A stretch of DNA of 64,000 bases from Methylobacterium sp. Leaf104 (GTDB taxonomy: Bacteria; Pseudomonadota; Alphaproteobacteria; Rhizobiales; Beijerinckiaceae). The notes beneath the pieces were generated by a model. It searched no databases, was not told the origin of the DNA, and saw nothing but the letters and a program-made list of their open reading frames with translations. Positions 1 to 64,000 of this stretch are shown here, in pieces. The DNA lies in the NCBI RefSeq assembly GCF_001422885.1, contig NZ_LMMZ01000004.1, positions 62,001-126,000 on the forward strand. The letters run 5' to 3'. Numbering within the stretch: position 1 is the first letter of the stretch; the number at the start of each line of letters is the position of its first letter. Both the position numbers and the translations under genes were made by a program.

Positions 1-136
1 CCGTCGGGTGATTGCGATCCGACCGCTGGATCAGCTTCCCTTTCCGGCGGATCGCCCATTGGTAGGGGGAGCCCGGGGCCTTGGGCGGCTGGATCTCCAG
101 GGTGTAGGGGTAGGTAGCCGTGTTTTCGTCGCTCAT
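1..136 (-). CDS. small conserved hypothetical protein (3' end cut by window edge)
   Basis: This is the first 45 codons of a minus-strand gene running off the left edge. It starts MSDENTATYPYTLEIQPPK and continues through a WAIRRKGKLIQRSDR segment. From memory, short proteins with a YTLEIQPP...WAIRKxGKLIQRSDR pattern are common and uncharacterised in Methylobacterium. No signal peptide or membrane segment is visible. A GGGGACC stretch just before the ATG could serve as the ribosome binding site. The gene at 16020 has a similarly short 'WTVRE' core and may be a distant relative. Function unknown. Confidence 0.6.
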   Translation of the reverse strand, partial: MSDENTATYPYTLEIQPPKAPGSPYQWAIRRKGKLIQRSDRNHPT

Positions 137-223
137 GGTCCCCATATGGCACGCGGATTCGGCGCCTGCCACTCATGGACATCACTTGGGTGGTGAATTG
201 ATCGTTTTCTCGTCCCGACGCCG

Positions 224-724
224 ATGACCGAATTCCCGCCGTCGGCCCCGAAAGTTTCGTTCATGACCCAGCATTCAGGGCCCGAGGGCCTGCAACTCGG
301 GCAGATGAGCCCCCTGCCCGCCTCGCCCGAGGAGGCCCGCCTTGACCGGGTGCCGAACCCACATCCGGGTACCGACTATCTCGCCCGCTTCACCGTGCCG
401 GAGTTTACGTCCCTCTGTCCGGTCACCGGCCAGCCGGACTTCGCGATCCTGGTGATCGACTACGTACCGGACCAGTGGCTCGTCGAATCGAAGTCGCTGA
501 AGCTCTACCTCACCGCCTTCCGCAATCACGGGGCCTTCCACGAGGATTGCACGGTCGGCATCGGCCTGCGCCTGACCGAACTCCTGGGGCCCCGCTACCT
601 GCGGATCGGGGGATTCTGGTATCCGCGCGGCGGGATTCCCATCGATGTATTCTGGCAGACCGGCGAGCCGCCGAAATCCGTCTGGCTGCCTGATCCCGGC
701 GTGCCGCCCTACCGGGCGCGTTGA
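224..724 (+). CDS. queF: NADPH-dependent 7-cyano-7-deazaguanine reductase QueF
   Basis: Reduces preQ0 to preQ1 in the queuosine tRNA-modification pathway, in the cytosol. The 166-residue length fits the short, single-module (Bacillus-like) class, not the long E. coli form. Expected active-site elements are present: the nucleophile Cys65 in [14 protein letters not shown], Asp72, the substrate-binding [10 protein letters not shown] segment at 87-96 and HGAFHE at 102-107. The start is uncertain: an in-frame ATG at 263 would remove 13 weakly conserved residues, and neither start has a strong ribosome binding site. The gene stands alone, with no other queuosine genes nearby. Confidence 0.93.
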
Positions 725-790
725 AGAACACCGGTCGCCTAAATCGACCTACCTGTCCTCCAGGATGGCCCGCCGAACCTGCTCGACGAG

Positions 791-1270
791 CTAGTTCTGT
801 GCCGCTGTCGGACCGCCATGGACGGACGCGACGGCCCGAAGCATGTCGACGAGGTCTTCGACCTCGGAGGGCGTGAGCCGGTCATGCAGCAGCGGGGCCA
901 CGGCCCTGATCGCGAGTTGCGGTTCGCGGGTCTGGTCCGCCGCATGGCGGATCACAGCCATGCGCGTCGCGAGGTCCTCCTCCGACGCTGCTGTCACTGA
1001 ACGCATCCGGGACAGGATCTCATGCTCCTGCTCCGGCGTCGCCAAACCGCGCTGGCGAGCGACCAGCATCATCAACACTCCGGCGGCATCCGCCGGGTTT
1101 CGCATCGATCGCAGCGGCGCCAAGCACTGCTGGACGTCGCCTGCCCTGCGGCGGCGGTCCCTGCGCAAGTCGTTCAGGGCATGGTCGAGATGAGCCAAGC
1201 CGTTCCCATAGCGGATCCAGCCGGTCAGTCCCGTGATGATCAAGCCGGCGACCGCGAGGAGAAAGGGCAT
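791..1270 (-). CDS. hypothetical single-pass membrane protein
   Basis: A 159-residue protein with one hydrophobic segment at residues 2-18, followed by a charged helix-rich soluble part with several Arg clusters. I do not recognise a family. Coding is supported by third-position GC bias and a ribosome binding site (AGGCGGA) at a suitable distance from the ATG. The C-terminal half, with its repeated aliphatic and acidic helices, could be a protein-interaction domain; no catalytic motif is visible. It is probably monocistronic, lying between queF and a secreted Gly-rich protein gene. Confidence 0.6.
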   Translation of the reverse strand: MPFLLAVAGLIITGLTGWIRYGNGLAHLDHALNDLRRDRRRRAGDVQQCLAPLRSMRNPADAAGVLMMLVARQRGLATPEQEHEILSRMRSVTAASEEDLATRMAVIRHAADQTREPQLAIRAVAPLLHDRLTPSEVEDLVDMLRAVASVHGGPTAAQN

Positions 1271-1360
1271 CGTGGTCCGCCTGTCGGAGATTCACGGCAT
1301 GCGCCCTGATGCAACCTTGGCGGGAATTTTACAAGCTGAGAGGGGCCGACGGCACCCACG

Positions 1361-1393
1361 GAAAAGGGCAGCCGGCTTGCGCCGACTGCCCTC
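1361..1393 (-). terminator. rho-independent terminator of the Gly/Tyr-rich protein gene
   Basis: Stem AGGGCAG (1365-1371) pairs with CTGCCCT (1386-1392), extended inside by a four-pair stem after one mismatch, with loop TTGC. On the minus strand it is followed by CTTTTCC, a short T tract. It lies 25 bases after the stop codon at 1418. Confidence 0.7.
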
Positions 1394-1417
1394 GCCGATC
1401 GGGCAGAACCCGAGAAC

Positions 1418-1747
1418 TCAGTAACCGTAGCCGTAGGCCGGTGCGCCGTAGCCGTAGGCGGGACGGGCGTAGCCATCACGGTAATAGGCGTCACGGGCGG
1501 CACCGGCAGCGATCGCACCGGCCGCGAGGCCCGCGATGCCAAGGCCGACGGCAGCGCCGGTTCCGATCCCGCGGCGACGGCCACCATAGGCGTAACCGCG
1601 GCCGTAGCCACGACCGCCATAGGCATGGCCGTGGCCGTAGCCGCCATGTCCGTAACCGTGGCCGCGCGGGCCGGCTTCGGCCGAGGTCGCGGCCGCGAGG
1701 CCGCCGAGCGAAAGGGTCAGGGCAGAAACGAGGGCGAGCTTGCGCAT
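1418..1747 (-). CDS. secreted Gly/Tyr/His-rich protein
   Basis: A 109-residue protein with a signal peptide (cleavage near residue 25, TSAEA-G), then a low-complexity stretch of GYGHG, GGRGYGRG and YAYGG repeats. A small-residue hydrophobic segment follows at about 60-88, with GxxxG-like spacing, and the tail is Tyr/Gly-rich. Such proteins occur singly in Methylobacterium and other Rhizobiales genomes and have no assigned function; an envelope or surface role is likely. The glycine-zipper-like segment resembles those that insert into or associate with membranes. It has its own terminator at 1361-1393. Confidence 0.75.
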   Translation of the reverse strand: MRKLALVSALTLSLGGLAAATSAEAGPRGHGYGHGGYGHGHAYGGRGYGRGYAYGGRRRGIGTGAAVGLGIAGLAAGAIAAGAARDAYYRDGYARPAYGYGAPAYGYGY

Positions 1748-1961
1748 GGTTATCCTTCGGTGTTCGAGAACGTATTGGATATGCCAACGTCAAGCTGACG
1801 TGATCGTTCCCTCGGGTCTTCCGGAGCGGAAGATGCACGGCCCGCATCATCGGTCTTGGTGAATCATTCCGGGCCGATCGCGTGCGCCACGGCCCTCCCT
1901 CAACTTGCCGTGTCAGGGCCGGAATCCCCGCAATGCCCGAAGTCGCGAGGGCTGGTGGTGC

Positions 1962-2822
1962 CTAAGGGGCGGTGCGCGCCTTTGCGAGCCGATCGAAGGC
2001 CTGCAATTCGGCGAGCAACGCTGGCATCTGCTTCAGCGGCACCATGTTGGGTCCGTCGGAGGGGGCGTGGTCCGGATCGGGATGGGTCTCGATGAACAGA
2101 CCCGCGACCCCCACCGCCACGGCGGCGCGGGCGAGCACGGCGACGAATTCCCGCTGCCCGCCCGAGGTGGCACCCTGTCCGCCCGGCTGCTGCACGGAGT
2201 GGGTCGCATCGAACACCACCGGTGCGCCGTGCGTGACCTGCGCCATGATCGGCAGGCTGCGCATGTCGGAGACGAGGGTGTTGTAGCCGAACGAGGCACC
2301 GCGCTCGGTCACCAGCACGTTCGGGTTGCCCGCCCCGGTGACCTTGGCGGCCACGTGAGCCATGTCCCAGGGCGCCAGGAACTGGCCCTTCTTGACGTTC
2401 ACCACCCGTCCTGTGGCGGCCGCCGCGAGCAGCAGGTCGGTCTGCCGGCAGAGAAAGGCCGGGATCTGGAGCACGTCGATCACCTCGGCCGCCGGGACGC
2501 ATTGCGATGCCTCGTGCACGTCGGTGAGGACGGGCAGACCGAAGCGCGCCTTGATCTCCGAAAAGATCGGCAGCGCCCCGGCGAGGCCGAGGCCGCGCGC
2601 GGTGGTGCCCGAGGTCCGATTCGCCTTGTCGAACGAGGCCTTGAACACGAGGCCGATCCCGAGCCGGTCCGTCATCGCCTTCAAGGCGTCCGCGATCTCG
2701 ATCGCGTGGTCGCGGCTCTCGAGCTGACATGGGCCGGCAATAAGTGCGAAGGGCAGGTGATTCGCGAAGGCGGCCGCACCAGCGGTGACGATGGGGGCGG
2801 CGGAAGGAGAGGTCTCGGACAT
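1962..2822 (-). CDS. kdsA: 3-deoxy-8-phosphooctulonate synthase (KDO-8-P synthase)
   Basis: Condenses phosphoenolpyruvate with arabinose 5-phosphate to give KDO 8-phosphate for lipopolysaccharide inner core. The 286 residues carry the usual family blocks: IAGPCQLES near 28-36, [48 protein letters not shown] and SDGPNM. Cys32 in IAGPC is the residue that distinguishes metal-dependent enzymes (Cys11 in Aquifex) from E. coli-type metal-independent ones, which have Asn. The His, Glu and Asp ligands also appear to be present, so I infer a metal-dependent enzyme. The gene is separated from its usual neighbours pyrG and eno. Confidence 0.95.
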
Positions 2823-2831
2823 GGGGTCGGT

Positions 2832-3341
2832 CTAGCCCGCCCGGGCTCCCGCGGGAAGGCCGGCGCGGCGGCGAAGCCCGACCCGGGCGCTCGGGACCAG
2901 CACGCAGCGCGTGCGCGGCGACGCGAACGGATCGGCGTCGGGGGCCGTCTCGCAGCGGAGCGCTGCCCGCCCGGCGATGCCCTGCTGCGGCTGTCCCGTG
3001 ACGAGGGCATCCTGGTGCAGGGCGAGGGCGAGGGCCTCGACCGCTTCGGGTTTCGCCCCGGTGAGCGCTTCCGCGGCGAGGCCGATCAGCGCATAGTAGC
3101 GACGGGGCGGCTCGCGCTCCAGGGCGGAGAAGGCCATCCGGCGGACCCGGCAGTCGAGGCTCATCCGCTCGGCATCGGCCGCACGAAACACGGCACGGGA
3201 CCCCTCGCGCCCGGCGAGCGACGCGCCGGTGGCGCGGATCATCCGCGCCGTCAGGGCATCGCAGGCATCGGCCGCCGCCGGCGTCGCCGCCCCGAAAGCC
3301 AGGGGAATCGTGATCGCGGCGAGCCGGAGGGAAAGCATCAT
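2832..3341 (-). CDS. secreted hypothetical protein
   Basis: A 169-residue protein with a clear signal peptide (hydrophobic core LAAITIPLAFGAATPAAA, cleavage near residue 25), placing it in the periplasm. The mature part begins DACDALTARMIRATGASL and has four spread cysteines. That cysteine pattern could allow disulfides; I recognise no catalytic motif. It ends nine bases before the kdsA start and lies 39 bases after the next upstream gene, so 3872 to 1962 may be one minus-strand transcript. Confidence 0.65.
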   Translation of the reverse strand: MMLSLRLAAITIPLAFGAATPAAADACDALTARMIRATGASLAGREGSRAVFRAADAERMSLDCRVRRMAFSALEREPPRRYYALIGLAAEALTGAKPEAVEALALALHQDALVTGQPQQGIAGRAALRCETAPDADPFASPRTRCVLVPSARVGLRRRAGLPAGARAG

Positions 3342-3380
3342 CGGCTCGATCTAGCGCAGGGGGCGTCGACCGCCCACCAC

Positions 3381-3872
3381 CTACCGCCGCTGGACGATCG
3401 AACCCGTGGCTTCACCTGGGCAGGCCTCGTGGGCATGGGAGCGCAGGACTCGCGGCAGGTGCACCGGATGCGAGCCGGCCTCGTCCTCGAAGGTGCCGGT
3501 GAGCGCATCGGCACCGGCGACGCCCTGGAAATGGAGCGGGCCGGCCTCGGTCTCCACTGCGAAGCTGATCGCTTTGGTGGCATCGTCGAGAGTGACTTCG
3601 GCGGCCGCGCGGGGGCCGGGATGCTCGGCCCCCTCGTAGGTCAACCCGTCGCCATTGGGTGAGCGCCGCAGGGTGATGCGCTGGCCGGTTCGTGCGCCGC
3701 TCTCCGGCAGGGTGCAGAGGTCGGCATAGACGAAGGTGCCGGATGCCCAGGTGGTACGCGCCTGGGCCGGGTCCGCCTCGGCCATGAGGATGCCGAGGGC
3801 CAGGCCGAGCAGGACCCGTGCGCCGGAACACTGAAAAAACGTCGCCGCGGCCACCGTCCTCGGGGTCACCAT
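3381..3872 (-). CDS. secreted hypothetical protein
   Basis: A 163-residue protein with an N-terminal hydrophobic stretch (about 15-38, ending AQA-R) consistent with a signal peptide. The mature domain alternates short beta-prone segments (TWASGTFVYADLC, SPNGDGLTYEGAEH, GPLHFQGVAGADALTGTF), suggesting a small beta-sandwich or lipocalin-like fold. No catalytic motif is recognised. Same strand and close spacing as the following secreted protein gene, so the two may be co-expressed. Confidence 0.6.
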   Translation of the reverse strand: MVTPRTVAAATFFQCSGARVLLGLALGILMAEADPAQARTTWASGTFVYADLCTLPESGARTGQRITLRRSPNGDGLTYEGAEHPGPRAAAEVTLDDATKAISFAVETEAGPLHFQGVAGADALTGTFEDEAGSHPVHLPRVLRSHAHEACPGEATGSIVQRR

Positions 3873-3936
3873 CGCGTTGCCTCCCGGATGAACGCCGCAT
3901 CATCCGGCGCTGAGGTTTCCGGATTGCGACAGAGTG

Positions 3937-5232
3937 TCAGGCCGCCGTGCGGGCGCGAGCCCGGTGCTCGGCCTCAAGAGATGCAAGAAGGATGCAGAGG
4001 GCGATGCCCTCGGCCGCTTTCGTCACGTCGCCGAGGCTGGGGAAGGTCGGCGCGAGGCGCAGGACGCTGTCCTTGGGATCACGGCCATAGGGCGAAGTCG
4101 CACCGGCCGGGGTCAGGGCGATCCCGGCCTCCTTGGCGAGCCTCACCACCTCGGTGGCGGTGCCCTCGCGAGCCTCGACGGTGATGAAGTAGCCGCCTTC
4201 GGGCCGCGTCCAGCGCGCGGCGCCGGTGCCGGCGAGGTGGCGCTCAAGGGCCTCCTGCACGGCCGCGAATTTCGGCGCGATGAGGGCGCGGTGAGCGTCC
4301 ATGTGGGCCTGGAGACCGGCGCCGTCGCGCAGGAAACGCACGTGGCGGAGCTGGTTCAGCTTGTCGGGACCGATGGTCTGCTTGGCGGCACGGGCCAGGA
4401 ACCAACGGGTGTTCTCGGGCGAACCCGCAAAGACCGCGAGACCGGCTCCCGCCAGCGTGATCTTCGAGGTCGAGGCGTAGAGGAACGGCCGGTTCGGATG
4501 GCCGGCCTCGGCGCATCCCGCCAGGATGTCGCGCACCGGGTGGCGATCGGTGGTGAGGTGGTGCACCGCGTAGGCGTTGTCCCAGAACAGGCGGAAGTCG
4601 GGGGCGCCGGTCTTCATGGTGGCGAGGCGCCGCACCGTCTCGTCGGAGAAGATCTCGCCCGACGGGTTGGCGTATTTCGGCACGCACCACATGCCCTTCA
4701 CGGCGGGGTCGGCGACCAGCTCCTCGACCAGGTCCATGTCCGGACCCTGCCCCGTCATCGGCACCGGGATCATGCGGATGCCGAACTCCTCGCAGAGGGC
4801 GAAGTGGCGGTCGTAGCCCGGGACCGGGCAGAGGAAGACCGGCGTCTCACCCTGCGACCACGGCCGCTCGGAGCCCGGGACGCCCTTCAGGAGCGCCCAC
4901 ACGATGGTGTCGTGCATCAGTGCCAGGCTGGAATTGCCGCCGACCACGATCTGGTCGGCCGGTGCATCGATGAGGTGGGAGAACAGCGCCCGCAACTCGG
5001 GCAGGCCCTGCTGGCCGCCGTAATTGCGCGCATCCTCGCCGGCCGCGGTGGTGTAGTCGCCGTTGCCCGGCAGGGCGAGCATGCCGGTGGACAGGTCGAG
5101 CTGCTCGGGCGCGGGCTTGCCGCGGGTCATGTCGAGCTTGAGGCTCCGGGCCTTGAAGGCGTCGTAGGCGCTCCGGGCCTGCGCGTGCAGGTCCGCGAGT
5201 TCAGCCGTGCTGCGGTCGGCGATCGTCGTCAT
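3937..5232 (-). CDS. PLP-dependent aminotransferase, aspartate aminotransferase subgroup Ic type
   Basis: A 431-residue fold-type I aminotransferase. The pyridoxal phosphate lysine is Lys257 in STSKITLAGAGLAVF. Other cofactor-site motifs are KYANPSG around Asn189, FWDNAYAVHH with Asp218, and a C-terminal RLAPTFPS arginine that would bind the substrate carboxylate. The opening block, LDMTRGKPAPEQLDLS, is typical of a divergent group of aspartate aminotransferases found in actinobacteria and alphaproteobacteria, so transfer between aspartate and 2-oxoglutarate is the best guess. Substrate is not proven by sequence. It stands alone. Confidence 0.85.
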   Translation of the reverse strand: MTTIADRSTAELADLHAQARSAYDAFKARSLKLDMTRGKPAPEQLDLSTGMLALPGNGDYTTAAGEDARNYGGQQGLPELRALFSHLIDAPADQIVVGGNSSLALMHDTIVWALLKGVPGSERPWSQGETPVFLCPVPGYDRHFALCEEFGIRMIPVPMTGQGPDMDLVEELVADPAVKGMWCVPKYANPSGEIFSDETVRRLATMKTGAPDFRLFWDNAYAVHHLTTDRHPVRDILAGCAEAGHPNRPFLYASTSKITLAGAGLAVFAGSPENTRWFLARAAKQTIGPDKLNQLRHVRFLRDGAGLQAHMDAHRALIAPKFAAVQEALERHLAGTGAARWTRPEGGYFITVEAREGTATEVVRLAKEAGIALTPAGATSPYGRDPKDSVLRLAPTFPSLGDVTKAAEGIALCILLASLEAEHRARARTAA

Positions 5233-5444
5233 GCTGGGTCAGGTCCGGATAGGCGTCTGCGAGCGGTCTAAGCGCGCGCACCATGACGCCTCGCGCCGCC
5301 CGCGTCACCCCGCGCGGGCGCGGGGCTCGGGGTCTCAGGGTTGCGTGGCATGCCAGGCGGTGCGGCCCTGCACGTTCGCCGCGCCTGCCCCGGTTGGGAA
5401 TGGCTGCCGCTCGAAGAATCGAGGGATCGTCCGTCGCAGACGCG

Positions 5445-5478
5445 AAAGCGCCGGCCCTCGGGAGAGGACCGGCGCTTC
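5445..5478 (-). terminator. hairpin terminator downstream of the HtrA protease gene
   Basis: A nine-pair stem AAGCGCCGG (5446-5454) with CCGGCGCTT (5469-5477) and a 14-base loop. It lies 46 bases beyond the stop codon at 5524; on the minus strand it runs into CGCTTTCGCG, so the T tract is short. Confidence 0.6.
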
Positions 5479-5523
5479 GGCGGTCTGCCGGAAGCAGCCG
5501 AGCGGTGAGGCGCCCGCCCCGGA

Positions 5524-7053
5524 TCAGCCAGCCTTGTTCAGGGCGACCGCGACGAAGCGGGTGACGCCCTTGGCGCTCTTGACCCGCATCAGCACCGCCT
5601 TGCGGCCGCTCGACTCTGCGGAGCGGACGCGCTCGGCGACCTCCGAAGGCTGCGAGACGCTGGAGCCGGCGACATCCAGGATGATGTCGCCCTGCTCGAT
5701 GCCCTTGGCCGCGGCCGGGCCGTCGGGATCGACCTCCATCACCGCCACACCCTCGGAGCCGGCGCCGACCTCGGAGGCCGGAGCGAGGCTGAGACCCAGG
5801 CGCGGCTGCCCATTGGCCGAGGAGCCGCGGTCGGTGCTCGCCACCTTGGTGTCGTTGGGCAGGACGCCGAGCTCCACGGACGCGGTGTCGGACTTGCCGC
5901 CCCTGAGGTAGGTGAGTTCGACCTTGGCCCCCGGCTTGATGCCGGCGATCTTGCGGGACAGCTCCTTGGCGTCGTTGATCGGCGTGCCGTTGACCGACTC
6001 GATCACGTCGCCGGACTTCAGGCCCGCCTTCGCCGCTGGCGTGCCCACCTCGGCATGGTCCACCAGAGCGCCCTTGGCCTTGTCGAGCCCGAGGCCGTCG
6101 GCGATGTCCTTCGTCACCGGCTGGACCTGCACGCCGAGGTAGCCGCGCGCCACCTTGCCGTCGGCTCGGAGCTGGTCGACCACCGCCTGCACGGTCTCGG
6201 CCGGGATGGCGAAGGCCAGGCCCACGCTGCCGCCGGAGGGCGACGCGATGGCGGTGTTCACACCCACCACCTCGCCGCCGACGTTGAAGGTCGGGCCGCC
6301 GGAATTGCCCTTGTTGATCGGTGCATCGATCTGCAGGAAGTCGTCATAGGGGCCGGCGCCGATGTCGCGGCCGCGGGCCGAGACGATGCCCGCCGTCACC
6401 GTGCCGCCCAGGCCGAACGGGTTGCCGATGGCCACGACCCAGTCACCGACGCGGGGCGCCGACTTGCTGAGCGAGACGTAGGGGAAGGTGCCGCCCTCGG
6501 TGATCTTGAGGAGCGCGAGGTCGGTCTTGGGGTCCTTGCCGATCACCTTGGCGTCGAGGGTACGGTTGTCGTCGAGGGTCACCTGCACGGACTTGGCCTT
6601 GTCGACCACGTGGTTGTTGGTGACCACGTAGCCGTCGGCGGAGATGATGAAGCCGGAACCCATGGCGCCGCGCTGGCCCTGGCGCTTGGGCATGCCGAAG
6701 CCTTGGCCCGGACCACCCTGGCCCGGTCCGCCCTGACCGAAGCGCTTAAAGAACTCGCGCAGCTGCGGCGGAACCTGCTGGTTCTGGCCGGGGCCGTCCT
6801 CGTCGTCGGAATCGGCGCTGTCGTCGAGCTTCACCTTCACGGCGACGACACCGGGCTTCACCTTGTCAACGACGCTGGCGAAGGAGCCCGGCGGGTGGTC
6901 GGGGGTCTCGATGGGGTTTTTGGAGAGGGACTGGGCGTAGGCCGGGGTAGCCGGCTGGGTCAGGCCGACACCGGCGGCACCGGTCGCCACGAGGGCGGCC
7001 ACGGCGACCGAGGCGAGGGCGTTGCGGCGCAGGCGATTGGGCTGAGCGGTCAT
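5524..7053 (-). CDS. periplasmic serine protease, HtrA/DegP-DegQ family
   Basis: Envelope quality-control protease and chaperone of 509 residues. Order: signal peptide to about residue 41 (ATPAYA-Q); an acidic then Gln/Gly-rich loop (about 80-128) of the kind that forms the LA loop; trypsin-like domain with His148 (TNNHVV), Asp178 (KTDLALL) and Ser251 (GNSGGP); PDZ1 at about 300-395; PDZ2 at about 415-505. I chose the ATG at 7053 because GGAGAC precedes it and the signal peptide follows directly; the frame stays open further upstream but reads as low-complexity sequence. It is monocistronic, with a hairpin terminator. Assignment to degP, degQ or mucD cannot be decided by sequence alone. Confidence 0.93.
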   Translation of the reverse strand: MTAQPNRLRRNALASVAVAALVATGAAGVGLTQPATPAYAQSLSKNPIETPDHPPGSFASVVDKVKPGVVAVKVKLDDSADSDDEDGPGQNQQVPPQLREFFKRFGQGGPGQGGPGQGFGMPKRQGQRGAMGSGFIISADGYVVTNNHVVDKAKSVQVTLDDNRTLDAKVIGKDPKTDLALLKITEGGTFPYVSLSKSAPRVGDWVVAIGNPFGLGGTVTAGIVSARGRDIGAGPYDDFLQIDAPINKGNSGGPTFNVGGEVVGVNTAIASPSGGSVGLAFAIPAETVQAVVDQLRADGKVARGYLGVQVQPVTKDIADGLGLDKAKGALVDHAEVGTPAAKAGLKSGDVIESVNGTPINDAKELSRKIAGIKPGAKVELTYLRGGKSDTASVELGVLPNDTKVASTDRGSSANGQPRLGLSLAPASEVGAGSEGVAVMEVDPDGPAAAKGIEQGDIILDVAGSSVSQPSEVAERVRSAESSGRKAVLMRVKSAKGVTRFVAVALNKAG

Positions 7054-7139
7054 AGGGGTCTCCGGATCGGGGGGCCGCCATCGGCAGGCCGTGATCCGGT
7101 TTGTAGGGCGCGGCGCCTGACCCGGGCGTGGCGTGAAGA

Positions 7140-7880
7140 TTACGGTTTGGACAGGTTCGCGGTCGGCGGCGATAGAGGCACGAGGCCGGCCCGCCAGCGC
7201 AGGTCGAGGAGCAGCCCCGCCGGGTGGGTGTCGAGGACCGGGGTGACGGGCAGACCGGCGGCGTTCAGCAGGCGCGCCGCCCAATGATTGCAGACATTGG
7301 TGTAGGAGAAGCGTCCCGCTCCGTCGTAGAACAGGCTCGGTCCGTAGAGGCCCGGGCCGCCGGCCACCGGCTGCCCGTCCACGAGGCGGAAGCTCGCCTC
7401 CAGGCGCGCGAGGAAGCGCGCGAGACCCTGCTTCGAGACCCGGAGCGGAACGAGGTCGGAAGCCGGGAAGCTGTCGCGGGCCGGCCGCTCCAGGCCGACC
7501 ACCTGGACGATCCCGTCCCGGCCGCCCGGCGTGAACAGGGCCGCGAGGGCGAGGGCGAGATCGAACTGGGCCAGGGTCGGGGTCGCCCGGTAGAATCGCG
7601 CCTCCCCCCAGCCGAACTCGATCTCCGGATAGGCGCGAAACCGCGTGGCGATGCTGGCGAGGGCTGGCCCGCTTCCCGCCCCGGTCAGAACGGCCCGCGG
7701 CAGCACGAGGCCGGAATGCCAGCCGTGCGACACCAGCGCGATCACGGTGCCCTCCGCATCCGGCGCCGGATAGAGGTCGGGGTCGCCCGGCCGCGCCGTC
7801 AGCAGCGCGGCGAGGACGAGGAGGCCGACCAGGGTGGCGACGCCGCCGGCCAAGGCCGCCAATGCCCGGCCGGCGCGCAC
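7140..7880 (-). CDS. DUF2459 (TIGR02117-type) membrane-anchored protein
   Basis: About 246 residues. A signal-anchor helix lies at about residues 5-28 (LAALAGGVATLVGLLVLAAL). The rest is a periplasmic domain with the family's VSHGWHSGLVLPR block, EFGWGEARFYRA and a C-terminal YTNVCNHWAARLL segment. The family is sometimes called 'urease-associated', but no biochemical role is established. The reading frame continues far upstream through glk on the opposite register. I chose the GTG at 7880 because it lies 15 bases after the glk stop and begins just before the anchor helix. It is probably co-transcribed with glk. Start confidence is moderate. Confidence 0.7.
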   Translation of the reverse strand: MRAGRALAALAGGVATLVGLLVLAALLTARPGDPDLYPAPDAEGTVIALVSHGWHSGLVLPRAVLTGAGSGPALASIATRFRAYPEIEFGWGEARFYRATPTLAQFDLALALAALFTPGGRDGIVQVVGLERPARDSFPASDLVPLRVSKQGLARFLARLEASFRLVDGQPVAGGPGLYGPSLFYDGAGRFSYTNVCNHWAARLLNAAGLPVTPVLDTHPAGLLLDLRWRAGLVPLSPPTANLSKP

Positions 7881-7894
7881 GGCGGCGCGATCGG

Positions 7895-8905
7895 TCAGGA
7901 CGCCTGCCAGACCTGGCCGTGATAGTCGAAACGGTCGGGCTGACTCGCCAGGGCCGCGAGCCCCGTCAATGCCGGATCGTGCACCGCGATGACGCTGGTC
8001 GGGATCGCCTGCATCTGCGCGACGAAGGGCGGCTTGTTCTCGAAGGCCGCGCGGAAGGCGCCGCGCCGGAGGACCTCGACGATCCGGGGCGCGATACCGC
8101 CGCCGATATAGACGCCGCCGGTGGCCAGGAAGGTGAGCGCCAGGTCGCCGCAGACGCGGCCCAGGAGCTTGGCGAACAGGTTGAGGGCCGCCGCCGCGTC
8201 CGGATCGGCACCGGCCAGCCCGGCCTCTGTGATCGCGGCGGGGTCGAGCCGCGGTCCGTCCGTGCCGGTCCGCAACCGGTGCAGGCCGGCATGGAGCCGG
8301 GTCAGGCCGGGCCCGGAGAGCAGGGTCTCGACGGTGACGCGGCCTTCCACCCGCTCCAGATGCGGCCAGAGGGCAAGCTCGGCCGGCGAGCTCGGCCCGA
8401 AATCCACGTGGCCGCTCTCCGTGGAGACGATGACCAGGCGCTGTCCCACCGGCAGCAGGGCCGCCGCACCGAATCCGGTGCCGGGCCCGAGGACGAGGCG
8501 TGCCCCCTGGTCCCCGGCCCTTCCCTCCTCCCGGTCGGGGCCGATGGGCGTCAGCTCGGAGGGGCTGATCCCGGCGGCACCCGCCGCCACCGGCACGTAG
8601 TCGTTGACGACCACCGAGCGCGACAGGCCGAAATCCTGTCCGATCCGGGCGCCCTCGATCACCCAATGGGCATTGGTCAGCTGGACCGCCGGCCCGTCGA
8701 CCCGGGCCGCTACCGCCAGGATGGCCGAGCGCGGGGCCGTGCCGGTCCCCTTGGCCAGCGACGCACGGATCGCAGCACTCGGGTCGGGGTGGCCGGCCGT
8801 CTCCTCGTGGGAGAGGAGAACCGGTTTCGCCCCCGCCTCGGGAACCAGGGCGAAGCGGGCGTTGGTGCCGCCGATGTCGCCGACGAGGACGGGAAATTCG
8901 AACAT
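7895..8905 (-). CDS. glk: glucokinase
   Basis: Phosphorylates glucose with ATP to glucose 6-phosphate. The 336 residues open with VGDIGGTNARFAL at 8-20, the phosphate-1 loop of the Glk family. They contain NDYVPVAAG and GPGTGFGAAALLP near 150, and end in the usual GGVYIGGGIAPRI segment. It follows the otsB-type phosphatase gene on the same strand with a 66-base gap and is followed closely by the DUF2459 gene. Linking glucose phosphorylation with trehalose turnover fits a bacterium that handles trehalose as an osmoprotectant; that link is inferred from position only. Confidence 0.93.
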   Translation of the reverse strand: MFEFPVLVGDIGGTNARFALVPEAGAKPVLLSHEETAGHPDPSAAIRASLAKGTGTAPRSAILAVAARVDGPAVQLTNAHWVIEGARIGQDFGLSRSVVVNDYVPVAAGAAGISPSELTPIGPDREEGRAGDQGARLVLGPGTGFGAAALLPVGQRLVIVSTESGHVDFGPSSPAELALWPHLERVEGRVTVETLLSGPGLTRLHAGLHRLRTGTDGPRLDPAAITEAGLAGADPDAAAALNLFAKLLGRVCGDLALTFLATGGVYIGGGIAPRIVEVLRRGAFRAAFENKPPFVAQMQAIPTSVIAVHDPALTGLAALASQPDRFDYHGQVWQAS

Positions 8906-8971
8906 GTGCGCCGCTTCCGTCTGGGGCCCGGGAGAGAACGGGGGTGGAGGGGATCGGTCGAGGAGGTCGTC

Positions 8972-9727
8972 TCAGGCGGCCGGCAGGGCGTCGGGGTCGA
9001 TCTCCGCCCCGTCGGCCCAGGCGTAGAGCAGGCGGCGCACGTCCTCGGGATCGATGAGGCGACGGGCGGCGATCGTCTCGGCCCCGCCGATGCGGACGCT
9101 CACGCCGCCATCCGCGTTGACCACCGCGAAGGCCTTCTCGTCCGTGAGGTCGTCGCCGAGGAAGATCGCCCGGCGGCCGGCATAGGGCGGGTTCTCGGCG
9201 AGCGCCCGGATGGCGTGCCCCTTGGTGGCGGAGGCGGGGACGATCTCGCCGACAGCCTTGCCGAGCTGCAGACGATAGGCGGATCCGAGGGCATCGGCCG
9301 CGGCCTTCACGGCCGCTTCGGCCGCGGCAGCGTCGCTCGGCGTGGCGAGCCGCCAATGCACCGCGACGGAGGCGCCCTTGTCCTCGATCAGCACGTGCTC
9401 GAGGTTGGCCACGGCCGCGTGAAGCGCCGGCACCTGGGCTCGCAGCTCCGGGTGATCCGCGGCGGAACCGCCCGAGACGACGCCGTCGACCCGTCGCTCG
9501 ACCCCGTGCAGGCCGGCGATGTCGAAGCGGGCGGGGGTCAGGAATTCGTCGATCACCCCGATGGGCCGGCCCGTGACGATGGCGAGCGCGCCGCCGAGCC
9601 GATCGCGCAGCCGCTCCAGGGCCGGGGCGAGGACCGGGTCGACCCGGACCTGGTCGGGCTTGGGCGCGATCTCCACCAGTGTGCCGTCGAAGTCGAGATA
9701 GAGGGCGAAGCCGGTCGGGTCGGTCAC
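8972..9727 (-). CDS. otsB: trehalose-6-phosphate phosphatase
   Basis: HAD-family hydrolase of 251 residues that would dephosphorylate trehalose 6-phosphate. Motif I is LYLDFDGTLVEIA (nucleophile Asp12, acid/base Asp14). Motif III lysine lies in SATKGHAIRAL near 170, and motif IV is FLGDDLTDEKAF near 188-199. The partner synthase otsA is not in the window. The order otsB - glk - DUF2459 on one strand suggests a small carbohydrate cluster. Confidence 0.92.
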   Translation of the reverse strand: MTDPTGFALYLDFDGTLVEIAPKPDQVRVDPVLAPALERLRDRLGGALAIVTGRPIGVIDEFLTPARFDIAGLHGVERRVDGVVSGGSAADHPELRAQVPALHAAVANLEHVLIEDKGASVAVHWRLATPSDAAAAEAAVKAAADALGSAYRLQLGKAVGEIVPASATKGHAIRALAENPPYAGRRAIFLGDDLTDEKAFAVVNADGGVSVRIGGAETIAARRLIDPEDVRRLLYAWADGAEIDPDALPAA

Positions 9728-9887
9728 GCGGGATGTCCCTTCGTCTGATCCGGGCCTGCGCTAGCATGCCCTGCGCCAGGGGAAAACGCGGGACGAGGGA
9801 AATCAGGAGGCGGGAAACCGGGGCGGGCGCAACACCCTGCCCTATCTGTCCGGACTTCCGACCTCGCACGGCAAGGTCCCCGATCGC

Positions 9888-10382
9888 ATGTGGCCCACCC
9901 CGATCCCGCCCGGCCCGAACGAGGAGAGCGTCTGGGACTATCCGCGCCCGCCCAGGCTCGAGGCAGTCCCCGAGCGCCTGCGGGTGGTCCTCGCAGGCCG
10001 GACCATCGCCGACACCGGTGCCGGCTACCGGGTGCTGGAGACCAGCCATCCGCCGACCTATTACTTCCCGCCCGGCGATGTGCTGGCCGGAGTGCTCGGG
10101 CCCGCCCGCCGGGCCGGCATCTGCGAGTGGAAGGGTCGCGCCGTCCTGTACGAGGTCGCGGCGGGCGGACGTCGCGCCGAGGGCGCCGCCTGGGCCTATC
10201 CCGACCCGACGCCGGATTTCACCGCGATCACGGGCTACATCGCCTTCTATGCCGGCCCGATGGAGGCCTGCTTCGTCGGCGATGCGCGGGTGACGCCGCA
10301 GCCCGGCGGCTTCTACGGCGGCTGGATCATTCCTGGCATCGTCGGCCCATTCAAGGGCGGCCCCGGCAGCATGGGTTGGTGA
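9888..10382 (+). CDS. DUF427 domain protein
   Basis: A 164-residue cytosolic protein that matches the DUF427 pattern: VVLAGRTIADTGAGYRVLETSHPPTYYFPPGDV in the first half, CEWKGRAVLYEV in the middle and AWAYPDPTPDFTAITGYIAFYAG near residue 110-125. The fold is a small beta-rich domain and its function is not established, although members are sometimes found next to acyl-CoA or folate enzymes. No signal peptide. The ATG follows a weak upstream region, and the next gene is convergent. Confidence 0.85.
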   Translation: MWPTPIPPGPNEESVWDYPRPPRLEAVPERLRVVLAGRTIADTGAGYRVLETSHPPTYYFPPGDVLAGVLGPARRAGICEWKGRAVLYEVAAGGRRAEGAAWAYPDPTPDFTAITGYIAFYAGPMEACFVGDARVTPQPGGFYGGWIIPGIVGPFKGGPGSMGW

Positions 10383-10469
10383 GGCGTGGACCGGACCGCA
10401 CCGGCCCTGGCCCTCGGTCCGAAATCCCGCCGAACGACGCGGTGGCACCGGGTATGGGTGCCCTCTCCA

Positions 10470-11588
10470 TCAAGTGGCGCGGCGCAGGGTGATGCGGGTC
10501 AGTTCGGACGGGCGGCCGAGCCGGAGCGCGAAGCCGGCCCACAGGCCGGTCCCGTTGTTGACGTAGAGGGTCATGGCGCCGACCCGGTAGGCGCCGGAGA
10601 CGAACCCGTTGTTGCCGCGTGCCACCAGCCGGTCCAGCCCGACGATCATGCCGCCGTGGGTATGGCCGGACAGCTGCAGCGCCACGCCGCGCGCGGCGGC
10701 CCGGGCGGCATTCGCCGGCTGGTGATCGAGCAGCACGATCGGCGCGTCCGCGGGCGCGCCGGCCAGGGCAGCGTCCAGGTCGGGACCCGGATGGCCGGTG
10801 GCGGGCGCCGAGCGGTCGGTGACCCCCGCCAGCACGAGCGCGGCACCGCCCCGCCTCACGACGGCATGGGCATTGGCGAGGATGTGCATCCCCATGTCGG
10901 CGAAGTGGCGCATCCAGGCATCGACGTCGAAGAAGTATTCGTGGTTGCCCGGGATGGCCCAGACGCCGTCCCGCGCCGACAGGGCGCGCAGCGGTTCGAC
11001 GTCGGCCCGCCGCGCCGCGAAGGAGCCGTCGATGAAATCCCCCGTGACGAGGATCACGTCCGTGCCGAGCCGGTTGGCGCGCACGACGACCGCCTGCGTC
11101 CACTTTGCGGGGAACAGGCGACTGATGTGCAGGTCGGTGAGGTGCAGGATCGTATAGCCCTCGAAGGCGGGCGGCAGGTCCCCGACCGCGACTGCGACGT
11201 CCTTCAGGGGCGGCACGCGCACGGCCTGCTGGACCGCGATCCCCGCCAGCAGCGCGACCGCCAAGGCGGCCCCGATGCGCCACGCGGTGGGAACCTCCCA
11301 ACCCCCGCCGGGCAGGGCCAGGGAGGCCAGGGCCGCGGCATCGAACGCGAACAGCAGAAGGGTCAGCAGGATGATCGCGCCGAATGCCCCGCTGAACAGC
11401 ATGATCACGGGCCGCGGGAACTCGGGCGAGAAGACGGACCCGGAGGAGAGGCGGCTCCACAGGTGGTACTGTGAGGCGACCAGCAGGATCACGGCGAGAC
11501 TGAGCTTGAGGGGAAGTGGCCAGGGCAGCGGCCAGAGGCCCCGGGCAACGACATAGAGGCAGGGCAGGCTGAAGATCAGGTGGATCAT
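10470..11588 (-). CDS. membrane-anchored metallophosphoesterase (YkuE-like)
   Basis: A 372-residue protein with about four hydrophobic helices in the first 125 residues, then a calcineurin-like phosphoesterase domain. Metal-binding motifs are all present: TDLHISRLFP (Asp152, His154), GDFIDGSF (183-190), GNHEYFF (214-220), LLDHQPA and SGHTHGG near 305. The start at 11588 (MIHLIFSLPC) was chosen because the frame upstream antisenses the divergent gene and GGAAC precedes this ATG. Relatives remove phosphate from lipid or nucleotide substrates; the actual substrate is unknown. It is divergent from the beta-lactamase-like gene across 234 bases. Confidence 0.88.
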   Translation of the reverse strand: MIHLIFSLPCLYVVARGLWPLPWPLPLKLSLAVILLVASQYHLWSRLSSGSVFSPEFPRPVIMLFSGAFGAIILLTLLLFAFDAAALASLALPGGGWEVPTAWRIGAALAVALLAGIAVQQAVRVPPLKDVAVAVGDLPPAFEGYTILHLTDLHISRLFPAKWTQAVVVRANRLGTDVILVTGDFIDGSFAARRADVEPLRALSARDGVWAIPGNHEYFFDVDAWMRHFADMGMHILANAHAVVRRGGAALVLAGVTDRSAPATGHPGPDLDAALAGAPADAPIVLLDHQPANAARAAARGVALQLSGHTHGGMIVGLDRLVARGNNGFVSGAYRVGAMTLYVNNGTGLWAGFALRLGRPSELTRITLRRAT

Positions 11589-11822
11589 GGCTGTTCCATG
11601 GACCGGAGCACGGTCCGCGCGCAAAGCTTTCCGCTCGGGCGCACGGGGAGGCCTCGGAACCCGCGCGCGCCGGCCTGGAGGCGCCGGGCAGCCTGCAAGG
11701 CGGGATGGGGGTATGCCGTGGATCGTGTCTGCGCGCTGGCGCACGCCGGGGTTTGCGTCGTCCGGCAGCGCCGCTATGCCGGGGCGATCGGCGGGACGAA
11801 GGGCCGGAGCGGAGCAGGTTTG

Positions 11823-13049
11823 ATGCACGGTGAGATCGCAAGCGAGCCGCGGGCCCTCGGGCTGTGCCCGGACCGCCTTGAGCGGATCGACAGCTGGATG
11901 CGCCGCCTCGTCGATGACGGCAAGGTCGCCGGGCTCTCGGTGATGCTGGCCCGCGGCGGGACAACCGCGTTCTTCCGCGCCCATGGCCGCGCCGACATCG
12001 CCCGCGACACGCCCTTCGCGCCCGAAACCATCGCGCGCATCTACTCGATGACGAAGCCGCTGACCTCGGTGGCGGTGATGATGCTCTACGAGGAGGGGCG
12101 CTTCCAGCTCGACGACCCGATCACCCGCTTCCTGCCGGAGTTTTCCGACATGCGGGTCCTCACCGGCGGCAACCGGGCGAAGTTCGACAGCGAGCCCGCC
12201 CGGCGCCCGATCACGATCCGGGACCTCCTGACCCACACCTCCGGCCTGACCTACGGCTTCATGGAGGCGACCCTGGTCGACGCCCTCTACCGTCAGAACG
12301 GCGTCGATTTCGGGGAGGCCCAGGAGGCGAGCCTCGCCGAGGTGGTGGGGCGCCTCGCCCGGCAACCCCTTCTCGCCCAGCCCGGCACGGAGTGGAACTA
12401 CTCCAACGCCACCGACGTCCTCGGCCACCTCGTGGCGGTGGTCTCGGGCCAGGACTTCGCGGATTTCCTGCGCCGGCGGGTGATCGAACCCCTCGGCATG
12501 GTCGATACCGATTTCTACGTGCCCGCCGACAAGCTGCCGCGCCTGGCCGCGAACTACAGCCTGTTCCGGGAGCGCACCCTGAAGCTCTACGACGATGCGG
12601 TGGACAGCCGCTTCGCCCGCCCGCCGGCTCTGGCCTCGGGTGGTGGCGGCCTCGTCTCGACGGCTTCCGACTACATGCGCTTCTGCCGTTTCCTGCTCGG
12701 GCGCGGCGAGCTCGATGGCACCCGCCTCCTCGGGCGCAAGACCGTCGACCTCATGCTGATGAACCACCTCGAAGGGGACTTGGCGGCGATGGGCCAGCCG
12801 CGCTTCTCCGAGACCGCCTATACGGGCATCGGCTTCGGCCTCGGCTTCTCGGTGATGCTCGATCCGGCCCGCGCCCAGATCGTCGGTACGCCGGGCGAGG
12901 TGGCCTGGGGCGGACTTGCCAGCACCGCCTTCTGGGTCGATCCGGCCGAGGACCTCGCGGTGGTGCTGCTGACGCAGCTCATCCCCTCCTCGGCCCTGCC
13001 GCTCCGGCGCGAGCTGCGGGTGCTCACCTACGCGGCCCTGGTGGATTGA
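11823..13049 (+). CDS. serine beta-lactamase-like hydrolase (class C/esterase family)
   Basis: A 408-residue member of the beta-lactamase/transpeptidase-like fold. The nucleophile motif is Ser75-Met-Thr-Lys78 (IYSMTKPLTSV), the second is Tyr193-Ser-Asn195 (WNYSNATDVLG), and the third is a WGG-like turn (AWGGLAST) in place of KTG, as in EstB-type esterases. There is no signal peptide, which argues for a cytosolic esterase or lactonase rather than a true antibiotic-degrading enzyme. The start at 11823 has GGAGCAGG upstream; the frame is open further 5' but lacks family similarity. It ends at a shared terminator hairpin. Confidence 0.87.
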   Translation: MHGEIASEPRALGLCPDRLERIDSWMRRLVDDGKVAGLSVMLARGGTTAFFRAHGRADIARDTPFAPETIARIYSMTKPLTSVAVMMLYEEGRFQLDDPITRFLPEFSDMRVLTGGNRAKFDSEPARRPITIRDLLTHTSGLTYGFMEATLVDALYRQNGVDFGEAQEASLAEVVGRLARQPLLAQPGTEWNYSNATDVLGHLVAVVSGQDFADFLRRRVIEPLGMVDTDFYVPADKLPRLAANYSLFRERTLKLYDDAVDSRFARPPALASGGGGLVSTASDYMRFCRFLLGRGELDGTRLLGRKTVDLMLMNHLEGDLAAMGQPRFSETAYTGIGFGLGFSVMLDPARAQIVGTPGEVAWGGLASTAFWVDPAEDLAVVLLTQLIPSSALPLRRELRVLTYAALVD

Positions 13050-13065
13050 AGGCCCTCCGAAACGC

Positions 13066-13102
13066 GAAGCGCCGCCGGCCCGAGGCGGGACGGCGGCGCT
13101 TC
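13066..13102. terminator. bidirectional terminator hairpin
   Basis: A perfect 12-pair stem: GAAGCGCCGCCG (13066-13077) with CGGCGGCGCTTC (13091-13102), 13-base loop. It sits between two convergent genes ending at 13049 (plus) and 13131 (minus), so it probably stops both. Confidence 0.75.
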
Positions 13103-13130
13103 GTAACCCCTTGCGCGATGCGGCGCTGGC

Positions 13131-13793
13131 CTACTCGGCAGGCGCCGCCGCCGGAGCGGCACCCGGCTTGGCCGCCGGCTTCGGCGCCGGCGCCTTGGAC
13201 GTACCGGTCGCGGCGGGCGCACCCGCTCCGGCGGTTGTCGGCGCCTTGGGCGCCCATTCCGCATCGGCGCGCGGGCCGCCCGGGCCGTTGGTCGGGCCGG
13301 TGAGCTGGCCCGGCACCACGTCGTTCACCCGGTTCCAGGTCTGCGATCCGCAGAGGAAGCCGAGGAGGCAGCCGCGCACCGACAGTTCCGTCGGCTGATC
13401 CGACCACATCGTCACGTCGTAGAACTTGCCCTCGTCGGCGTTGTAGATCTTGCCGCCGTAATGGCCGTCCGGCTGCGGCTTCAGGCCCATGATCAGCTGG
13501 AGGCCGAGGGAGGGACGGGACTGTTTCTTCGGATCGGGGTTCTTGAAATCGATCCGGGGCTGGCCCTGGTCGTTCAGGGGCACCTTCAGCCAGACCACGT
13601 AGCCGCACAGGTTGGTGTTCTGCGGGCCGCACTTCTCGGTGCGGATGCGAGCGCGCCCATCCTCGGTCAGCCAGGTGCCGCTGGCGTCGTTGGGAGCGGC
13701 GGCCATTGCGAGACCAGGCAGAAGGGCGGCGGCGAGGCCGGCCAGGGGCGCCAGCCGGCGCGCGGCGCCCGCGATGGTGGATCGATTCGTCAT
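13131..13793 (-). CDS. secreted DUF2147 protein
   Basis: About 220 residues. Signal peptide to about residue 32 (LPGLAMA-A), then the DUF2147 pattern: GTWLTEDGRARIRTEKCG, GYVVWLK, DGHYGGKIYNADEGKFYDVTMW and LSVRGCLLGFLCGSQTW. The last 50 residues are an Ala/Pro/Lys-rich unstructured tail (KAPAPKPAAKPG and similar), longer than usual for the family. DUF2147 proteins are periplasmic and have no proven function. I chose the ATG at 13793, preceded by TTGGAAG, because it begins just before the hydrophobic core. Confidence 0.85.
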   Translation of the reverse strand: MTNRSTIAGAARRLAPLAGLAAALLPGLAMAAAPNDASGTWLTEDGRARIRTEKCGPQNTNLCGYVVWLKVPLNDQGQPRIDFKNPDPKKQSRPSLGLQLIMGLKPQPDGHYGGKIYNADEGKFYDVTMWSDQPTELSVRGCLLGFLCGSQTWNRVNDVVPGQLTGPTNGPGGPRADAEWAPKAPTTAGAGAPAATGTSKAPAPKPAAKPGAAPAAAPAE

Positions 13794-14090
13794 GCTTCCA
13801 ACAACCCTCATGCGCTCGCCCCGTGGCGACCCGCCCTCGTCCGCAGGACGGCAAGCGCTTGTCACGTGATGCTCGCCATCCGATGCGAAGGTGACGGGAT
13901 CATGGCCGGCGTCGTGGGAATCCGGCAGATTCGCCGGGATCGTCCGCAGGATCCGCGCCGCTGGTGCCGGGCCTCGCCTGCCTCGACGACGACCGGACCA
14001 TCGCCACCGGGAGGCCGACGAGAGGCGCCGCGAACGATCCGCCAGGGTCCGCGTTTACGGCCGTGCTTCTCGGGGATGGCGGACGGTGTG

Positions 14091-14699
14091 ATGCGCGATG
14101 GATCGGTCGGGATGGCCCGACGCTTCGAGGCCGCGGACATCCGCGTCGGCGTGTCGCTCGCCCGGGCCAAGGACACCCGCCGGGTGCGGGCGCTGGCGGC
14201 GGCGAGCGAGGCGGGTGGCTGGAAGTGGCTGCTCGCCCTCTCCACCGGCACCCTGGCGCTCGGCGTGATGCGGCGGGACCCGCGTCTCGCCGAGGCCGGG
14301 CGGCACATGCTCGTCGCCGGAATCCTGGCGGCGGCCACCAAGACGACGGTGAAGCGGGTCGTGCATCGGACCCGGCCCAACGTGCTGATGGACGAGGGCC
14401 TCTACCGGAAGGGCTGGTTCGGGCCGAATGTCGGGCCGTGGCAGTCGTTTCCGTCGGGACACTCGGCCCTGAGCGTCGCGGTGGCGACGGCCGCCGGCCG
14501 GGCCTATCCCGAGGTCCGGGGTGTCGCGAGCGCGGCGGCCCTCGGAGTCGTGGCGGTCCAGGTCCTGCGCGGCGCGCACTTCCCGGCGGACGTGGCCGCC
14601 GGGGCGCTGGTCGGGCTCGCGGCCGAGGCGGTCGACCACCGGGTCGCGCTCGGGCGGGACGCCGTCGCCGGCCTCGCGACGCGCGGTATACCGGCGTGA
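14091..14699 (+). CDS. PAP2-family phosphatase
   Basis: About 202 residues with several hydrophobic helices and the three phosphatidic-acid-phosphatase type 2 motifs: KRVVHRTRP near 89-97, SFPSGHSALS near 120-128 and RGAHFPADVAAG near 158-168. It would act in the inner membrane on a lipid phosphate such as undecaprenyl pyrophosphate or phosphatidate. The start is uncertain (ATGs at 14076, 14091 and 14112 are all in frame); 14091 has GGCGGACGG at usable distance. The DNA between 13793 and 14091 holds no gene I can support. Confidence 0.82.
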   Translation: MRDGSVGMARRFEAADIRVGVSLARAKDTRRVRALAAASEAGGWKWLLALSTGTLALGVMRRDPRLAEAGRHMLVAGILAAATKTTVKRVVHRTRPNVLMDEGLYRKGWFGPNVGPWQSFPSGHSALSVAVATAAGRAYPEVRGVASAAALGVVAVQVLRGAHFPADVAAGALVGLAAEAVDHRVALGRDAVAGLATRGIPA

Positions 14700-14783
14700 T
14701 CGTGTCGAGGTCGCGCGGCATCGCGCACCGGGAACGCGGCGACGCGGCCCCCGGTTGACGCGGCATTCCAACGGAGACGCCGC

Positions 14784-15659
14784 GTGACCGACAACCCCCT
14801 GACGACCTATCCCCGCCCGCCCTTCGAGGGCCAGCCGCAGAGCTTCCCCGGCAGGACCGGCAAGATGGTGCCCGAGCCGGATCACGGCGAAGCGAGCTAC
14901 CGCGGCTCGGGCAGGCTGACGGGCCAGGCCGCGCTGATCACCGGCGGCGATTCCGGGATCGGCCGGGCGGTGGCGATCGCCTTCGCCCGCGAGGGGGCCG
15001 ACGTGGCGATCGCCTACCTGCCCGAGGAGCAGGCGGATGCCGAGGCGGTGGCCGGCTGGGTCGAGAAGGCCGGCCGGCGCGCCCTCCTGCTGCCGGGCGA
15101 CCTGAGGGACCCGGCCCATGGCCGCGCTCTGGTGGAGCGCACCGTCGCCACCTTCGGCCGCCTCGACGTGCTCGTGAACAACGGCGCCTTCCAGCAGCCG
15201 AACCAGGGACTCGACGCCATCGAGGACGCGGTCTTCGAGGACCATTTCCGCACCAACGTGTTCGGGCCGTTCTACGTGACCAAGGCCGCCCTGCCCCACC
15301 TGAAGCCCGGCGCCTCGGTGATCTTCACCTCCTCGGTGAACTCCAAGCACCCGATGCCCTCGCTGATGGCCTACAGCGCCACCAAGGGGGCGCTCAGCAA
15401 CATGGTCCTGAGCCTGGCGCAACTCCTGGCCGAGAAGGGCATCCGGGTGAACGGCGTGCTGCCGGGACCGATCTGGACGCCCTTCATCCCCGCGGGGATG
15501 AGCGAGGATTCGGTGAAGTCCTTCGGCAGCCAGGTCCCGTTCGGGCGCCCGGGCCAGCCGGCGGAGCTCGCTTCCGCCTACGTGATGCTGGCCTCGGCCG
15601 AGAGCAGCTACACCTCCGGCGCCCTCGTCACCGTGGCCGGGGCGATGCCGGTCCTCTGA
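14784..15659 (+). CDS. short-chain dehydrogenase/reductase, YghA / general-stress-protein-39 type
   Basis: NAD(P)-dependent oxidoreductase of 291 residues. An N-terminal extension of about 45 residues with PRPPFEGQPQ and MVPEPDHGE precedes the Rossmann domain, as in the YghA/GSP39 subgroup. The glycine motif is TGGDSGIG at 53-60, structural NNGA at 132-135, and the catalytic set is Ser183/184, Tyr197 and Lys201 (SYSATKGA-like: AYSATKGAL). Substrate is unknown; relatives are induced in general stress. Its gene follows the PAP2 gene by 84 bases on the same strand. Confidence 0.9.
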   Translation: MTDNPLTTYPRPPFEGQPQSFPGRTGKMVPEPDHGEASYRGSGRLTGQAALITGGDSGIGRAVAIAFAREGADVAIAYLPEEQADAEAVAGWVEKAGRRALLLPGDLRDPAHGRALVERTVATFGRLDVLVNNGAFQQPNQGLDAIEDAVFEDHFRTNVFGPFYVTKAALPHLKPGASVIFTSSVNSKHPMPSLMAYSATKGALSNMVLSLAQLLAEKGIRVNGVLPGPIWTPFIPAGMSEDSVKSFGSQVPFGRPGQPAELASAYVMLASAESSYTSGALVTVAGAMPVL

Positions 15660-15772
15660 GGCCGGCGCTCCGAAGGCCGGCCCCGGCCGCAGCGCCGGGG
15701 CCGACCGGAAGGATTGTGCCGAACGGTTCGGCGGGTTCGCGCGTTCCTGTTGCCTCGGAGGGGGAGGGCAGG

Positions 15773-16060
15773 ATGCGTACCTGGAGGGCGATGGACCGGG
15801 CCCCGCATGACGGACGCTGGATCATCGCGATCCACCGGTCCGATCCGGACCGGCGGGCGGTGATCCGCTGGGACCCGGCGGGCCTCGGCGATCCCCGGCC
15901 CTGGCACGTCGCCTCCTGCCAGCACAGCTACCCGGCCGAGGCCTTCACGGACTGGATGGACTTCCCCGACTGTCCGCCCTCCGCCGAAGCCCCTGAACCC
16001 GGCACCGCAGGAGGTCACGATGCCACGCGAAGCGATGGGTCTCCTCACCCTGGACGTTGA
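15773..16060 (+). CDS. small conserved hypothetical protein
   Basis: A 95-residue protein beginning MRTWRAMDRAPHDGRWI, then IRWDPAGLGD and a WHVASCQHSYPAEAFTDWMDF block. The 'AP-DGRWII' opening resembles small proteins with a DUF551-like or phage-type 'W..M..AP.DG..I' pattern; function unknown. GGAGGGGGAGGGCAGG gives a very strong ribosome binding site before this ATG, which is why I prefer it to the earlier in-frame ATG at 15716. Its last 40 bases overlap the next gene, so the two are probably translationally coupled. Confidence 0.7.
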   Translation: MRTWRAMDRAPHDGRWIIAIHRSDPDRRAVIRWDPAGLGDPRPWHVASCQHSYPAEAFTDWMDFPDCPPSAEAPEPGTAGGHDATRSDGSPHPGR

Positions 16061-16253
16061 GCCCTGCCCCGAGGACGCCACCCGGTACCGCTGGACGGTC
16101 CGGGAGGCGGACCAGATGGTGCGCAGCGCCCCCTATTCCCTGCCCGATGCGGAGGCCGCCCTGCGCCAGGGCCGCGCGGCGATGACCGAGGCGGCCGCCC
16201 TCAGCCGCGACACCGAGATCCGCGCGCCGGACCGAGCCGGCCTCGCGGAATGA
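16020..16253 (+). CDS. small conserved hypothetical protein
   Basis: A 77-residue acidic protein with a perfect AGGAGG ribosome binding site six bases before the ATG. The core YRWTVREADQMVRSAPYSLPD followed by an Ala/Glu-rich helix is a pattern I associate with short proteins duplicated in Methylobacterium. No domain of known function. It starts inside the end of the preceding gene, 40 bases overlapping, and so forms a two-gene unit with it. Confidence 0.72.
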   Translation: MPREAMGLLTLDVEPCPEDATRYRWTVREADQMVRSAPYSLPDAEAALRQGRAAMTEAAALSRDTEIRAPDRAGLAE

Positions 16254-16585
16254 AGGCCCGAAACGCAGCGGCGGCGAGAACCCGCGCCAGCCCGTGGGTC
16301 GGTGAGACGGGTGCGGTCGAGGCCGGTGCCGCGCGGCCTCGGGCGACCGCGCGTTTCGGAGTTTGTCCGTCCCGTGGGCCCTGCCGACAGCCGTTGCCGA
16401 TGCCCGAAAGCGGCCCTTCGCGGCTGTCCGGCAACCTCGGCTGGTGCCTGCGGGCCGAGCCCCTTCGTCCTGAAGGAGGCGTTCCGTCATCGACCCGACT
16501 TCAGCGTTCCGATCGGTCATTTCATTGACGTGCGGCGATGCCTCAAGATCGATGGAGGTATCCAGGAAGGACAGTGATGATGGGG

Positions 16586-16603
16586 CGATGTAAAATTTCA
16601 TCG
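16586..16603. promoter_or_regulatory. imperfect palindrome ahead of the siderophore receptor gene
   Basis: CGATGTAAAATTTCATCG: the outer five bases pair perfectly and the AT core pairs except at two positions. It lies about 150 bases before the TonB receptor start in an AT-rich zone and has the size and symmetry of a dimeric repressor site. The cognate regulator is not known. Confidence 0.4.
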
Positions 16604-16625
16604 TCCGATGCTATACAGGGCTAGA

Positions 16626-16656
16626 TTAGAACGACTTCAGATTTGAAGTGCTCTAA
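16626..16656. promoter_or_regulatory. extended inverted repeat ahead of the siderophore receptor gene
   Basis: ACTTCA-GATT-TGAAGT (16634-16649) is a perfect 6-4-6 inverted repeat, and outside it TTAGA (16626-16630) pairs with TCTAA (16652-16656). It could be an operator for an iron-responsive regulator or a hairpin in the leader RNA. It does not obviously match the E. coli Fur box. Confidence 0.45.
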
Positions 16657-16752
16657 ATGTGGGATAAATAGCACGGTTTCAACTTGCCATGCGGGTCGTA
16701 TCTCGCGATGAGTACGATACTGCGCCGTTCGAGGCGCCTGCCAGCGTGCCCC

Positions 16753-18945
16753 ATGTCTCATCGCTCTTCCCTCCTTGCTCTGCTGCTCGCCACAACGGCA
16801 CTCACCGGAGCCGCGACGGCTCAGGAACGCAGCGTTCGGCTCGACCAGCTCTCCGTCGAGGGGGCTTCGCCTGGGCCGGCGGCCGGGAGCGGCGTGAATC
16901 TCAGCGGCGGTGATGGTGGGACGGCGGCGACCAGCGGCGGCGGCGGAGGCCCGTCCGGCGTCACCGGCTACACCGCCCGAGTCAGCCCCACGGCGACCAA
17001 AACCAACACGCCCCTGCTCGAAACCCCGCAATCGGTCACGGTGCTCACCCGCGAGGCGCTCAACGATCGCAACGTCCAGACCCTGAACGAGGCCATCGGC
17101 TATGTGGCCGGCGTCTCGTCGAACGTCTTCGGCTTCGATCCGCGCTTCGACTCGTTCTTCGTTCGCGGCTTCAGCCTGACCTACGACGGTATCTACCGGG
17201 ACGGCCTGCGCCAGGTCGCGGCCGGCCTGACGGTGCCGCGCATCGAGCCCTACGGCATCGAGGCGGCCACGATCCTGCGCGGACCGGCGTCCGGACTCTA
17301 TGGGCTCGGCTCGCCCGGCGGCATCCTCGACGTCACCACGAAGCGGCCGGTCTTCACGCCCTTCGGCGAGGTCCAGATGCAGGTCGGCAACTTCGACCGC
17401 TACCAGGGCAATTTCGACATCGGTGGTCCGGTCGAGGGTACGGGCGGCACGCTCGCGTACCGCGTCACCGGAATCCGGCGGCAGTCAGACACCTTCATCC
17501 CCGGCGGCTCGGACGACCGGAGCTACATCGCGCCGTCCTTCACCTGGAAGCCGTCCGCCGACACCACCTTCACGTTCCTGAGCGAGTATCAGGAGACCAA
17601 GCTTCCGGGCAGCACGACGTACTTCAACCAGAACCTGCGCCCGACCCGGATCTACTCGGGCGATCCGGCCTTCAACGACTTCAGGCAGCAGCAGGGGCGG
17701 GTCGGCTACGCGTTCGAGCACCGCTTCGACGGGGATCTGGTCTTCCGGCAGAACTTCCGTTTCTACGACATCAGCAACGACTATCGCTACGCGTCGATCG
17801 CCGCGCTCAGCCCCGACGGCCTGAGCGCCAGCCGGTCGACGGGATACTCGCGGCAGTTCCTCAGCCAGATCACGCTCGACAACCAGATCGAGGCGCATGT
17901 CACCACGGGGCCGGTCGCGCATACGCTGGTGGCGGGTCTCGACTACGCGCATTCGGATTTCAACTATCGCTTCGGCTTCGGCGCGGCTCCCGACCTCAAT
18001 CTCGTCACGCGCAATTACGGCCAGCAGCCGATCCTCGCACCGCTGCTCGGCCCGCGCACCGCGCAGAGCCAGGATCAGGTCGGGCTGTACCTGCAGGAGC
18101 AGGCCAAGTTCGACCGCTTCGTCCTCACCCTGACCGGACGCTACGACTGGGTGTCTCAGAGCACGACCAGCGCCCCCGCTGCCGCGACCCAGCAGAACGA
18201 CCAGGCCTTCACGGGCCGGGTCGGTCTCAACTATCTCCTGGCCCCTGGACTGGTCCCCTATGCCAGCTACGCCACCACCTTCGCGCCGCAGCCGGGCGTC
18301 GATGCGGCCGGGCGCGCCTTCCGACCGGCGACGGGGGACCAGATCGAGGCCGGCGTCAAATACCTGATCCCCGGCACGAACATCCAGGCGGGGTTCGCCG
18401 GGTTCGATATCGTTCAGAGCAGCGTCCTGCGCACGGACCCGAACAACGTCGCCTTTCAGGTGGCGACCGGCGCCGTCGAGTCCCGCGGCTTCGAGATGGA
18501 GGCCATCGCCAACTTCGCACCCGGAACGAACCTGACGCTCGCCTATACGCATCTCAATCTGCGGTATCTCAGTCAGACCTCGTTCGCGGGCCAGGTCCTG
18601 GACGGCAACGCGCTCTCGGGCATTCCGGGAGACACGTTCACCGGGTTCCTGAGCTACCTGTTCCCGCCGGGCTCGGCTCTGCGCGGTCTGACCGTCGGCG
18701 GCGGTATCCGCTTCAACGCCAACAGCTTTGCCAACGACGAGAACACCGTCCGCAACCCGACCGTCACGCTGTTCGATGCGCTGGTGGCCTACGACTTTGC
18801 GGCCATCGATCCGGCTTACAAAGGCTTTCGCGCCCAGATCAACGCCAACAACGTCTTCGATCGAGACTACTTCACCTGTCAGGCGGGATTCTGCTATCGC
18901 GGCGCGCCCGCAACGGTCATCGGCAGCCTGATCTACCGATGGTAG
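16753..18945 (+). CDS. TonB-dependent siderophore receptor
   Basis: Outer-membrane ferric-siderophore transporter of about 730 residues. Signal peptide 1-23 (ATTALTGAATA-Q), a TonB-box-like segment with a Gly/Ser-rich linker, then a plug domain with ETPQSVTVLTRE, LNEAIGYVAGV, FFVRGFSL and ILRGPASGLYGLGSPGGI. The rest is a 22-strand barrel ending in a typical aromatic C-terminus (SLIYRW). The pattern is that of FpvA/FhuA-type siderophore receptors. In-frame ATGs also exist at 16684 and 16708; I chose 16753 because it gives a clean signal peptide. It is followed by an esterase gene and preceded by two palindromes, which suggests iron-regulated siderophore uptake. Confidence 0.9.
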   Translation: MSHRSSLLALLLATTALTGAATAQERSVRLDQLSVEGASPGPAAGSGVNLSGGDGGTAATSGGGGGPSGVTGYTARVSPTATKTNTPLLETPQSVTVLTREALNDRNVQTLNEAIGYVAGVSSNVFGFDPRFDSFFVRGFSLTYDGIYRDGLRQVAAGLTVPRIEPYGIEAATILRGPASGLYGLGSPGGILDVTTKRPVFTPFGEVQMQVGNFDRYQGNFDIGGPVEGTGGTLAYRVTGIRRQSDTFIPGGSDDRSYIAPSFTWKPSADTTFTFLSEYQETKLPGSTTYFNQNLRPTRIYSGDPAFNDFRQQQGRVGYAFEHRFDGDLVFRQNFRFYDISNDYRYASIAALSPDGLSASRSTGYSRQFLSQITLDNQIEAHVTTGPVAHTLVAGLDYAHSDFNYRFGFGAAPDLNLVTRNYGQQPILAPLLGPRTAQSQDQVGLYLQEQAKFDRFVLTLTGRYDWVSQSTTSAPAAATQQNDQAFTGRVGLNYLLAPGLVPYASYATTFAPQPGVDAAGRAFRPATGDQIEAGVKYLIPGTNIQAGFAGFDIVQSSVLRTDPNNVAFQVATGAVESRGFEMEAIANFAPGTNLTLAYTHLNLRYLSQTSFAGQVLDGNALSGIPGDTFTGFLSYLFPPGSALRGLTVGGGIRFNANSFANDENTVRNPTVTLFDALVAYDFAAIDPAYKGFRAQINANNVFDRDYFTCQAGFCYRGAPATVIGSLIYRW

Positions 18946-19009
18946 ACGGCGTCCTCGGAACCGTGGCGTCCCTCTCCGCATCCGTCGAGGCCATCGCGAG
19001 CCGGGTCCG

Positions 19010-19951
19010 ATGAGGACAGGTCTCTCGCGGCGCGGCCTGGCGGCGCTGTCGGCCGCCTGGCTGATGCTGAGGCCGAGCTTGGCCAGCGGTGCTGCAGACG
19101 AGCCGGCCCGGCTCACCGGCGCGGTCGCCTTCGATCTTGGCGGCCACGGCGAGCGGGCGCCGTGGCGGATCACGCTCTACGTTCCGCCCGGCGAGGTGCC
19201 CGCGGACGGTTGGCCCGTTCTGTACCTGCTGGACGGCAACGCGGTGACGGCCACGGCGATCGATATCGAGCGCGTGCAGGCGCCCTATCCGGACGCCACG
19301 GGTATCGGGACGCGCTTCGTCGTCGTCGGCATCGGCTATCCCGGGGACGAGCCCTACGATGGCCTGCGTCGGTCCTGGGACTATACGCCACCGCCCGGAC
19401 GGTCCTACGCGCCGTCGAAGCCCGGCGGTCCCGCGATCCGGACGGGCGGCGCCGACGCGTTTCTACGCTTCGTCCTGGACGACCTCCGGCCTGCGATCGC
19501 GCGGCGCTGTCGGGTCGACCCTTCGCGGCAAGCGGTGTTCGGACACTCGTTCGGTGGGCTGTTCGTCCTCTACGCCCTCACGCGGGCGCCCGCGGCCTTC
19601 TCACACTGGATCGCCGCCAGCCCATCCATCTACTGGGAAGACGCTGTGCTGCTCGGAAGCGTCGCGGACTTGGAGAGGGCCCCCCCGAACGGCGCGCACG
19701 TGCTTCTGCTGGCAGGTGCCTACGAGGAAGCACTCGCCCCGTTCCAACGGGACGCTCCGGATCGTGAGGCGCGCCGCGCCCGCCTCGCCTCGACCCGCAC
19801 CGTCGGACTCACCCGTGAAATGACGGAGCGGTTGAGCCGGATCTCGGGCCTGACCAGCACCTTCGGCCTGATTCCAGGCCGAACCCACATGACCGTCCTG
19901 CCCGAAGCGCTCAACGCGGCGGTCGCCTTCTTCATGCAACGATCGGGATAG
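19010..19951 (+). CDS. alpha/beta hydrolase, IroE/BesA-like siderophore esterase
   Basis: A 313-residue serine hydrolase. The N-terminus has an SRRGLAALSAAW segment resembling a twin-arginine signal. The catalytic serine is Ser180 in FGHSFGGLFVLYAL, and a late His in GRTHMTVLP is the likely base. WPVLYLLDGNAV and ASPSIYWED are typical of the esterase D / IroE / BesA group that cleaves ester siderophores to release iron. Position, 64 bases after the siderophore receptor on the same strand, supports that role, though substrate is inferred. Export by Tat would place the reaction in the periplasm. Confidence 0.85.
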   Translation: MRTGLSRRGLAALSAAWLMLRPSLASGAADEPARLTGAVAFDLGGHGERAPWRITLYVPPGEVPADGWPVLYLLDGNAVTATAIDIERVQAPYPDATGIGTRFVVVGIGYPGDEPYDGLRRSWDYTPPPGRSYAPSKPGGPAIRTGGADAFLRFVLDDLRPAIARRCRVDPSRQAVFGHSFGGLFVLYALTRAPAAFSHWIAASPSIYWEDAVLLGSVADLERAPPNGAHVLLLAGAYEEALAPFQRDAPDREARRARLASTRTVGLTREMTERLSRISGLTSTFGLIPGRTHMTVLPEALNAAVAFFMQRSG

Positions 19952-20125
19952 CCTCGCGGCGAAGGCCTCGGCACGGATCGCTCGTCGAGGCGGACGAGGG
20001 TGGCGCTGGTCGTCGCCGCTCCCGCGAACGTCCGACGTCAACGCCTCGACGTTCTGCGAGCCGCCCGTCACCGACCCACACCGCGCCGACGTTCAGGGAC
20101 ACCCCCGAACGCCAGCGTCCCGCCC

Positions 20126-21679
20126 CTAGCCGGGCGCGCGCGCGAGGGCGGGCAGGTCCGCCCCGGCCTCGATCGCGGCCGCCGGGGGCAGGCGTCCGAG
20201 GCCGAGGAGGTGCAGGAAGGCGGTGAAGGCGCTGTTGCGGCCGATGCTGCAGGCGGCGGTCACCCGGTCGCCCGTGACGTAATAGGCGATGAACTCGAGG
20301 GCGGCGGGGTCGCCCTGCAGGATGATCCGGTCGAAACCCTTGGCGTAGCCGCCGTAATCGAGCCGCTTGTCGCCCTGGTTGCTCCAGAAGAACGGCACGC
20401 CCGCGAAGGCGGCGTCCCGGCCGAGCATGGCCCGGGCCACGTGCGTGCCGTGCTGCTGCGCGAGGCGCCAATGCTCGATCCGCGCGGTCTCGCCGCTCGC
20501 CACCTCCGGAAAGGCGGCGATGTCGCCCGCGATCCAGACGCCCTCCGCGAGCTCGAGGTCGCCGCCGACCGGGAGGCCGCCGCTCTCGTCGGGCGCGACC
20601 CCCGCGATCAGGCCGGTCTCCGGCGCGGCGCCCGCGCCGACGAGGACGATGTCGGCGGGCAGGCGCCGTCCGTCCTGCGTCTCGATGCCCTCGACGCGGC
20701 CGGTGCCGGCGATCTTGGCGACGGAGCCGGTCTCGAAGGCGACGCCGTTGCCCGCATGGTAGCGCTGGAGCGCCGCGCCCACCGCCGCGCCGAAGCGCTT
20801 GGCGAAGGGGATGTCCTCGCGGGCCAGCACGGTGACGGACAGCCCGCGCTTGTTGAGGAACGCGGCGGCCTCCAGGCCGATGAAGCCGGCCCCCACCACG
20901 ACCACGGATCTGGCCTCGGCCGCCGCCTCGCTCAGGCGGATCGCGTCGTCGAGGCTGCGCAGGGTGAAGACCCCGTCGAGGTCCTGGCCAGGGAAGTCCG
21001 GCATCACCGCCCGGCTCCCGGTGGCCACCAGGATCGCGTCGGCCGTCAGGGTCCGGCCGTCCGCCAGGGTGACGGCGCGCCGGGCGGGTTCGACCCGGGT
21101 GACCTCCGCGGTGACACGCTCGACCCCGTTGGCCGGCGCGAAGTCGGGCTCGATCCGCACCTTTTCCGGCGGGGTCGGCTTGGCCAGGAACTGCTTCGAG
21201 AGCTTGGTCCGGTCGTAGGGCGGGTGCGCCTCGCGGCCGACCAGGGTGATGCGGCCCGCGTAGCCCTCGCGGCGCAGGGTCTTCACGCAGGCGACGGCCG
21301 CCGCGCCCGAGCCGACGACGAGCACGCTTTCCACGGGCGCGGACGCCGTCCGCGTCGGCGCCGGCTCCGGCGTCAGGGTCGCGACGGCCTCGGCGCCCTC
21401 GAGGCGGACGGGGTAGCGGGTCAGGGCGTCGAGGGCCGGCGGCTCCTCCAGGCTCCCGTCGGCCAGGGCGAAGGCGGCCTTGTGCCAGGGGCAGTAGAGG
21501 CGTCCGCCGCAGATCTCGCCCTTGGCGAGGGGCGCGCCGAGATGCGGGCACCTGGCCTGGAACGCGCGGACGCCCGCGGCGTCGCGCACGAACAACACCG
21601 TGTCGTCGCCGGCCGTGCCCTCCGCCATGCCCCCCATCGGGATCGCGTCGAGGGCGAGGCGGATCTCGGTTCCGGACAT
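20126..21679 (-). CDS. Rieske - FAD/NAD-dependent oxidoreductase (AIFM3-like)
   Basis: A 517-residue two-part protein. The N-terminal Rieske domain has CPHLG (Cys44, His46) and CPWHKA (Cys63, His66) ligating a [2Fe-2S] cluster. The rest is a ferredoxin-reductase-type flavoprotein with VLVVGSGAAAVA near 116, ILVATGSRAVMP, the NADH loop VVVVGAGFIGLE and WIAGDIAAFP. It would move electrons between NAD(P)H and an unknown partner. Start 21679 is set by AGGAGG ten bases upstream. It lies downstream of the PepSY and TonB genes on the same strand with a 134-base gap, so a role in reducing an imported metal complex is possible but unproven. Confidence 0.88.
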   Translation of the reverse strand: MSGTEIRLALDAIPMGGMAEGTAGDDTVLFVRDAAGVRAFQARCPHLGAPLAKGEICGGRLYCPWHKAAFALADGSLEEPPALDALTRYPVRLEGAEAVATLTPEPAPTRTASAPVESVLVVGSGAAAVACVKTLRREGYAGRITLVGREAHPPYDRTKLSKQFLAKPTPPEKVRIEPDFAPANGVERVTAEVTRVEPARRAVTLADGRTLTADAILVATGSRAVMPDFPGQDLDGVFTLRSLDDAIRLSEAAAEARSVVVVGAGFIGLEAAAFLNKRGLSVTVLAREDIPFAKRFGAAVGAALQRYHAGNGVAFETGSVAKIAGTGRVEGIETQDGRRLPADIVLVGAGAAPETGLIAGVAPDESGGLPVGGDLELAEGVWIAGDIAAFPEVASGETARIEHWRLAQQHGTHVARAMLGRDAAFAGVPFFWSNQGDKRLDYGGYAKGFDRIILQGDPAALEFIAYYVTGDRVTAACSIGRNSAFTAFLHLLGLGRLPPAAAIEAGADLPALARAPG

Positions 21680-21813
21680 GGCTGGCATCCCTCCTGGCGG
21701 GCGCCGTCGCACCCGGCCGGTCAAGTCGCCGGACCCGTTCGGGTTGCAGCGTGCGACGTCGCAGGGCCTCGCCGGCCCTGGGGACCGCCGGGCGCGACGG
21801 GCGCCGCGGCCCC

Positions 21814-23229
21814 CTACCCCATCCGCGCCGGGCGCCGCAGGCGGCGCCAGCCCAGCACCACGCCCGAGAGGGCGATGGTCGCGCCGAGGCCGTTGAGGAG
21901 CCACATCACCGCGTCCCAGGCCGGGCGGGCCTGGAACAGGTTTCCGAAGTCCAGGCGGTGCGGCGCCTCGAACAGCCAGCGCTGGAGCCGGCCGCTGGCA
22001 TCGAGGCGGTCGAGGAGCGCGCCGGTCTCGGGGTCGATGTGGAGCCAGGTCGCCGCCGGGTCGTCCAAGCGCAGGCGCAGCACCGGCAGCGGCCGGGTGT
22101 CGTGGTGGGCATACCAGTAGGCGTCGTAGGCGGTCAGGGTCTCGGCCCCGGCGAGGCGGGCCTCCGGCAGGGCGCGGGCGGCGGCCGCGCGAAGGGCCGC
22201 CTCGGGTTGGGGCGGCGCCACCACCCGCCCGCCCCGCGCCTCGGCGGCCACCAGCACGGGCCGGCCGCCCACCTGCGTGAAGCGGACCTCCACGGTTCCC
22301 GGCCGCGCCGGGTGCTCGAGGGCCGCCCGGTCGAACTTGGCCGGCGGCCCGGCATAGGCCTCCCGCAGCGCCGCCGGGGGCGTGCGGGGCGAGAACCAGT
22401 GGTTCGGGTTCATGGAGAGCCAGCCGCTGGCGACGAAGGTGAGGAGGCTCAGGCCCCCGAGGGTGCCGAGGAGGTGGTGCCAGCGCCCGAGGCCGCGATA
22501 GGGCGTCACCGCCCCGGAGGCGTAGGGCCGGCGCAGGCGCAGGCGCCAGATCCCCAGGACGAGGCCGCTGAGCACCCCGGCGCCGGCGATGCCCGAGACC
22601 CACAGCACGCTGCCGCGCCAGAGCTCGCCCCGCGCCCGCAGGGGCGTCGGGTAGAACCAGTGCGGGATCGCCCCGAGCCAGTTCCACAGGCGCTCCCGGC
22701 GGGTGGTGTCGAGGACGACGGCGCCGGTGCGGGCCGAGACGTAGAGCTCGGTGCCGGCCGCGTCGCCCAGCGCCACCACGTGGAAGGGGCGCAGCGGGTC
22801 GTAGCGGTCCCGCACCGTCCACTGGTCGCGGCTCACCGCCCGCACGGTGGCGCCCGGCCCGAACGGGGCCCGGGCCGCCGCCGCGTCGAGGGGGCCGAGG
22901 GCCTGCCCGGTCTCGGCCGAGAGCGTGTGCCGGGCGCCGTCGCGCGCGGTGACCTGATAGACCGGCGCCCCGGCCCGCATGGACAGTGAGAGGCCGCCCG
23001 GGGCCGGGTCGAGCCCGGCCCGGGCCAGGGCCTCGTCTGGGCCGAGCCGGACCCGGTCGAAGGCGATCGGCGCGAGGCGGGACAGGCGCTCGGCCTCGGT
23101 CAGGGCCGGGAAGGCCACGTAGAGCATCACCAGTCCCGACAGCACCCAGGCGGCGAGGAACAGCCCCGTGGCGATGCCGAGCCAGCGATGGCCGAGGATC
23201 AGCCAGCGCTTCAGGGATTTGAGCCGCAT
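21814..23229 (-). CDS. PepSY-associated inner-membrane protein
   Basis: A 471-residue protein with the four-helix layout of PepSY_TM proteins: a first membrane helix at about 12-35 following RWLILGHRWLG, two in the middle around the conserved RWHHLLGTLGG, and a last one near the C-terminus (WLLNGLGATIALSGVVLGW). Large periplasmic PepSY-type segments lie between. Relatives accompany TonB receptors and are thought to help ferric or other metal-complex handling, in some cases as reductases. The ATG overlaps the receptor stop codon (TGATG), so the two are translationally coupled. Function is inferred from family and context. Confidence 0.87.
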   Translation of the reverse strand: MRLKSLKRWLILGHRWLGIATGLFLAAWVLSGLVMLYVAFPALTEAERLSRLAPIAFDRVRLGPDEALARAGLDPAPGGLSLSMRAGAPVYQVTARDGARHTLSAETGQALGPLDAAAARAPFGPGATVRAVSRDQWTVRDRYDPLRPFHVVALGDAAGTELYVSARTGAVVLDTTRRERLWNWLGAIPHWFYPTPLRARGELWRGSVLWVSGIAGAGVLSGLVLGIWRLRLRRPYASGAVTPYRGLGRWHHLLGTLGGLSLLTFVASGWLSMNPNHWFSPRTPPAALREAYAGPPAKFDRAALEHPARPGTVEVRFTQVGGRPVLVAAEARGGRVVAPPQPEAALRAAAARALPEARLAGAETLTAYDAYWYAHHDTRPLPVLRLRLDDPAATWLHIDPETGALLDRLDASGRLQRWLFEAPHRLDFGNLFQARPAWDAVMWLLNGLGATIALSGVVLGWRRLRRPARMG

Positions 23230-25505
23230 CAGAACCGCACGCTGTAGGCCAGCTCGACGGAGCGCGGCCGGCCGAGCAGCCAGTTGGTGCCGACCCCGTT
23301 CACGGCGTTGCCGCTGATCGCGTAGACCGTGTCGAACAGGTTGTAGGCGCGCAGGGACAGCCGGGACGCCGGGGTGACCTGATGGTCGAGCCCGGCATTG
23401 ACCAGGGTGTAGGCCGGGCGCGGGGCCCGGTTGCCGAAGTCGCTGAAGGTCTCGCCCACGTGCTGCAGGCCGATTCGCGCCTCCCAGGCCGGGGCGAAGG
23501 TCCAGTTGACCCAGAGGTTGCCGACGCGCTCGGGCACGTCGATGGGCTGGCGCCCGGCATAGGACACCACCGCGCCGCCGACCGCCTGGTCGAAGGCGTC
23601 GTACTGGGCGTGCAGCAGCGCCAGGTTGGCGTCGACGCGCCAGGCCTCGGCGAGGTGCAGGCTCAGGGCCGCCTCGACGCCGATGGAGGATTGCCGGCCG
23701 ACCTGGGTCGAGAGCGTCGGCTGGCCCGGCACCGTCGAGATCAGGTTGTCCTTGACGATGCGGTAGCCGGCCAGCGTCCACTCGGCCCGGCCGTCCCAGG
23801 TCACGCCCTTGGCGCCGACCTCCACCTGCTCGCCGGTGGAGAGCCGGAAGTTGGCGAGGCTCTGCGAGAGCGAGATCAGGCTGCCGACGGGATCGGTGGC
23901 GGTGGCGTATTGCGCGTAGAGCGCCAGCAGCGGCGTCGGGTTGTAGACGGCGCCGAAGCGGTAGCTCAGTGCCCGGAAATCCTGGTCGAAGGCGGCGCCG
24001 GTGACGAGGTTGGTCCGGTGCAGGACGGGCGCGTCGTAGCGCACGCCCGCCAGCAGGGAGACCTGGTCGGACAGGATCAGCCGGTTCTCGGCGAAGACCG
24101 AGGCCTGGCGCGTGCTGGTGGCGTAGGCCGGGGTGGCGCGGCCGTCGGCCGGGAACAGGCCGGGGTCGTAGGCGAAGGGGTCGACGCTCGTGACGAGCCC
24201 GCCCCCGTCGGAGGCGAAGTTGTTGGTGTGCCGGAAGGCGATGTGGTTCACGTCGAACCCGGCCAGGAATTCGTTGCGGAGCCCGAACAGGGTGCCCCGG
24301 ACGGTCGCGTCGAGCCGGTTCCCGACCTGCTCCTGGCTGTGATAGATCTCGATGTAGTCCGAGCGGTCGATCCGCCCGGTGTCCCGGTTGAAGGCGTATT
24401 GCTCGACGTCCCGCCACTGGCGCCGGCTCTGGAGCCGGTAGGCGGTGTTGCGGATGGTGACGTCGGCGCTCGGGCTCCATTCGGTGCGCAGCTGCGTCCA
24501 GTTGTCGGTCCAGAGGATCTGCGCGTCGCGGACGTTGTAGTTGTTGAACCGGATGGCGTCGCGGATGCGCCCGTTCACCAGGGGCGTGCCCCAGTAGCGG
24601 GCCGGCTCCTGGTAGCCGAAATCATGGCTCAGGGTGACGGCGAGGTCCGGGGTCGCCTGCAGGGTCAGGGCGCCCGAGACCGCGAGGTTGCGGAAGCTCC
24701 CGTCCGGCGAGACCCAGCCCTCGGCGCGGTTGCCGCTGACGTTGAGGCGGTAGGCCAGGGCCTCGCCGATGGGGCCGCCGGAATCGAGGGCGAGGCGCGC
24801 GAGGCCGTCCGAGCCGATTGCGGCGCGGGCCTCGTTGAGGGGCGTGAAGACCGGCTTCTTGGTCACCACGTTGACCACGCCGCCGATGGCGCCGTCGCCG
24901 TAGAGCACGGAGGCCGGGCCGCGCAGGACCTCGATGCGCTCGACGTTCCAGGTGTCGAACGGGAAGGTCACGGTGCCGGCGCCGACGAACAGACGGGTGC
25001 CGTCGTAGAGCTGCTGGATCGAGTTCGGGCCGGCGAAGCCCCGGGCCGTGAAGGCGCCGTTGCCGTTGCCGGGCGACGCCACCGTGGTGATGCCGGTGGC
25101 GTTCTGGGTGACGGCCTCGGCGACCGTGTTCTGGCCGCGCAGGCGGGTGGTCTCGCCCGCGATCACATCGACGCTGGCGGGGGTTTCCAGGGGCGTCAGG
25201 CCGAGACGGCTGGCGCTGCGGCCGACGGTGCGCAGGTTGAGGCCCTCGGCGGGGGCCGGGCCGCCCCGCCCGGACCCGGAGACCTCCAGGGTCTCCAGGG
25301 TGACGGCGGACGGGACCTCCCGGCTCTGGGCCTCGGCGGGCATCGGCAGCAGGCCGCCGAGCAGGGCCGCCAGGGGCAGGACCGGCGGGGATCTCGGGAT
25401 CCGGCGGGACGGCGGGGCTCGATCCGGCCGCGCGCATCGGGCGTTCGCGGTGAGGAGACGGGGCTGGGCGACGGGCATGGGACAACCGGGACAGGGCGCG
25501 GGCAT
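23229..25505 (-). CDS. TonB-dependent receptor under cobalamin-riboswitch and possible Zur-type control
   Basis: Outer-membrane receptor of about 758 residues. After a signal region ending near AEAQS come the plug blocks (ETPASVDVIAGE, VAEAVTQNATGI, FTARGFAGPNS, VLRGPASVLYGDGAIGGVVN) and a barrel ending VELAYSVRF. Overall it resembles ferric-siderophore receptors more than E. coli BtuB, but its leader contains a cobalamin riboswitch, pointing to cobalamin or a related corrinoid or metal complex. ATGs at 25505 and 25478 are both possible; neither has a strong ribosome binding site. The frame runs upstream to 25832 but this is riboswitch and leader sequence. It heads an operon with the PepSY and Rieske/FAD genes. 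Confidence 0.88.
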   Translation of the reverse strand: MPAPCPGCPMPVAQPRLLTANARCARPDRAPPSRRIPRSPPVLPLAALLGGLLPMPAEAQSREVPSAVTLETLEVSGSGRGGPAPAEGLNLRTVGRSASRLGLTPLETPASVDVIAGETTRLRGQNTVAEAVTQNATGITTVASPGNGNGAFTARGFAGPNSIQQLYDGTRLFVGAGTVTFPFDTWNVERIEVLRGPASVLYGDGAIGGVVNVVTKKPVFTPLNEARAAIGSDGLARLALDSGGPIGEALAYRLNVSGNRAEGWVSPDGSFRNLAVSGALTLQATPDLAVTLSHDFGYQEPARYWGTPLVNGRIRDAIRFNNYNVRDAQILWTDNWTQLRTEWSPSADVTIRNTAYRLQSRRQWRDVEQYAFNRDTGRIDRSDYIEIYHSQEQVGNRLDATVRGTLFGLRNEFLAGFDVNHIAFRHTNNFASDGGGLVTSVDPFAYDPGLFPADGRATPAYATSTRQASVFAENRLILSDQVSLLAGVRYDAPVLHRTNLVTGAAFDQDFRALSYRFGAVYNPTPLLALYAQYATATDPVGSLISLSQSLANFRLSTGEQVEVGAKGVTWDGRAEWTLAGYRIVKDNLISTVPGQPTLSTQVGRQSSIGVEAALSLHLAEAWRVDANLALLHAQYDAFDQAVGGAVVSYAGRQPIDVPERVGNLWVNWTFAPAWEARIGLQHVGETFSDFGNRAPRPAYTLVNAGLDHQVTPASRLSLRAYNLFDTVYAISGNAVNGVGTNWLLGRPRSVELAYSVRF

Positions 25506-25529
25506 CGGCCGGGGCCGACGAGCCGTCCT

Positions 25530-25556
25530 CGCTAAAGCGTATGTTATAATGTTACA
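25530..25556. promoter_or_regulatory. AT-rich palindrome resembling a Zur box, overlapping a possible promoter
   Basis: TGTTATAATGTTACA (25542-25556) pairs at five of seven positions around its centre and differs by two bases from TGTTATANTATAACA, the zinc-uptake regulator consensus of proteobacteria as I recall it. On the minus strand it contains TATAAC, a plausible -10 element. CGCTAAAGCG (25530-25539), another small inverted repeat, follows at once. It lies 25-50 bases upstream of the receptor start and downstream of the riboswitch. It is an isolated AT island in very GC-rich DNA. Confidence 0.4.
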
Positions 25557-25803
25557 ATCGCTGAGCGGTGCCGGATGCGGGTCCGTTCGCGGCACAGCCC
25601 GGTCCGGACCGCGCGGGGCGGCCGGATCGGGCGTGGGCAAGCGGAAGGCGCGGGCGAGGACGGACATCGACGGGACGGCTGACGCGACGGGTCGCGCGAA
25701 GTGGCACGTCACCGCGAACGAGGCCGGCCCGGATGCCGCACGGCCTCCGCCCCGACACCCACCAGGACACCCCGCCCGATGCGTTTCGCGTGTGACCACG
25801 ACT

Positions 25804-25978
25804 GACGGCAGGTCTCCTGGCTCGCGGGTCACCGCCCTCTCATCGTCTTCCCAGGTGCGAAAGGCACCCAGTGACGTGTTGATGATGGGCTCGCCGCTTA
25901 CAGTTGCGGGGGCAGCCGCGGCCTCGGGCTTGCGCCCTCACCGCGTTCCCTTTTGATCCTCGATAAAGAGGAACCGTC
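25804..25978 (-). ncRNA. cobalamin riboswitch
   Basis: On the minus strand the element has the conserved B12 box AGCCAGGAGACCTGCC (25807-25822 on plus), the core CCGCAACTGTAAGCGG (near 25893-25912), CACTGGGTGCC..CACCTGGGAAG in the middle, and closing P1 stem GACGG/CCGTC (25974-25978 with 25804-25808). The order and spacing are those of the standard adenosylcobalamin-sensing class. It precedes the TonB receptor, whose start is about 300 bases further downstream. Confidence 0.93.
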
Positions 25979-26152
25979 GCATTCAAGCTAGGCGGTTTCC
26001 GGGGCGGAGGTCAAACGGCGTCGGCTGCCGGCGCCGGCCGCCTGTGGGAAAGCCGCCGGGCGGCGGGAATCCGGGGACAAATCCCGCCCTGGAGCGTTGG
26101 CCCAGCGTCGACGCGGCGCGCTGTGACCGAGACCGAAGGAGCAGGAAGCACG

Positions 26153-26341
26153 ATGTCCGATGAGGAGATCACGTTCGAGCGGATCCGCGAGCGCGCCCAC
26201 GAGATCTGGGAGCGTAACCACCGCCCCGAGGGATTCGAGGTCGAGTTCTGGCTGATGGCCGAGCGGGAGCTGCGCGCCGAGCGCACCCGCAACGAATCGA
26301 AGACGGCCGCACGGGAGCCGGAGAGGTCCGCGGCATCCTGA
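26153..26341 (+). CDS. DUF2934 domain protein
   Basis: A 62-residue cytosolic protein with the DUF2934 pattern: EERIRERAHEIWERNHRPEG-like (ITFERIRERAHEIWERN), then FWLMAERELRAE. Family members are small, common in alphaproteobacteria and of unknown function. The ATG at 26153 is favoured over 26123 because AGGAAGCACG precedes it. The gene starts about 175 bases from the riboswitch, on the opposite strand. A 15-base tandem repeat follows its stop. Confidence 0.78.
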   Translation: MSDEEITFERIRERAHEIWERNHRPEGFEVEFWLMAERELRAERTRNESKTAAREPERSAAS

Positions 26342-26353
26342 GCCGAGAGACTT

Positions 26354-26412
26354 GGGCCGGGGGACTCGGGCCGGGGGGACTCGGGCCGGGGGGACTCGGG
26401 CCGGGGGGACTC
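26354..26412. repeat. four tandem copies of a 15-base GC-rich unit
   Basis: The unit GGGCCGGGGGGACTC is repeated: one 14-base copy at 26354-26367 and three exact 15-base copies to 26412, with partial matches on both sides. The 15-base length keeps a reading frame (VPPAR on the minus strand), but no supported gene covers it. Confidence 0.85.
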
Positions 26413-26510
26413 GGGTCATCGGCGCCTGGAGTCGCACCCCCGCGTGACCGCGCCGGGCCGCCTCGTTCCTGGCCCGCCGGCGGCGGGGGGATGCGGTACG
26501 ATCAGGCACG

Positions 26511-27797
26511 ATGGCCGCGATCGGACTATCAAATGCTAATATTGAGGCTTTGCTCGACCCGGATCAGGGCGTATGCCGGATCTCATGCGTCACGCTGTCT
26601 GATGCGCCGGCAACAGATTTGCAAGATGTCGGAGGCCTGGATTTGAGTTTGTCGGTCAATATACCGATTTCGCTTCAAGACGTCGGCAGCCGCGCACGCG
26701 ATCGGCCGATCCAGGCATCGAAACACGCGCCGCTCTATTCCATTCAGATCCTGCGCTGCCTCGTCGCATCGTTCGTGATCATGGATCATATCCTACTGTA
26801 TTCTGCGACGGAAGAGATCTACGGCGTCAATCTGAAGAGCATCGCGTGGATGTTCGGCGATCTCGGGGTCGAAACCTTCTTCGCGATCAGCGGCTGCCTG
26901 ATGATGGTGACGTCGCAGGACGCGTTCGGCCGGCGGGGGGCGCCGGCCACGTTCATCCGCAAGCGCTTCCAGCGCCTGATCCCCCTCTACTGGTTCATCA
27001 CCGCCTTGCTCCTGTTCGCCATCGTGCGGAAGCACCCCCTGCCGCCGATGAACGAGATCCTCGCGTCGTTCCTGTTCCTGCCCGTGACCAATGCCCTCGG
27101 CGAGGTCCGGCCCGTCCTGCCCCAGGGATGGACGCTGAACTACGAGATGCTGTTCTACCTCATCTTCGCGTTCAGCCTGCTGTTCGCGAAGCGGACGGGG
27201 GTCATCGTGCTCTGCGCGGTGTTCCTCGCGCTGTTCGGGATCGGGCTGTCCCAGAAGTCGCTGCTCGACACGCGGTCCGCGTCGACCACGCTGGAGTTCT
27301 GCACCGATCCGATCATCCTGACCTTCCTGGGGGGCGCCCTCGCCGGGCTGCTCCGCCCGATGCTCGCCGCCCGCCTGCCGGCGACCTCGCCCGCCCTCGG
27401 CCTCGCCCTCCTCGCCGCGTTCCTGCTCTGCTTCGTCGGTGGCCTCGCGATCCTGACGGACGATTCGGTGCCGCGTTCGGTCTTCGCGAAGTGGAGCGTG
27501 CACGTCGCGGCCGTCCTGGCGATCCTGATCTGCCTGATCCCCCACAGGGCTCCCGAGACCCCCGTCGCCAGAGCCCTGAACCTCCTCGGGGACGCGTCGT
27601 TCTCGACCTATTTGGTGCACACCTTCGCGATCCGCTGGGGCTTCATGCTGGTCGGGGCGCTGTCGATCGACCAGGCCTTCGCGCGGATCCTCCTGCTGCT
27701 GGTCTTCGCGAACCTTTTCGGCCTGGCCGTCCATGTCGTTCTCGAGCGGCCGCTGCTCCGGGCGTTCCGCTTCCGGCCCTTCGCCAGACGGGCCTGA
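26511..27797 (+). CDS. acyltransferase-3 family membrane protein
   Basis: A 428-residue integral membrane protein with about ten helices, of the OafA/NodX/ExoZ acyltransferase-3 family that transfers acetyl or succinyl groups to surface polysaccharides or Nod-factor-like sugars. Key features: IQILRCLVASFVIMDHILLY with the likely catalytic His, GDLGVETFFAISGCLMM, FIRKRFQRLIPLYWF and WTLNYEMLFYLIFA. The first 75 residues are poorly conserved, and their DNA (26511-26730) is AT-richer than the body, so the true start may be further in. Convergent with the next acyltransferase gene. Confidence 0.83.
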   Translation: MAAIGLSNANIEALLDPDQGVCRISCVTLSDAPATDLQDVGGLDLSLSVNIPISLQDVGSRARDRPIQASKHAPLYSIQILRCLVASFVIMDHILLYSATEEIYGVNLKSIAWMFGDLGVETFFAISGCLMMVTSQDAFGRRGAPATFIRKRFQRLIPLYWFITALLLFAIVRKHPLPPMNEILASFLFLPVTNALGEVRPVLPQGWTLNYEMLFYLIFAFSLLFAKRTGVIVLCAVFLALFGIGLSQKSLLDTRSASTTLEFCTDPIILTFLGGALAGLLRPMLAARLPATSPALGLALLAAFLLCFVGGLAILTDDSVPRSVFAKWSVHVAAVLAILICLIPHRAPETPVARALNLLGDASFSTYLVHTFAIRWGFMLVGALSIDQAFARILLLLVFANLFGLAVHVVLERPLLRAFRFRPFARRA

Positions 27798-27833
27798 CCA
27801 CGGTCCCTCGCGCGCCGGGGGGATGCGGGCTCC

Positions 27834-29807
27834 TCAGAGGTCCGCGATGCCGTCGAGGAACCGGAACCGGTCGGTGCGGATGGCGGTGGCGCGGAAGTGG
27901 TTGGAGTCGCGGTAGAGCGGGTAGCCCCGCGCATCCAGGGCCGGACAGGTCTCGGGGCCGCACAGGGAGGCGACGGGATCGACGACCTGCGCCGCGACCC
28001 GCCGCGCCAGCGTGCGCAGCCGGGCCTCCATCGCGGCGTTCCGGGTCTCGAAGCCGGCACGGTCGATGGTGTGCAGGTCGGCGATGCTGCTGCCGCGGAA
28101 GATCCGCTTCGCGATCTCCAGGGTCAGGTCGTCCTTCATGCGCGGGAACGGCAGGACCAGGACGACCTCGGTCCCCTGCTGCCGGATCGCCCGGAGCCGG
28201 TCCTCGAGCCTGGCGAAGGCCGCGTCGACCCGCCCCTCGAAGATGTCGGGCGCGGCTTCCGTCAGGCATCGTTCGCCGACGATGAAGCAGGTCCGGTCGA
28301 CGCTGGGCATCGTGCCGGGGAGGGGCGGCACGAAGTAGGGCGTCCAGATCGACGCCAGGACGACCCGCGCATAGCCCCCGGTCTCGGCCTGGGCCAGCGC
28401 CTTCTCCGCGAAGACGTCGCAGCGGATGCTGGTGGTGCGGCCCACCGTCGGCACCGGCGAGCAGCCGTTCGCGGTGATGAATTCCAGGCGCTCCCGCGGC
28501 ATGCGGTGACCGTCGTCGGCGAACCGCGCGTACATCATCTCCGCGTGGGAATCGCCGATGACGAGGACCTTCGGCCCGTCGCCGGAGCCGAGCCGGCACG
28601 GCCGCAGGGCGCCGAAATTGTCGAGGCCTCCGCAGCTGCGCGGGTAGTCGCCGTCGTTCCGGGCCGCCTCCAGCTCCGCGAACCGCGAGGTTTCGCCGGG
28701 CACCCGGGCGGGCAGGCCGTGGCCGAGGAACACGAGGCCCGCCAGGAGGGCCGTCGCCGCGAAGCCGGCGCCGCCGATCCCGGCGGTCGTCCACCCGGAC
28801 GGCCGGACGGCCGGCCGGTGGCGCGATGCGATCCGGGACAGGCCGGCCCAGCCGGCCAGGAGGCCGACCAGGAGGGCGAGCATCGCCGGGCGGTTCTGGG
28901 GCAGGTCGAAATAGGCGAACCCGACCACGATCGGCCAGTGCCAGATGTAGATGGCATAGGACCAGCGTCCCACGGCCTGGACCGGCAGGTTGCTGGACCA
29001 GAGCGCGTTGGGGCGCCGTGCGGCGATGACGAGACACGCGCCGAGGACGGGCAGGAGCGCCCGGTAGGACGGCCACGGCATGGTGCCGTCGAAGGTCAGC
29101 ACCGCGACCGCGATCGCGCCCAGCCCGGCGAGTTCCAGGACGCGGGCGCGCCCGGCGCCGATCGGCCGGCCCTCGAGATGGAGGAACACCAGGCCTCCGG
29201 CGAGCATCTCCCAGGCGCGCGTGGGCAGCAGGAAGAAGGACGCCTGGGGTAGGATCGGCGTCGCCAGGATGCAGGTCGCGAGGGAGAGCAGGAATCCGGC
29301 CCACAGGATCGGCCGCTGCCACCGGCGCAGCCGCCCGACCATCCGGATCAGGACCAGGATCAGCGGATACACCATGTAGAACTGCCACTCGGCGGAGAGC
29401 GACCAGGTGTGCAGGAGCCACTTGCTGTCCGAGCGCGCGTCGAAGTACCCGGACTCCCGGTAGAACACCACGTTCGAGACGAAGGTCAGGGCCGCGAGCG
29501 CGTGCTTGCCGATCTGCGCGTAGGTGATCGGCTCCACGAAGAGGTAGCCGAAGACCAGGACGAAGGCGCAGAGCCCGATCAGGGCCGGGACGATTCGGCG
29601 GGCGCGATCCTTGTAGAACGTCCAGATCGAGAACGTGTCGTTCGCGAGGCGCGAGCAGATGATCTTCGTCATCAGGTAGCCTGAGATGACGAAGAACACG
29701 TCGACGCCGGTGAAGCCACCGCTCGCCCACGTAAATCGGAAATGGAACAGCACGACCGCAGCGACAGCAATGGCGCGCAGCCCGTTGATTTCGGATCGAA
29801 AAGACAT
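27834..29807 (-). CDS. acyltransferase with C-terminal SGNH domain (OafA/YrhL-type)
   Basis: A 657-residue O-acyltransferase probably modifying a surface glycan. The N-terminal ~370 residues form about ten membrane helices with FRSEINGLRAIAVAAVVLFHF, GVDVFFVISGYLM and HTWSLSAEWQFY. The periplasmic C-terminal part is an SGNH hydrolase-like domain with VLVIGDSHAEM (catalytic Ser) near 420 and YRDSNHFRAT (Asp, His) near 635. Full-length members take an acyl group across the membrane and place it on sugar. Its start is followed upstream by an AT-rich control region with a large inverted repeat. Confidence 0.92.
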   Translation of the reverse strand: MSFRSEINGLRAIAVAAVVLFHFRFTWASGGFTGVDVFFVISGYLMTKIICSRLANDTFSIWTFYKDRARRIVPALIGLCAFVLVFGYLFVEPITYAQIGKHALAALTFVSNVVFYRESGYFDARSDSKWLLHTWSLSAEWQFYMVYPLILVLIRMVGRLRRWQRPILWAGFLLSLATCILATPILPQASFFLLPTRAWEMLAGGLVFLHLEGRPIGAGRARVLELAGLGAIAVAVLTFDGTMPWPSYRALLPVLGACLVIAARRPNALWSSNLPVQAVGRWSYAIYIWHWPIVVGFAYFDLPQNRPAMLALLVGLLAGWAGLSRIASRHRPAVRPSGWTTAGIGGAGFAATALLAGLVFLGHGLPARVPGETSRFAELEAARNDGDYPRSCGGLDNFGALRPCRLGSGDGPKVLVIGDSHAEMMYARFADDGHRMPRERLEFITANGCSPVPTVGRTTSIRCDVFAEKALAQAETGGYARVVLASIWTPYFVPPLPGTMPSVDRTCFIVGERCLTEAAPDIFEGRVDAAFARLEDRLRAIRQQGTEVVLVLPFPRMKDDLTLEIAKRIFRGSSIADLHTIDRAGFETRNAAMEARLRTLARRVAAQVVDPVASLCGPETCPALDARGYPLYRDSNHFRATAIRTDRFRFLDGIADL

Positions 29808-29884
29808 GCGCCACTCCAGTCGTCAACGGAGTGATACACGAAAGGATTGTCGTTCAAAATTCGGAACTAATATACCACAAGTAA

Positions 29885-29909
29885 CATCATTTGATTGAAA
29901 CAAATGATG
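29885..29909. promoter_or_regulatory. 9-7-9 perfect inverted repeat upstream of the SGNH acyltransferase
   Basis: CATCATTTG (29885-29893) and CAAATGATG (29901-29909) with a seven-base spacer. On the minus strand GTGGTATATT follows, an extended -10-like element about 70 bases before the acyltransferase ATG, so the repeat would lie just upstream of a promoter. It could be an activator or repressor site. Confidence 0.45.
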
Positions 29910-30187
29910 GCGCATGAAGAAAGTTACGGCCCTCGGACGTGGCGCCTTTGGGCCGGTTAATGTCCTTCGGGTGCTTGTCTTTAACAAATGGTATCTTCGA
30001 AGAACGCTCGCCCTGTGCGAATCGGCGGCAGGATCAGCGGGGTCGGGCGCGCGCGGGGTCTCGGCCGTGCCGGAGCACGAACCTGCCGGCCCTGCGCCCG
30101 GGGGCCTGCCTGTCGCTCTGGAGACCGGCGCCGTGGAGAGCGGCCCTTGGAGACCGGAGCCCCGGTCCAGGCTCCCGATGCTCGGCT

Positions 30188-30559
30188 ATGCCTGACGTGA
30201 CGGCCACGTTTGCAGTGCAACTCAAATGTTGCGAAGCACAAAACTGCCTTTTATTTCTTCTTGTATCCTACATATACCTAGGTAGTCTGGTTGGCGTTGA
30301 TGTCGGTGTGGAAATGCTTCTGATCTGTTTCGCCTCGCTCGGTGCCGCCGCAAGTCAAGCCGTCCGCCTGCCCGGGCTTCTTCTCATCGTCCTGGTGCTG
30401 GCGCTGGCCATCGGACTTGAGGGCGTGCTGGAGCAGCGGTCCTTCGGGGCGGTGCTGGCGGATGCCGGCTGGATGCTGGTGACGGTCGAGGCGACCTACG
30501 TCGCGACGTCCCTGCTCTGGAACGCCGAGCCGTCGCCCGTCTCCCATCACAAGGCCTGA
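30188..30559 (+). CDS. small multi-helix membrane protein, possible exopolysaccharide-regulatory type
   Basis: About 123 residues if the ATG at 30188 is used; other starts, including the ATG at 30314, would give a shorter product. It has two or three hydrophobic stretches (LLFLLVSYIYLGSLVGV, MLLICFASLGAAASQAV, GLLLIVLVLALAIGLEGVL) and a soluble tail. The size and layout recall small Rhizobiales membrane proteins near exopolysaccharide genes (ExoX/SyrA-like), but similarity is too weak to name it. The 5' part (30190-30320) is AT-rich. Confidence 0.45.
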   Translation: MPDVTATFAVQLKCCEAQNCLLFLLVSYIYLGSLVGVDVGVEMLLICFASLGAAASQAVRLPGLLLIVLVLALAIGLEGVLEQRSFGAVLADAGWMLVTVEATYVATSLLWNAEPSPVSHHKA

Positions 30560-30592
30560 CCGGGGACACGGGCCGGCCAGCGCCGCCGAGGG

Positions 30593-30970
30593 TCAGCGCC
30601 CCAGGATCCGGCCCCTGATCAGCAGCCGGGCCAGGACCGTGCCGCCCAGGGCGCCGAGGACGGCTCCCGAGCCGCTCGCCGCGAAATCGATGAACTGGGC
30701 GGTCCGGCCGGGAATCCAGAGCTGCCCGACCTCCAGGACGGCGCCCAGGGCGACGAGGGGAAGGCCGATGCGCCACCAGGGCCGCCCGTGGAAGCCGAGG
30801 ACGAACAGGCCGGCCGTCCCGCAATAGGCGATGGCGTGCTCGAACTGGCCGGGCAGCGACGTCCGCGCCTCCCAGTCCCGCGGGATCCACGAGAGCCAGA
30901 CGAGGGCGCCGACGCACAGCCACGCCGCCGCGCGGAACAGCCTCGGATGAACGGCGCCGATCTGCGGCAT
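30593..30970 (-). CDS. VanZ-like membrane protein
   Basis: A 125-residue protein with about four membrane helices and the VanZ-like pattern: WLSWIPRDW near 25, QFEHAIAYCGTAGLFVLGF, GAVLEVGQLWIPGRTAQFIDFAASGSGAVLGALGG. Distant homologues include VanZ of teicoplanin resistance, but most are uncharacterised and are found near surface polysaccharide genes, as here. It is convergent with the preceding small membrane gene, 33 bases apart. Confidence 0.85.
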   Translation of the reverse strand: MPQIGAVHPRLFRAAAWLCVGALVWLSWIPRDWEARTSLPGQFEHAIAYCGTAGLFVLGFHGRPWWRIGLPLVALGAVLEVGQLWIPGRTAQFIDFAASGSGAVLGALGGTVLARLLIRGRILGR

Positions 30971-31614
30971 GACGAATCCCCCTCTCGCGTGCCGGTCGCG
31001 GGCGGCTCCGCCGGCGCGCGACCATCCCCCCCTCCTGCCTCACGAGAGACAAAACGCAAGCCATGCCCCGTCGTCCAGGCGACGGCGGGCCCTGGTCCTA
31101 GCGCGCGTCACGCCCCTGCTGGCGATCCCGCTGGAGCAGGGCGACCGGCCGACCCGGCCGGGTCGCGTCGGCGTGCGGCTGCGGCGCGCGAGACGACGTC
31201 GCGAACCAACGCGTCCTCGCGCGTCTCCGGTCGCGCCATCGCGACCCGCTACGGGAAGACCGCAATCGGCTGCATGAGCGTCCTCCGCATCGCGGCCTCC
31301 CTCGACGGGCTCGAGCGATGCCATGCCCGAGGGGGGTGGCATCACTCGAGCCTCATCCGCGACGCCGGGAACGGGATCGAATCTCCGGCATTCGATCTGT
31401 ATAAGATCGATTTATCGGAGACGGCGCATTGCGATGTTCTGTATCGCAAAAGCAAATTGCAGATTCGGATCTCTGATCCGATCGTTATAATCGATATTTT
31501 GCCATATTTTATCGCCATCCACCCCGACCGGATGCTTGATAAGTTTTGGTGGACTCGGCTAGATGGGTTCCGTCACGCCAAAAATCCGAACGGTTATAGA
31601 AAAAGAACGTAGAA
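30971..31614. other. region without a confident gene; AT-rich right half
   Basis: The left part (to about 31330) is GC-rich and shows no convincing gene on either strand. From about 31370 it becomes AT-rich. It contains a TATAAT (31486-31491) with a perfect CGGATC-TCT-GATCCG inverted repeat (31466-31480) just before it, a plausible promoter and operator for the Nudix gene. An open frame from 31274 to 31612 is listed separately. Confidence 0.45.
31274..31612 (+). CDS. possible hypothetical gene upstream of the Nudix gene
   Basis: The frame stays open for 112 codons and stops two bases before the Nudix ATG, which would allow coupling. The second half reads as hydrophobic and basic segments (IRISDPIVIIDILPYFIAI). 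I recognise no family, codon bias differs between halves, and a strong TATAAT lies inside it, so it may be chance. Confidence 0.2.
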   Translation: MSVLRIAASLDGLERCHARGGWHHSSLIRDAGNGIESPAFDLYKIDLSETAHCDVLYRKSKLQIRISDPIVIIDILPYFIAIHPDRMLDKFWWTRLDGFRHAKNPNGYRKRT

Positions 31615-32121
31615 ATGAAATCCCAATCACCAATGACGCTTCTGGATCGTTGCTATCAAATCGCACTGAGTTTTGTTTTTCTGAACCTGCGCGTCTGGTG
31701 GTTTATACGCCGCCCAAATCATCATGGAGCCCTCGTGATGATTTGGTTTCAAGATCAAGTTTTGCTGGTGCGCAACTCCTATCAACCCTGTTGGTCGGCG
31801 CCAGGAGGAGCGATCGAAGCGTCTGAAAGCTTGATTGAAGCCGCCGTCAGAGAATGCAAAGAAGAAATCGAACTCGATATCGATCAGAGCGAAATGGTGT
31901 TCGTTCGAGACATCGAGCGCAGCTTTCGGTTTCGCACAGACAAGGTAAGTTTGTTCGAGTGGCACCCAAGAGAAAAGCCGTTCATAAAAATAGACAACCG
32001 TGAGATCATTGACGCGAAATGGTTTTCGCCGAGCGACGCTTGCCGGCTGAACATCATCCCTCATTTGTCGTCATATATCAGAGACAGGATGCTTATAAGC
32101 AATAAAGGAGGAAAGTCTTAG
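31615..32121 (+). CDS. Nudix hydrolase, low-GC and probably acquired
   Basis: A 168-residue protein with a nearly complete Nudix box at residues 65-87: G-x5-E-x7-RECKEEIEL, where the usual Gly near the end is Glu. It would hydrolyse a nucleoside-diphosphate-linked compound with a divalent cation. The N-terminus has an aromatic basic segment (LRVWWFIRRPNHHG) that recalls Nudix proteins in sugar or polysaccharide clusters. Base composition is much lower in G+C than the neighbours, with many AAA, GAT and TTT codons, which indicates transfer. Substrate unknown. Confidence 0.85.
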   Translation: MKSQSPMTLLDRCYQIALSFVFLNLRVWWFIRRPNHHGALVMIWFQDQVLLVRNSYQPCWSAPGGAIEASESLIEAAVRECKEEIELDIDQSEMVFVRDIERSFRFRTDKVSLFEWHPREKPFIKIDNREIIDAKWFSPSDACRLNIIPHLSSYIRDRMLISNKGGKS

Positions 32122-33134
32122 AGCTCGAAATAGTCTTGGTGCGCGCGCCGACATTCCTTCACCACGCCTGGCTAGGCATTCGAAACAACGCGTCAACGTC
32201 TGTCATACACCAAGCATACTTATCCGTAGAACGTGTGATCAAGCTCCGCCATTGGCATGCAATCCAATAATAAGTCTGTGTATCTCGAAGATCATAAACT
32301 ATTCAAAATTGTCGCGAGCACGTTCCATTCTTCGGTCGGCACCGGATTTTTTGCGAGTTTTCTTTCGTTTGACTTTTGTCGAAGAAATTTTCTCTTGAAA
32401 CAGATTATAAAGATTATCGGCTTTGGCTGAGATGAGTTCGATGACGTCTTGTGTCAGGCTCATTGAATATCCGTCGATGTTTATCTTTGCCGAGTGTTAA
32501 TCTGGCGTTCTTTCGAGACGAAACTTGCGCTCAGACAGCGATGCCGATTGTCGGGCGGATCTCGTCCCCGCAAAGGGCGGCCTCTTTTCAGCCTTCCGGC
32601 CGCGACGCTTGCCCTGGAGCGGAATGGGTCAACGGATCAACGCGGTGACGATTTGGATCACGGCAGCCGAGACGATCGGGCACCCATTGTCAGCCGTCAC
32701 CGGCACCGAAAAGACCTGGTGCTCGCCGCCCCTCGGCACATCATGCGCCGTTCTAGCAAGCTAGCCCTCTGTGCAGGCCAACCGGCCCCTCGGGACCGGT
32801 GAGGTTCGTACCCTTACCGACGTGGTGCATCCGGCCATCATGTATGTCGAAAAGCAGCAAAACACTTGGTCCCCGGTTTGCAGGAGGCGCGAGCACACGA
32901 GGTCTCACAAGCGCGGAACGCCGAGTGGATAGCCGCGATGCCCTACGATATCTGCGCGGCACCCTTCTGAAAACTAATAAATGAGTACCTTTTCGAGTCT
33001 CATGAGAAAGGTCGGGTACCTTACAGAACATGCAGGATGCTTGGGATGCAGGCTGAGGTTTAATCCTGGCCCAGCAAACCGGTCCACGCCGAGCGCAAGG
33101 GTTTGGACATCCCGAACCCCGAAGGCGGGCGGAT
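32122..33134. other. low-GC region without a confident large gene
   Basis: About 1 kb of mostly AT-rich DNA with only one supportable small frame (32299-32463). Its composition is like the Nudix gene and unlike the core genome. The right half (32500-33130) returns gradually to higher GC. I see no complete insertion-sequence ends. Confidence 0.5.
32299..32463 (-). CDS. possible 54-residue highly basic protein
   Basis: A short minus-strand frame beginning MSLTQDVIELISAKADN and continuing YNLFQEKISSTKVKRKK, then TRKKSGADRRMERARDN. An amphipathic helix is followed by a Lys/Arg-rich tail, which would suit binding to DNA, RNA or another protein. The amino-acid pattern is plausible for a real small protein, but no strong ribosome binding site is visible and I recognise no family. 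Confidence 0.4.
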   Translation of the reverse strand: MSLTQDVIELISAKADNLYNLFQEKISSTKVKRKKTRKKSGADRRMERARDNFE

Positions 33135-33312
33135 GCCACGCCTCGCAAACGCTTCACGAACGAACCGATCGCCTTCGCCCTGCAGCAGGCGGAGAAGGGT
33201 GCGACGGTGGACGAGGCCCGTGCGGCGAGATGGGCGTGTCAGACTTGACCCGTGGGCCTACCTGAACGGGGTCGAGATCGCCTTCTCACGACCGGGCGAG
33301 CCGACCGACACC
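33135..33312 (+). pseudogene. IS3-family transposase remnant (orfA and orfB pieces)
   Basis: Positions 33135 to about 33200 encode a PRKRFTNEPIAFALQQAEKG-like segment, the usual start of an IS3-family orfA product. After a frame change CGEMGVSD continues the same helix-turn-helix. From 33247, WAYLNGVEIAFSRPGEPTD matches the integrase core of orfB, normally several hundred bases further on. So an internal deletion joined the two, with frameshifts. No intact product is possible. Confidence 0.7.
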
Positions 33313-33594
33313 TTGCAGAGGTCGTGGACCAGAAACCGGGTCAACTCCAAACATGCTCGAAGCCCTGCCTCGGGGAGGACCACGTTCGAGGGAGCAGGCC
33401 ACGGCGAGGTACGATGTGTCCGAGACATCGCGAGGGGCGTGATCCGCGGGTGGCTGCGCGGCGCGTGGTGACCGGTCCGATCCCCGTGGCCGGACTCGCC
33501 CTCGCGCGACCCACGGCGGTCCGATGGCGCTGTCCACCGCGTCCTCGCGTTGGGACGAGGGCGCTGAGCTTGTTCCCGCTCGACCCGCGGGCGC

Positions 33595-34135
33595 ATGGGA
33601 AAGAGTCCTTGCGAGGGTCGGGCGATCCGCATGGACACGCTCGAGGCGCCGGTGGTCGACAGCCTCGTCCGGCGTTGGCTCCTGCCCGACCGGCTCACGG
33701 CCAGATGGGCTCCGCTACGGCGCGGCAGAAGGCGGCGGGATTGGTGGGCAGGTCTCGACGCTGCAAGCGGAAATGCGAGCGGCCGATGACAGACTCGAGC
33801 GGCCCTGCGGCCTGATCGAATCTGTGACCATCCTGCACGGACGCTTCCCTGGTTTGAAGCTCGACCGGAGCCGGGCGCGCGTGGCCCTCGACCACATGAG
33901 CGGGGTGTCACGGCCGCCGTTGGTCATCGATCCGGACCTGATCGAGCCATTCGGGAGGCCGATGCCCGAGCCCGTCATGGCTGGCGCGATCCAGTTGCGC
34001 ACTGCGTGGCTGCCGACCATCGTCGATCGCATCGAGACGGGCGACGCCGTTCTCCGCGGTGTCGCAGACGCGGCCTGCCCCACACGCGGTGTCCGCGAAC
34101 CGAGCCGGATCGCTGCCTGTGGTTCGCGGTTTTGA
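33595..34135 (+). pseudogene. large serine recombinase remnant (C-terminal part, frameshifted)
   Basis: Two frames together give the C-terminal part of a site-specific serine recombinase. First frame (33595-33705): CEGRAIRMDTLEAPVVDSL, the end of the zinc-ribbon region and start of the DNA-binding helices. After a +1 shift, second frame: a coiled-coil-like segment (LQAEMRAADDRLER), FPGLKLDRSRARVALDHM, then VIDPDLIEPFGRPM and a TAWLPTIVDRIET end. The catalytic domain is missing. It ends six bases before tRNA-Arg, so it probably comes from an element once integrated there. Confidence 0.72.
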
Positions 34136-34141
34136 AGGGAA

Positions 34142-34218
34142 TGGCGCGCCCGAAAGGATTCGAACCTCTGACCCCCAGATTCGTAGTCTGGTGCTCTATC
34201 CAGCTGAGCTACGGGCGC
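34142..34218 (-). tRNA. tRNA-Arg (ACG)
   Basis: The minus strand has a complete cloverleaf: acceptor GCGCCCG pairing with CGGGCGC, discriminator G and an encoded CCA. The D arm is GCTCAGCTGGATAGAGC, the anticodon stem CCAGA/TCTGG with loop CTACGAA (anticodon ACG), and the T arm GGTTCGAATCC. It closely matches E. coli tRNA-Arg(ACG). Its 3' end borders the decayed recombinase gene. Confidence 0.95.
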
Positions 34219-34657
34219 CTGCGACCGGTGGGCGGGTTGGTGCCGCCCCGGTGTGAGCGGGTGTTTAGAGGCTCCCTTTTGCGCTGGCAACCCTGGCCGG
34301 ACAGATTTTTCGCACGGGCGGGAGTGGCGCCCGGTTGGTGCGGCGCCCGGCGAGGCCGCCGCGGCGCGTCCGGTCGCGATCCGGGGATACCGTGCGGCGG
34401 GACCAGGTGTTTCGACGCGCTTGAGCGATGCGGGTCGCGATGCGCAGCGTATGCGTCGATCAAATCCAATGCTTTGCCGGAACCTGACCTTGGCGTTTCA
34501 TTCGATGATCTGTGTCAGGCCAAGGTGGAACAATTGTGACAAGGCTCCAGCGTGGCCATTCGAAAGGGAATTCCTCGGTTCTGGCCTGGAACGCTTTCCC
34601 CTCCTGCGGGATTGAGAGGGACTTCCGCCAGTCGCAGACTTATCCAAGGAGAACGCC
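34219..34657. other. intergenic region
   Basis: About 440 bases between the tRNA and the next gene on the plus strand. It must hold the tRNA promoter on the minus strand and that of the secreted protein on the plus strand. I see no gene or clear repeat. Confidence 0.4.
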
Positions 34658-35044
34658 GTGAAACGGTCCCTGACCACCCTCGCCATCCTGACGGTCCTCG
34701 GTGCGGGTTCGGCCTTCGCCCAGACCACCGTCACCGGCACACCTGCCCCGGACGCGAAGTCGAGCGCCACCTCCGGCGGCCAGGAGGCGGTGACCCGCCC
34801 CAACACCGACAAGCCCGACGCCACCAAGCCCGCCACCGCCAAGGCCGCGTCCAACGCCAAGCTCGAGGAAGGCGCCAACAGCTTCACCGAGGCCCAGACC
34901 CAGCACCGCCTCACCGAGGCCGGCTACAAGGACGTCAAGGGCCTGACCAAGGACGACAAGGGCATCTGGCGCGGCGAAGCGGTGCTCGACGGCAAGCCGG
35001 TCAAGGTCGGCGTCGACTTCAAGGGCAACGTGGCGGCGCAGTAG
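34658..35044 (+). CDS. secreted PepSY-like small protein
   Basis: A 128-residue periplasmic protein starting with GTG; AAGGAGAACGCC is a clear ribosome binding site. Signal peptide to about residue 22 (AGSAFA-Q), then a Thr/Ala/Lys-rich linker (residues 25-68). A C-terminal domain follows, with FTEAQTQHRLTEAGYKDV, GLTKDDKGIWRGEAVLDGKPVKVGVDFKGNV, which has the 'A...L...GY..V..L..D..G.W.A.A' pattern of PepSY-like domains. Function unknown; often found beside stress proteins, as here. Confidence 0.78.
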   Translation: MKRSLTTLAILTVLGAGSAFAQTTVTGTPAPDAKSSATSGGQEAVTRPNTDKPDATKPATAKAASNAKLEEGANSFTEAQTQHRLTEAGYKDVKGLTKDDKGIWRGEAVLDGKPVKVGVDFKGNVAAQ

Positions 35045-35096
35045 GCCCGTTCGCGAAACCCGCCCGCACCCCCTCGCCCGCCCACAGGAGTTTCCC

Positions 35097-35786
35097 ATGG
35101 CCCAGCAGACCATCACCGCCCTGTACGACGACTACAACGATGCCAGCGCGGCCGTCTCCAAGCTGGAGGCCGCCGGCGTGGCGCATGGCGACATCAGCAT
35201 CGTGAGCAGCAACGAGGGCGACCGGCATGCCGGGCGCCTGCGCACCACCACCGACCTCGATGCGCCCGGCCATACCGCTGCGGTCCATGGCGACACCCCC
35301 GAGAAGGCGTCGAGCGGCGCCGGCGCGGGTGCCACCGTCGGCACGGTCCTGGGCGGCGCCGCCGGCCTGCTGACCGGCCTCGGCCTCCTGGCGATCCCGG
35401 GCGTCGGCCCGGTGGTGGCGGCCGGCTGGCTCGTGGCCACGCTCACGGGCGCGGGCATCGGCGCCGCGGCCGGCGGCCTCGCCGGCGGCCTCACGGGGGC
35501 GGGTCTCAGCGAGTCCGACGCCCATACCTACAGCGAGGGCGTGCGCCGCGGCGGCACCCTGGTGACGGTCCGGGCCGACCAGGCCCATGCCGCGCGGGTG
35601 ATGGACATCCTCGAGGAGCACGGCTCGATCGACGTCGACGAGCGCGCGCAGAACTGGCGGGCCGAGGGCTGGACCGCCCCGCAGGCCGCCGCCGCGACAT
35701 CGCCGGATGCGATCCCGGGCAACGCCCTGGGCGGCACCGTCGAGGGTCGCAACCGTGTGCGTGCCTATCCGACCACCCCGGTCTGA
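35097..35786 (+). CDS. general stress protein with N-terminal YflT-like domain
   Basis: A 229-residue protein. The first 60 residues (TITALYDDYNDASAAVSKLEAAGVAHGDISIVSS) match the heat-induced stress protein YflT domain. The central part is a glycine-rich hydrophobic hairpin (about 75-142, GATVGTVLGGAAGLLTGLGLLAIPGVGP...GAAAGGLAGGLTGAG). After that come GGTLVTVRAD, HAARVMDILEEHGSIDVDERA and a disordered end. Such proteins are general stress factors without known mechanism. It follows the PepSY-like gene by 52 bases and ends at two hairpins. Confidence 0.85.
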   Translation: MAQQTITALYDDYNDASAAVSKLEAAGVAHGDISIVSSNEGDRHAGRLRTTTDLDAPGHTAAVHGDTPEKASSGAGAGATVGTVLGGAAGLLTGLGLLAIPGVGPVVAAGWLVATLTGAGIGAAAGGLAGGLTGAGLSESDAHTYSEGVRRGGTLVTVRADQAHAARVMDILEEHGSIDVDERAQNWRAEGWTAPQAAAATSPDAIPGNALGGTVEGRNRVRAYPTTPV

Positions 35787-35800
35787 GCGGCGGATTGCGG

Positions 35801-35869
35801 CCGCCTGCTTCGCGCAGGCGGTCCGACACAGCCGAAGAACCCCGGTGCCCTCGGCGCCGGGGCTCTTCG
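35801..35869 (+). terminator. double hairpin terminator after the stress-protein gene
   Basis: First stem CCGCCTGC (35801-35808) with GCAGGCGG (35814-35821). Second stem 35833-35869 has CCCCGG/CCGGGG at its core, extended by AAGA/TCTT and CCG/CGG around one mismatch. Together they should efficiently end the plus-strand transcript. Confidence 0.7.
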
Positions 35870-36372
35870 TGTCGGGATGGGACGGATGGCGCTTCGGAGC
35901 GTGGGCGCGACGGCGCACCCCGGGCCATCGGGTCCCGATCTCTCGACGATCTGCGCATGGTGAGGACAGGGTGGGTCCCGGAGCCGAAGCTCCGGGTTCT
36001 GTTTCGACGGTTACCCTACCGCAAGATGCTTACGCCGCGAGGCGGGCATCCATGACAACGTTATCGTTGGCATTTAGAGTTTTGGCCAAATGCTCGAAAC
36101 AGGGGTTGCCTGCGTCGAACCGGTCGAGTCCTTACCGACAGCCGCATCGTCCCTCACCGAAGTGAAAGCGAACTCGCGATCCCTTTACCGCCCAGTCGAT
36201 CCTATTTCGCCCCCATCAAAAGACCGCCTGCCGCAGCGACGTGCCGGGGCGCGATGGGCTTGTGGTGGAGGCGCCGGAGTACTGCCCTCCGGGTCCTGAA
36301 ACGTTATTACGAACCGGTCATCAACCGCAGCCCCGATATAGGCGAGATCGCCCCGCGGGTCCAGCCGGCGCG
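35870..36372. other. intergenic region with one orphan hairpin
   Basis: About 500 bases with no supported gene. A stem CCCGGAG/CTCCGGG (35977-35996) followed by TTCTGTTTC looks like an intrinsic terminator on the plus strand, but no gene ends just before it. The part 36040-36180 is AT-richer than its surroundings and may be the edge of a lost gene. Confidence 0.45.
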
Positions 36373-36699
36373 CTATCCCGCCGCACCGGTCCCGGGATCC
36401 GTCGCCTGCGCGAACCAGGCGGCGTAGGAGGTGGTGCGGGCCATGTGCCGGTTGAGGTCGGGCGCGCCGTCCTCCCACCAGACGGGGCCGCGTTCGCCGA
36501 GGCTCCGCTTGGCCGCGTCGACGGCGCGACGGGCCGCCGCGACGGCGTCCGGGTCCCCGGCCGCCCTGCCGGCCTTCACCGCCCGGCGCGCGTCCATCAG
36601 GGCGGCGACGAAGGCATCGCGCTGGGCCGGCGCGAGGTCGGGCCGGGTCCGGCGCCAGAGCCGGCCGCGGACGACGAGGTAGCGTCCGTCCGGCGTCAC
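36373..36699 (-). CDS. conserved hypothetical protein (alphaproteobacterial)
   Basis: A 108-residue cytosolic protein starting at GTG. Its pattern, MTPDGRYLVVRGRLWRRT followed by an Ala/Arg-rich helix and GERGPVWWEDGAPDLNRHMARTTSYA, is one I have seen repeatedly in alphaproteobacteria without known function. The conserved WW-(T/E)-DGAPDLNRHM block is the family hallmark. It lies 34 bases after the following small gene and is probably its partner in a two-gene operon. Confidence 0.75.
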   Translation of the reverse strand: MTPDGRYLVVRGRLWRRTRPDLAPAQRDAFVAALMDARRAVKAGRAAGDPDAVAAARRAVDAAKRSLGERGPVWWEDGAPDLNRHMARTTSYAAWFAQATDPGTGAAG

Positions 36700-36733
36700 C
36701 AGCGGCGCGGCGGCCGTCTCCCGTGGCGCGGCC

Positions 36734-36925
36734 CTACCCCGTGGCGCGGCCGCGGCGATGGGCCTGCTCCTCGATCAGGGCCTCGACGGCCGCGATGGTG
36801 TTCTCGAGATCGGCGACGCGGCGCAGCACGCTGTCGGGCGGCAGCATCTCGATCTTCGCGGCTTCGGTGATGAGGGTCCTCTGAGCGTCCTTGAGACGGT
36901 TGAGGAGGGATTCCAAGTCTGACAT
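36734..36925 (-). CDS. small coiled-coil hypothetical protein
   Basis: A 63-residue protein, mostly one long helix with heptad-like hydrophobics (LESLLNRLKDAQRTLITEAAKIEML, then RRVADLENTIAAVEALIEEQ). The opening is acidic and the end basic. It could dimerise as a coiled coil and pair with the product of the next gene downstream. Function not known. Confidence 0.6.
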   Translation of the reverse strand: MSDLESLLNRLKDAQRTLITEAAKIEMLPPDSVLRRVADLENTIAAVEALIEEQAHRRGRATG

Positions 36926-37003
36926 CGCTCGGCTTTAGCGGATGCCGGGGCCGGCCTGCAATGCACATCGCGGCGAGGGATGGAAGATATCCTTGGCTGT
37001 TGT

Positions 37004-37036
37004 CCTGTCGCGCGCCGAAATCCGACGCGCGACAGG
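37004..37036. terminator. terminator hairpin
   Basis: Perfect 11-pair stem CCTGTCGCGCG (37004-37014) with CGCGCGACAGG (37026-37036), 11-base loop. It lies just downstream of the alcohol dehydrogenase gene ending at 37080 and upstream of the small genes; a T tract is weak. Confidence 0.65.
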
Positions 37037-37079
37037 GTTCAGACTTCGAAGATCCTGACTCCGTCTTGGCGGTCCCGGC

Positions 37080-38252
37080 TCAGTTCGGGTGGAAGACCAC
37101 CTTCACGCAGCCGTCCTTCTTGTCGCGGAAAGTCTTGTAGAGGTCTGGACCGTCGGCGAGGTTGCTGGACCGGTGCGTGATCAGCGAGGTCATGTCGAAC
37201 TTGCCCTGTTGGATCAGGGCCGTCAGCGTCTCGAGGTAGCGCTTCACGTGGGTCTGCCCGCTCTTCAGGGTCAGGCCCTTCTGCACGATCGAGCCCATGT
37301 TGACCGGCACCGGGCCGCCATAGACGCCCGGCACCGAGACGATGCCGCAGGGGCGCACGGCTTTGATCGCCTCGGCGAGCACGTAGGGCCGCTCGGTCGA
37401 GGTCAGCTTCTCCTGCAGGGTGCTGAGCACCCCGGCGATGCCGTGGCCGGCGGTGGCCTCCATGCCGACGCAGTCGATGACGCCGTCGGCGCCCTCGCCC
37501 TTGCTGATCTCCTTGATGCGCTCGAAGACGTCCTCCTTCATGAAGTCGATGACGTCGGTCGCGCCGTATTTCCAGGCCAGCGCGATGCGTTCCGGCACGG
37601 TCTCGATGGCGATGATGCGCTCGGCGCCCATGATCTTGGCCGACTGGATCGCGAACAGGCCGACGGGCCCGGCCCCCCAGACCGCGATGATCTCGCCGCC
37701 CTTGATCTCGCAATGCTCGGCGCCCTGCCAGCCGGTGGGCAGGATGTCGGTGAGGAACAGGACCGACTCGTCGTCCATGCCGTCCGGGACCTTCATCGGA
37801 GCGACGTCGGCCATGGGCACGCGGACATACTCGGCCTGGCCCCCCGCATAGCCCCCGGTGAGGTGCGAATACCCGAACAGGCCCGCGGTGGTGTAGCCGA
37901 ACTGGGCGGCCGCCATCTCGGCGTTGCGGTTGGAGCGCTGGCAGACCGACCAGTTGCCGAGGCGGCACTGGCGGCACTCCCCGCAATTGATGTTGAAGGG
38001 GACGACGATGCGGTCGCCCTTGCGGAACTTGGTGAAGCCGCTCCCGACCTCGACCACCTCGCCCATGAACTCATGGCCGAGCACGTCGCCCGATTCCATA
38101 GTGGGCATCTGCCCGTCCATCAGGTGCAGGTCGGAGCCGCAGATCGCGCAGGACGTCACCTTGATGATGACGTCGCGCGCATCCTCGATCCGCGGATCGG
38201 GGACGGTGTCGCAGCGGATGTCGCCCTTGCCGTGCCAGCACAGTGCCTTCAT
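37080..38252 (-). CDS. zinc-dependent alcohol dehydrogenase, formaldehyde-dehydrogenase-like (glutathione-independent type)
   Basis: A 390-residue medium-chain dehydrogenase. Catalytic zinc ligands are Cys38 (CAICGSDLH), His60 and Glu61 (GHEFMGEV); the structural zinc loop has Cys90, Cys93, Cys96 and Cys104 (CGECRQCRLGNWSVC). The nucleotide loop is VWGAGPVGLFAIQ. The layout is that of FDH-like MDR proteins that oxidise formaldehyde or similar small alcohols and aldehydes. In a methylotroph this is one of several such proteins; substrate cannot be fixed from sequence. It is monocistronic. Confidence 0.88.
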   Translation of the reverse strand: MKALCWHGKGDIRCDTVPDPRIEDARDVIIKVTSCAICGSDLHLMDGQMPTMESGDVLGHEFMGEVVEVGSGFTKFRKGDRIVVPFNINCGECRQCRLGNWSVCQRSNRNAEMAAAQFGYTTAGLFGYSHLTGGYAGGQAEYVRVPMADVAPMKVPDGMDDESVLFLTDILPTGWQGAEHCEIKGGEIIAVWGAGPVGLFAIQSAKIMGAERIIAIETVPERIALAWKYGATDVIDFMKEDVFERIKEISKGEGADGVIDCVGMEATAGHGIAGVLSTLQEKLTSTERPYVLAEAIKAVRPCGIVSVPGVYGGPVPVNMGSIVQKGLTLKSGQTHVKRYLETLTALIQQGKFDMTSLITHRSSNLADGPDLYKTFRDKKDGCVKVVFHPN

Positions 38253-38520
38253 GGCGGATCTCCGCCCGCCCGGGGCCGGAATCCGGCGCGCGGCAGGCCT
38301 GATTGTGAGGGAAGCGGCGGCCGTGAGCCGGCCGTCCCGACGAGAAGGCGCCCGCGCCGGGCCTTGTTCCCTCCGGGTCTAGTTCTCTCCGGGCCCTGTT
38401 CTCTCAGGGATCCGGTCCCTGGATCGATCCGGCGGGTGGAACGGGGACGGGCCTCGCCCCGTTGGCCCCGCGGTCCGCGCCGGGCGTCCGCGCCGGATCC
38501 GCTTGTCCTGCGAAGGCCGC

Positions 38521-38841
38521 ATGCTGCTCCTCGTCCTGTTCCTCCTGCTCTTCGCGACCCTGGTGCTGATGGTCGTCCGGCGGCGCTACATCGGCCGCCT
38601 CACCTCCCTGGCGACGCTGCTGGCGGTCGCCATGCTGATGATCTGGATGCAGGACAACGGGCTCCTCCCCGGGACCCAGGGCCGGTTCAGCGACAGCCGC
38701 CCCCATACCAGCCTCGACCCGCCCCTGCCCGCGCCGCCCATGCCTGCGCCGCCCATGCCTGCGCCGCCCATGCCTGCGCCTCCCATGCCCACGCCTCCCA
38801 TGCCCACGCCTCCCATGCCCACGCCCCCGCGCGCGCCCTGA
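38521..38841 (+). CDS. small membrane protein with Pro-Pro-Met-Pro repeat tail
   Basis: About 106 residues. Two hydrophobic helices (MLLLVLFLLLFATLVLMVV; LATLLAVAMLMIWM) and a tail made of PPMPA/T repeats encoded by a 15-base tandem repeat. The repeat tail is probably extended and exposed; copy number may vary. The start at 38521 has GAAGG just upstream. No family recognised. Confidence 0.5.
   Translation: MLLLVLFLLLFATLVLMVVRRRYIGRLTSLATLLAVAMLMIWMQDNGLLPGTQGRFSDSRPHTSLDPPLPAPPMPAPPMPAPPMPAPPMPTPPMPTPPMPTPPRAP
38731..38820 (+). repeat. six tandem copies of a 15-base coding repeat
   Basis: Three copies of GCGCCGCCCATGCCT (38731-38775), one GCGCCTCCCATGCCC and two ACGCCTCCCATGCCC. They encode APPMP/TPPMP units in the membrane protein above. 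The sequence gradient from first to last copies shows stepwise duplication. Confidence 0.9.
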
Positions 38842-39078
38842 CGGACCCGGCCGTCGCGGCACCGCCCCGGTTTCTCTTCTTCTCTTCGGGGCTTCTCTTC
38901 GACCCCGGTTTCTCTTCGGCCCCTGTGTCGCTGGATCGCGTCGGTTGCCATGGACCGTTCGGGCCGATCGTGCGTTCACAGCACGGCCCGAGCCCATGTC
39001 TCGCTCGGGAGGCCGCGTCTTGGGGCCTCGGGTCCCGGGCGGAATCGGGGCCGGCGACGAACGAGGGGTATGGGGGCG

Positions 39079-39462
39079 ATGGCGAAAATCCTGCTGGTGG
39101 AAGATCACGAGGAGATCTGGGACTTCCTGTCCCGCCGGCTGAAGCGGCGCGGCTACGACGTGATCCTCGCCCATGACGGCGAGTCCGGCGTGCAGCAGGC
39201 GCGCACCGGGCGGCCCGACGTCATCCTCCTCGACATGAACCTGCCGATCCTCGACGGCTGGTCGGCGGCCCGCGTGCTGAAATCCGGCAGCGACACCAAG
39301 GGCATCCCGATCATCGCGCTGACCGCGCACGCCATGTCGGGCGATCGCGACAAGGCGATCCAGGCCGGCTGCAACGACTACCATCCGAAGCCGGTGGATT
39401 TCTCCAAGCTGCTGACCCAGATCAACGCCGCCGTCGGACCCCAGGCGCCCGCCGTCGCCTGA
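39079..39462 (+). CDS. single-domain response regulator (CheY-like)
   Basis: A 127-residue receiver domain without an output domain. Phosphoacceptor Asp52 in VILLDMNLPILDG, acidic pair Glu8/Asp9, switch residue Thr82 (ALTAHAM), and Lys104 (YHPKPVD). Its sequence is closest to the DivK-like or stand-alone receivers that follow hybrid kinases, where it would relay phosphate to a phosphotransferase or bind a partner. No histidine kinase is nearby, and the neighbouring plus-strand AI-2E family gene lies 95 bases downstream. Confidence 0.9.
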   Translation: MAKILLVEDHEEIWDFLSRRLKRRGYDVILAHDGESGVQQARTGRPDVILLDMNLPILDGWSAARVLKSGSDTKGIPIIALTAHAMSGDRDKAIQAGCNDYHPKPVDFSKLLTQINAAVGPQAPAVA

Positions 39463-39557
39463 GGCGCCGTTCCGGTCCGCGCCTCCCCTGTCGGCGTCCC
39501 CGGAGCCCCGGGCACCGGGCGCCCGCGTCGCTCACCTCAACGAGACCCATCCCATCC

Positions 39558-41462
39558 ATGAGCGACGATCCTATCACCGCCCGCCTCCTCCGGCAGGCGA
39601 TGCCGGTCTTCACGACCCTGGCCTCCTGCCTCCTCGTGATCACCATCGCGGCGGCCCTGTATCTCGGCCGCGACATCTTCGTGCCGGTGACCCTGGCGAT
39701 CCTGCTCAGCTTCGTCCTGGTGCCGGGGGTGCGCCTCCTGCGCCGCATCCGGGTGCCGCGGGCGTTGGCCGTCCTCGCCGTGGTGCTCACGGCCTTCGGG
39801 GCGCTGCTCGGGATCTCGCTCCTCATCGCCAACGAGGCGGCGCAGCTCGCCTCGGACCTGCCGCGCTACCAGGTGACGATGCGCGAGAAGATCGCCTCCC
39901 TGAAGGAGGCGACCGCCGGCAGCGGCACCCTCTCCCGCATGGTCGACATGGTGCAGGACCTCGGCGCCGAGCTGCAGCCGGACCCGAACGCCGCCGCCCC
40001 CGAGGGCAGCGCGGGCAGCCCCGCCCATCCCCTCCACGTGCAGATCGCCTCGGCCAAGGCGGGGCTGCTCGGCACCCTCGGCGCCGTGGCCGGGCCGATC
40101 CTGCATCCCCTCGCCACCACGGGCCTGATCCTGATCTTCACGATCTTCATCCTGCTGCAGCGGGAGGACCTGCGGAACCGGGCGATCCGGCTGGCGGGCT
40201 CCGGGGATCTGCGGCGGACCACGGCGGCCATCGACGACGCGGTGGCCCGCCTCAGCCGCTTCTTCCTCGCCCAGCTCGTCCTGAACATCGCCTTCGGCGT
40301 CGTGATCGGCTTCGGCCTGTGGTGGATCGGCGTGCCGAACCCGATCCTGTTCGGGGTGCTGGCCGCGATCATGCGCTTCGTGCCCTATATCGGCGCGGCG
40401 ATCAGCGCCCTCCTGCCCCTCATCGTGGCCGGCGCCGTCGATCCGGGCTGGAGCATGGTCATCGCCACCGCGATCCTGTTCGTGGTGGTGGAGCCCATCG
40501 CCGGCCACGTGGTCGAGCCGCTGCTCTACGGCCATTCCACCGGCCTCTCGCCCATCGCGGTGATCCTGGCCGCCACGCTCTGGGCATTCCTGTGGGGGCC
40601 GATCGGCCTCGTGCTGGCCACGCCTATCACCGTCTGCCTCGTGGTGCTGGGGCGTCACATCGAGCGGCTCTGGTACCTCGACGTCCTCCTGGGCGACCGC
40701 CCGGCCCTGGCGCCGCCGGAGATCTTCTACCAGCGCATGCTGGCGGGCGATCCCGAGGAGGCGATCGACCAGGGCCGGATGTTCCTGAAGGCCCGCGCCC
40801 TCGTCACCTATTACGACGAGGTCGTGCTGGCCGGCCTGCTGATGGCGCAGGAGGACCTCTCGCGCGGCACCCTCGACCGGACCCGGCAGGACGAGGTCGG
40901 CGCCGCCCTGCGCGCCGTGGTTGCCCGCCTCGGCACCGTGCCGGTGGGCCGCAGGGGCGGGTCCGCCGCCGCGGCCGGCAATTCGGAGACCTCGGCGGCC
41001 ATCGCGGCCATCGGACCCGACCGGCAGGTCGCCGCGGTGGTTCTGCGCCCCGACGAGCTCCCGGCCCGCTGGCGGGCGCCCCGGCCGGTGCTCTGCGTTT
41101 CCAGCCGCGGCCCCTTCGACGAGGCGGCCACGCTGATGCTCGGGCAGATCCTCGGCCGCCACGGCCTCGGGGCCCAGGTGATGTCGATGGCGCAGCTGCG
41201 CCGGGGCGAGACGCCGGACGACCTCTCGGGCATCGCCCTGGTGTGCTTCTCCTACCTGGAGCCCGTCAGCCTGTCGCAGATCCGCCTGAACGTGCGCCAG
41301 GCGCGCCGGGCGATTCCCGGTGTCCGGGTCCTGGTCGGCTTCTGGCGCGAGCGCGATCCCGCCTCCCTCGACCGCCTGCGCCGCACCCTCTCCGCCGACG
41401 TGCTGGTGACCACCCTGAACGGCGCCCTGGACGCGGCCCTGACCTTCGCCAGGCGGGCGTGA
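39558..41462 (+). CDS. AI-2E family transporter with an additional C-terminal domain
   Basis: A 634-residue protein. The first ~370 residues are the usual eight-helix AI-2E/PerM-type permease: RDIFVPVTLAILLSFVLVP, LIFTIFILLQREDLR, GLWWIGVPNPILFGVLAAIMRFVPYIG, PIAGHVVEPLLYGHSTGLSP. After it come about 260 extra cytoplasmic residues with DRPALAPPEIFYQRMLAGDPEEAI (a helical region) and a Rossmann-like alpha/beta end resembling a cobalamin-binding fold without a visible DxHxxG motif. Extension is more than twice the usual tail and may be regulatory. Confidence 0.88.
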   Translation: MSDDPITARLLRQAMPVFTTLASCLLVITIAAALYLGRDIFVPVTLAILLSFVLVPGVRLLRRIRVPRALAVLAVVLTAFGALLGISLLIANEAAQLASDLPRYQVTMREKIASLKEATAGSGTLSRMVDMVQDLGAELQPDPNAAAPEGSAGSPAHPLHVQIASAKAGLLGTLGAVAGPILHPLATTGLILIFTIFILLQREDLRNRAIRLAGSGDLRRTTAAIDDAVARLSRFFLAQLVLNIAFGVVIGFGLWWIGVPNPILFGVLAAIMRFVPYIGAAISALLPLIVAGAVDPGWSMVIATAILFVVVEPIAGHVVEPLLYGHSTGLSPIAVILAATLWAFLWGPIGLVLATPITVCLVVLGRHIERLWYLDVLLGDRPALAPPEIFYQRMLAGDPEEAIDQGRMFLKARALVTYYDEVVLAGLLMAQEDLSRGTLDRTRQDEVGAALRAVVARLGTVPVGRRGGSAAAAGNSETSAAIAAIGPDRQVAAVVLRPDELPARWRAPRPVLCVSSRGPFDEAATLMLGQILGRHGLGAQVMSMAQLRRGETPDDLSGIALVCFSYLEPVSLSQIRLNVRQARRAIPGVRVLVGFWRERDPASLDRLRRTLSADVLVTTLNGALDAALTFARRA

Positions 41463-41621
41463 GACCGGTCCGGACCGCGGGGGGCATTTGACATCCCCCT
41501 GGGCTTGACCCACTTCTCCCCCGCGCCGACCCCCTCTCCGGACGGATGGCGACGCCCCCCGCACAATCTGCGCACGGTCGTTGCCGCGGGTCAGGCCCTG
41601 ACGAGAGGCTCGTATCAGCAC

Positions 41622-44447
41622 ATGAAAGTCGTCGTCGTCGAGTCGCCGGCCAAGGCCAAGACGATCAACAAGTATCTCGGCCGCGACTACGAGGTTCTCG
41701 CCTCGTTCGGCCATATCCGTGACCTTCCGGCCAAGGACGGCTCCGTCGATCCGGAGGCGGACTTTCACATGCTGTGGGAGCTCGACGACCGCGGATCGAA
41801 GCGCGTCTCCGACATCGTCAAGGCGCTCAAGGGCGCCGACGGCCTGATTCTCGCGACCGACCCGGATCGCGAGGGCGAGGCGATCTCCTGGCACGTGGTC
41901 GAGGCGCTCACCGCGCGGCGCGCCCTCAAGGGCATGCCGGTGGAGCGCGTGACCTTCAACGCGATCACCAAGGCGGCGGTGGAGACCGCCATGCGCCAGC
42001 CCCGGCAGATCGACCAGGCCCTGGTCGACGCCTACCTGGCCCGCCGGGCGCTCGACTACCTCGTGGGCTTCAACCTCTCGCCGGTGCTCTGGCGCAAGCT
42101 GCCCGGCGCCCGCTCGGCCGGCCGCGTGCAATCGGTGGCGCTGCGCCTCGTCTGCGAGCGCGAGCGCGAGATCGAGGTCTTCAAGCCCCGCGAGTACTGG
42201 TCGCTGGTGGCGACGTTGATCACGGAGAACGGTGCCAGCTTCGAGGCCCGCCTCACCGGCGCCGACGGTAAGCGCATCCAGCGCCTCGACGTCGGCTCGG
42301 GCGACGAGGCGGCGGCGTTCAAGCGCGACCTCGAACTCGCCACCTTCTCGGTCGGCAGCGTCGAGGCGAAGCCCGCCAAGCGCCACCCCGCCCCGCCCTT
42401 CACCACCTCGACCCTGCAGCAGGAGGCCTCCCGCAAGCTCGGCATGGCGCCGGCCCAGACCATGCGCGCCGCCCAGAAGCTCTACGAGGGCGTGGAGATC
42501 GACGGCGAGACGGTGGGCCTGATCACCTACATGCGGACCGACGGCGTCGACATGGCGCCGGAGGCCATTGAGGACGTGCGCCGGGTCGTGGCCAAGGAGT
42601 ACGGCGAGCGCTACCTGCCGGGGAGCCCGCGCAAGTACAGCGTCAAGGCCAAGAACGCGCAGGAAGCCCACGAGGCCGTGCGCCCCACCGACATGAGCCG
42701 GCTGCCGAAGACGGTGGCCCGCACCGTCGATGCCGAGCAGGCCAGGCTCTACGAGCTGATCTGGACCCGCACGGTGGCGAGCCAGATGGAATCGGCCGAG
42801 CTCGAGCGCACGACGGTGGACGTCGTCGCCCAGGTCGGCCCGCGCAAGCTGGAGCTGCGCGCCACCGGCCAGGTGGTGAAGTTCGACGGCTTCCTCACCC
42901 TCTACCAGGAGGGCAAGGACGACGAGGAGGACGAGGACGGCCGGCGCCTGCCGCCGATGAAGGCGGGCGACCCCTTGAAGCGCGAGCGCATCGCCTCGAC
43001 CCAGCACTTCACCGAGCCGCCGCCGCGCTATTCCGAGGCGAGCCTCGTCAAGCGCATGGAGGAGCTCGGCATCGGCCGCCCCTCCACCTACGCCGCCGTG
43101 TTGCAGACCCTGCGCGACCGCGAATACGTGCGCATCGACAAGAAGCGCCTGGTCGCCGAGGACAAGGGCCGCCTCGTCACCGGCTTCCTCGAGAGCTTCT
43201 TCAAGCGCTACGTCGAGTACGACTTCACCGCCGATCTCGAGACGCAGCTCGACCGGGTCTCGAACGCCGAGATCGACTGGCGCGAGGTGCTGCGCGACTT
43301 CTGGCGCGAGTTCTCCGCGGCCATCGCCGGCACCAAGGAGCTGCGCGTCGCGGAGGTGCTCGATGCCCTCAACGACCTCCTGGGCGCCCACATCTTCCCC
43401 GAGAAGGCCGACGGCTCGAACCCGCGCACCTGCCCGACCTGCGGCTCCGGCCAGCTCTCCCTGAAGCTCGGCAAGTTCGGCGCCTTCGTGGGCTGCTCGA
43501 ACTACCCGGAGTGCAAGTACACCCGCCAGCTCGCCGCCTCCGGCGTCGAGGGCGACGGCGAGGGCTCGTCCGAGAACGGCGGCCAGCCCGGCACGCGGGT
43601 CCTCGGCAACGACCCCGTCTCCGGCCTGCCCGTGACGGTGCGCGACGGGCGCTTCGGCCCCTTCGTGCAGCTCGGCGAGGCCTCCACCGAGAAGGAGGCG
43701 CCCAAGCCCAAGCGCTCCTCGATCCCGAAGGGCACCAGCCCGTCCTCGGTCGACCTGGAAATGGCCCTGAAGCTGCTCTCCCTGCCGCGCGAGGTCGCCC
43801 GGCATCCCGAGACCGGCGAGCCGATCCTGGCCAATCTCGGCCGCTTCGGACCCTACGTGCAGCACGGCAAGATGTACGCGAATCTGGGCCGCGACGACGA
43901 CGTGCTGGAGATCGGCGCCAACCGGGCCATCGACCTCATCGTCGCCAAGGAGCAGGGCGGCGGCCGGCGCGGGCCGGCGGCCGATCCGGGCCGGCCGCTG
44001 GGCGAGCACCCCGAGACGGGCAAGCCCATCGTGGTGAAGTCGGGCAAGTACGGTCCCTACGTCACCGACGGCACCACCAACGCCACGCTGCCCAAGACCA
44101 TGGCCGCCGAGGCGGTCGACCTGCCCCAGGCGCTGGAGCTGATCGCGGCCCGGGAAGCCGCGGGCGGCGGCAAGAAGAAGGCTCCGGCGAAGCGGGCGGC
44201 GGGTGCCAAGGCTCCCGCCAAGAAGGCGCCGGCCAAGAAGGCCCCAGCCAAGAAGGCGGCCGCCGAGAAGGCTCCGGCCAAGGCGAGTGCGGCCGAGGGA
44301 CGTGCGGCGGATGCCGATGAGGTCGCGGCCAAGCCCGTGGCCAAGTCTGCGCCCAAGTCCGCTTCCAAGTCCGCCTCGAAGTCCGCTTCCAAGGAGCCGG
44401 CGCAGAGTGCCGACACGCCCGCCGCCGCGGCCCGCAAGAAGGCCTGA
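41622..44447 (+). CDS. topA: DNA topoisomerase I
   Basis: Type IA topoisomerase of 941 residues that relaxes negative supercoils. TOPRIM blocks VVVESPAKAKTI at the N-terminus and DPDREGEAISWH; catalytic tyrosine in GLITYMRTDGVDM near 303. One four-cysteine zinc finger (CPTCG...CSNYPEC near 605-630) is followed by cysteine-less repeats with the same GKFGPFV/GRFGPYV/GKYGPYV core. The last 90 residues are a Lys/Ala-rich tail like histone H1, common in high-GC alphaproteobacteria and probably a DNA-binding aid. I start at 41622 (MKVVVVESPA), where homologues begin. Confidence 0.97.
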   Translation: MKVVVVESPAKAKTINKYLGRDYEVLASFGHIRDLPAKDGSVDPEADFHMLWELDDRGSKRVSDIVKALKGADGLILATDPDREGEAISWHVVEALTARRALKGMPVERVTFNAITKAAVETAMRQPRQIDQALVDAYLARRALDYLVGFNLSPVLWRKLPGARSAGRVQSVALRLVCEREREIEVFKPREYWSLVATLITENGASFEARLTGADGKRIQRLDVGSGDEAAAFKRDLELATFSVGSVEAKPAKRHPAPPFTTSTLQQEASRKLGMAPAQTMRAAQKLYEGVEIDGETVGLITYMRTDGVDMAPEAIEDVRRVVAKEYGERYLPGSPRKYSVKAKNAQEAHEAVRPTDMSRLPKTVARTVDAEQARLYELIWTRTVASQMESAELERTTVDVVAQVGPRKLELRATGQVVKFDGFLTLYQEGKDDEEDEDGRRLPPMKAGDPLKRERIASTQHFTEPPPRYSEASLVKRMEELGIGRPSTYAAVLQTLRDREYVRIDKKRLVAEDKGRLVTGFLESFFKRYVEYDFTADLETQLDRVSNAEIDWREVLRDFWREFSAAIAGTKELRVAEVLDALNDLLGAHIFPEKADGSNPRTCPTCGSGQLSLKLGKFGAFVGCSNYPECKYTRQLAASGVEGDGEGSSENGGQPGTRVLGNDPVSGLPVTVRDGRFGPFVQLGEASTEKEAPKPKRSSIPKGTSPSSVDLEMALKLLSLPREVARHPETGEPILANLGRFGPYVQHGKMYANLGRDDDVLEIGANRAIDLIVAKEQGGGRRGPAADPGRPLGEHPETGKPIVVKSGKYGPYVTDGTTNATLPKTMAAEAVDLPQALELIAAREAAGGGKKKAPAKRAAGAKAPAKKAPAKKAPAKKAAAEKAPAKASAAEGRAADADEVAAKPVAKSAPKSASKSASKSASKEPAQSADTPAAAARKKA

Positions 44448-44724
44448 GGCGGAGGAAGGCCTGGGGGATCCGCGCAAGTCGACATCCCCTTCGTTCCGTG
44501 ATCGTTGCGGTTTCATCTGAAACCACGACGGTCGGGGGACTGCGCTCCGCTCGACGGTGGGAGGCCGACAGGTTCCCCGGACGCGAGACCCTGCCGGCCT
44601 CGGCATTCCGTCCCGACGAATCCCGAACACGTGATCGGTCCCGCGCTCGAAATCCGGGCGCTGCGGACCGGTGCGCGCCGCGTTGTTAGCGATTGCTTAC
44701 GGGATCGTGCCGAACATTGCGGAC

Positions 44725-46467
44725 ATGCGATTCTTGTCGAGACAACAGGCCGCCCGGCCCCCCGCGACTCCCGCGCACGCCCCGCCCCTCGCGGAGCTTC
44801 GGGCGGGGGCCGATCCGTCGCCGCAGGCCGGCCACGGCGATGTGCTGGACGCGATCGAGAGCGACGTCCTCAAGGCGATCGGCAACGTCGGCGATTCCAT
44901 CGCGGTCACGCGCACGGAGGTCGTGGACATGCAGGCGGGGCTGGCCGCCATCCGCGCCCGCATGAGCCACCTCGCCGAGGCGGCGGAGGCGGCGAGCGCG
45001 GCCAGCGCCGGCTTCACCGGGCGGACCGAGGGCCTGTCCACGGTCTCGACGCGCATCACCGACGCGATGGACCAGGCCTCCGGGCATCTCGACCAGGCGG
45101 GCAGCCGGGGCGCCGAGGCCCGGGCCCTGATCGGCGCCCTGGCGACGGCCGGCAACGAGATCGCCAGCATCGTCGACACGATCTCGACGGTGGCGCGCCA
45201 GACCAACCTGCTGGCGCTGAACGCCACCATCGAGGCGGCCCGGGCCGGCGAGGCGGGCCGCGGCTTCGTCGTCGTGGCAGCCGAGGTGAAGGCCCTCGCG
45301 GTGGAGACCGCCCGGGCGGCCGACGACGTCCGCAGCCGGATCGCGCGGCTGCGCGAGGGGGCGACCGCCTCCAGCGCGGCCATCGGCGCGGCGGCGGAGG
45401 CGATCGAGGCGGTCCGGCCCGCCTTCGGCACCGTGCGGGGCATCGTCGACCAGCAGGTCGGCATCGTCACCCACGTGGTCTCGGAGGCCACGCGCACGGC
45501 GGGGCTGATCGCGGACGTGAGCGCCGGTGCCGGCGAGACCAGCGCGGCCACCGTCGCCCTCGATCGACGGGCCGAGGCCATGGAGAGCGCGGCCGGCCAG
45601 GCCGCCGAGGAGGCCGCCGGCCTCGGGCGCCGCTTCGTCGCCGTGATCCGCCAGAACGAGATCGGAGACCGGCGCCGGGCCGACCGCTACCCGGCCGACC
45701 TGACGGTGGCGATCCGCGGTGGCGCGCGCACCCGCACCATCGACCTCAGTGCGGGCGGCGCCCTGCTGGCCCGGCCCGAGGTCGGGCCGGAGATCGCCGC
45801 CGGCCAGAGCCTCGACCTCGACATCGCCTCGATCGGCGCCGTCCGGGCGCGGGTGGCGGCGGTGAGCCCCATGGGTCTGCACTGCGCCTTCGACGGGCTC
45901 GATGCCGGAACCGACGCGAGGCTCGCCGACCGGCTCGGGGCGATCCAGGCGGAGTACGCCCCCCTGGTCGCCCGGGCCCAGGGCCTCGCCGGCCGCATCG
46001 GCGACTTGATGCAGGCCGAGATCGCCGCCGGGCGCCTCTCCCCCGCCCTCCTGTTCGACACCGACTACGTGGCGGTGCTCGACACCGACCCGCGCCAGTT
46101 CACGACCCGCTCGGTCGAGGTCCTGGAGCGCCTGCTGCGCCCGGTGCTGGAGGCGCCGCTCGCCGAGGATCCGGCGATGATGTTCTGCATCGTGGCCGAC
46201 CGGAACGGCTACGTGCCGGTGCACAACCGCGCGGTGTCGCAGCCGCAGCGGCCCGGCGACCCCGTCTGGAACAACGCCCACAGCCGCAACCGGCGCATCT
46301 TCGACGACCGCACCGGCATCACCGCGGCGCGCTCCACCCGCCCGGCCACCGTCCAGGTCTATCGCCGCGAGGTCGGCGACCGCATCGTCATGGTGCGCGA
46401 GGTCGACGCGCCCATCCGCGTCCAGGGCCGTCACTGGGGCGCCTGCCGGACGGCCTACCGCTTCTGA
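44725..46467 (+). CDS. soluble chemoreceptor with PilZ and C-terminal sensor-like domains
   Basis: About 580 residues and no membrane segment. First a helical chemoreceptor signalling domain with the hairpin tip [19 protein letters not shown] (about 158-176) followed by [14 protein letters not shown]. Next a PilZ domain at about 313-405 with both c-di-GMP motifs: RRADR (Arg317-x3-Arg321) and DLSAGG (340-345). Last an ~150-residue domain with [48 protein letters not shown] and an R-HWG end, as in the tail of several alphaproteobacterial receptors. It probably senses c-di-GMP and an internal signal. Start is uncertain; I chose 44725. Confidence 0.85.
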
Positions 46468-46547
46468 CCACTGGGGGCGCTGTCACACCGGTGCCATGCG
46501 TGCCGGCTAGCGGAAGGGTTTGCCACCCGCCTTCACGGACCTGACGC

Positions 46548-48524
46548 ATGACCAAACCGACGCGAACCCGCTCGCAGGCCGCGGAGGCGGCGGAGGATCG
46601 CGGGTCGAACGGCAGCGCCAACCCGACCTTCGGCGACATCGTGGCGGCGCGCTTCGACCGGCGCGACCTCCTGCGCGGGCTCCTCGGCGTCGGCGCCATC
46701 GCGGCGGTGGTGACGCCCCGCGCCCTGGCCGCCGGGGCGGCGCAGGCCGCCGAAGCCCCCGACACCCGCTTCCCCTTCGCCGAGATCGAGGCCGGATCGG
46801 ACGCGCACCATCACGTCGCCGCCGGGCACGACGCCGAGATCCTGATCCGCTGGGGCGATCCGGTATTGCCCGGCGCGCCGGCCTTCGACCCGCGCAACCA
46901 GACGGCGGCCGCGCAGAGCCGGCAGTTCGGCTACAACAACGATTTCGTGGGCTACTTCCCCATGCCGGGGGCGGCCGACCCGGCGTCGCACGGCCTCCTC
47001 GTGGTCAACCACGAATACACCAACGAGGAGCTGATGTTCCCCGGCCTCGGCCGCCAGGACGTCAAGGCCGTCGCCTTCAAGGGCATGACCCGGGAACTCG
47101 TCGACATCGAGATGGCGGCCCATGGCGGCTCGGTCGTCGAGATCCGCCGGCAGGACGGCAAGTGGGCGGTGGTGCCGGATTCGCGCTACGCCCGCCGCCT
47201 CACGGCCACGACGCCGATGGTCCTGACCGGCCCGGCCGCCGGCACCGACCGGGTGCGGACCGCGGCCGATCCCGGCGGCCGGGCGGTCCTCGGGACGATC
47301 AACAACTGCGCCGGCGGCACGACCCCCTGGGGGACCTGGCTGACCTGCGAGGAGAACATCAACTACTACTTCTCGGGCGCCTCGGCCGAGGGCTCGCCGG
47401 AGGCCGCCAACCACAAGCGGTTCAACCTGCCGGCCAGCGCCTATGCCTGGGGCCGCTTCCACGAGCGCTTCGACGTCTCGAAGGAGCCCAACGAGCCCAA
47501 CCGCTTCGGCTGGGTGGTGGAGATCGACCCGTTCGACCCGACCTCGACCCCGAAGAAGCGCACGGCCCTGGGGCGCTTCAAGCACGAGGGCGCGGCGGGC
47601 ATCGTCGCCAGGGGCGGCCAGTACGTGATCTACCAGGGCGACGACGAGCGCTTCGACTACGTCTACAAGTTCGTCACCGCGGGCCGGGCCGACAGCGGCG
47701 ACCGCGACCTCCTCGATTCCGGCACCCTGCACGTGGCCCGCTTCGACGCCGACGGGCGCGGCACCTGGATGCCGCTGGTGTTCGGCCAGGGGCCGCTGAC
47801 GCCCGGGAACGGCTTCCACGGCCAGGCCGACGTGGTGATCGGCGCCCGGCTCGCCGCCGACCGCCTCGGGGCCACCAAGATGGACCGGCCCGAGGACGTC
47901 GAGGCCAATCCGAAGACCGGCAAGGTCTACGTGATGCTGACCAACAACGGGAAGCGCAAGGCCGACCAGGTCGACGCCGCCAACCCGCGCGCCGACAATC
48001 GCTTCGGGCACATCGTCGAGCTCACCCCCGACGACGGCGACCATGCCGCCCCCGGCTTCACCTGGGAGATCCTGGTCCGCTGCGGCGATCCGAGCGTCGC
48101 GGCGGTGGGCGCCACCTTCTCGTCGGCCACCACGGCGAACGGCTGGTTCGGCATGCCGGACAATTGCTCGGTCGACGGCCTCGGCCGGCTCTGGGTCGCC
48201 ACGGACGGCAACGCGCCCTCGCGCACCGGCCGCAACGACGGCATCTGGGCGGTGGAGACGGAAGGGCCGGGTCGCGGCACGGGCAAGCACTTCTTCCGCG
48301 TGCCCGACGGCGCCGAGATGTGCGGCCCCTATTTCACGCCGGACGACACCACCTTCTTCGTGGCCGTCCAGCATCCCGGCGAGGCCGACGAGGAGGATCC
48401 GAAGGCGGTGCCCGCCACCTTCGAGGCGCCCGCCACGCGCTGGCCCGACTTCGACCCGGCGATGCCGCCCCGCCCCGCCGTGCTGACGATCACCCGCCGC
48501 GGCGGCGGCCGCGTCGGGACCTGA
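46548..48524 (+). CDS. PhoX-family alkaline phosphatase (DUF839)
   Basis: A 658-residue protein with a twin-arginine signal (FDRRDLLRGLLGVGAIAAV, about 36-55). It has PhoX family blocks: GYNNDFVGYFP, VVNHEYTNEELMFPG, WGTWLTCEENINYYF, RFGWVVEIDPFDPTSTP, KHEGAAGIVARGGQYVIYQGDD and TPDDTTFFVAVQHPGE. Relatives are calcium- and iron-dependent phosphatases folded in the cytosol and exported by Tat. It may be part of phosphate starvation response, but I see no clear Pho box ahead of it in the 80-base gap. Confidence 0.9.
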   Translation: MTKPTRTRSQAAEAAEDRGSNGSANPTFGDIVAARFDRRDLLRGLLGVGAIAAVVTPRALAAGAAQAAEAPDTRFPFAEIEAGSDAHHHVAAGHDAEILIRWGDPVLPGAPAFDPRNQTAAAQSRQFGYNNDFVGYFPMPGAADPASHGLLVVNHEYTNEELMFPGLGRQDVKAVAFKGMTRELVDIEMAAHGGSVVEIRRQDGKWAVVPDSRYARRLTATTPMVLTGPAAGTDRVRTAADPGGRAVLGTINNCAGGTTPWGTWLTCEENINYYFSGASAEGSPEAANHKRFNLPASAYAWGRFHERFDVSKEPNEPNRFGWVVEIDPFDPTSTPKKRTALGRFKHEGAAGIVARGGQYVIYQGDDERFDYVYKFVTAGRADSGDRDLLDSGTLHVARFDADGRGTWMPLVFGQGPLTPGNGFHGQADVVIGARLAADRLGATKMDRPEDVEANPKTGKVYVMLTNNGKRKADQVDAANPRADNRFGHIVELTPDDGDHAAPGFTWEILVRCGDPSVAAVGATFSSATTANGWFGMPDNCSVDGLGRLWVATDGNAPSRTGRNDGIWAVETEGPGRGTGKHFFRVPDGAEMCGPYFTPDDTTFFVAVQHPGEADEEDPKAVPATFEAPATRWPDFDPAMPPRPAVLTITRRGGGRVGT

Positions 48525-48621
48525 GGCGGGGCGCGGGAAGCGCGCCCGTTCCGCGACGATCCACCGATCACGCCACCGTCAGGCCTTCTTAACCACATCC
48601 ATACCATGTCATGGGGTGGTA

Positions 48622-48664
48622 CGCCCTGTGCGGCGGGGGCTTCCGGCCCCTGCCGCACAGGGCG
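48622..48664. terminator. 19-pair hairpin between phoX and parE
   Basis: CGCCCTGTGCGGCGGGGGC (48622-48640) with its near-exact complement at 48646-48664 (one mismatch), loop TTCCG. On the plus strand it is followed by the T/C-rich stretch CCTTTCTGTTTCC. It may terminate the phoX transcript, or it may be a leader hairpin of parE, whose ATG lies 43 bases away. Confidence 0.6.
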
Positions 48665-48707
48665 GGAACCCCTTTCTGTTTCCGGTTTGTTCCGGTATGG
48701 TGAGAGG

Positions 48708-50846
48708 ATGAAGGCGAATGCTGCACGGTCTCCCTCTGCGATCCGGCCCGCGAAGCCCGCGGCCTCACCATCACCCGCGCGAGGCGCTCCGGTGAGCGAC
48801 CCCGCACGCGATCTCTTCGCCGGCGGCAAGGCGCCCGCGCCGAAGGCCGCCGAGCGCCGCAAGCTCGAGGCCGCCGTGGCGCCGCTCGCGCCGCCGCCCG
48901 TCTCGGCGGAGGCCGGCTACGACGCCTCCACCATCGAGGTGCTGGAGGGGCTGGAGCCGGTGCGCCGCCGCCCCGGCATGTATATCGGCGGCACCGATGA
49001 GCGCGCCCTGCACCACCTCTTCGCCGAGGTGATCGACAATTCCATGGACGAGGCCGTGGCCGGCCATGCCAGCTTCATCGAGGTGGAGCTGGAGGAGAGC
49101 GGCCACCTCGTCGTCACCGACAACGGCCGCGGCATCCCCGTCGACCCGCATCCGAAATACCCGAACAAGTCCGCGCTCGAGGTCATCATGACCGTCCTGC
49201 ACGCGGGCGGTAAGTTCGACTCGAAGGTCTACGAGACCTCGGGCGGCCTGCACGGCGTCGGCATCTCGGTGGTCAACGCCCTCTCGGACGAACTCGAGGT
49301 CGAGGTCGCCCGCAGCCAGACCCTCTACCGCCAGACCTTTTCGCGCGGCCACGTGCAGGGGCCGCTGGAGACCGTGGGCCGGGTGCAGAACCGGCGCGGC
49401 ACCCGCGTGCGCTTCCACCCCGATGCCGAAATCTTCGGGGCGCTGAAGTTCGACCCCCGCCGCCTGTTCAAGATGGCGCGCTCCAAGGCCTACCTGTTCG
49501 GCGGGGTCGAGATCCGCTGGCGCTGCGCGCCCGCCCTGCTCGACGGCCTCGACGACGTGCCGGCCGAGACCGTGCATCGCTTCCCCGGCGGCCTGCGCGA
49601 TTATCTCGCCCGCGACCTCGAGGGCAAGGAGCTCGTCACCGACGCGATCTTCTCGGGCAAGATCACCAAGCCCGGCGGACACGGCTCCCTCGAATGGGCC
49701 GTCGCCTGGATGGTGACCGACGACGGCGTCTCGGCCTCGTACTGCAACACCATCCCGACGGCCGAGGGCGGCACCCACGAGAGCGGTCTGCGCGTCGCCC
49801 TGCTGCGGGCCCTGCGCGAGCATGCCGAGCGCGTCGGCCAGGCCAAGCGCATGACGGCGGTGACCACCGACGACGTCATGGCGACCTGCGCCTCGATGCT
49901 CTCGGTGTTCATCCGCGAGCCCGAGTTCCAGGGCCAGACCAAGGACAAGCTCGCCACCGTCGAGGCCTCGCGCATCGTCGAGACCGCGATCCGCGACGCC
50001 TTCGACCATTGGCTCGCCGCCTCCCCGGGCCAGGCCAACAAGCTCCTCGACTGGGTGATCGACCGGGCCGAGGAGCGCCTGCGCCGGCGCCAGGAGAAGG
50101 AGGTCGCGCGCAAGTCCGCCACCCGCAAGCTGCGCCTGCCGGGCAAGCTCGCCGACTGCTCCAAGGCGGGCATGGCCGGCTCGGAGATCTTCATCGTCGA
50201 GGGCGATTCGGCCGGCGGCTCGGCCAAGCAGGCGCGCGACCGCGCCACCCAGGCGATCCTGCCCTTACGCGGCAAGATCCTCAACGTCGCCTCGGCGAGC
50301 CGGGACAAGCTCGGCGCCAACCAGCTGATCTCGGACCTGACCCAGGCGCTCGGCTGCGGCACCGGCGCGGGCTACCGCTCGGAGGACCTTCGCTACGAGA
50401 AGGTGATCATCATGACGGACGCCGACGTCGACGGCGCCCACATCGCCTCGCTGCTGATCACGTTCTTCTACCGGCAGATGCCCAAGCTCATCGACCGCGG
50501 GCACCTCTACCTGGCGATCCCGCCGCTCTACCGGATCAGCCAGGGCGCCAAGACGGCCTATGCCCGCGACGACGACCACAAGGCGCAGCTGATCCGGACG
50601 GTCTTCAAGAACGGCAAGGTCGAGATCGGCCGCTTCAAGGGCCTCGGCGAGATGATGCCGGCGCAGCTGAAGGAGACCACCATGGACCCCAAGAAGCGCA
50701 CGCTCCTGCGGGTCGAGGTGCTGGACGAGGCCCGCGACTCCACCGGGGACGCGGTCGAGCGGCTGATGGGCAACAAGCCCGAGGCCCGCTTCACCTTCAT
50801 CTCCGAGCGCGCCGCCTTCGCCGACGGGGCCGAGCTCGACATCTGA
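48708..50846 (+). CDS. parE: DNA topoisomerase IV subunit B
   Basis: ATPase subunit (712 residues) of the type IIA enzyme that decatenates chromosomes. An N-terminal Ala/Pro-rich extension of about 60 residues precedes the family start. ATP site: [58 protein letters not shown] and [17 protein letters not shown]; end motif [17 protein letters not shown]. The absence of the long C-terminal GyrB-type insert and KGLGEM context favour ParE over GyrB. The start at 48708 fits but GAGAGG lies very close to the ATG, and a GTG further in (around 48792) is an alternative. Confidence 0.93.
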
Positions 50847-50852
50847 GAACGC

Positions 50853-50892
50853 GATCGCCCGCGCCTCCGGCATTCCGGTGGCGCGGGCGATC
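50853..50892 (+). terminator. terminator hairpin after parE
   Basis: 13-pair stem GATCGCCCGCGCC (50853-50865) with GGCGCGGGCGATC (50880-50892) and an inner CCGG/CCGG pairing. It lies six bases after the parE stop. Confidence 0.7.
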
Positions 50893-50924
50893 GACGGGCG
50901 CTCGGACAGGGCCCCAGACGCGCG

Positions 50925-50950
50925 AAAGCCCGGCCGCGAGGCCGGGCTTT
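50925..50950. terminator. bidirectional terminator
   Basis: AAAGCCCGGC (50925-50934) pairs with GCCGGGCTTT (50941-50950), six-base loop. A-rich and T-rich flanks on both sides suit both parE (plus) and the porin gene ending at 51006 (minus). Confidence 0.8.
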
Positions 50951-51005
50951 CCCGTTGGCCCGAGCCCGCGCGACCGGATCGGTCGCGCGGGCGGCCGTTC
51001 GGATC

Positions 51006-51857
51006 CTAGTAGGAGCCGAACTTGTAGTTCAGGCCGGCGCGGACGACGGCGAACTCGGTGCCGCTGTTGCGGTTGGTGAAGCCGGGCTGACGGTAGAGAA
51101 CGTTGTTGGTGTCGTAAGCGTAGACGCCAGCGTTGCGGTTGTTGTTCTCGAGGTTCACGTACAGGCCTTCGACCTTGAGCGTGACGGCCGAGGACTTGAA
51201 GAAGTTCAGGAACGAGTCGGTCGGCAGGGCGTACTCGATACCGCCGCCAGCGGCCCAGCCAGTGCGGAAGTCGTCGTTGCCGCGGAAGCCGCCGAAGGAG
51301 CGCTCATTGCTGCCAGCGCCGTAGGCGAAGCCACCGGTGCCGTACACGAGGGTGCGGTCGAAGGCATAGCCAAGGCGGCCGCGCACGGTGCCGAAGTAGT
51401 CGAGGCTGGCGGTGCCGCGCGGATCGACGAAGGTGACGCCAGGGGTGGCTGCAAAGGTGCCGGGACCGACGAGAGCGTTGTTCCGGCTACGGCCGAAATC
51501 GACGTACTGAGCGTCGGCCTCAACACCGATCACGACACCCGAGCCCGGGGTGAACTGATAGTTGTAGCCGATCTGGCCACCACCCGTGAAACCCTCGTTC
51601 GAGTTGTTGGAGTAGACGATCTGAGCGCCTGCGATGCTCGGCTGCACAAGGTTCGGAAAGACATTGTTGTAGACGTTGGTCTGGCGATTCGAGGCGTCGA
51701 AGCCGTAACCGGCGTTGAAACCAGCGTAGAAGCCGGTCCAGGTGAACACCGGCACCGGCACGAACACCGGGGGAGCCGCGCGGCGCGGAAGATCGGCGGC
51801 CGAAGCGACGGCAGTCAGGCCGGCGAGCACGGTGGAGGCGAGAAGCAGTCTTTTCAT
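51006..51857 (-). CDS. Omp25/Omp31-like outer-membrane beta-barrel protein
   Basis: A 283-residue outer-membrane protein. Signal peptide to about residue 21 (AVASA-A, followed by DLPRRAAPP), a proline-rich linker, then [16 protein letters not shown], the hallmark of the Rhizobiales Omp25/31 family. Eight amphipathic strands follow, and the end LNYKFGSY has the aromatic C-terminus needed for barrel assembly. It probably stabilises the outer membrane. I chose the ATG at 51857 because the frame before it lacks a signal. Codon use is less biased than in neighbours, as often seen in highly expressed genes. Confidence 0.9.
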
Positions 51858-52279
51858 GGATTTAACCTGGTCCTGGTTGGCGAGAGCCGGCGCGCTTGTA
51901 GTCCCTGGCCGACGCGAGGTCTGTCGCTTTCCTGCAACAAGGCCACCTATTAGGACCCCAGATGTCAAAGAAGGGTAAAGGTTAGCGATCGGTCATTTCG
52001 AGCTTTGTACGTCGGTGCCATCACGCACATCCTCGGGAGACAAATGATCCCGTCATTGGACGTCGCCTGTTGAAATCAAGACCCGCCGCAAGACTTTCTT
52101 CAGATCCGAATTACCTGCAGCATTGTGCCGGATTGCGGGTCGATCTCACGTTTTATTGCCGTCCGCCGCGGGGTGGCGCTGTCTCGAAGCGCCGCCGGCG
52201 CAAGTCCTCCTTAACCATGCCGGGCGAGACTTCGGGACGCGCGGCCAGGGTCCGCGCCGCCAGACGGACGATCGCGCCC
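51858..52279. other. intergenic region between divergent genes
   Basis: About 420 bases with the promoter of the porin gene on the minus strand, including a TTGACA at about 51961-51966 but no matching -10 at normal distance. A short open frame on plus continues upstream of 52280, but I do not support coding there. Confidence 0.4.
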
Positions 52280-52594
52280 ATGCTCCTGCCCAGCCCCCCT
52301 CTCGACCTGCCCGCGGACGCGCTCGCCCGCGAGGCGAGGACGGAGTTCGGGCGCGGGGCGGCGGAGCCGCCGCGACCGGCGACCCTGCTGCCCTGGGCGC
52401 TCAAGGTCGGTCTGGTCGTCGCGGTGTGCGCCTTCGGCGCCACCCAGTACCTGTCCCGCGCCGTGGAGCGCGGCCCGGATCGCCAGCGCGAGGCGCGGAT
52501 CCCGGCCGCCGATCCCGAGACCACGGGCGCCATCGGCCCCGCGGCGTCCCGCACGCGCCTCGATCCCTGCACGGCGCTCGACCTCAGGCGCTGA
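52280..52594 (+). CDS. small single-pass membrane protein, hypothetical
   Basis: About 104 residues with a membrane helix at about 41-58 (WALKVGLVVAVCAFGATQYL), a Pro/Ala-rich N-terminal part and an acidic-basic C-terminal tail (RQREARIPAADPETTGAIG). The TTGAIG-containing juxtamembrane tail is seen in several short Rhizobiales membrane proteins, but function is unknown. The start is uncertain; an ATG at 52217 would add 21 residues. Confidence 0.45.
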   Translation: MLLPSPPLDLPADALAREARTEFGRGAAEPPRPATLLPWALKVGLVVAVCAFGATQYLSRAVERGPDRQREARIPAADPETTGAIGPAASRTRLDPCTALDLRR

Positions 52595-52674
52595 GCACGC
52601 GCGCCGAGGAGGGCGCCGCCCGCTCCGCGCGCCTCGAGGGCTCGTCCGCGCTGCCGGCCCCGAAGCCCGGGGAT

Positions 52675-53394
52675 TCAGGCGGCCCGGGCGGGCGCGGCGA
52701 GACCGCCGAAACGGCGGGTTCGCCCCGAGAAGGCCCGGAGCGCGGCGGCGAGGTCCTCCGGACCGAAATCGGGCCAGTGCGTGGACGTGAAGTGCAGCTC
52801 GGCATAGGCGCTCTCCCATAACAGGAAGTCCGAGAGGCGCTGCTCGCCGCTGGTGCGGATCACGAGGTCGACGTCCGGGATCGGCTCGCCGCTGACCGCC
52901 CGCCCGAAGGCGGCGGCCGATGGCGAGCCGGGCTCGGTCGACGTGCCCGCCAGCGCGCCCGCCGCCGCCAGGATCGCGGCGCGGCCGGAATAGTCGATCG
53001 CGATGCGCAGGTGCAGGCCGTTTCCGGCCGAAGTCAGGTGCTCCGCCCGGCCCATGGCCTCGGCGAGACCCGCGGGCAGGCGATCCCGCCGGCCGATCAC
53101 GCTGAGGCGTATCCCCGCCCGCGCCAGGTGCGCGGCCTCGGTCTGGAGGTAGTGGCGCAGCAATTCCATCATGCCGGTGACCTCGTCCGGCGGCCGGCGC
53201 CAGTTGTCGCTGGAGAAGGCGTAGAGCGTCAGGGTGCCGATGCCGGCCCCGGCCGCCGCCGCGACGACCCGCCGGGTCGCCGCGACACCGGCCCTGTGGC
53301 CCGCCACCCGCGGCGATCCGCGCTCGGTCGCCCAGCGGCCGTTGCCGTCCATGATGATGCCCACATGCAGTCGGTCCTGCAGAGTGCTTTGCAT
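52675..53394 (-). CDS. uppS: polyprenyl diphosphate synthase (UppS/cis-prenyltransferase family)
   Basis: About 239 residues. Adds isopentenyl units with cis geometry to make the lipid carrier of cell-wall and polysaccharide synthesis. [15 protein letters not shown] has the catalytic Asp; [27 protein letters not shown] and [25 protein letters not shown] are the other conserved blocks. The usual alphaproteobacterial uppS sits with frr, cdsA and dxr; this one is alone and so is likely a second copy. A 15-base palindrome covers its start codon, which suggests specific regulation. Start 53394 is preceded by AGGAAA. Confidence 0.9.
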
Positions 53395-53401
53395 TGTAAA
53401 G
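53387..53401. promoter_or_regulatory. palindromic operator at the uppS start
   Basis: CTTTGCATTGTAAAG, a 6-3-6 inverted repeat with one mismatch. It covers the ATG of the polyprenyl synthase and matches the two sites 1.1 kb upstream, at 54448 and 54496. It is probably bound by the winged-helix regulator encoded next to it. Confidence 0.65.
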
Positions 53402-53461
53402 TTTCCTGGCAAATGGAGGATGGATCTTGGGCGTCGGAGAGTGGCGAAGCCTGCGGACGGA

Positions 53462-53830
53462 TCAGGCCGGCTGCGGCCGGCCCGCGGCTTCGGGGGCGCG
53501 CTCGGCCGCCTCGGCGGCGTCGCGCACCACGCGCTCCAGCACCGCGAGATAGTCGAGGAAACGGCTGCGCCCGGCGGCGGTCAGGCCGCAGGTGGTCTGG
53601 GGCCGGTTGCCGTCGTAGCCCTTGCGGATCTCGACGAGGCCGGCCTCCTGCAGAACCTGGAGGTGGCGGCTGAGATTGCCGTCGGTGAGCCCGCAGAGCT
53701 GCTTGAGGTCGCCGAAGGCGAGGCCCTTGGGATGGGCGATCAGGGAGGTGAGGAGGCCGAGGCGGGCCTTCTCGTGGATGACCCGGTCCAGCCCCTCATA
53801 GGCGAAGGGAGCCGCCTCAGCCCGCGACAT
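53462..53830 (-). CDS. winged-helix transcriptional regulator
   Basis: A 122-residue DNA-binding protein of the HTH_34 type, close to ArsR/MarR proteins. The [17 protein letters not shown] start, then [53 protein letters not shown], gives helix-turn-helix (about 45-66) and wing. No metal or cysteine sensor is visible. The ATG lies within the end of the membrane-protein gene, overlapping 14 bases, with GGAGG ahead, so it is coupled to it. It is the obvious candidate to bind the CTTTGC-palindromes of this region. Confidence 0.88.
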
Positions 53831-54434
53831 CGGTGGCCTCCGTGCTCTGGCGGACGACGAGCGCCATCAGCCCCTGCCCGACGGCGAAGGGCAGCCCCAT
53901 CGCCCAGGGCGACAGGGCATGGCTCTCGGCCGTCAGCACCAGCACCGCGAGGCCGGCCACGAGGTACCAGGCGCCCACCAGGGCGACCGCCCGCGGCATG
54001 ACCCGGGCGCCGGCGAAGATCCCCAGGCTCACCAGCACCTGCCACAGGCCGGGCAGCATCCACAGGGTCTCGGGCGAGACCCGCGCCAGCACCAGGGCGA
54101 GGAGGGCGCCGGCGGCACCGGCTGGCAGGAACTGCTCCACCGCGTCCCGGATCATCCAGTCGGCGAAGCCGCCGCTGTGCCGGCGGGAACGGGCCCACAT
54201 CTCCCACCCGATCAGGCCGAGGGCGCCGAAGGCGGTGGCGATCCAGCCGCCGAAGTAGAGCAGCGGCACCGCCGTCGGATCGTCGAGGAGGACGGTCTGT
54301 GCCGCGGCGGTGGCGAGTGCGAGCCCCGCGGTGGCCGCGAAGGCCGCCGCTCCGTATCCCCGAAAAGCGCTGCCGCGGCCCAACTGCGCGCGGATGGCGA
54401 CGATGTCGGCCAGGGCCTTGTCGAGATCCGTCAT
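53817..54434 (-). CDS. multi-helix membrane protein co-encoded with the winged-helix regulator
   Basis: About 205 residues and five or six hydrophobic helices (YGAAAFAATAGLALATAAA, YFGGWIATAFGALGLIGWEMW, FLPAGAAGALLALVLARV, MLPGLWQVLVSLGIFAGARV, AVALVGAWYLVAGLAVLVL, GLPFAVGQGLMALVV). An N-terminal soluble helix (TDLDKALADIVAIRAQLGRG) comes first. Relatives paired with HTH_34 regulators are known, and the membrane protein is thought to control regulator activity. The start at 54434 is the first Met after the promoter; two palindromes lie upstream. Confidence 0.8.
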   Translation of the reverse strand: MTDLDKALADIVAIRAQLGRGSAFRGYGAAAFAATAGLALATAAAQTVLLDDPTAVPLLYFGGWIATAFGALGLIGWEMWARSRRHSGGFADWMIRDAVEQFLPAGAAGALLALVLARVSPETLWMLPGLWQVLVSLGIFAGARVMPRAVALVGAWYLVAGLAVLVLTAESHALSPWAMGLPFAVGQGLMALVVRQSTEATDVAG

Positions 54435-54447
54435 GGGACATGCCTCA

Positions 54448-54462
54448 CTCTGCATCGCAAAG
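54448..54462. promoter_or_regulatory. proximal palindromic operator of the membrane protein-regulator operon
   Basis: CTCTGCATCGCAAAG, one mismatch from a perfect 6-3-6 inverted repeat. It directly follows and overlaps the -10 element (TATACT), so bound protein would block transcription start. Confidence 0.65.
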
Positions 54463-54488
54463 TATATAGGCCTGCAAAGCGGATGCAA
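54461..54488 (-). promoter_or_regulatory. sigma-70-type promoter of the membrane protein-regulator operon
   Basis: On the minus strand a -35-like TTGCAT (54483-54488) and a -10 TATACT (54461-54466) with 16-base spacing. It lies between two copies of the palindrome; position and AT content stand out from the GC-rich surroundings. Confidence 0.5.
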
Positions 54489-54495
54489 GCGGATT

Positions 54496-54510
54496 CTTTG
54501 CATCGCAAAG
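54496..54510. promoter_or_regulatory. distal palindromic operator, perfect copy
   Basis: CTTTGC-ATC-GCAAAG is a perfect inverted repeat and the best match to the consensus CTTTGCATYGYAAAG. It lies just upstream of the -35 of the operon promoter, 10 bases from the stop codon of the racemase gene. A half site, TGCAAAG, occurs between the two operators (about 54473). Confidence 0.7.
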
Positions 54511-54519
54511 CGAGGGGCG

Positions 54520-55248
54520 TCAGGTACGGGCCAGCAGGTTCGCGAGCGGCGGCGGCAGGCCGAGACTCGCGAGCGGCGGAGCTTCGTCCGCCGGGCGCCC
54601 TCCCCCGGCCGCGGCGGCCAGCACCGCGCGGGTGCCGGCCTCGACCGAGCACAGCACCGGGGCCGGCACGGCGCGCTGGATCCGCGCCGCGAGCCCGGCC
54701 AGGGCGGCCCCGCCGAGGATCACCGCCTCGGCGCCGTCCTCCCGGACGCAGGCGGTGCAGGCCGCGGCGAGGAGGCCGAGGGCCGCCTCCGGGTCGGCGG
54801 CGATCTCGGCCCCCGTGGGCGCGACGGTGCGCACGCCGGTCAGGCACGCGCCGAGGCCGAGGCCGGCGACGAACTCCGTCAGCATCGGCCCCCACAGGAC
54901 GCCGCCGGTGACGATGGCGAAGGGCCGGGCGCCCGCGCTCGCGGCCCGGCAAGCGGCCTCGGCCATCCCGACCACCGGGACCGGCGAGACCTCGCGCAGG
55001 GCGGCGAGGCCGGGATCGCCGAAACAGGCGAGGTAGACCGCGTCGCAGCCGTGCCCGTGTTCGGCGAAGGCGTCGAGGGCGGCGTGCCCGGCGATCGCCG
55101 CCGCGGCGCGGCTGGAGATGTAGCGGGCCCCGAACCGTCCGGTGGCGGGAACCAGGGCGATGCCGTCTCCGGCGATGGCCCGGACATGGGCGGCCACGAG
55201 GTCGGTGACGGCGGCGGTGGTGTTGGGGTTGATGAGCAGGATGCGCAA
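54520..55248 (-). CDS. Asp/Glu/hydantoin racemase family protein
   Basis: A 242-residue protein with the pattern LRILLINPNTTAAVTDLV at its start, then LACFGDPGLAALREVSPVPVVGMAEAA with a first catalytic cysteine, and later an AACTACVREDGAEAVILGGAALAGL block with a second cysteine region. The family includes hydantoin and aspartate racemases. I start at the TTG at 55248, which has GAGG upstream; an earlier in-frame ATG would add an implausible Pro-rich head. No neighbouring amino-acid gene fixes its substrate. Confidence 0.8.
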   Translation of the reverse strand: MRILLINPNTTAAVTDLVAAHVRAIAGDGIALVPATGRFGARYISSRAAAAIAGHAALDAFAEHGHGCDAVYLACFGDPGLAALREVSPVPVVGMAEAACRAASAGARPFAIVTGGVLWGPMLTEFVAGLGLGACLTGVRTVAPTGAEIAADPEAALGLLAAACTACVREDGAEAVILGGAALAGLAARIQRAVPAPVLCSVEAGTRAVLAAAAGGGRPADEAPPLASLGLPPPLANLLART

Positions 55249-55407
55249 TTCGGTCCTCGGTCCAGGGCGGGGATCGTACCCGCCGAGGCAAGGGGCCGGC
55301 CAAGGGGCCAGCCAAGGGGTCGGCCGGGATCCGGGTCCGGGGTCCGGGTCATGGTGCGCGGGCGACACGGGCCTGCGGATAAGCCGTCCTGACCGGGTTC
55401 CCCTCGA

Positions 55408-55435
55408 TTGACAAGGCCGTGCAAGGCCCTAAGTG
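55408..55435 (+). promoter_or_regulatory. possible promoter of the RNA helicase gene
   Basis: TTGACA (55408-55413) followed after 16 bases by TAAGTG, a poor -10. It would give a leader of roughly 115 bases before the helicase ATG, typical of cold-inducible helicase genes. Confidence 0.35.
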
Positions 55436-55556
55436 TCCCCGCAACGCGTGTGCGCGGCGGGTCGTGTGTCGAAGCCGCCCCTGATGCCAGCCGTCGCCGT
55501 GTCGATGTCCTCCGCGCCGGTTGGTCCATTCCCGCGCGCAACGGTTCTCATAGAAT

Positions 55557-57287
55557 ATGTCTTTTGCCGACCTCGGATTGAGCGACAAGGTCCTCCAGGC
55601 CGTCACGGCGGCCGGTTATTCCGAGCCCACGCCGATCCAGGCCCAGGCCATCCCTCACGTGCTCGCGCGCCGCGACGTCCTCGGCATCGCCCAGACCGGC
55701 ACCGGCAAGACGGCGGCCTTCACGCTGCCGATGCTGACGCTCCTGGAGAACGGCCGGGCCCGTGCCCGCATGCCGCGCACGCTGATCCTGGAGCCGACCC
55801 GCGAACTCGCCGCCCAGGTGGTGGAGAATTTCGACCGCTACGGCATCAACCACAAGCTCAACGTCGCGCTCATCATCGGCGGCGTCTCCTTCGCGGAACA
55901 GGACGCCAAGCTGATGCGCGGCACCGACGTGCTGATCGCGACGCCGGGCCGGCTCCTCGACCATTTCGAGCGCGGCAAGCTGCTGCTCACCGGCGTCGAG
56001 CTGCTCGTCATCGACGAGGCGGACCGCATGCTCGACATGGGCTTCATTCCCGACATCGAGCGCATCGTGAAGATGGTGCCCTTCACCCGCCAGACCCTGT
56101 TCTTCTCCGCCACCATGCCGCCGGAGATCGAGCGGCTGGCCGACATGTTCCTGCACACGCCGCAGCGGATCGAGGTGGCCCGGCCCGCCTCCACCGCCTC
56201 GACCATCGTGCAGAAGCTCGTGGCCACGAGCTCCGAGGGGCACGAGAAGCGCGACCTCCTGCGCCGCCTCATCCGCGGCGAGGCCGAGCTGAACAACGGC
56301 ATCATCTTCTGCAACCGCAAGCGCGACGTGGCCCTGCTCCAGAAGTCCCTGGCGAGCCACGGCTTCAACGTGGCGGCCCTGCACGGCGACATGGACCAGC
56401 GCGCCCGCACCATCGCGCTGGACGGCTTTCGCTCGGGCGAGGTGCCGCTCCTGGTGGCCAGCGACGTGGCGGCGCGCGGCCTCGACATCCCGGCGGTGAG
56501 CCACGTCTTCAACTTCGACGTGCCGCACCATCCGGAGGACTACGTGCACCGCATCGGCCGGACCGGCCGCGCCGGCCGGGCCGGACACGCCTTCACCCTG
56601 GTCAGCCGCGCCGACGAGCGCTCGCTCAACGCCATCGAGGCCCTGATCGGCCAGCCGATTCCCTGGGCCGAGGGCGACCTCGCGACGGTGCCGGATTCCG
56701 CGCCTTCCGCGGACGGCGAGTCGACCCGCACCCGCTACCGCGGCAAGACGGGCCGGCAGGTCCGGGGCGGCGAGGGCCGCGGCAAGCCGGAAGGCCGCAG
56801 ATCCGAAGGCCGCGCCGCGTCGGGCGGCCGTCCGGAGCGGACCAGGGCCGAGAGCGCCAGGTCGAATCCGGCCAAGTCGAATCCGGCCGTGTCGGATCCG
56901 GCCGTGTCGGATCCTGCCCAGTCGGAATTGCTTGCCTCGGACGATGCCCTGAGGGCGGATGCCGGCAGCGGGCCGGAGGCGGCGGAGGACCGTGCGCCGA
57001 AGCGGGCGGGTCGCCGGGATGGGCGCACCGCGCGCTCCTCGTCCCGCCGCGGCGCGTCCGAGCGCGCGGCGCCGGAGACGGAGGTCGTGCAGGATCTCGC
57101 CCCAACCCCCGCGCCGCAGGCCTCGCACCGGGCGCCCCGTCCCGAGCGCACCGCCGAGCGGTCCCGCGAGGAGCGTCGCCCGCCACGCCGCCGCGGCGAC
57201 GAGGACGAGGGCGAGACGCCGGTCGGCCTCGGCTCGCACGTGCCGGCCTTCCTGCTGCGTCCGGCGGTCGTCAAGCCCTCGAAGTAA
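55557..57287 (+). CDS. DEAD-box RNA helicase, RhlE-like
   Basis: ATP-dependent RNA helicase of 576 residues. Q motif EPTPIQAQAIP; Walker A AQTGTGKTAAF; DEAD in LVIDEADRMLDMGF; SAT in FFSATMPPE; motif IV IIFCNRKRDVA; VI HRIGRTGRAGRAGHAF. After residue 385 comes a long disordered, Arg/Gly/Ser-rich tail with a four-fold 15-base repeat (SNPAK/SDPAV units) and RR-rich segments, suitable for RNA binding. The helicase core fits RhlE, which helps ribosome assembly and mRNA turnover in cold. It is monocistronic. Confidence 0.93.
   Translation: MSFADLGLSDKVLQAVTAAGYSEPTPIQAQAIPHVLARRDVLGIAQTGTGKTAAFTLPMLTLLENGRARARMPRTLILEPTRELAAQVVENFDRYGINHKLNVALIIGGVSFAEQDAKLMRGTDVLIATPGRLLDHFERGKLLLTGVELLVIDEADRMLDMGFIPDIERIVKMVPFTRQTLFFSATMPPEIERLADMFLHTPQRIEVARPASTASTIVQKLVATSSEGHEKRDLLRRLIRGEAELNNGIIFCNRKRDVALLQKSLASHGFNVAALHGDMDQRARTIALDGFRSGEVPLLVASDVAARGLDIPAVSHVFNFDVPHHPEDYVHRIGRTGRAGRAGHAFTLVSRADERSLNAIEALIGQPIPWAEGDLATVPDSAPSADGESTRTRYRGKTGRQVRGGEGRGKPEGRRSEGRAASGGRPERTRAESARSNPAKSNPAVSDPAVSDPAQSELLASDDALRADAGSGPEAAEDRAPKRAGRRDGRTARSSSRRGASERAAPETEVVQDLAPTPAPQASHRAPRPERTAERSREERRPPRRRGDEDEGETPVGLGSHVPAFLLRPAVVKPSK
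56861..56920 (+). repeat. four 15-base tandem repeats within the helicase tail
   Basis: Units GTCGAATCCGGCCAA, GTCGAATCCGGCCGT, GTCGGATCCGGCCGT and GTCGGATCCTGCCCA at 56861-56920 encode SNPAK, SNPAV, SDPAV and SDPAQ. The order of single-base changes shows successive duplication. Confidence 0.88.
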
Positions 57288-57416
57288 ACCGCTCCGTCGA
57301 AGCGCGCGTCCGCGCCGAGCTTAACCGCATCTCCACGATCGTTTCTGCATGATGCGGCGACGCGAGGACGCTCCGCTCGGAAATCGGGCCGGAGGGATGG
57401 GACGGTTGGACGGACG

Positions 57417-58469
57417 ATGGACGGCAGTCATGGCGACCGTGAACGGAGCTTTGCGCTGGCCGAGCGCGCCAACGCGTTGATCCGCGATTACGGCCCGTCG
57501 GCCGAGCCGCGCGCCTACGCCGTCTGGTACGCCTACGTCGCCGGCACGCAGCCGCGGATGAACGACGCCCTCAAGCGCCTGACCGCGACCTCGGGGCGCC
57601 TGACCGAGGCGGACGTCGACGGCCTCTACGAGACCTATCTCGATCCCTCGCGCCTCTCGGCCGCCACCGAGCGGGCGAGCAGCAGCGTGCTGTCGGAGAT
57701 CGCGGGGGTGATGGAGGTGCTGGACCTTTCCCTCGGCACCACCGCTCAGTACGACGCATCGCTGCGGGACCTGACGCGGGACCTCGACGGTGCCGTTCCG
57801 AACGCGGCCGGCCTGCACACGATCGTCGCCGCCCTGGTGGCGACCACCCGCGAGGTCACCGCCAACAACCGCACCCTCGAGGCGCGGATGCGGGAGAGCC
57901 GGAGCGAGATCGAGACCCTGCGCGAGACCCTCGAGGCGACGCGCCTGGAGAGCCTGACCGATCCGCTCACCGGCTTGTCGAACCGCAAGCACTTCGAGGA
58001 CAGCCTGTGTCGGCTGGTGCAGGGGGCTTCCGCGGCCGCGCCGGCCTGCCTGATCGTCATCGACGTCGATTCGTTCAAGCGCTTCAACGACGTCTACGGC
58101 CATATCACGGGCGACCAGGTGCTGCGCCTCGTGGCCATGGTCATGCGCGAGCACGTCAAGGCCCACGCGGTCCTCGCCCGCTTCGGCGGCGAGGAATTCG
58201 CCATGCTCCTGCCCGCCACCTCCCGCGCGGCGGCCTACGCCCTCGCCGAGACGGTGCGGACCAGCGTGATGGCGCGCGAATTGGTGAAGCGCTCCACCGG
58301 CGAGTCGCTCGGCAAGATCACGATTTCCCTCGGGGTGGCGGTGCACCGCTCGGGCGACACGGCGGTGTCGCTGCTCGAGCGCGCCGACCAGTGCATGTTC
58401 AGGGCCAAGCGCGACGGCCGCAACCGTACGGTCGACGACGCCGACACGGACCTGTCGAGCGTCGCCTGA
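57417..58469 (+). CDS. diguanylate cyclase (GGDEF) with N-terminal helical domain
   Basis: A 350-residue soluble cyclase. The first ~150 residues are a helical domain with YAVWYAYVAGTQPRMNDALKR, found in many alphaproteobacterial GGDEF proteins; then a coiled coil (NNRTLEARMRESRSEIETLRETLEATR). The GGDEF domain has DVDSFKRFNDVYGH and the active site GGEEF (LARFGGEEFAM). The inhibitory I-site RxxD upstream is absent (KAHA instead), so feedback inhibition by c-di-GMP may be lost. Signal unknown. Confidence 0.92.
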   Translation: MDGSHGDRERSFALAERANALIRDYGPSAEPRAYAVWYAYVAGTQPRMNDALKRLTATSGRLTEADVDGLYETYLDPSRLSAATERASSSVLSEIAGVMEVLDLSLGTTAQYDASLRDLTRDLDGAVPNAAGLHTIVAALVATTREVTANNRTLEARMRESRSEIETLRETLEATRLESLTDPLTGLSNRKHFEDSLCRLVQGASAAAPACLIVIDVDSFKRFNDVYGHITGDQVLRLVAMVMREHVKAHAVLARFGGEEFAMLLPATSRAAAYALAETVRTSVMARELVKRSTGESLGKITISLGVAVHRSGDTAVSLLERADQCMFRAKRDGRNRTVDDADTDLSSVA

Positions 58470-58490
58470 CGCCGCGTCCGGCCCCGCGCG

Positions 58491-58868
58491 TCAGGCGCTG
58501 GCGTGGACCGCCTCGGGGTTCACCGGCGTGATCGCGACGGATTCGCCGCAGCCGCAGGCCGAGGTCTGGTTCGGGTTGTTGAACACGAACTGGGACGATA
58601 GCTTGTTGGTCTGGAAGTCCATCTGCGTCCCGAGCAGGAACAGCAGCGCCTTCGGATCGACGAAGACGGTGACGCCGCGATCCTCGACCTTGTCCTCGCC
58701 GGGCTTCTGCCCCTCGGCGTATTCCATGGTGTAGGACATGCCGGCGCAGCCGCCGTTCTTCACGCCGACCCGGACGCCCGCGATGGGCTGGTCCGCATCG
58801 GCGATGATCGCCTTGATCCGGTCTGCGGCCGCGTCGGTCAGCGACAGGACCTTGAACTTCGATGCCAT
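58491..58868 (-). CDS. sufA: A-type iron-sulfur carrier SufA
   Basis: A 125-residue Fe-S carrier of the SufA/IscA/ErpA family. The three ligand cysteines are Cys41 (NGGCAGMSY), Cys105 and Cys107 (ACGCGES). It is last in the SUF cluster, after a 285-base gap from sufT, so it may have its own promoter. Its role would be to deliver clusters made on SufBCD to target enzymes. Confidence 0.93.
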   Translation of the reverse strand: MASKFKVLSLTDAAADRIKAIIADADQPIAGVRVGVKNGGCAGMSYTMEYAEGQKPGEDKVEDRGVTVFVDPKALLFLLGTQMDFQTNKLSSQFVFNNPNQTSACGCGESVAITPVNPEAVHASA

Positions 58869-59153
58869 GATGTCTCTCCGACAGCCGGGTTCAAGGCCCG
58901 GGCGGGTGAGGGTGATTGAACCCGGTTAAGATAAGGATTGCGGGGCCCGGGGTCCATGGCCGTCCGTGCATGGTCCGGTGGCGCGGCTCGACCGGCGGAT
59001 CGGACAGGTCCGGAAGTCCGGGACCATCGAAGGGCCGGTGGCCGTCATCATCGTCCGGGGATCGGCGCCACGCCGGCGATGGCCGACATATCCGACGGCC
59101 TCGCCTTCCTGCCGCGCCGGGACCTCGCCAGCGAGGGCTGGTCCCGCGCGCCG

Positions 59154-59534
59154 CTACCACATGTCCAGCGCGACGCGGGCCTCGTCCGACATCCGGCTCT
59201 GGTCCCACGGCGGGTCGAACACCATCGTGACGGCGCAGGATTGCACGCCCGGTACCGCGGCCACCGCGGTCTCGACCCAGCCCGGCATCTCGCCGGCCAC
59301 GGGGCAGCCCGGCGCCGTGAGGGTCATGTCGATGGCGACCGTGCGGTCGTCGGCGATGTCGACCTTGTAGATCAGGCCGAGCTCGTAGATGTCGGCCGGG
59401 ATCTCGGGATCGTAGACGCTTTTGAGGGCGACCACGATGTCGTCGGTCAGGCGGTCGAGTTCCTCGGGCGGGATCGCCGAGTCGCTCGCGATGGTGGGGG
59501 TGTTGGCCCCGCCGGTGATGGCTGCGTCGCTCAT
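59154..59534 (-). CDS. sufT: SUF-system Fe-S assembly protein SufT (DUF59)
   Basis: A 126-residue MIP18/PaaD-family protein with DPEIPADIYELGLIYKVDI, MTLTAPGCPVAGEMPGWV (the conserved Cys) and a VFDPPWDQSRMSDEAR end. Members support Fe-S cluster maturation, mainly under high demand. It lies ten bases after the end of sufS on the same strand, so they are co-transcribed. Confidence 0.93.
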   Translation of the reverse strand: MSDAAITGGANTPTIASDSAIPPEELDRLTDDIVVALKSVYDPEIPADIYELGLIYKVDIADDRTVAIDMTLTAPGCPVAGEMPGWVETAVAAVPGVQSCAVTMVFDPPWDQSRMSDEARVALDMW

Positions 59535-59544
59535 GGTCTGGTCC

Positions 59545-60789
59545 TCAGGCGAACATCATCTCGGCCTTGGCAAGCGCCTCGGCGAGGGCATCGACTTCCT
59601 CGGTGGTGTTATACAGTCCGAACGAGGCGCGACAGGTGGAGGTCGCGCCGAAACGGGTGAGCAGCGGCATGGCGCAGTGGGTGCCGGCCCGGATCGCGAC
59701 GCCGTAGCGGTCGATCACCGTGGCGATGTCGTGGGCATGGGCCCCCTTCATCTCGAAGGCGATGACGCCGCCCTTGTCCCGGGCCGTGCCGATCATCCGC
59801 AGGGAATTCATGGCGCCGAGGCGCTCCTGGGCGTAGGCGAGCAGGGACGCCTCGTGGGCGGCGATCTTCTCGCGGCCCAGCGTCATCATGAATTCCAGCG
59901 CCGCGCCGAGGCCCACCGCCTCGACGATCGCCGGCGTGCCCGCCTCGAAGCGGTGCGGCGGATCGTTGTAGGTGACGCTGTCCTGGCTGACCGTGCGGAT
60001 CATCTCGCCGCCGCCCTGGTAGGGGGGCAGGCGCTCCAGCCAATCCTTCTTGCCGTAGAGGACGCCGATGCCGGTGGGGCCGTAGACCTTGTGGCCCGTG
60101 AAGACGAAGAAGTCACAATCGAGCGCCTTCACGTCGATGGGCTGGTGCACCGCGCTCTGGGCGCCGTCGAGGAGCACCGGCACGCCGTGCGCGTGGGCGA
60201 TCCGCACGATCTCGGCGGCCGGCGTCACCGTGCCGAGCACGTTCGACATGTGGGTGATCGCCACCATCTTGGTGCGGGGCGTGAAGAGTTTCTCGTACGC
60301 GTCGACGAGGAAGTTGCCCTGGTCGTCCACCGGCGCCCACTTGATCACGGCCCCGCGCCGTTCGCGCAGGAAGTGCCAGGGCACGATGTTGGAATGGTGC
60401 TCCATGATCGAGAGGATGATCTCGTCCCCCTCCCCGATCAGGCCGCCGTGAGCCATGGACGAGGCCACGAGGTTGTAGGCCTCGGTGGCGTTGCGGGTGA
60501 AGATGATCTCGTCGGTGGACCCGGCGTTCAGGAACTGCCGCGTGGTCTCGCGTGCGCCCTCGAACCCTTCCGTGGCGGCATTCGCCATGAAGTGCAGGCC
60601 GCGATGGACGTTGGCGTAGCCCGTCTCCATGCAGTTCACCATGGCGTCGATCACGGCGCGCGGCTTCTGCGACGAAGCCGCGTTGTCGAGATAGACCAAG
60701 GGTTTGCCGTAGACCTTCTGCGACAGGATCGGGAACTCGGCCCGGATCGCCTGGACGTCGTAGGGGGTGTTCGGGACGGGTGCGTTCAT
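59545..60789 (-). CDS. sufS: cysteine desulfurase SufS
   Basis: A 414-residue PLP enzyme that takes sulfur from cysteine for Fe-S assembly. PLP lysine in FVFTGHKVYGPTG, near 228; catalytic Cys in ATSTCRASFGLYNT near 372; VYLDNAASSQKP at the start. Short catalytic-loop layout marks it as the SufS (group II) type, which usually needs SufE or SufU as an activator; none is next to it here. It is followed by sufT and separated from sufD by 180 bases with three hairpins. Confidence 0.95.
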   Translation of the reverse strand: MNAPVPNTPYDVQAIRAEFPILSQKVYGKPLVYLDNAASSQKPRAVIDAMVNCMETGYANVHRGLHFMANAATEGFEGARETTRQFLNAGSTDEIIFTRNATEAYNLVASSMAHGGLIGEGDEIILSIMEHHSNIVPWHFLRERRGAVIKWAPVDDQGNFLVDAYEKLFTPRTKMVAITHMSNVLGTVTPAAEIVRIAHAHGVPVLLDGAQSAVHQPIDVKALDCDFFVFTGHKVYGPTGIGVLYGKKDWLERLPPYQGGGEMIRTVSQDSVTYNDPPHRFEAGTPAIVEAVGLGAALEFMMTLGREKIAAHEASLLAYAQERLGAMNSLRMIGTARDKGGVIAFEMKGAHAHDIATVIDRYGVAIRAGTHCAMPLLTRFGATSTCRASFGLYNTTEEVDALAEALAKAEMMFA

Positions 60790-60810
60790 GCGTGGACCTG
60801 TTTCGTGTCC

Positions 60811-60963
60811 GATCCGCCCCCTTCGCGGGGCGGGCGCCTCGCGGAGCGAGGCGAGAGGAGGTTGCTCGCGAAGTCGGCCGGATGAAGCGAGCGCCCTGTC
60901 TCGATGTGGCGCGGCCCTTTTCCCGGTCGCTCCGCGATCATCCTCCCCCGCGGAGGGGGGAGG
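60811..60963. repeat. three palindromic hairpins between sufS and sufD
   Basis: CCGCCCC/GGGGCGG (60814-60833), CGCCTCGC/GCGAGGCG (60835-60853) and CCTCCCCC/GGGGGAGG (60942-60963) form three stems in the 180-base gap. A similar element, CTCTCCC/GGGAGAG (63089-63108), lies between sufB and sufC. They look like dispersed REP-type intergenic elements and could modify mRNA stability of the sections. Confidence 0.65.
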
Positions 60964-60969
60964 GTTCTG

Positions 60970-62292
60970 TCAGGCCCGCGCCGCGAGCCACGCCTCGATG
61001 GTACCGACCAGCGCCTCGCGGGCACCCTCGTGGCTGACCGACTCGATGGCCGCGCCGAGGAAGGCCTGGACCAGCAGGCTCTCGGCCTGGGCCTTCGGCA
61101 GCCCGCGCTGCATCAGGTAGAACAGCAGGTCCTCGTCGAGGGCGCCGCAGGTGGCGCCGTGGCCGCAGGCGACGTCGTCGGCGAAGATCTCCAGCTCGGG
61201 CTTGTTCATCATCTGCCCCTCGTCGGACAGGATGAGGCAGGCCGACATCATTTTGCCGTCGGTCTGCTGGGCCGCCTGCTGGACGATGATCTTGCCCTGG
61301 AAGACGCCCGTGGCCTCGCCGTCCACCACGGTCTTGAACAGCTCGCGGCTGACGCCGCCGGTGGCGGCATGGTCGGCCAGGAAGGTGGTGTCGGCGAGCT
61401 GGCGGCCGTTGAGCATGGCCGCCCCGTTCACCACCGCGCGGCCGTCGGCCCCGGCGAAGTTCAGGTAGACCTGATGGCGCGAGAGCACGCCGCCGACGAC
61501 CACGTTGACGGTCTCCACCGCCGAGGCGGCGCCGAGCTTCACAGACAGCGTCGACAGGGCCACGGCCTCGCGACCCTCGGCATTGAGGCGGGCGTGCCGG
61601 AAGGTGGCGGAGTCGGCCACCGTTACGTCGAGGGCGTCGTTGGGCTGGTAGGCGACGCCGTCCGGCCCCTCGTGGCTCTCCAGCACCGTGACCTCTGCGC
61701 CCTCTCCCAGCACCACGAGGGCGCGGGTGGCGGTGGAGAAGGCCTGGGCGCCGGTGGCGACGAAGCGCAGGTGCAGCGGGGTCTCGACCTTGGCGCCGGG
61801 CTCGACGGCGATCAGCGCACCATCCGCCAGGAAGGCGGTGTTGAGCTGGTAGATCGGGTTTTCGGAGGCCTGGCGCACCGGCGTCAGCCGGTCGAGGTGC
61901 GCATGGCCCTCGGTGAGCGCCCGGGGCAGCGGCGTGACCGTGACGCCGGCCGGAATCCGGCCGAGGTCGGATTCGGCCTCGATCAGGTGGCCGTTGACGA
62001 AGGTGAGGCGCACGGCCTCGATCCCGGCAAAGCCCTTGGCGCTCGCCACGGCCGCCTGCGCGACCTCGGCCGAGGGCATCTCGGCCGGATGGGCCGCGTC
62101 ACGGAAGGCCGAGCGCAGGTCGGTGTACTTGAAGGCCTCGACGCGGCGGGTCGGCAGGCCGACCGCCTCGAAGTAGCGGAACGCCTCCTCGCGGGCGATC
62201 GAGACGCCCGTGGGGTACTTCATCCTGGTGGCTTCGAAGAGCTTGGAGAGCCCGGCCTCGGCCGCGCTGCGCAGGGGGGTGATGTCGGCCAT
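60970..62292 (-). CDS. sufD: Fe-S assembly scaffold subunit SufD
   Basis: A 440-residue member of the SufB/SufD family: right-handed beta-helix core with HLRFVATGAQAF, VNVVVGGVLSRHQVYLNFAGADGRAVVNG, HAATGGVSRELFKTVVDGEATGVFQGKIIVQ, FADDVACGHGATCGALDEDLLFYLMQRG and an end that pairs with SufB. It forms the SufBC2D complex that builds clusters. The start is two bases after the sufC stop, which indicates tight coupling. Confidence 0.95.
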   Translation of the reverse strand: MADITPLRSAAEAGLSKLFEATRMKYPTGVSIAREEAFRYFEAVGLPTRRVEAFKYTDLRSAFRDAAHPAEMPSAEVAQAAVASAKGFAGIEAVRLTFVNGHLIEAESDLGRIPAGVTVTPLPRALTEGHAHLDRLTPVRQASENPIYQLNTAFLADGALIAVEPGAKVETPLHLRFVATGAQAFSTATRALVVLGEGAEVTVLESHEGPDGVAYQPNDALDVTVADSATFRHARLNAEGREAVALSTLSVKLGAASAVETVNVVVGGVLSRHQVYLNFAGADGRAVVNGAAMLNGRQLADTTFLADHAATGGVSRELFKTVVDGEATGVFQGKIIVQQAAQQTDGKMMSACLILSDEGQMMNKPELEIFADDVACGHGATCGALDEDLLFYLMQRGLPKAQAESLLVQAFLGAAIESVSHEGAREALVGTIEAWLAARA

Positions 62293-62294
62293 GA

Positions 62295-63047
62295 TCAGGC
62301 GGCCTCGCCCGTCCGGTACTCGGCGTAGCCGGAGGCCTCGAGCTCGAGGGCGAGCTCCTTGCCGCCCGACTTCACGATGCGGCCCTGCGACATCACGTGG
62401 ACGACGTCCGGCACGATGTGGTTCAGCAGGCGCTGGTAGTGGGTGATGACGAGGAAGGAGCGCCCCTGGGCGCGGAGCGCGTTGACGCCCTCGGAGACGA
62501 TGCGCAGGGCATCGATGTCGAGGCCGGAATCGGTCTCGTCGAGGACGCAGAACTTCGGCTCCAGCAGGGCCATCTGCAGGATCTCCATGCGCTTCTTCTC
62601 ACCGCCGGAGAACCCGACATTGAGGGCGCGCTTGAGCATGTCCTTGTTGATCTCCAGCTTCTCGGCCGCCGCGTTCACCCGGCGGATGAAGTCGGGGGTG
62701 GAGAGCTCGCCCTCGCCCCGCGCCCGGCGCTGGGCGTTCAGGGTCGCCTTGAGGAAGGTCATGGTGCCGACGCCGGGGATCTCCAGCGGATACTGGAAGG
62801 CCAGGAACACGCCCGACGCCGCACGCTCGTCGGGGCTCATCTCGAGGATGTTCTCGCCGTCGAGCAGGATCTCGCCGTCGAGGACCTCATAATCTTCCTT
62901 GCCCGCGATGACGTAGGACAGGGTCGACTTGCCCGAGCCGTTCGGGCCCATGATGGCGGCCACTTCGCCGTCGTTCACCGTGAGGTCGAGGCCGTTGAGG
63001 ATCTGCTTGTCCTCGATGGCGACCACGAGGTTCTTGATTTCGATCAT
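62295..63047 (-). CDS. sufC: Fe-S assembly ATPase SufC
   Basis: A 250-residue ABC-type ATPase. Walker [13 protein letters not shown], signature [11 protein letters not shown], Walker [12 protein letters not shown] and the switch His in [12 protein letters not shown]. It binds SufB and SufD and drives cluster assembly on the complex. It lies between sufB (92 bases upstream) and sufD (two bases downstream). Confidence 0.96.
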
Positions 63048-63088
63048 TGTAGGGTCGTCCTAAGTCTCGAAGCGTTGGATCGCGAACC

Positions 63089-63108
63089 CTCTCCCGCGAA
63101 GGGGAGAG
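63089..63108. repeat. intergenic hairpin between sufB and sufC
   Basis: CTCTCCC (63089-63095) with GGGAGAG (63102-63108), loop GCGAAG, between the sufB stop at 63140 and the sufC start. It is of the same type as the three stems at 60811-60963. Confidence 0.6.
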
Positions 63109-63139
63109 AGGAAGTGCGCGCTGATCTGGTCGAGCCGGC

Positions 63140-64000
63140 TCAGCCGACCGAGCCCTCGAGGCTGATCGAGATCAGCTTCTGGGCCTCGACCGCGAACTCC
63201 ATCGGCAGCTGCTGCAGCACGTCGCGGACGAAGCCGTTGACGATGAGCGCGGTCGCCTCCTCGTTGGAGAGGCCGCGCTGCTGGCAGTAGAACATCTGGT
63301 CCTCCGAGATCTTCGAGGTGGTGGCCTCGTGCTCGAACTGGGCCGATGAGTTCTTCGACTCGATGTACGGCACGGTGTGCGCGCCGCACTGGTCGCCGAT
63401 CAGCAGCGAGTCGCAGTTGGTGAAGTTGCGCGCGCCCGTCGCCTTCCGGTGCGCCGAGACGAGGCCCCGGTAGGTGTTCTGCGAACGTCCGGCCGAGATG
63501 CCCTTCGAGATGATCCGGCTGGTGGTGTTCTTGCCCAGATGGATCATCTTGGTGCCGGAATCGACCTGCTGCATGCCGTTCGACACCGCGATCGAGTAGA
63601 ACTCGCCGCGGGAATTGTCGCCGCGCAGGATGCAGGACGGGTACTTCCAGGTGATGGCCGAGCCGGTCTCGACCTGCGTCCAGGAGATCTTCGAGTTCAC
63701 GCCCCGGCAATCGCCGCGCTTCGTCACGAAGTTGTAGATGCCGCCCTTGCCCTCGTTGTCGCCCGGGTACCAGTTCTGGACGGTCGAGTACTTGATCTCG
63801 GCGTCGTCGAGGGCGACGAGCTCGACCACGGCGGCATGGAGCTGGTTGTCGTCGCGCTTCGGGGCGGTGCAGCCCTCCAGGTACGAGACGTAGCTGCCCT
63901 TGTCGGCGATGATCAGCGTGCGCTCGAACTGGCCGGTGTCGCGCTCGTTGATGCGGAAATAGGTCGACAGCTCCATCGGGCAGCGCACGCCCGGCGGGAT
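63140..64000 (-). CDS. sufB: Fe-S assembly scaffold subunit SufB (5' end beyond window)
   Basis: The C-terminal 287 codons or so of SufB; the start lies beyond position 64000. [82 protein letters not shown] and [25 protein letters not shown] are all typical. The conserved Cys in GCTAP and the Glu/His of EHEATTSK are key for scaffold function. It is transcribed first in the visible operon; the usual upstream regulator iscR cannot be seen. Confidence 0.95.

Follow-up and report, generated by a model that had tools for sequence, protein, structure and literature searches.

A soluble PilZ chemoreceptor of Methylobacterium sp. Leaf104 with a predicted cytosolic Cache-type domain at its C-terminus

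Introduction

Which signals does a chemoreceptor read when it has no segment in the membrane? The question is raised by a gene of Methylobacterium sp. Leaf104 that lies in the window, the whole 64,000-nucleotide stretch of DNA analysed here. An earlier note on this DNA had described its product as a soluble chemoreceptor combining a signalling hairpin, a PilZ domain and a C-terminal block, and had proposed that intracellular c-di-GMP and another signal are coupled through it to the chemotaxis kinase. Our analysis suggests that the protein is probably a Cbp1-type cytosolic chemoreceptor, integrating two intracellular inputs, c-di-GMP and a cytosolic ligand. The c-di-GMP idea is already known for such receptors; the new part is the family of predicted cytosolic Cache domains at the C-terminus.

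Results

The gene and its signalling hairpin

The coding sequence extends from 44725 to 46467 on the forward strand, stop codon included, and encodes 580 residues from an ATG at 44725 according to the ORF listing of the window. An alternative upstream GTG at 44671 would give an ORF of 598 residues; the ATG was preferred as it matches the N-terminus of a homologue at locus L131. Pfam placed an MCPsignal domain (PF00015) at residues 113-283 (89.4 bits against a cut-off of 34.6, E 3e-25) and a PilZ domain (PF07238) at residues 315-401 (36.4 bits against a cut-off of 22.5, E 7e-9). The highest Kyte-Doolittle mean over 19 residues was 1.27 and no stretch reached 1.6, indicating that there is no membrane segment. 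The architecture given in the earlier note was thus correct in its coordinates, with both named domains above their cut-offs, and so was the absence of a membrane segment. In NCBIfam nine models matched, seven of them chemoreceptors (about E 4e-13), all far below their own cut-offs.

The gene is under clear purifying selection, with whole-gene dN/dS values of 0.21, 0.29 and 0.22 against three close relatives. By region, dN/dS against these relatives was 0.10-0.13 for the hairpin, 0.33-0.40 for the PilZ domain and 0.13-0.39 for the C-terminal tail. The 36 N-terminal codons are loose (1.5, 0.41 and 0.52), and identity to the three relatives is lower over residues 1-36 (39-64%) than in any other region; residues 1-35 (44725..44829, forward strand) form a poorly conserved N-terminal tail predicted to be disordered (pLDDT 32-42). 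The receptor gene is flanked by topA and by a gene for a PhoX-type phosphatase, one on each side. Among the closest relatives, L032 to L036, topA adjoins the receptor gene in four and phoX in five, the L032 locus ending at its contig end, and among the 47 homologue loci neither neighbour was found at the more distant ones. The dN/dS values together with the neighbouring genes common to the nearest relatives argue that the gene is real and not a chance reading frame.

The helical signalling hairpin, delimited by Pfam and the full-length model, comprises residues 36-312 (44830..45660, forward strand) around the MCPsignal core; it was modelled as a monomer, with a modest pLDDT of about 49-75. Its tip, residues 157-191 (45193..45297, forward strand), is the putative contact with CheA and CheW, presumably as in Tsr of E. 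coli. Residues Q159, T160, N166, E170, R173, G178 and F181 of the tip were invariant in alignment A2, whose 33 sequences are the window protein and 32 proteins hand-picked from the 47 homologue loci. Judging from this conserved tip, the receptor would couple to CheA.

The PilZ domain and the likeness to Cbp1

The PilZ domain lies at 45667..45927 of the forward strand, and its strands are present in the model. Both of its motifs are intact, as the earlier note had stated. RxxxR (R317-R321, RRADR; 45673..45687, forward strand) sits just behind the second helix of the hairpin, which ends at residue 312, and is equivalent to R320-R324 of the L131 homologue, while DxSxxG (D340-G345, DLSAGG; 45742..45759, forward strand) was located by a motif check on the sequence. 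Among the 63 PilZ-bearing rows of the alignment, in which the window protein itself and the frameshifted copy L055 are counted, RxxxR occurs in 62 and both motifs in 51. The other 12 rows are without one or both motifs, so that c-di-GMP binding need not be universal in this receptor type. The PilZ label across loci was assigned with a profile derived from the very proteins that it labels; the PilZ domain at L144 was missed by Pfam itself.

The L131 homologue (L131:9532-11274) has 581 residues and is 40% identical to the window protein over 584 columns, end to end and tail included. Its MCP and PilZ domains are above the cut-offs, RxxxR is at R320-R324 and DLSMGG at 346; the other two PilZ matches of its genome are in small ORFs (153 and 124 residues). 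We take this genome to be that of Azorhizobium caulinodans ORS571. On the basis of this presumed identity of the genome and of the RxxxR at R320, not of a record name, the L131 protein is very probably Cbp1.

According to the available text of its description, Cbp1 (AZC_3349) is soluble, is the only PilZ chemoreceptor of A. caulinodans ORS571, and binds c-di-GMP with a KD of 14.94 uM, the binding being lost in R320A (PMC6454048). A cbp1 deletion mutant was impaired in chemotaxis, and the Discussion of that report ascribes the defect to lacking c-di-GMP binding (PMC6454048). The window protein resembles Cbp1 in being a soluble protein with MCP and PilZ domains, of near-equal length and in the same order, with R317 corresponding to R320, and by their sequences the two appear to be of the same receptor type. 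A c-di-GMP input to the window receptor is accordingly supported through its homologue Cbp1. In the available text Cbp1 is described with an MA domain and a C-terminal PilZ domain only (PMC6454048), whereas the L131 sequence contains the tail, which is unmentioned there.

PilZ-tuned taxis chemoreceptors also include Tlp1 and Aer of Azospirillum brasilense. As far as the available text describes them (PMC6406031), these are anchored in the membrane, sense through N-terminal domains and have PilZ at the C-terminus, whereas the window protein has no transmembrane segment, an internal PilZ domain followed by 179 residues, and in those residues a predicted second sensor that is cytosolic and C-terminal. 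The c-di-GMP half places the window protein in a published receptor type, and the tail is the new element.

A Cache-type fold predicted for the tail

The last 179 residues gave no Pfam match up to E 10 and no NCBIfam match above cut-off, and a comparison with the sequences of solved structures returned two chance-level matches only (E 0.66 and 1.0). A model of the tail was predicted from the 45-row alignment A1, consisting of the window protein and 44 of the 47 homologue loci (L055, L077 and L078, broken or partial, were left out), and reached a pLDDT of 93.6 and a pTM of 0.88. Its N-terminal helix (3-33) and strands (84-91, 141-149, 152-165 and 168-178, all in model numbering) fit the PAS-like sheet and long N-terminal helix of the Cache superfamily, the helix being the Cache innovation in the available text of PMC4822843. 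The top Foldseek matches were Cache and related sensors, among them the TlpC dCache domain (E 1.6e-4) and WalK (E 5.7e-4), and were modest, with three at E 0.001 or below and TM-scores of 0.41-0.54 to the tail model. In a second structure comparison, the 50 matches listed were mostly Cache domains with Z from 14.2 to 9.4; the best was WalK 5is1 (Z 14.2, rmsd 3.0 over 133 residues), and others were Campylobacter Tlp3 4xmq (11.7), CitA 8biy (11.2) and DcuS 3by8 (10.6). The tail, residues 402-580 (45928..46464, forward strand), is thus confidently predicted to be a single Cache-type sensor. The domain search that the earlier note had advised for the C-terminal block gave matches at the level of predicted fold and none in Pfam or NCBIfam. 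Of the two signals that the note had directed into the chemotaxis kinase, c-di-GMP is supported through Cbp1, and the other is suggested by the predicted fold.

Membership in the family sCache_3_2 was examined and rejected at the sequence level. The Pfam profile of that family had no match in the window domain and touched 5 of 45 members, with a best E of 0.022, and an hhalign comparison scored 15.0 against 19.6 for the best of 20 column shuffles, using 21 of 30 alphaproteobacterial sCache_3_2 loci that are not certain to be good representatives. The Cache claim is therefore a claim about fold.

The tail shares the single Cache fold with WalK, CitA and DcuS, but in these the domain is extracytoplasmic and belongs to membrane kinases, whereas the tail is predicted to be cytosolic, is C-terminal, matches no profile and is 10-17% identical to them. 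In typical Cache chemoreceptors an extracytoplasmic sensor stands ahead of the signalling domain; the window protein has no transmembrane segment, and its tail stands behind the hairpin. Two Cache families, YkuI_C and Diacid_rec, are found on EAL proteins and on transcription factors, respectively. In the available text of PMC4822843, these two are the principally intracellular exceptions among Cache families that are otherwise principally extracellular, and the tail, predicted to be cytosolic, is like them; the table there shows no certain chemotaxis entry for either family. A literature search found no earlier account of chemoreceptors with a Cache domain in the cytosol or at the C-terminus; subscription papers were mostly outside its scope, and this absence is weak evidence.

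The conservation of the tail motifs, pointed out in the earlier note, was evident across an alignment of 97 tails. Y448, P456, H500, R521 and P563 are identical in all 97, and R524, F526, Y546 and G551 are kept in 96, followed by D528 (95), P507 (89) and N501 (88). These include positions of the motif HNRAVSQPQ, of the pattern HNRxxSxPQ (residues 500-508; 46222..46248, forward strand), and of a second conserved motif of 15 residues (515-529; 46267..46311, forward strand). The residues kept in 96 or 97 tails are first candidates for a pocket or for the fold.

Distribution of the tail and its association with the hairpin and PilZ

Tail matches were detected in 88 of 398 sampled genomes of the phylum (54 of 212 genera), 152 of 397 of the order and 70 of 199 of the family. 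The corresponding counts were 258 of 391 for the family of genome G233 and 47 of 111 for the genus of the window; these samples, searched with the tail sequence or its profile, overlap. The receptor is dispensable, since 64 of the 111 genus genomes are without a match. Broken or strongly diverged copies occur in M. soli, M. planeticum and genome G108 (L055:4756-6535, L078:5895-6491 and L152), which together with the genomes lacking a match suggests repeated loss.

The loci L001 to L150 had been collected with the tail, alone or together with PilZ, and without use of the MCP part; as the best-scoring matches they are biased towards relatives of the window protein. Among their 139 non-identical tail-bearing ORFs, 136 also carry the MCP tip, and the remaining three are fragments, two of them cut by contig ends (L009 and L105) and one being the second half of a frameshifted gene (L055). 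Setting aside three ORFs that repeat the same gene, truncated where the locus ends, gives a count of 133 of 136. The tip precedes the tail in all 136 ORFs with both, the order tip-PilZ-tail holds in 93 of 93, and the tail ends at most 12 residues from the C-terminus in 136 of 139. Hydrophobic segments (mean of at least 1.8) were found in 26 of the 136 ORFs and lie upstream of the tip in 24, so that membrane receptors, too, should have the tail in the cytosol; in L048 and L102 a borderline hydrophobic score falls behind the tip.

Some host proteins add N-terminal PAS, TarH/4HB, HAMP or protoglobin domains. One relative of 1022 residues (L068:1563-4628) has protoglobin, MCP, PilZ and tail, possibly bringing haem, c-di-GMP and tail inputs together on one receptor. 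At L144 an MCP-PilZ-tail protein whose PilZ domain is without DxSxxG (L144:1292-3037) is followed in tandem by an MCP-tail protein without PilZ (L144:3149-4570), and genus g78 repeatedly shows two tail matches close together. At L047:9672-9902 and L049:9386-9568 a short, degenerate piece of another tail lies about 3 kb from the intact gene and is perhaps a decayed tandem copy.

For a tree of tails, the 139 non-identical ORFs were reduced to 97 (60 with PilZ, 37 without), some near-copies remaining; rows were thinned on identity across the final 120 residues and had to have the MCP tip and 140 or more matched residues. The PilZ label changes once on this tree. The PilZ-bearing tails form one side of a single branch with a support of 100/94, in agreement with 99% of 200 bootstrap trees, and shuffled labels need about 30 changes on the same tree. 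Gain and loss of PilZ are not separated on an unrooted tree; we lean towards gain.

Discussion

Proposed integration of two intracellular signals

In the full-length model (pLDDT 73) one continuous helix, residues 394-434 (45904..46026, forward strand; pLDDT of the block 90-96), runs from the end of the PilZ domain into the Cache domain; with a pTM of 0.49, the mutual orientation of the domains is not fixed by the model. We propose that the Cache domain would act as a dimer, its nearly invariant Tyr, His, Arg and Asp residues binding a polar metabolite of the cytosol, and would pass its ligand state to PilZ via the shared helix. Binding of c-di-GMP would fold the RxxxR loop against the PilZ barrel, so both inputs would act on the same helix ends and hence on the hairpin, together setting the packing of its C-terminal helix and thereby CheA activity. 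With such a receptor, swimming would be adjusted to the cell's own metabolic and second-messenger state and not to an outside ligand.

It is also conceivable, but unlikely in our judgement, that the Cache-fold tail binds no small molecule and serves as a dimerisation or protein-docking module for register or arrays, leaving c-di-GMP as the sole signal. Cache domains dimerise through their N-terminal helix, no ligand is known for the tail, and its constant place behind the hairpin, close to the C-terminus, would suit such a role. The conserved set is nevertheless polar or charged, as a ligand pocket needs (Y448, H500, R521, R524, D528, Y546 and R548; 94-97 of 97 tails), and the 37 tree rows that have a tail without PilZ indicate that the tail is independent of the c-di-GMP input. 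That PilZ in turn is a structural relic which does not bind c-di-GMP seems quite improbable, given that both motifs are intact here and in most PilZ-bearing rows, the window's own counted, and that Cbp1 binds c-di-GMP according to the available text (PMC6454048). The relic reading could draw on the 12 rows that miss a motif and on the PilZ dN, which exceeds those of the hairpin and tail in all three comparisons, with dN/dS likewise above that of the hairpin; in the comparison with L035, dN/dS was about equal for PilZ (0.396) and tail (0.390).

A further reading accepts both inputs and changes the output, in that the receptor would bypass the flagellar CheA and act on another Che-like pathway or on adaptation proteins. 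The CheW-family matches of the genome fall on contigs C5, C8 and C23, making more than one Che-like system likely, and the contig of the receptor, C4, has no other MCPsignal or CheW match. A CheR route is also raised in the available Discussion on Cbp1 (PMC6454048), but the same source reports that deletion of cbp1 impairs chemotaxis in A. caulinodans, and the hairpin tip of the window protein is intact. We therefore regard this bypass as unlikely too, and favour a receptor that brings c-di-GMP and a cytosolic ligand to bear on the chemotaxis kinase.

A wider proposal, which we consider nearly balanced but slightly on the doubtful side, is that the tail defines a large and so far undescribed family of Cache sensors that are cytosolic and C-terminal, present only on chemoreceptors in the loci read and in about a fifth of the sampled phylum genomes. 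One lineage, with PilZ between hairpin and sensor, would be a metabolite plus c-di-GMP receptor, and MtpA of Methylobacterium may be a diverged member. The tail would supply a missing sensor for many receptors that have no known input, Cbp1 included, and would show a fold regarded as the main extracellular sensor of prokaryotes working intracellularly on chemoreceptors. How one receptor weighs a metabolite against the messenger of the motile or sessile state becomes testable.

A second paralogue and the cellular setting

The available text of PMC10613068 describes MtpA as a cytosolic receptor of M. aquaticum 22A that serves formaldehyde taxis and thereby methanol taxis and is conserved in clade C; an MCP domain was the only one detected in it at a Pfam cut-off of 0.001, with "no hint for ligand". 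Identity of MtpA (maq22A_c14925; OR01 mtpA, LC833876) with the window type was rejected, because the PilZ domain of L053, the orthologue in M. aquaticum, is clear (E 9e-9). The search of the genus also gave a separate group of matches with E between 1e-60 and 2e-52, spread over 19 genomes that are 6.2 to 8.8 Mb in size; one of these matches, L153:1971-3695 in genome G188, was read. This paralogue, of 575 residues, keeps the tail, RxxxR and DxSxxG, and its hairpin tip is degraded, GDPLWQAAEEFKLLSA replacing a stretch of 15 residues. Its MCPsignal match has E 7e-9, its PilZ match (E 0.0099) is below the Pfam cut-off, and its top hydrophobicity value is 1.34. It is possible that L153 is MtpA; its profile fits by description, as those of other soluble receptors may as well.

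The Leaf104 genome has a single copy of the PilZ-plus-tail part. Its 24 MCPsignal, 10 CheW-family, 34 GGDEF and 10 PilZ matches indicate that the chemotaxis and c-di-GMP pathways are both present. Two of the 10 PilZ matches are in MCP ORFs, one being the window receptor and the other an ORF of 693 residues on contig C40 (L151:813-2822), a second PilZ chemoreceptor, which has three PAS stretches and carries its PilZ domain terminally. Elsewhere in the window, the ORF list contains at 38503-38841 a possible small membrane protein that continues into PPMPA/PPMPT repeats.
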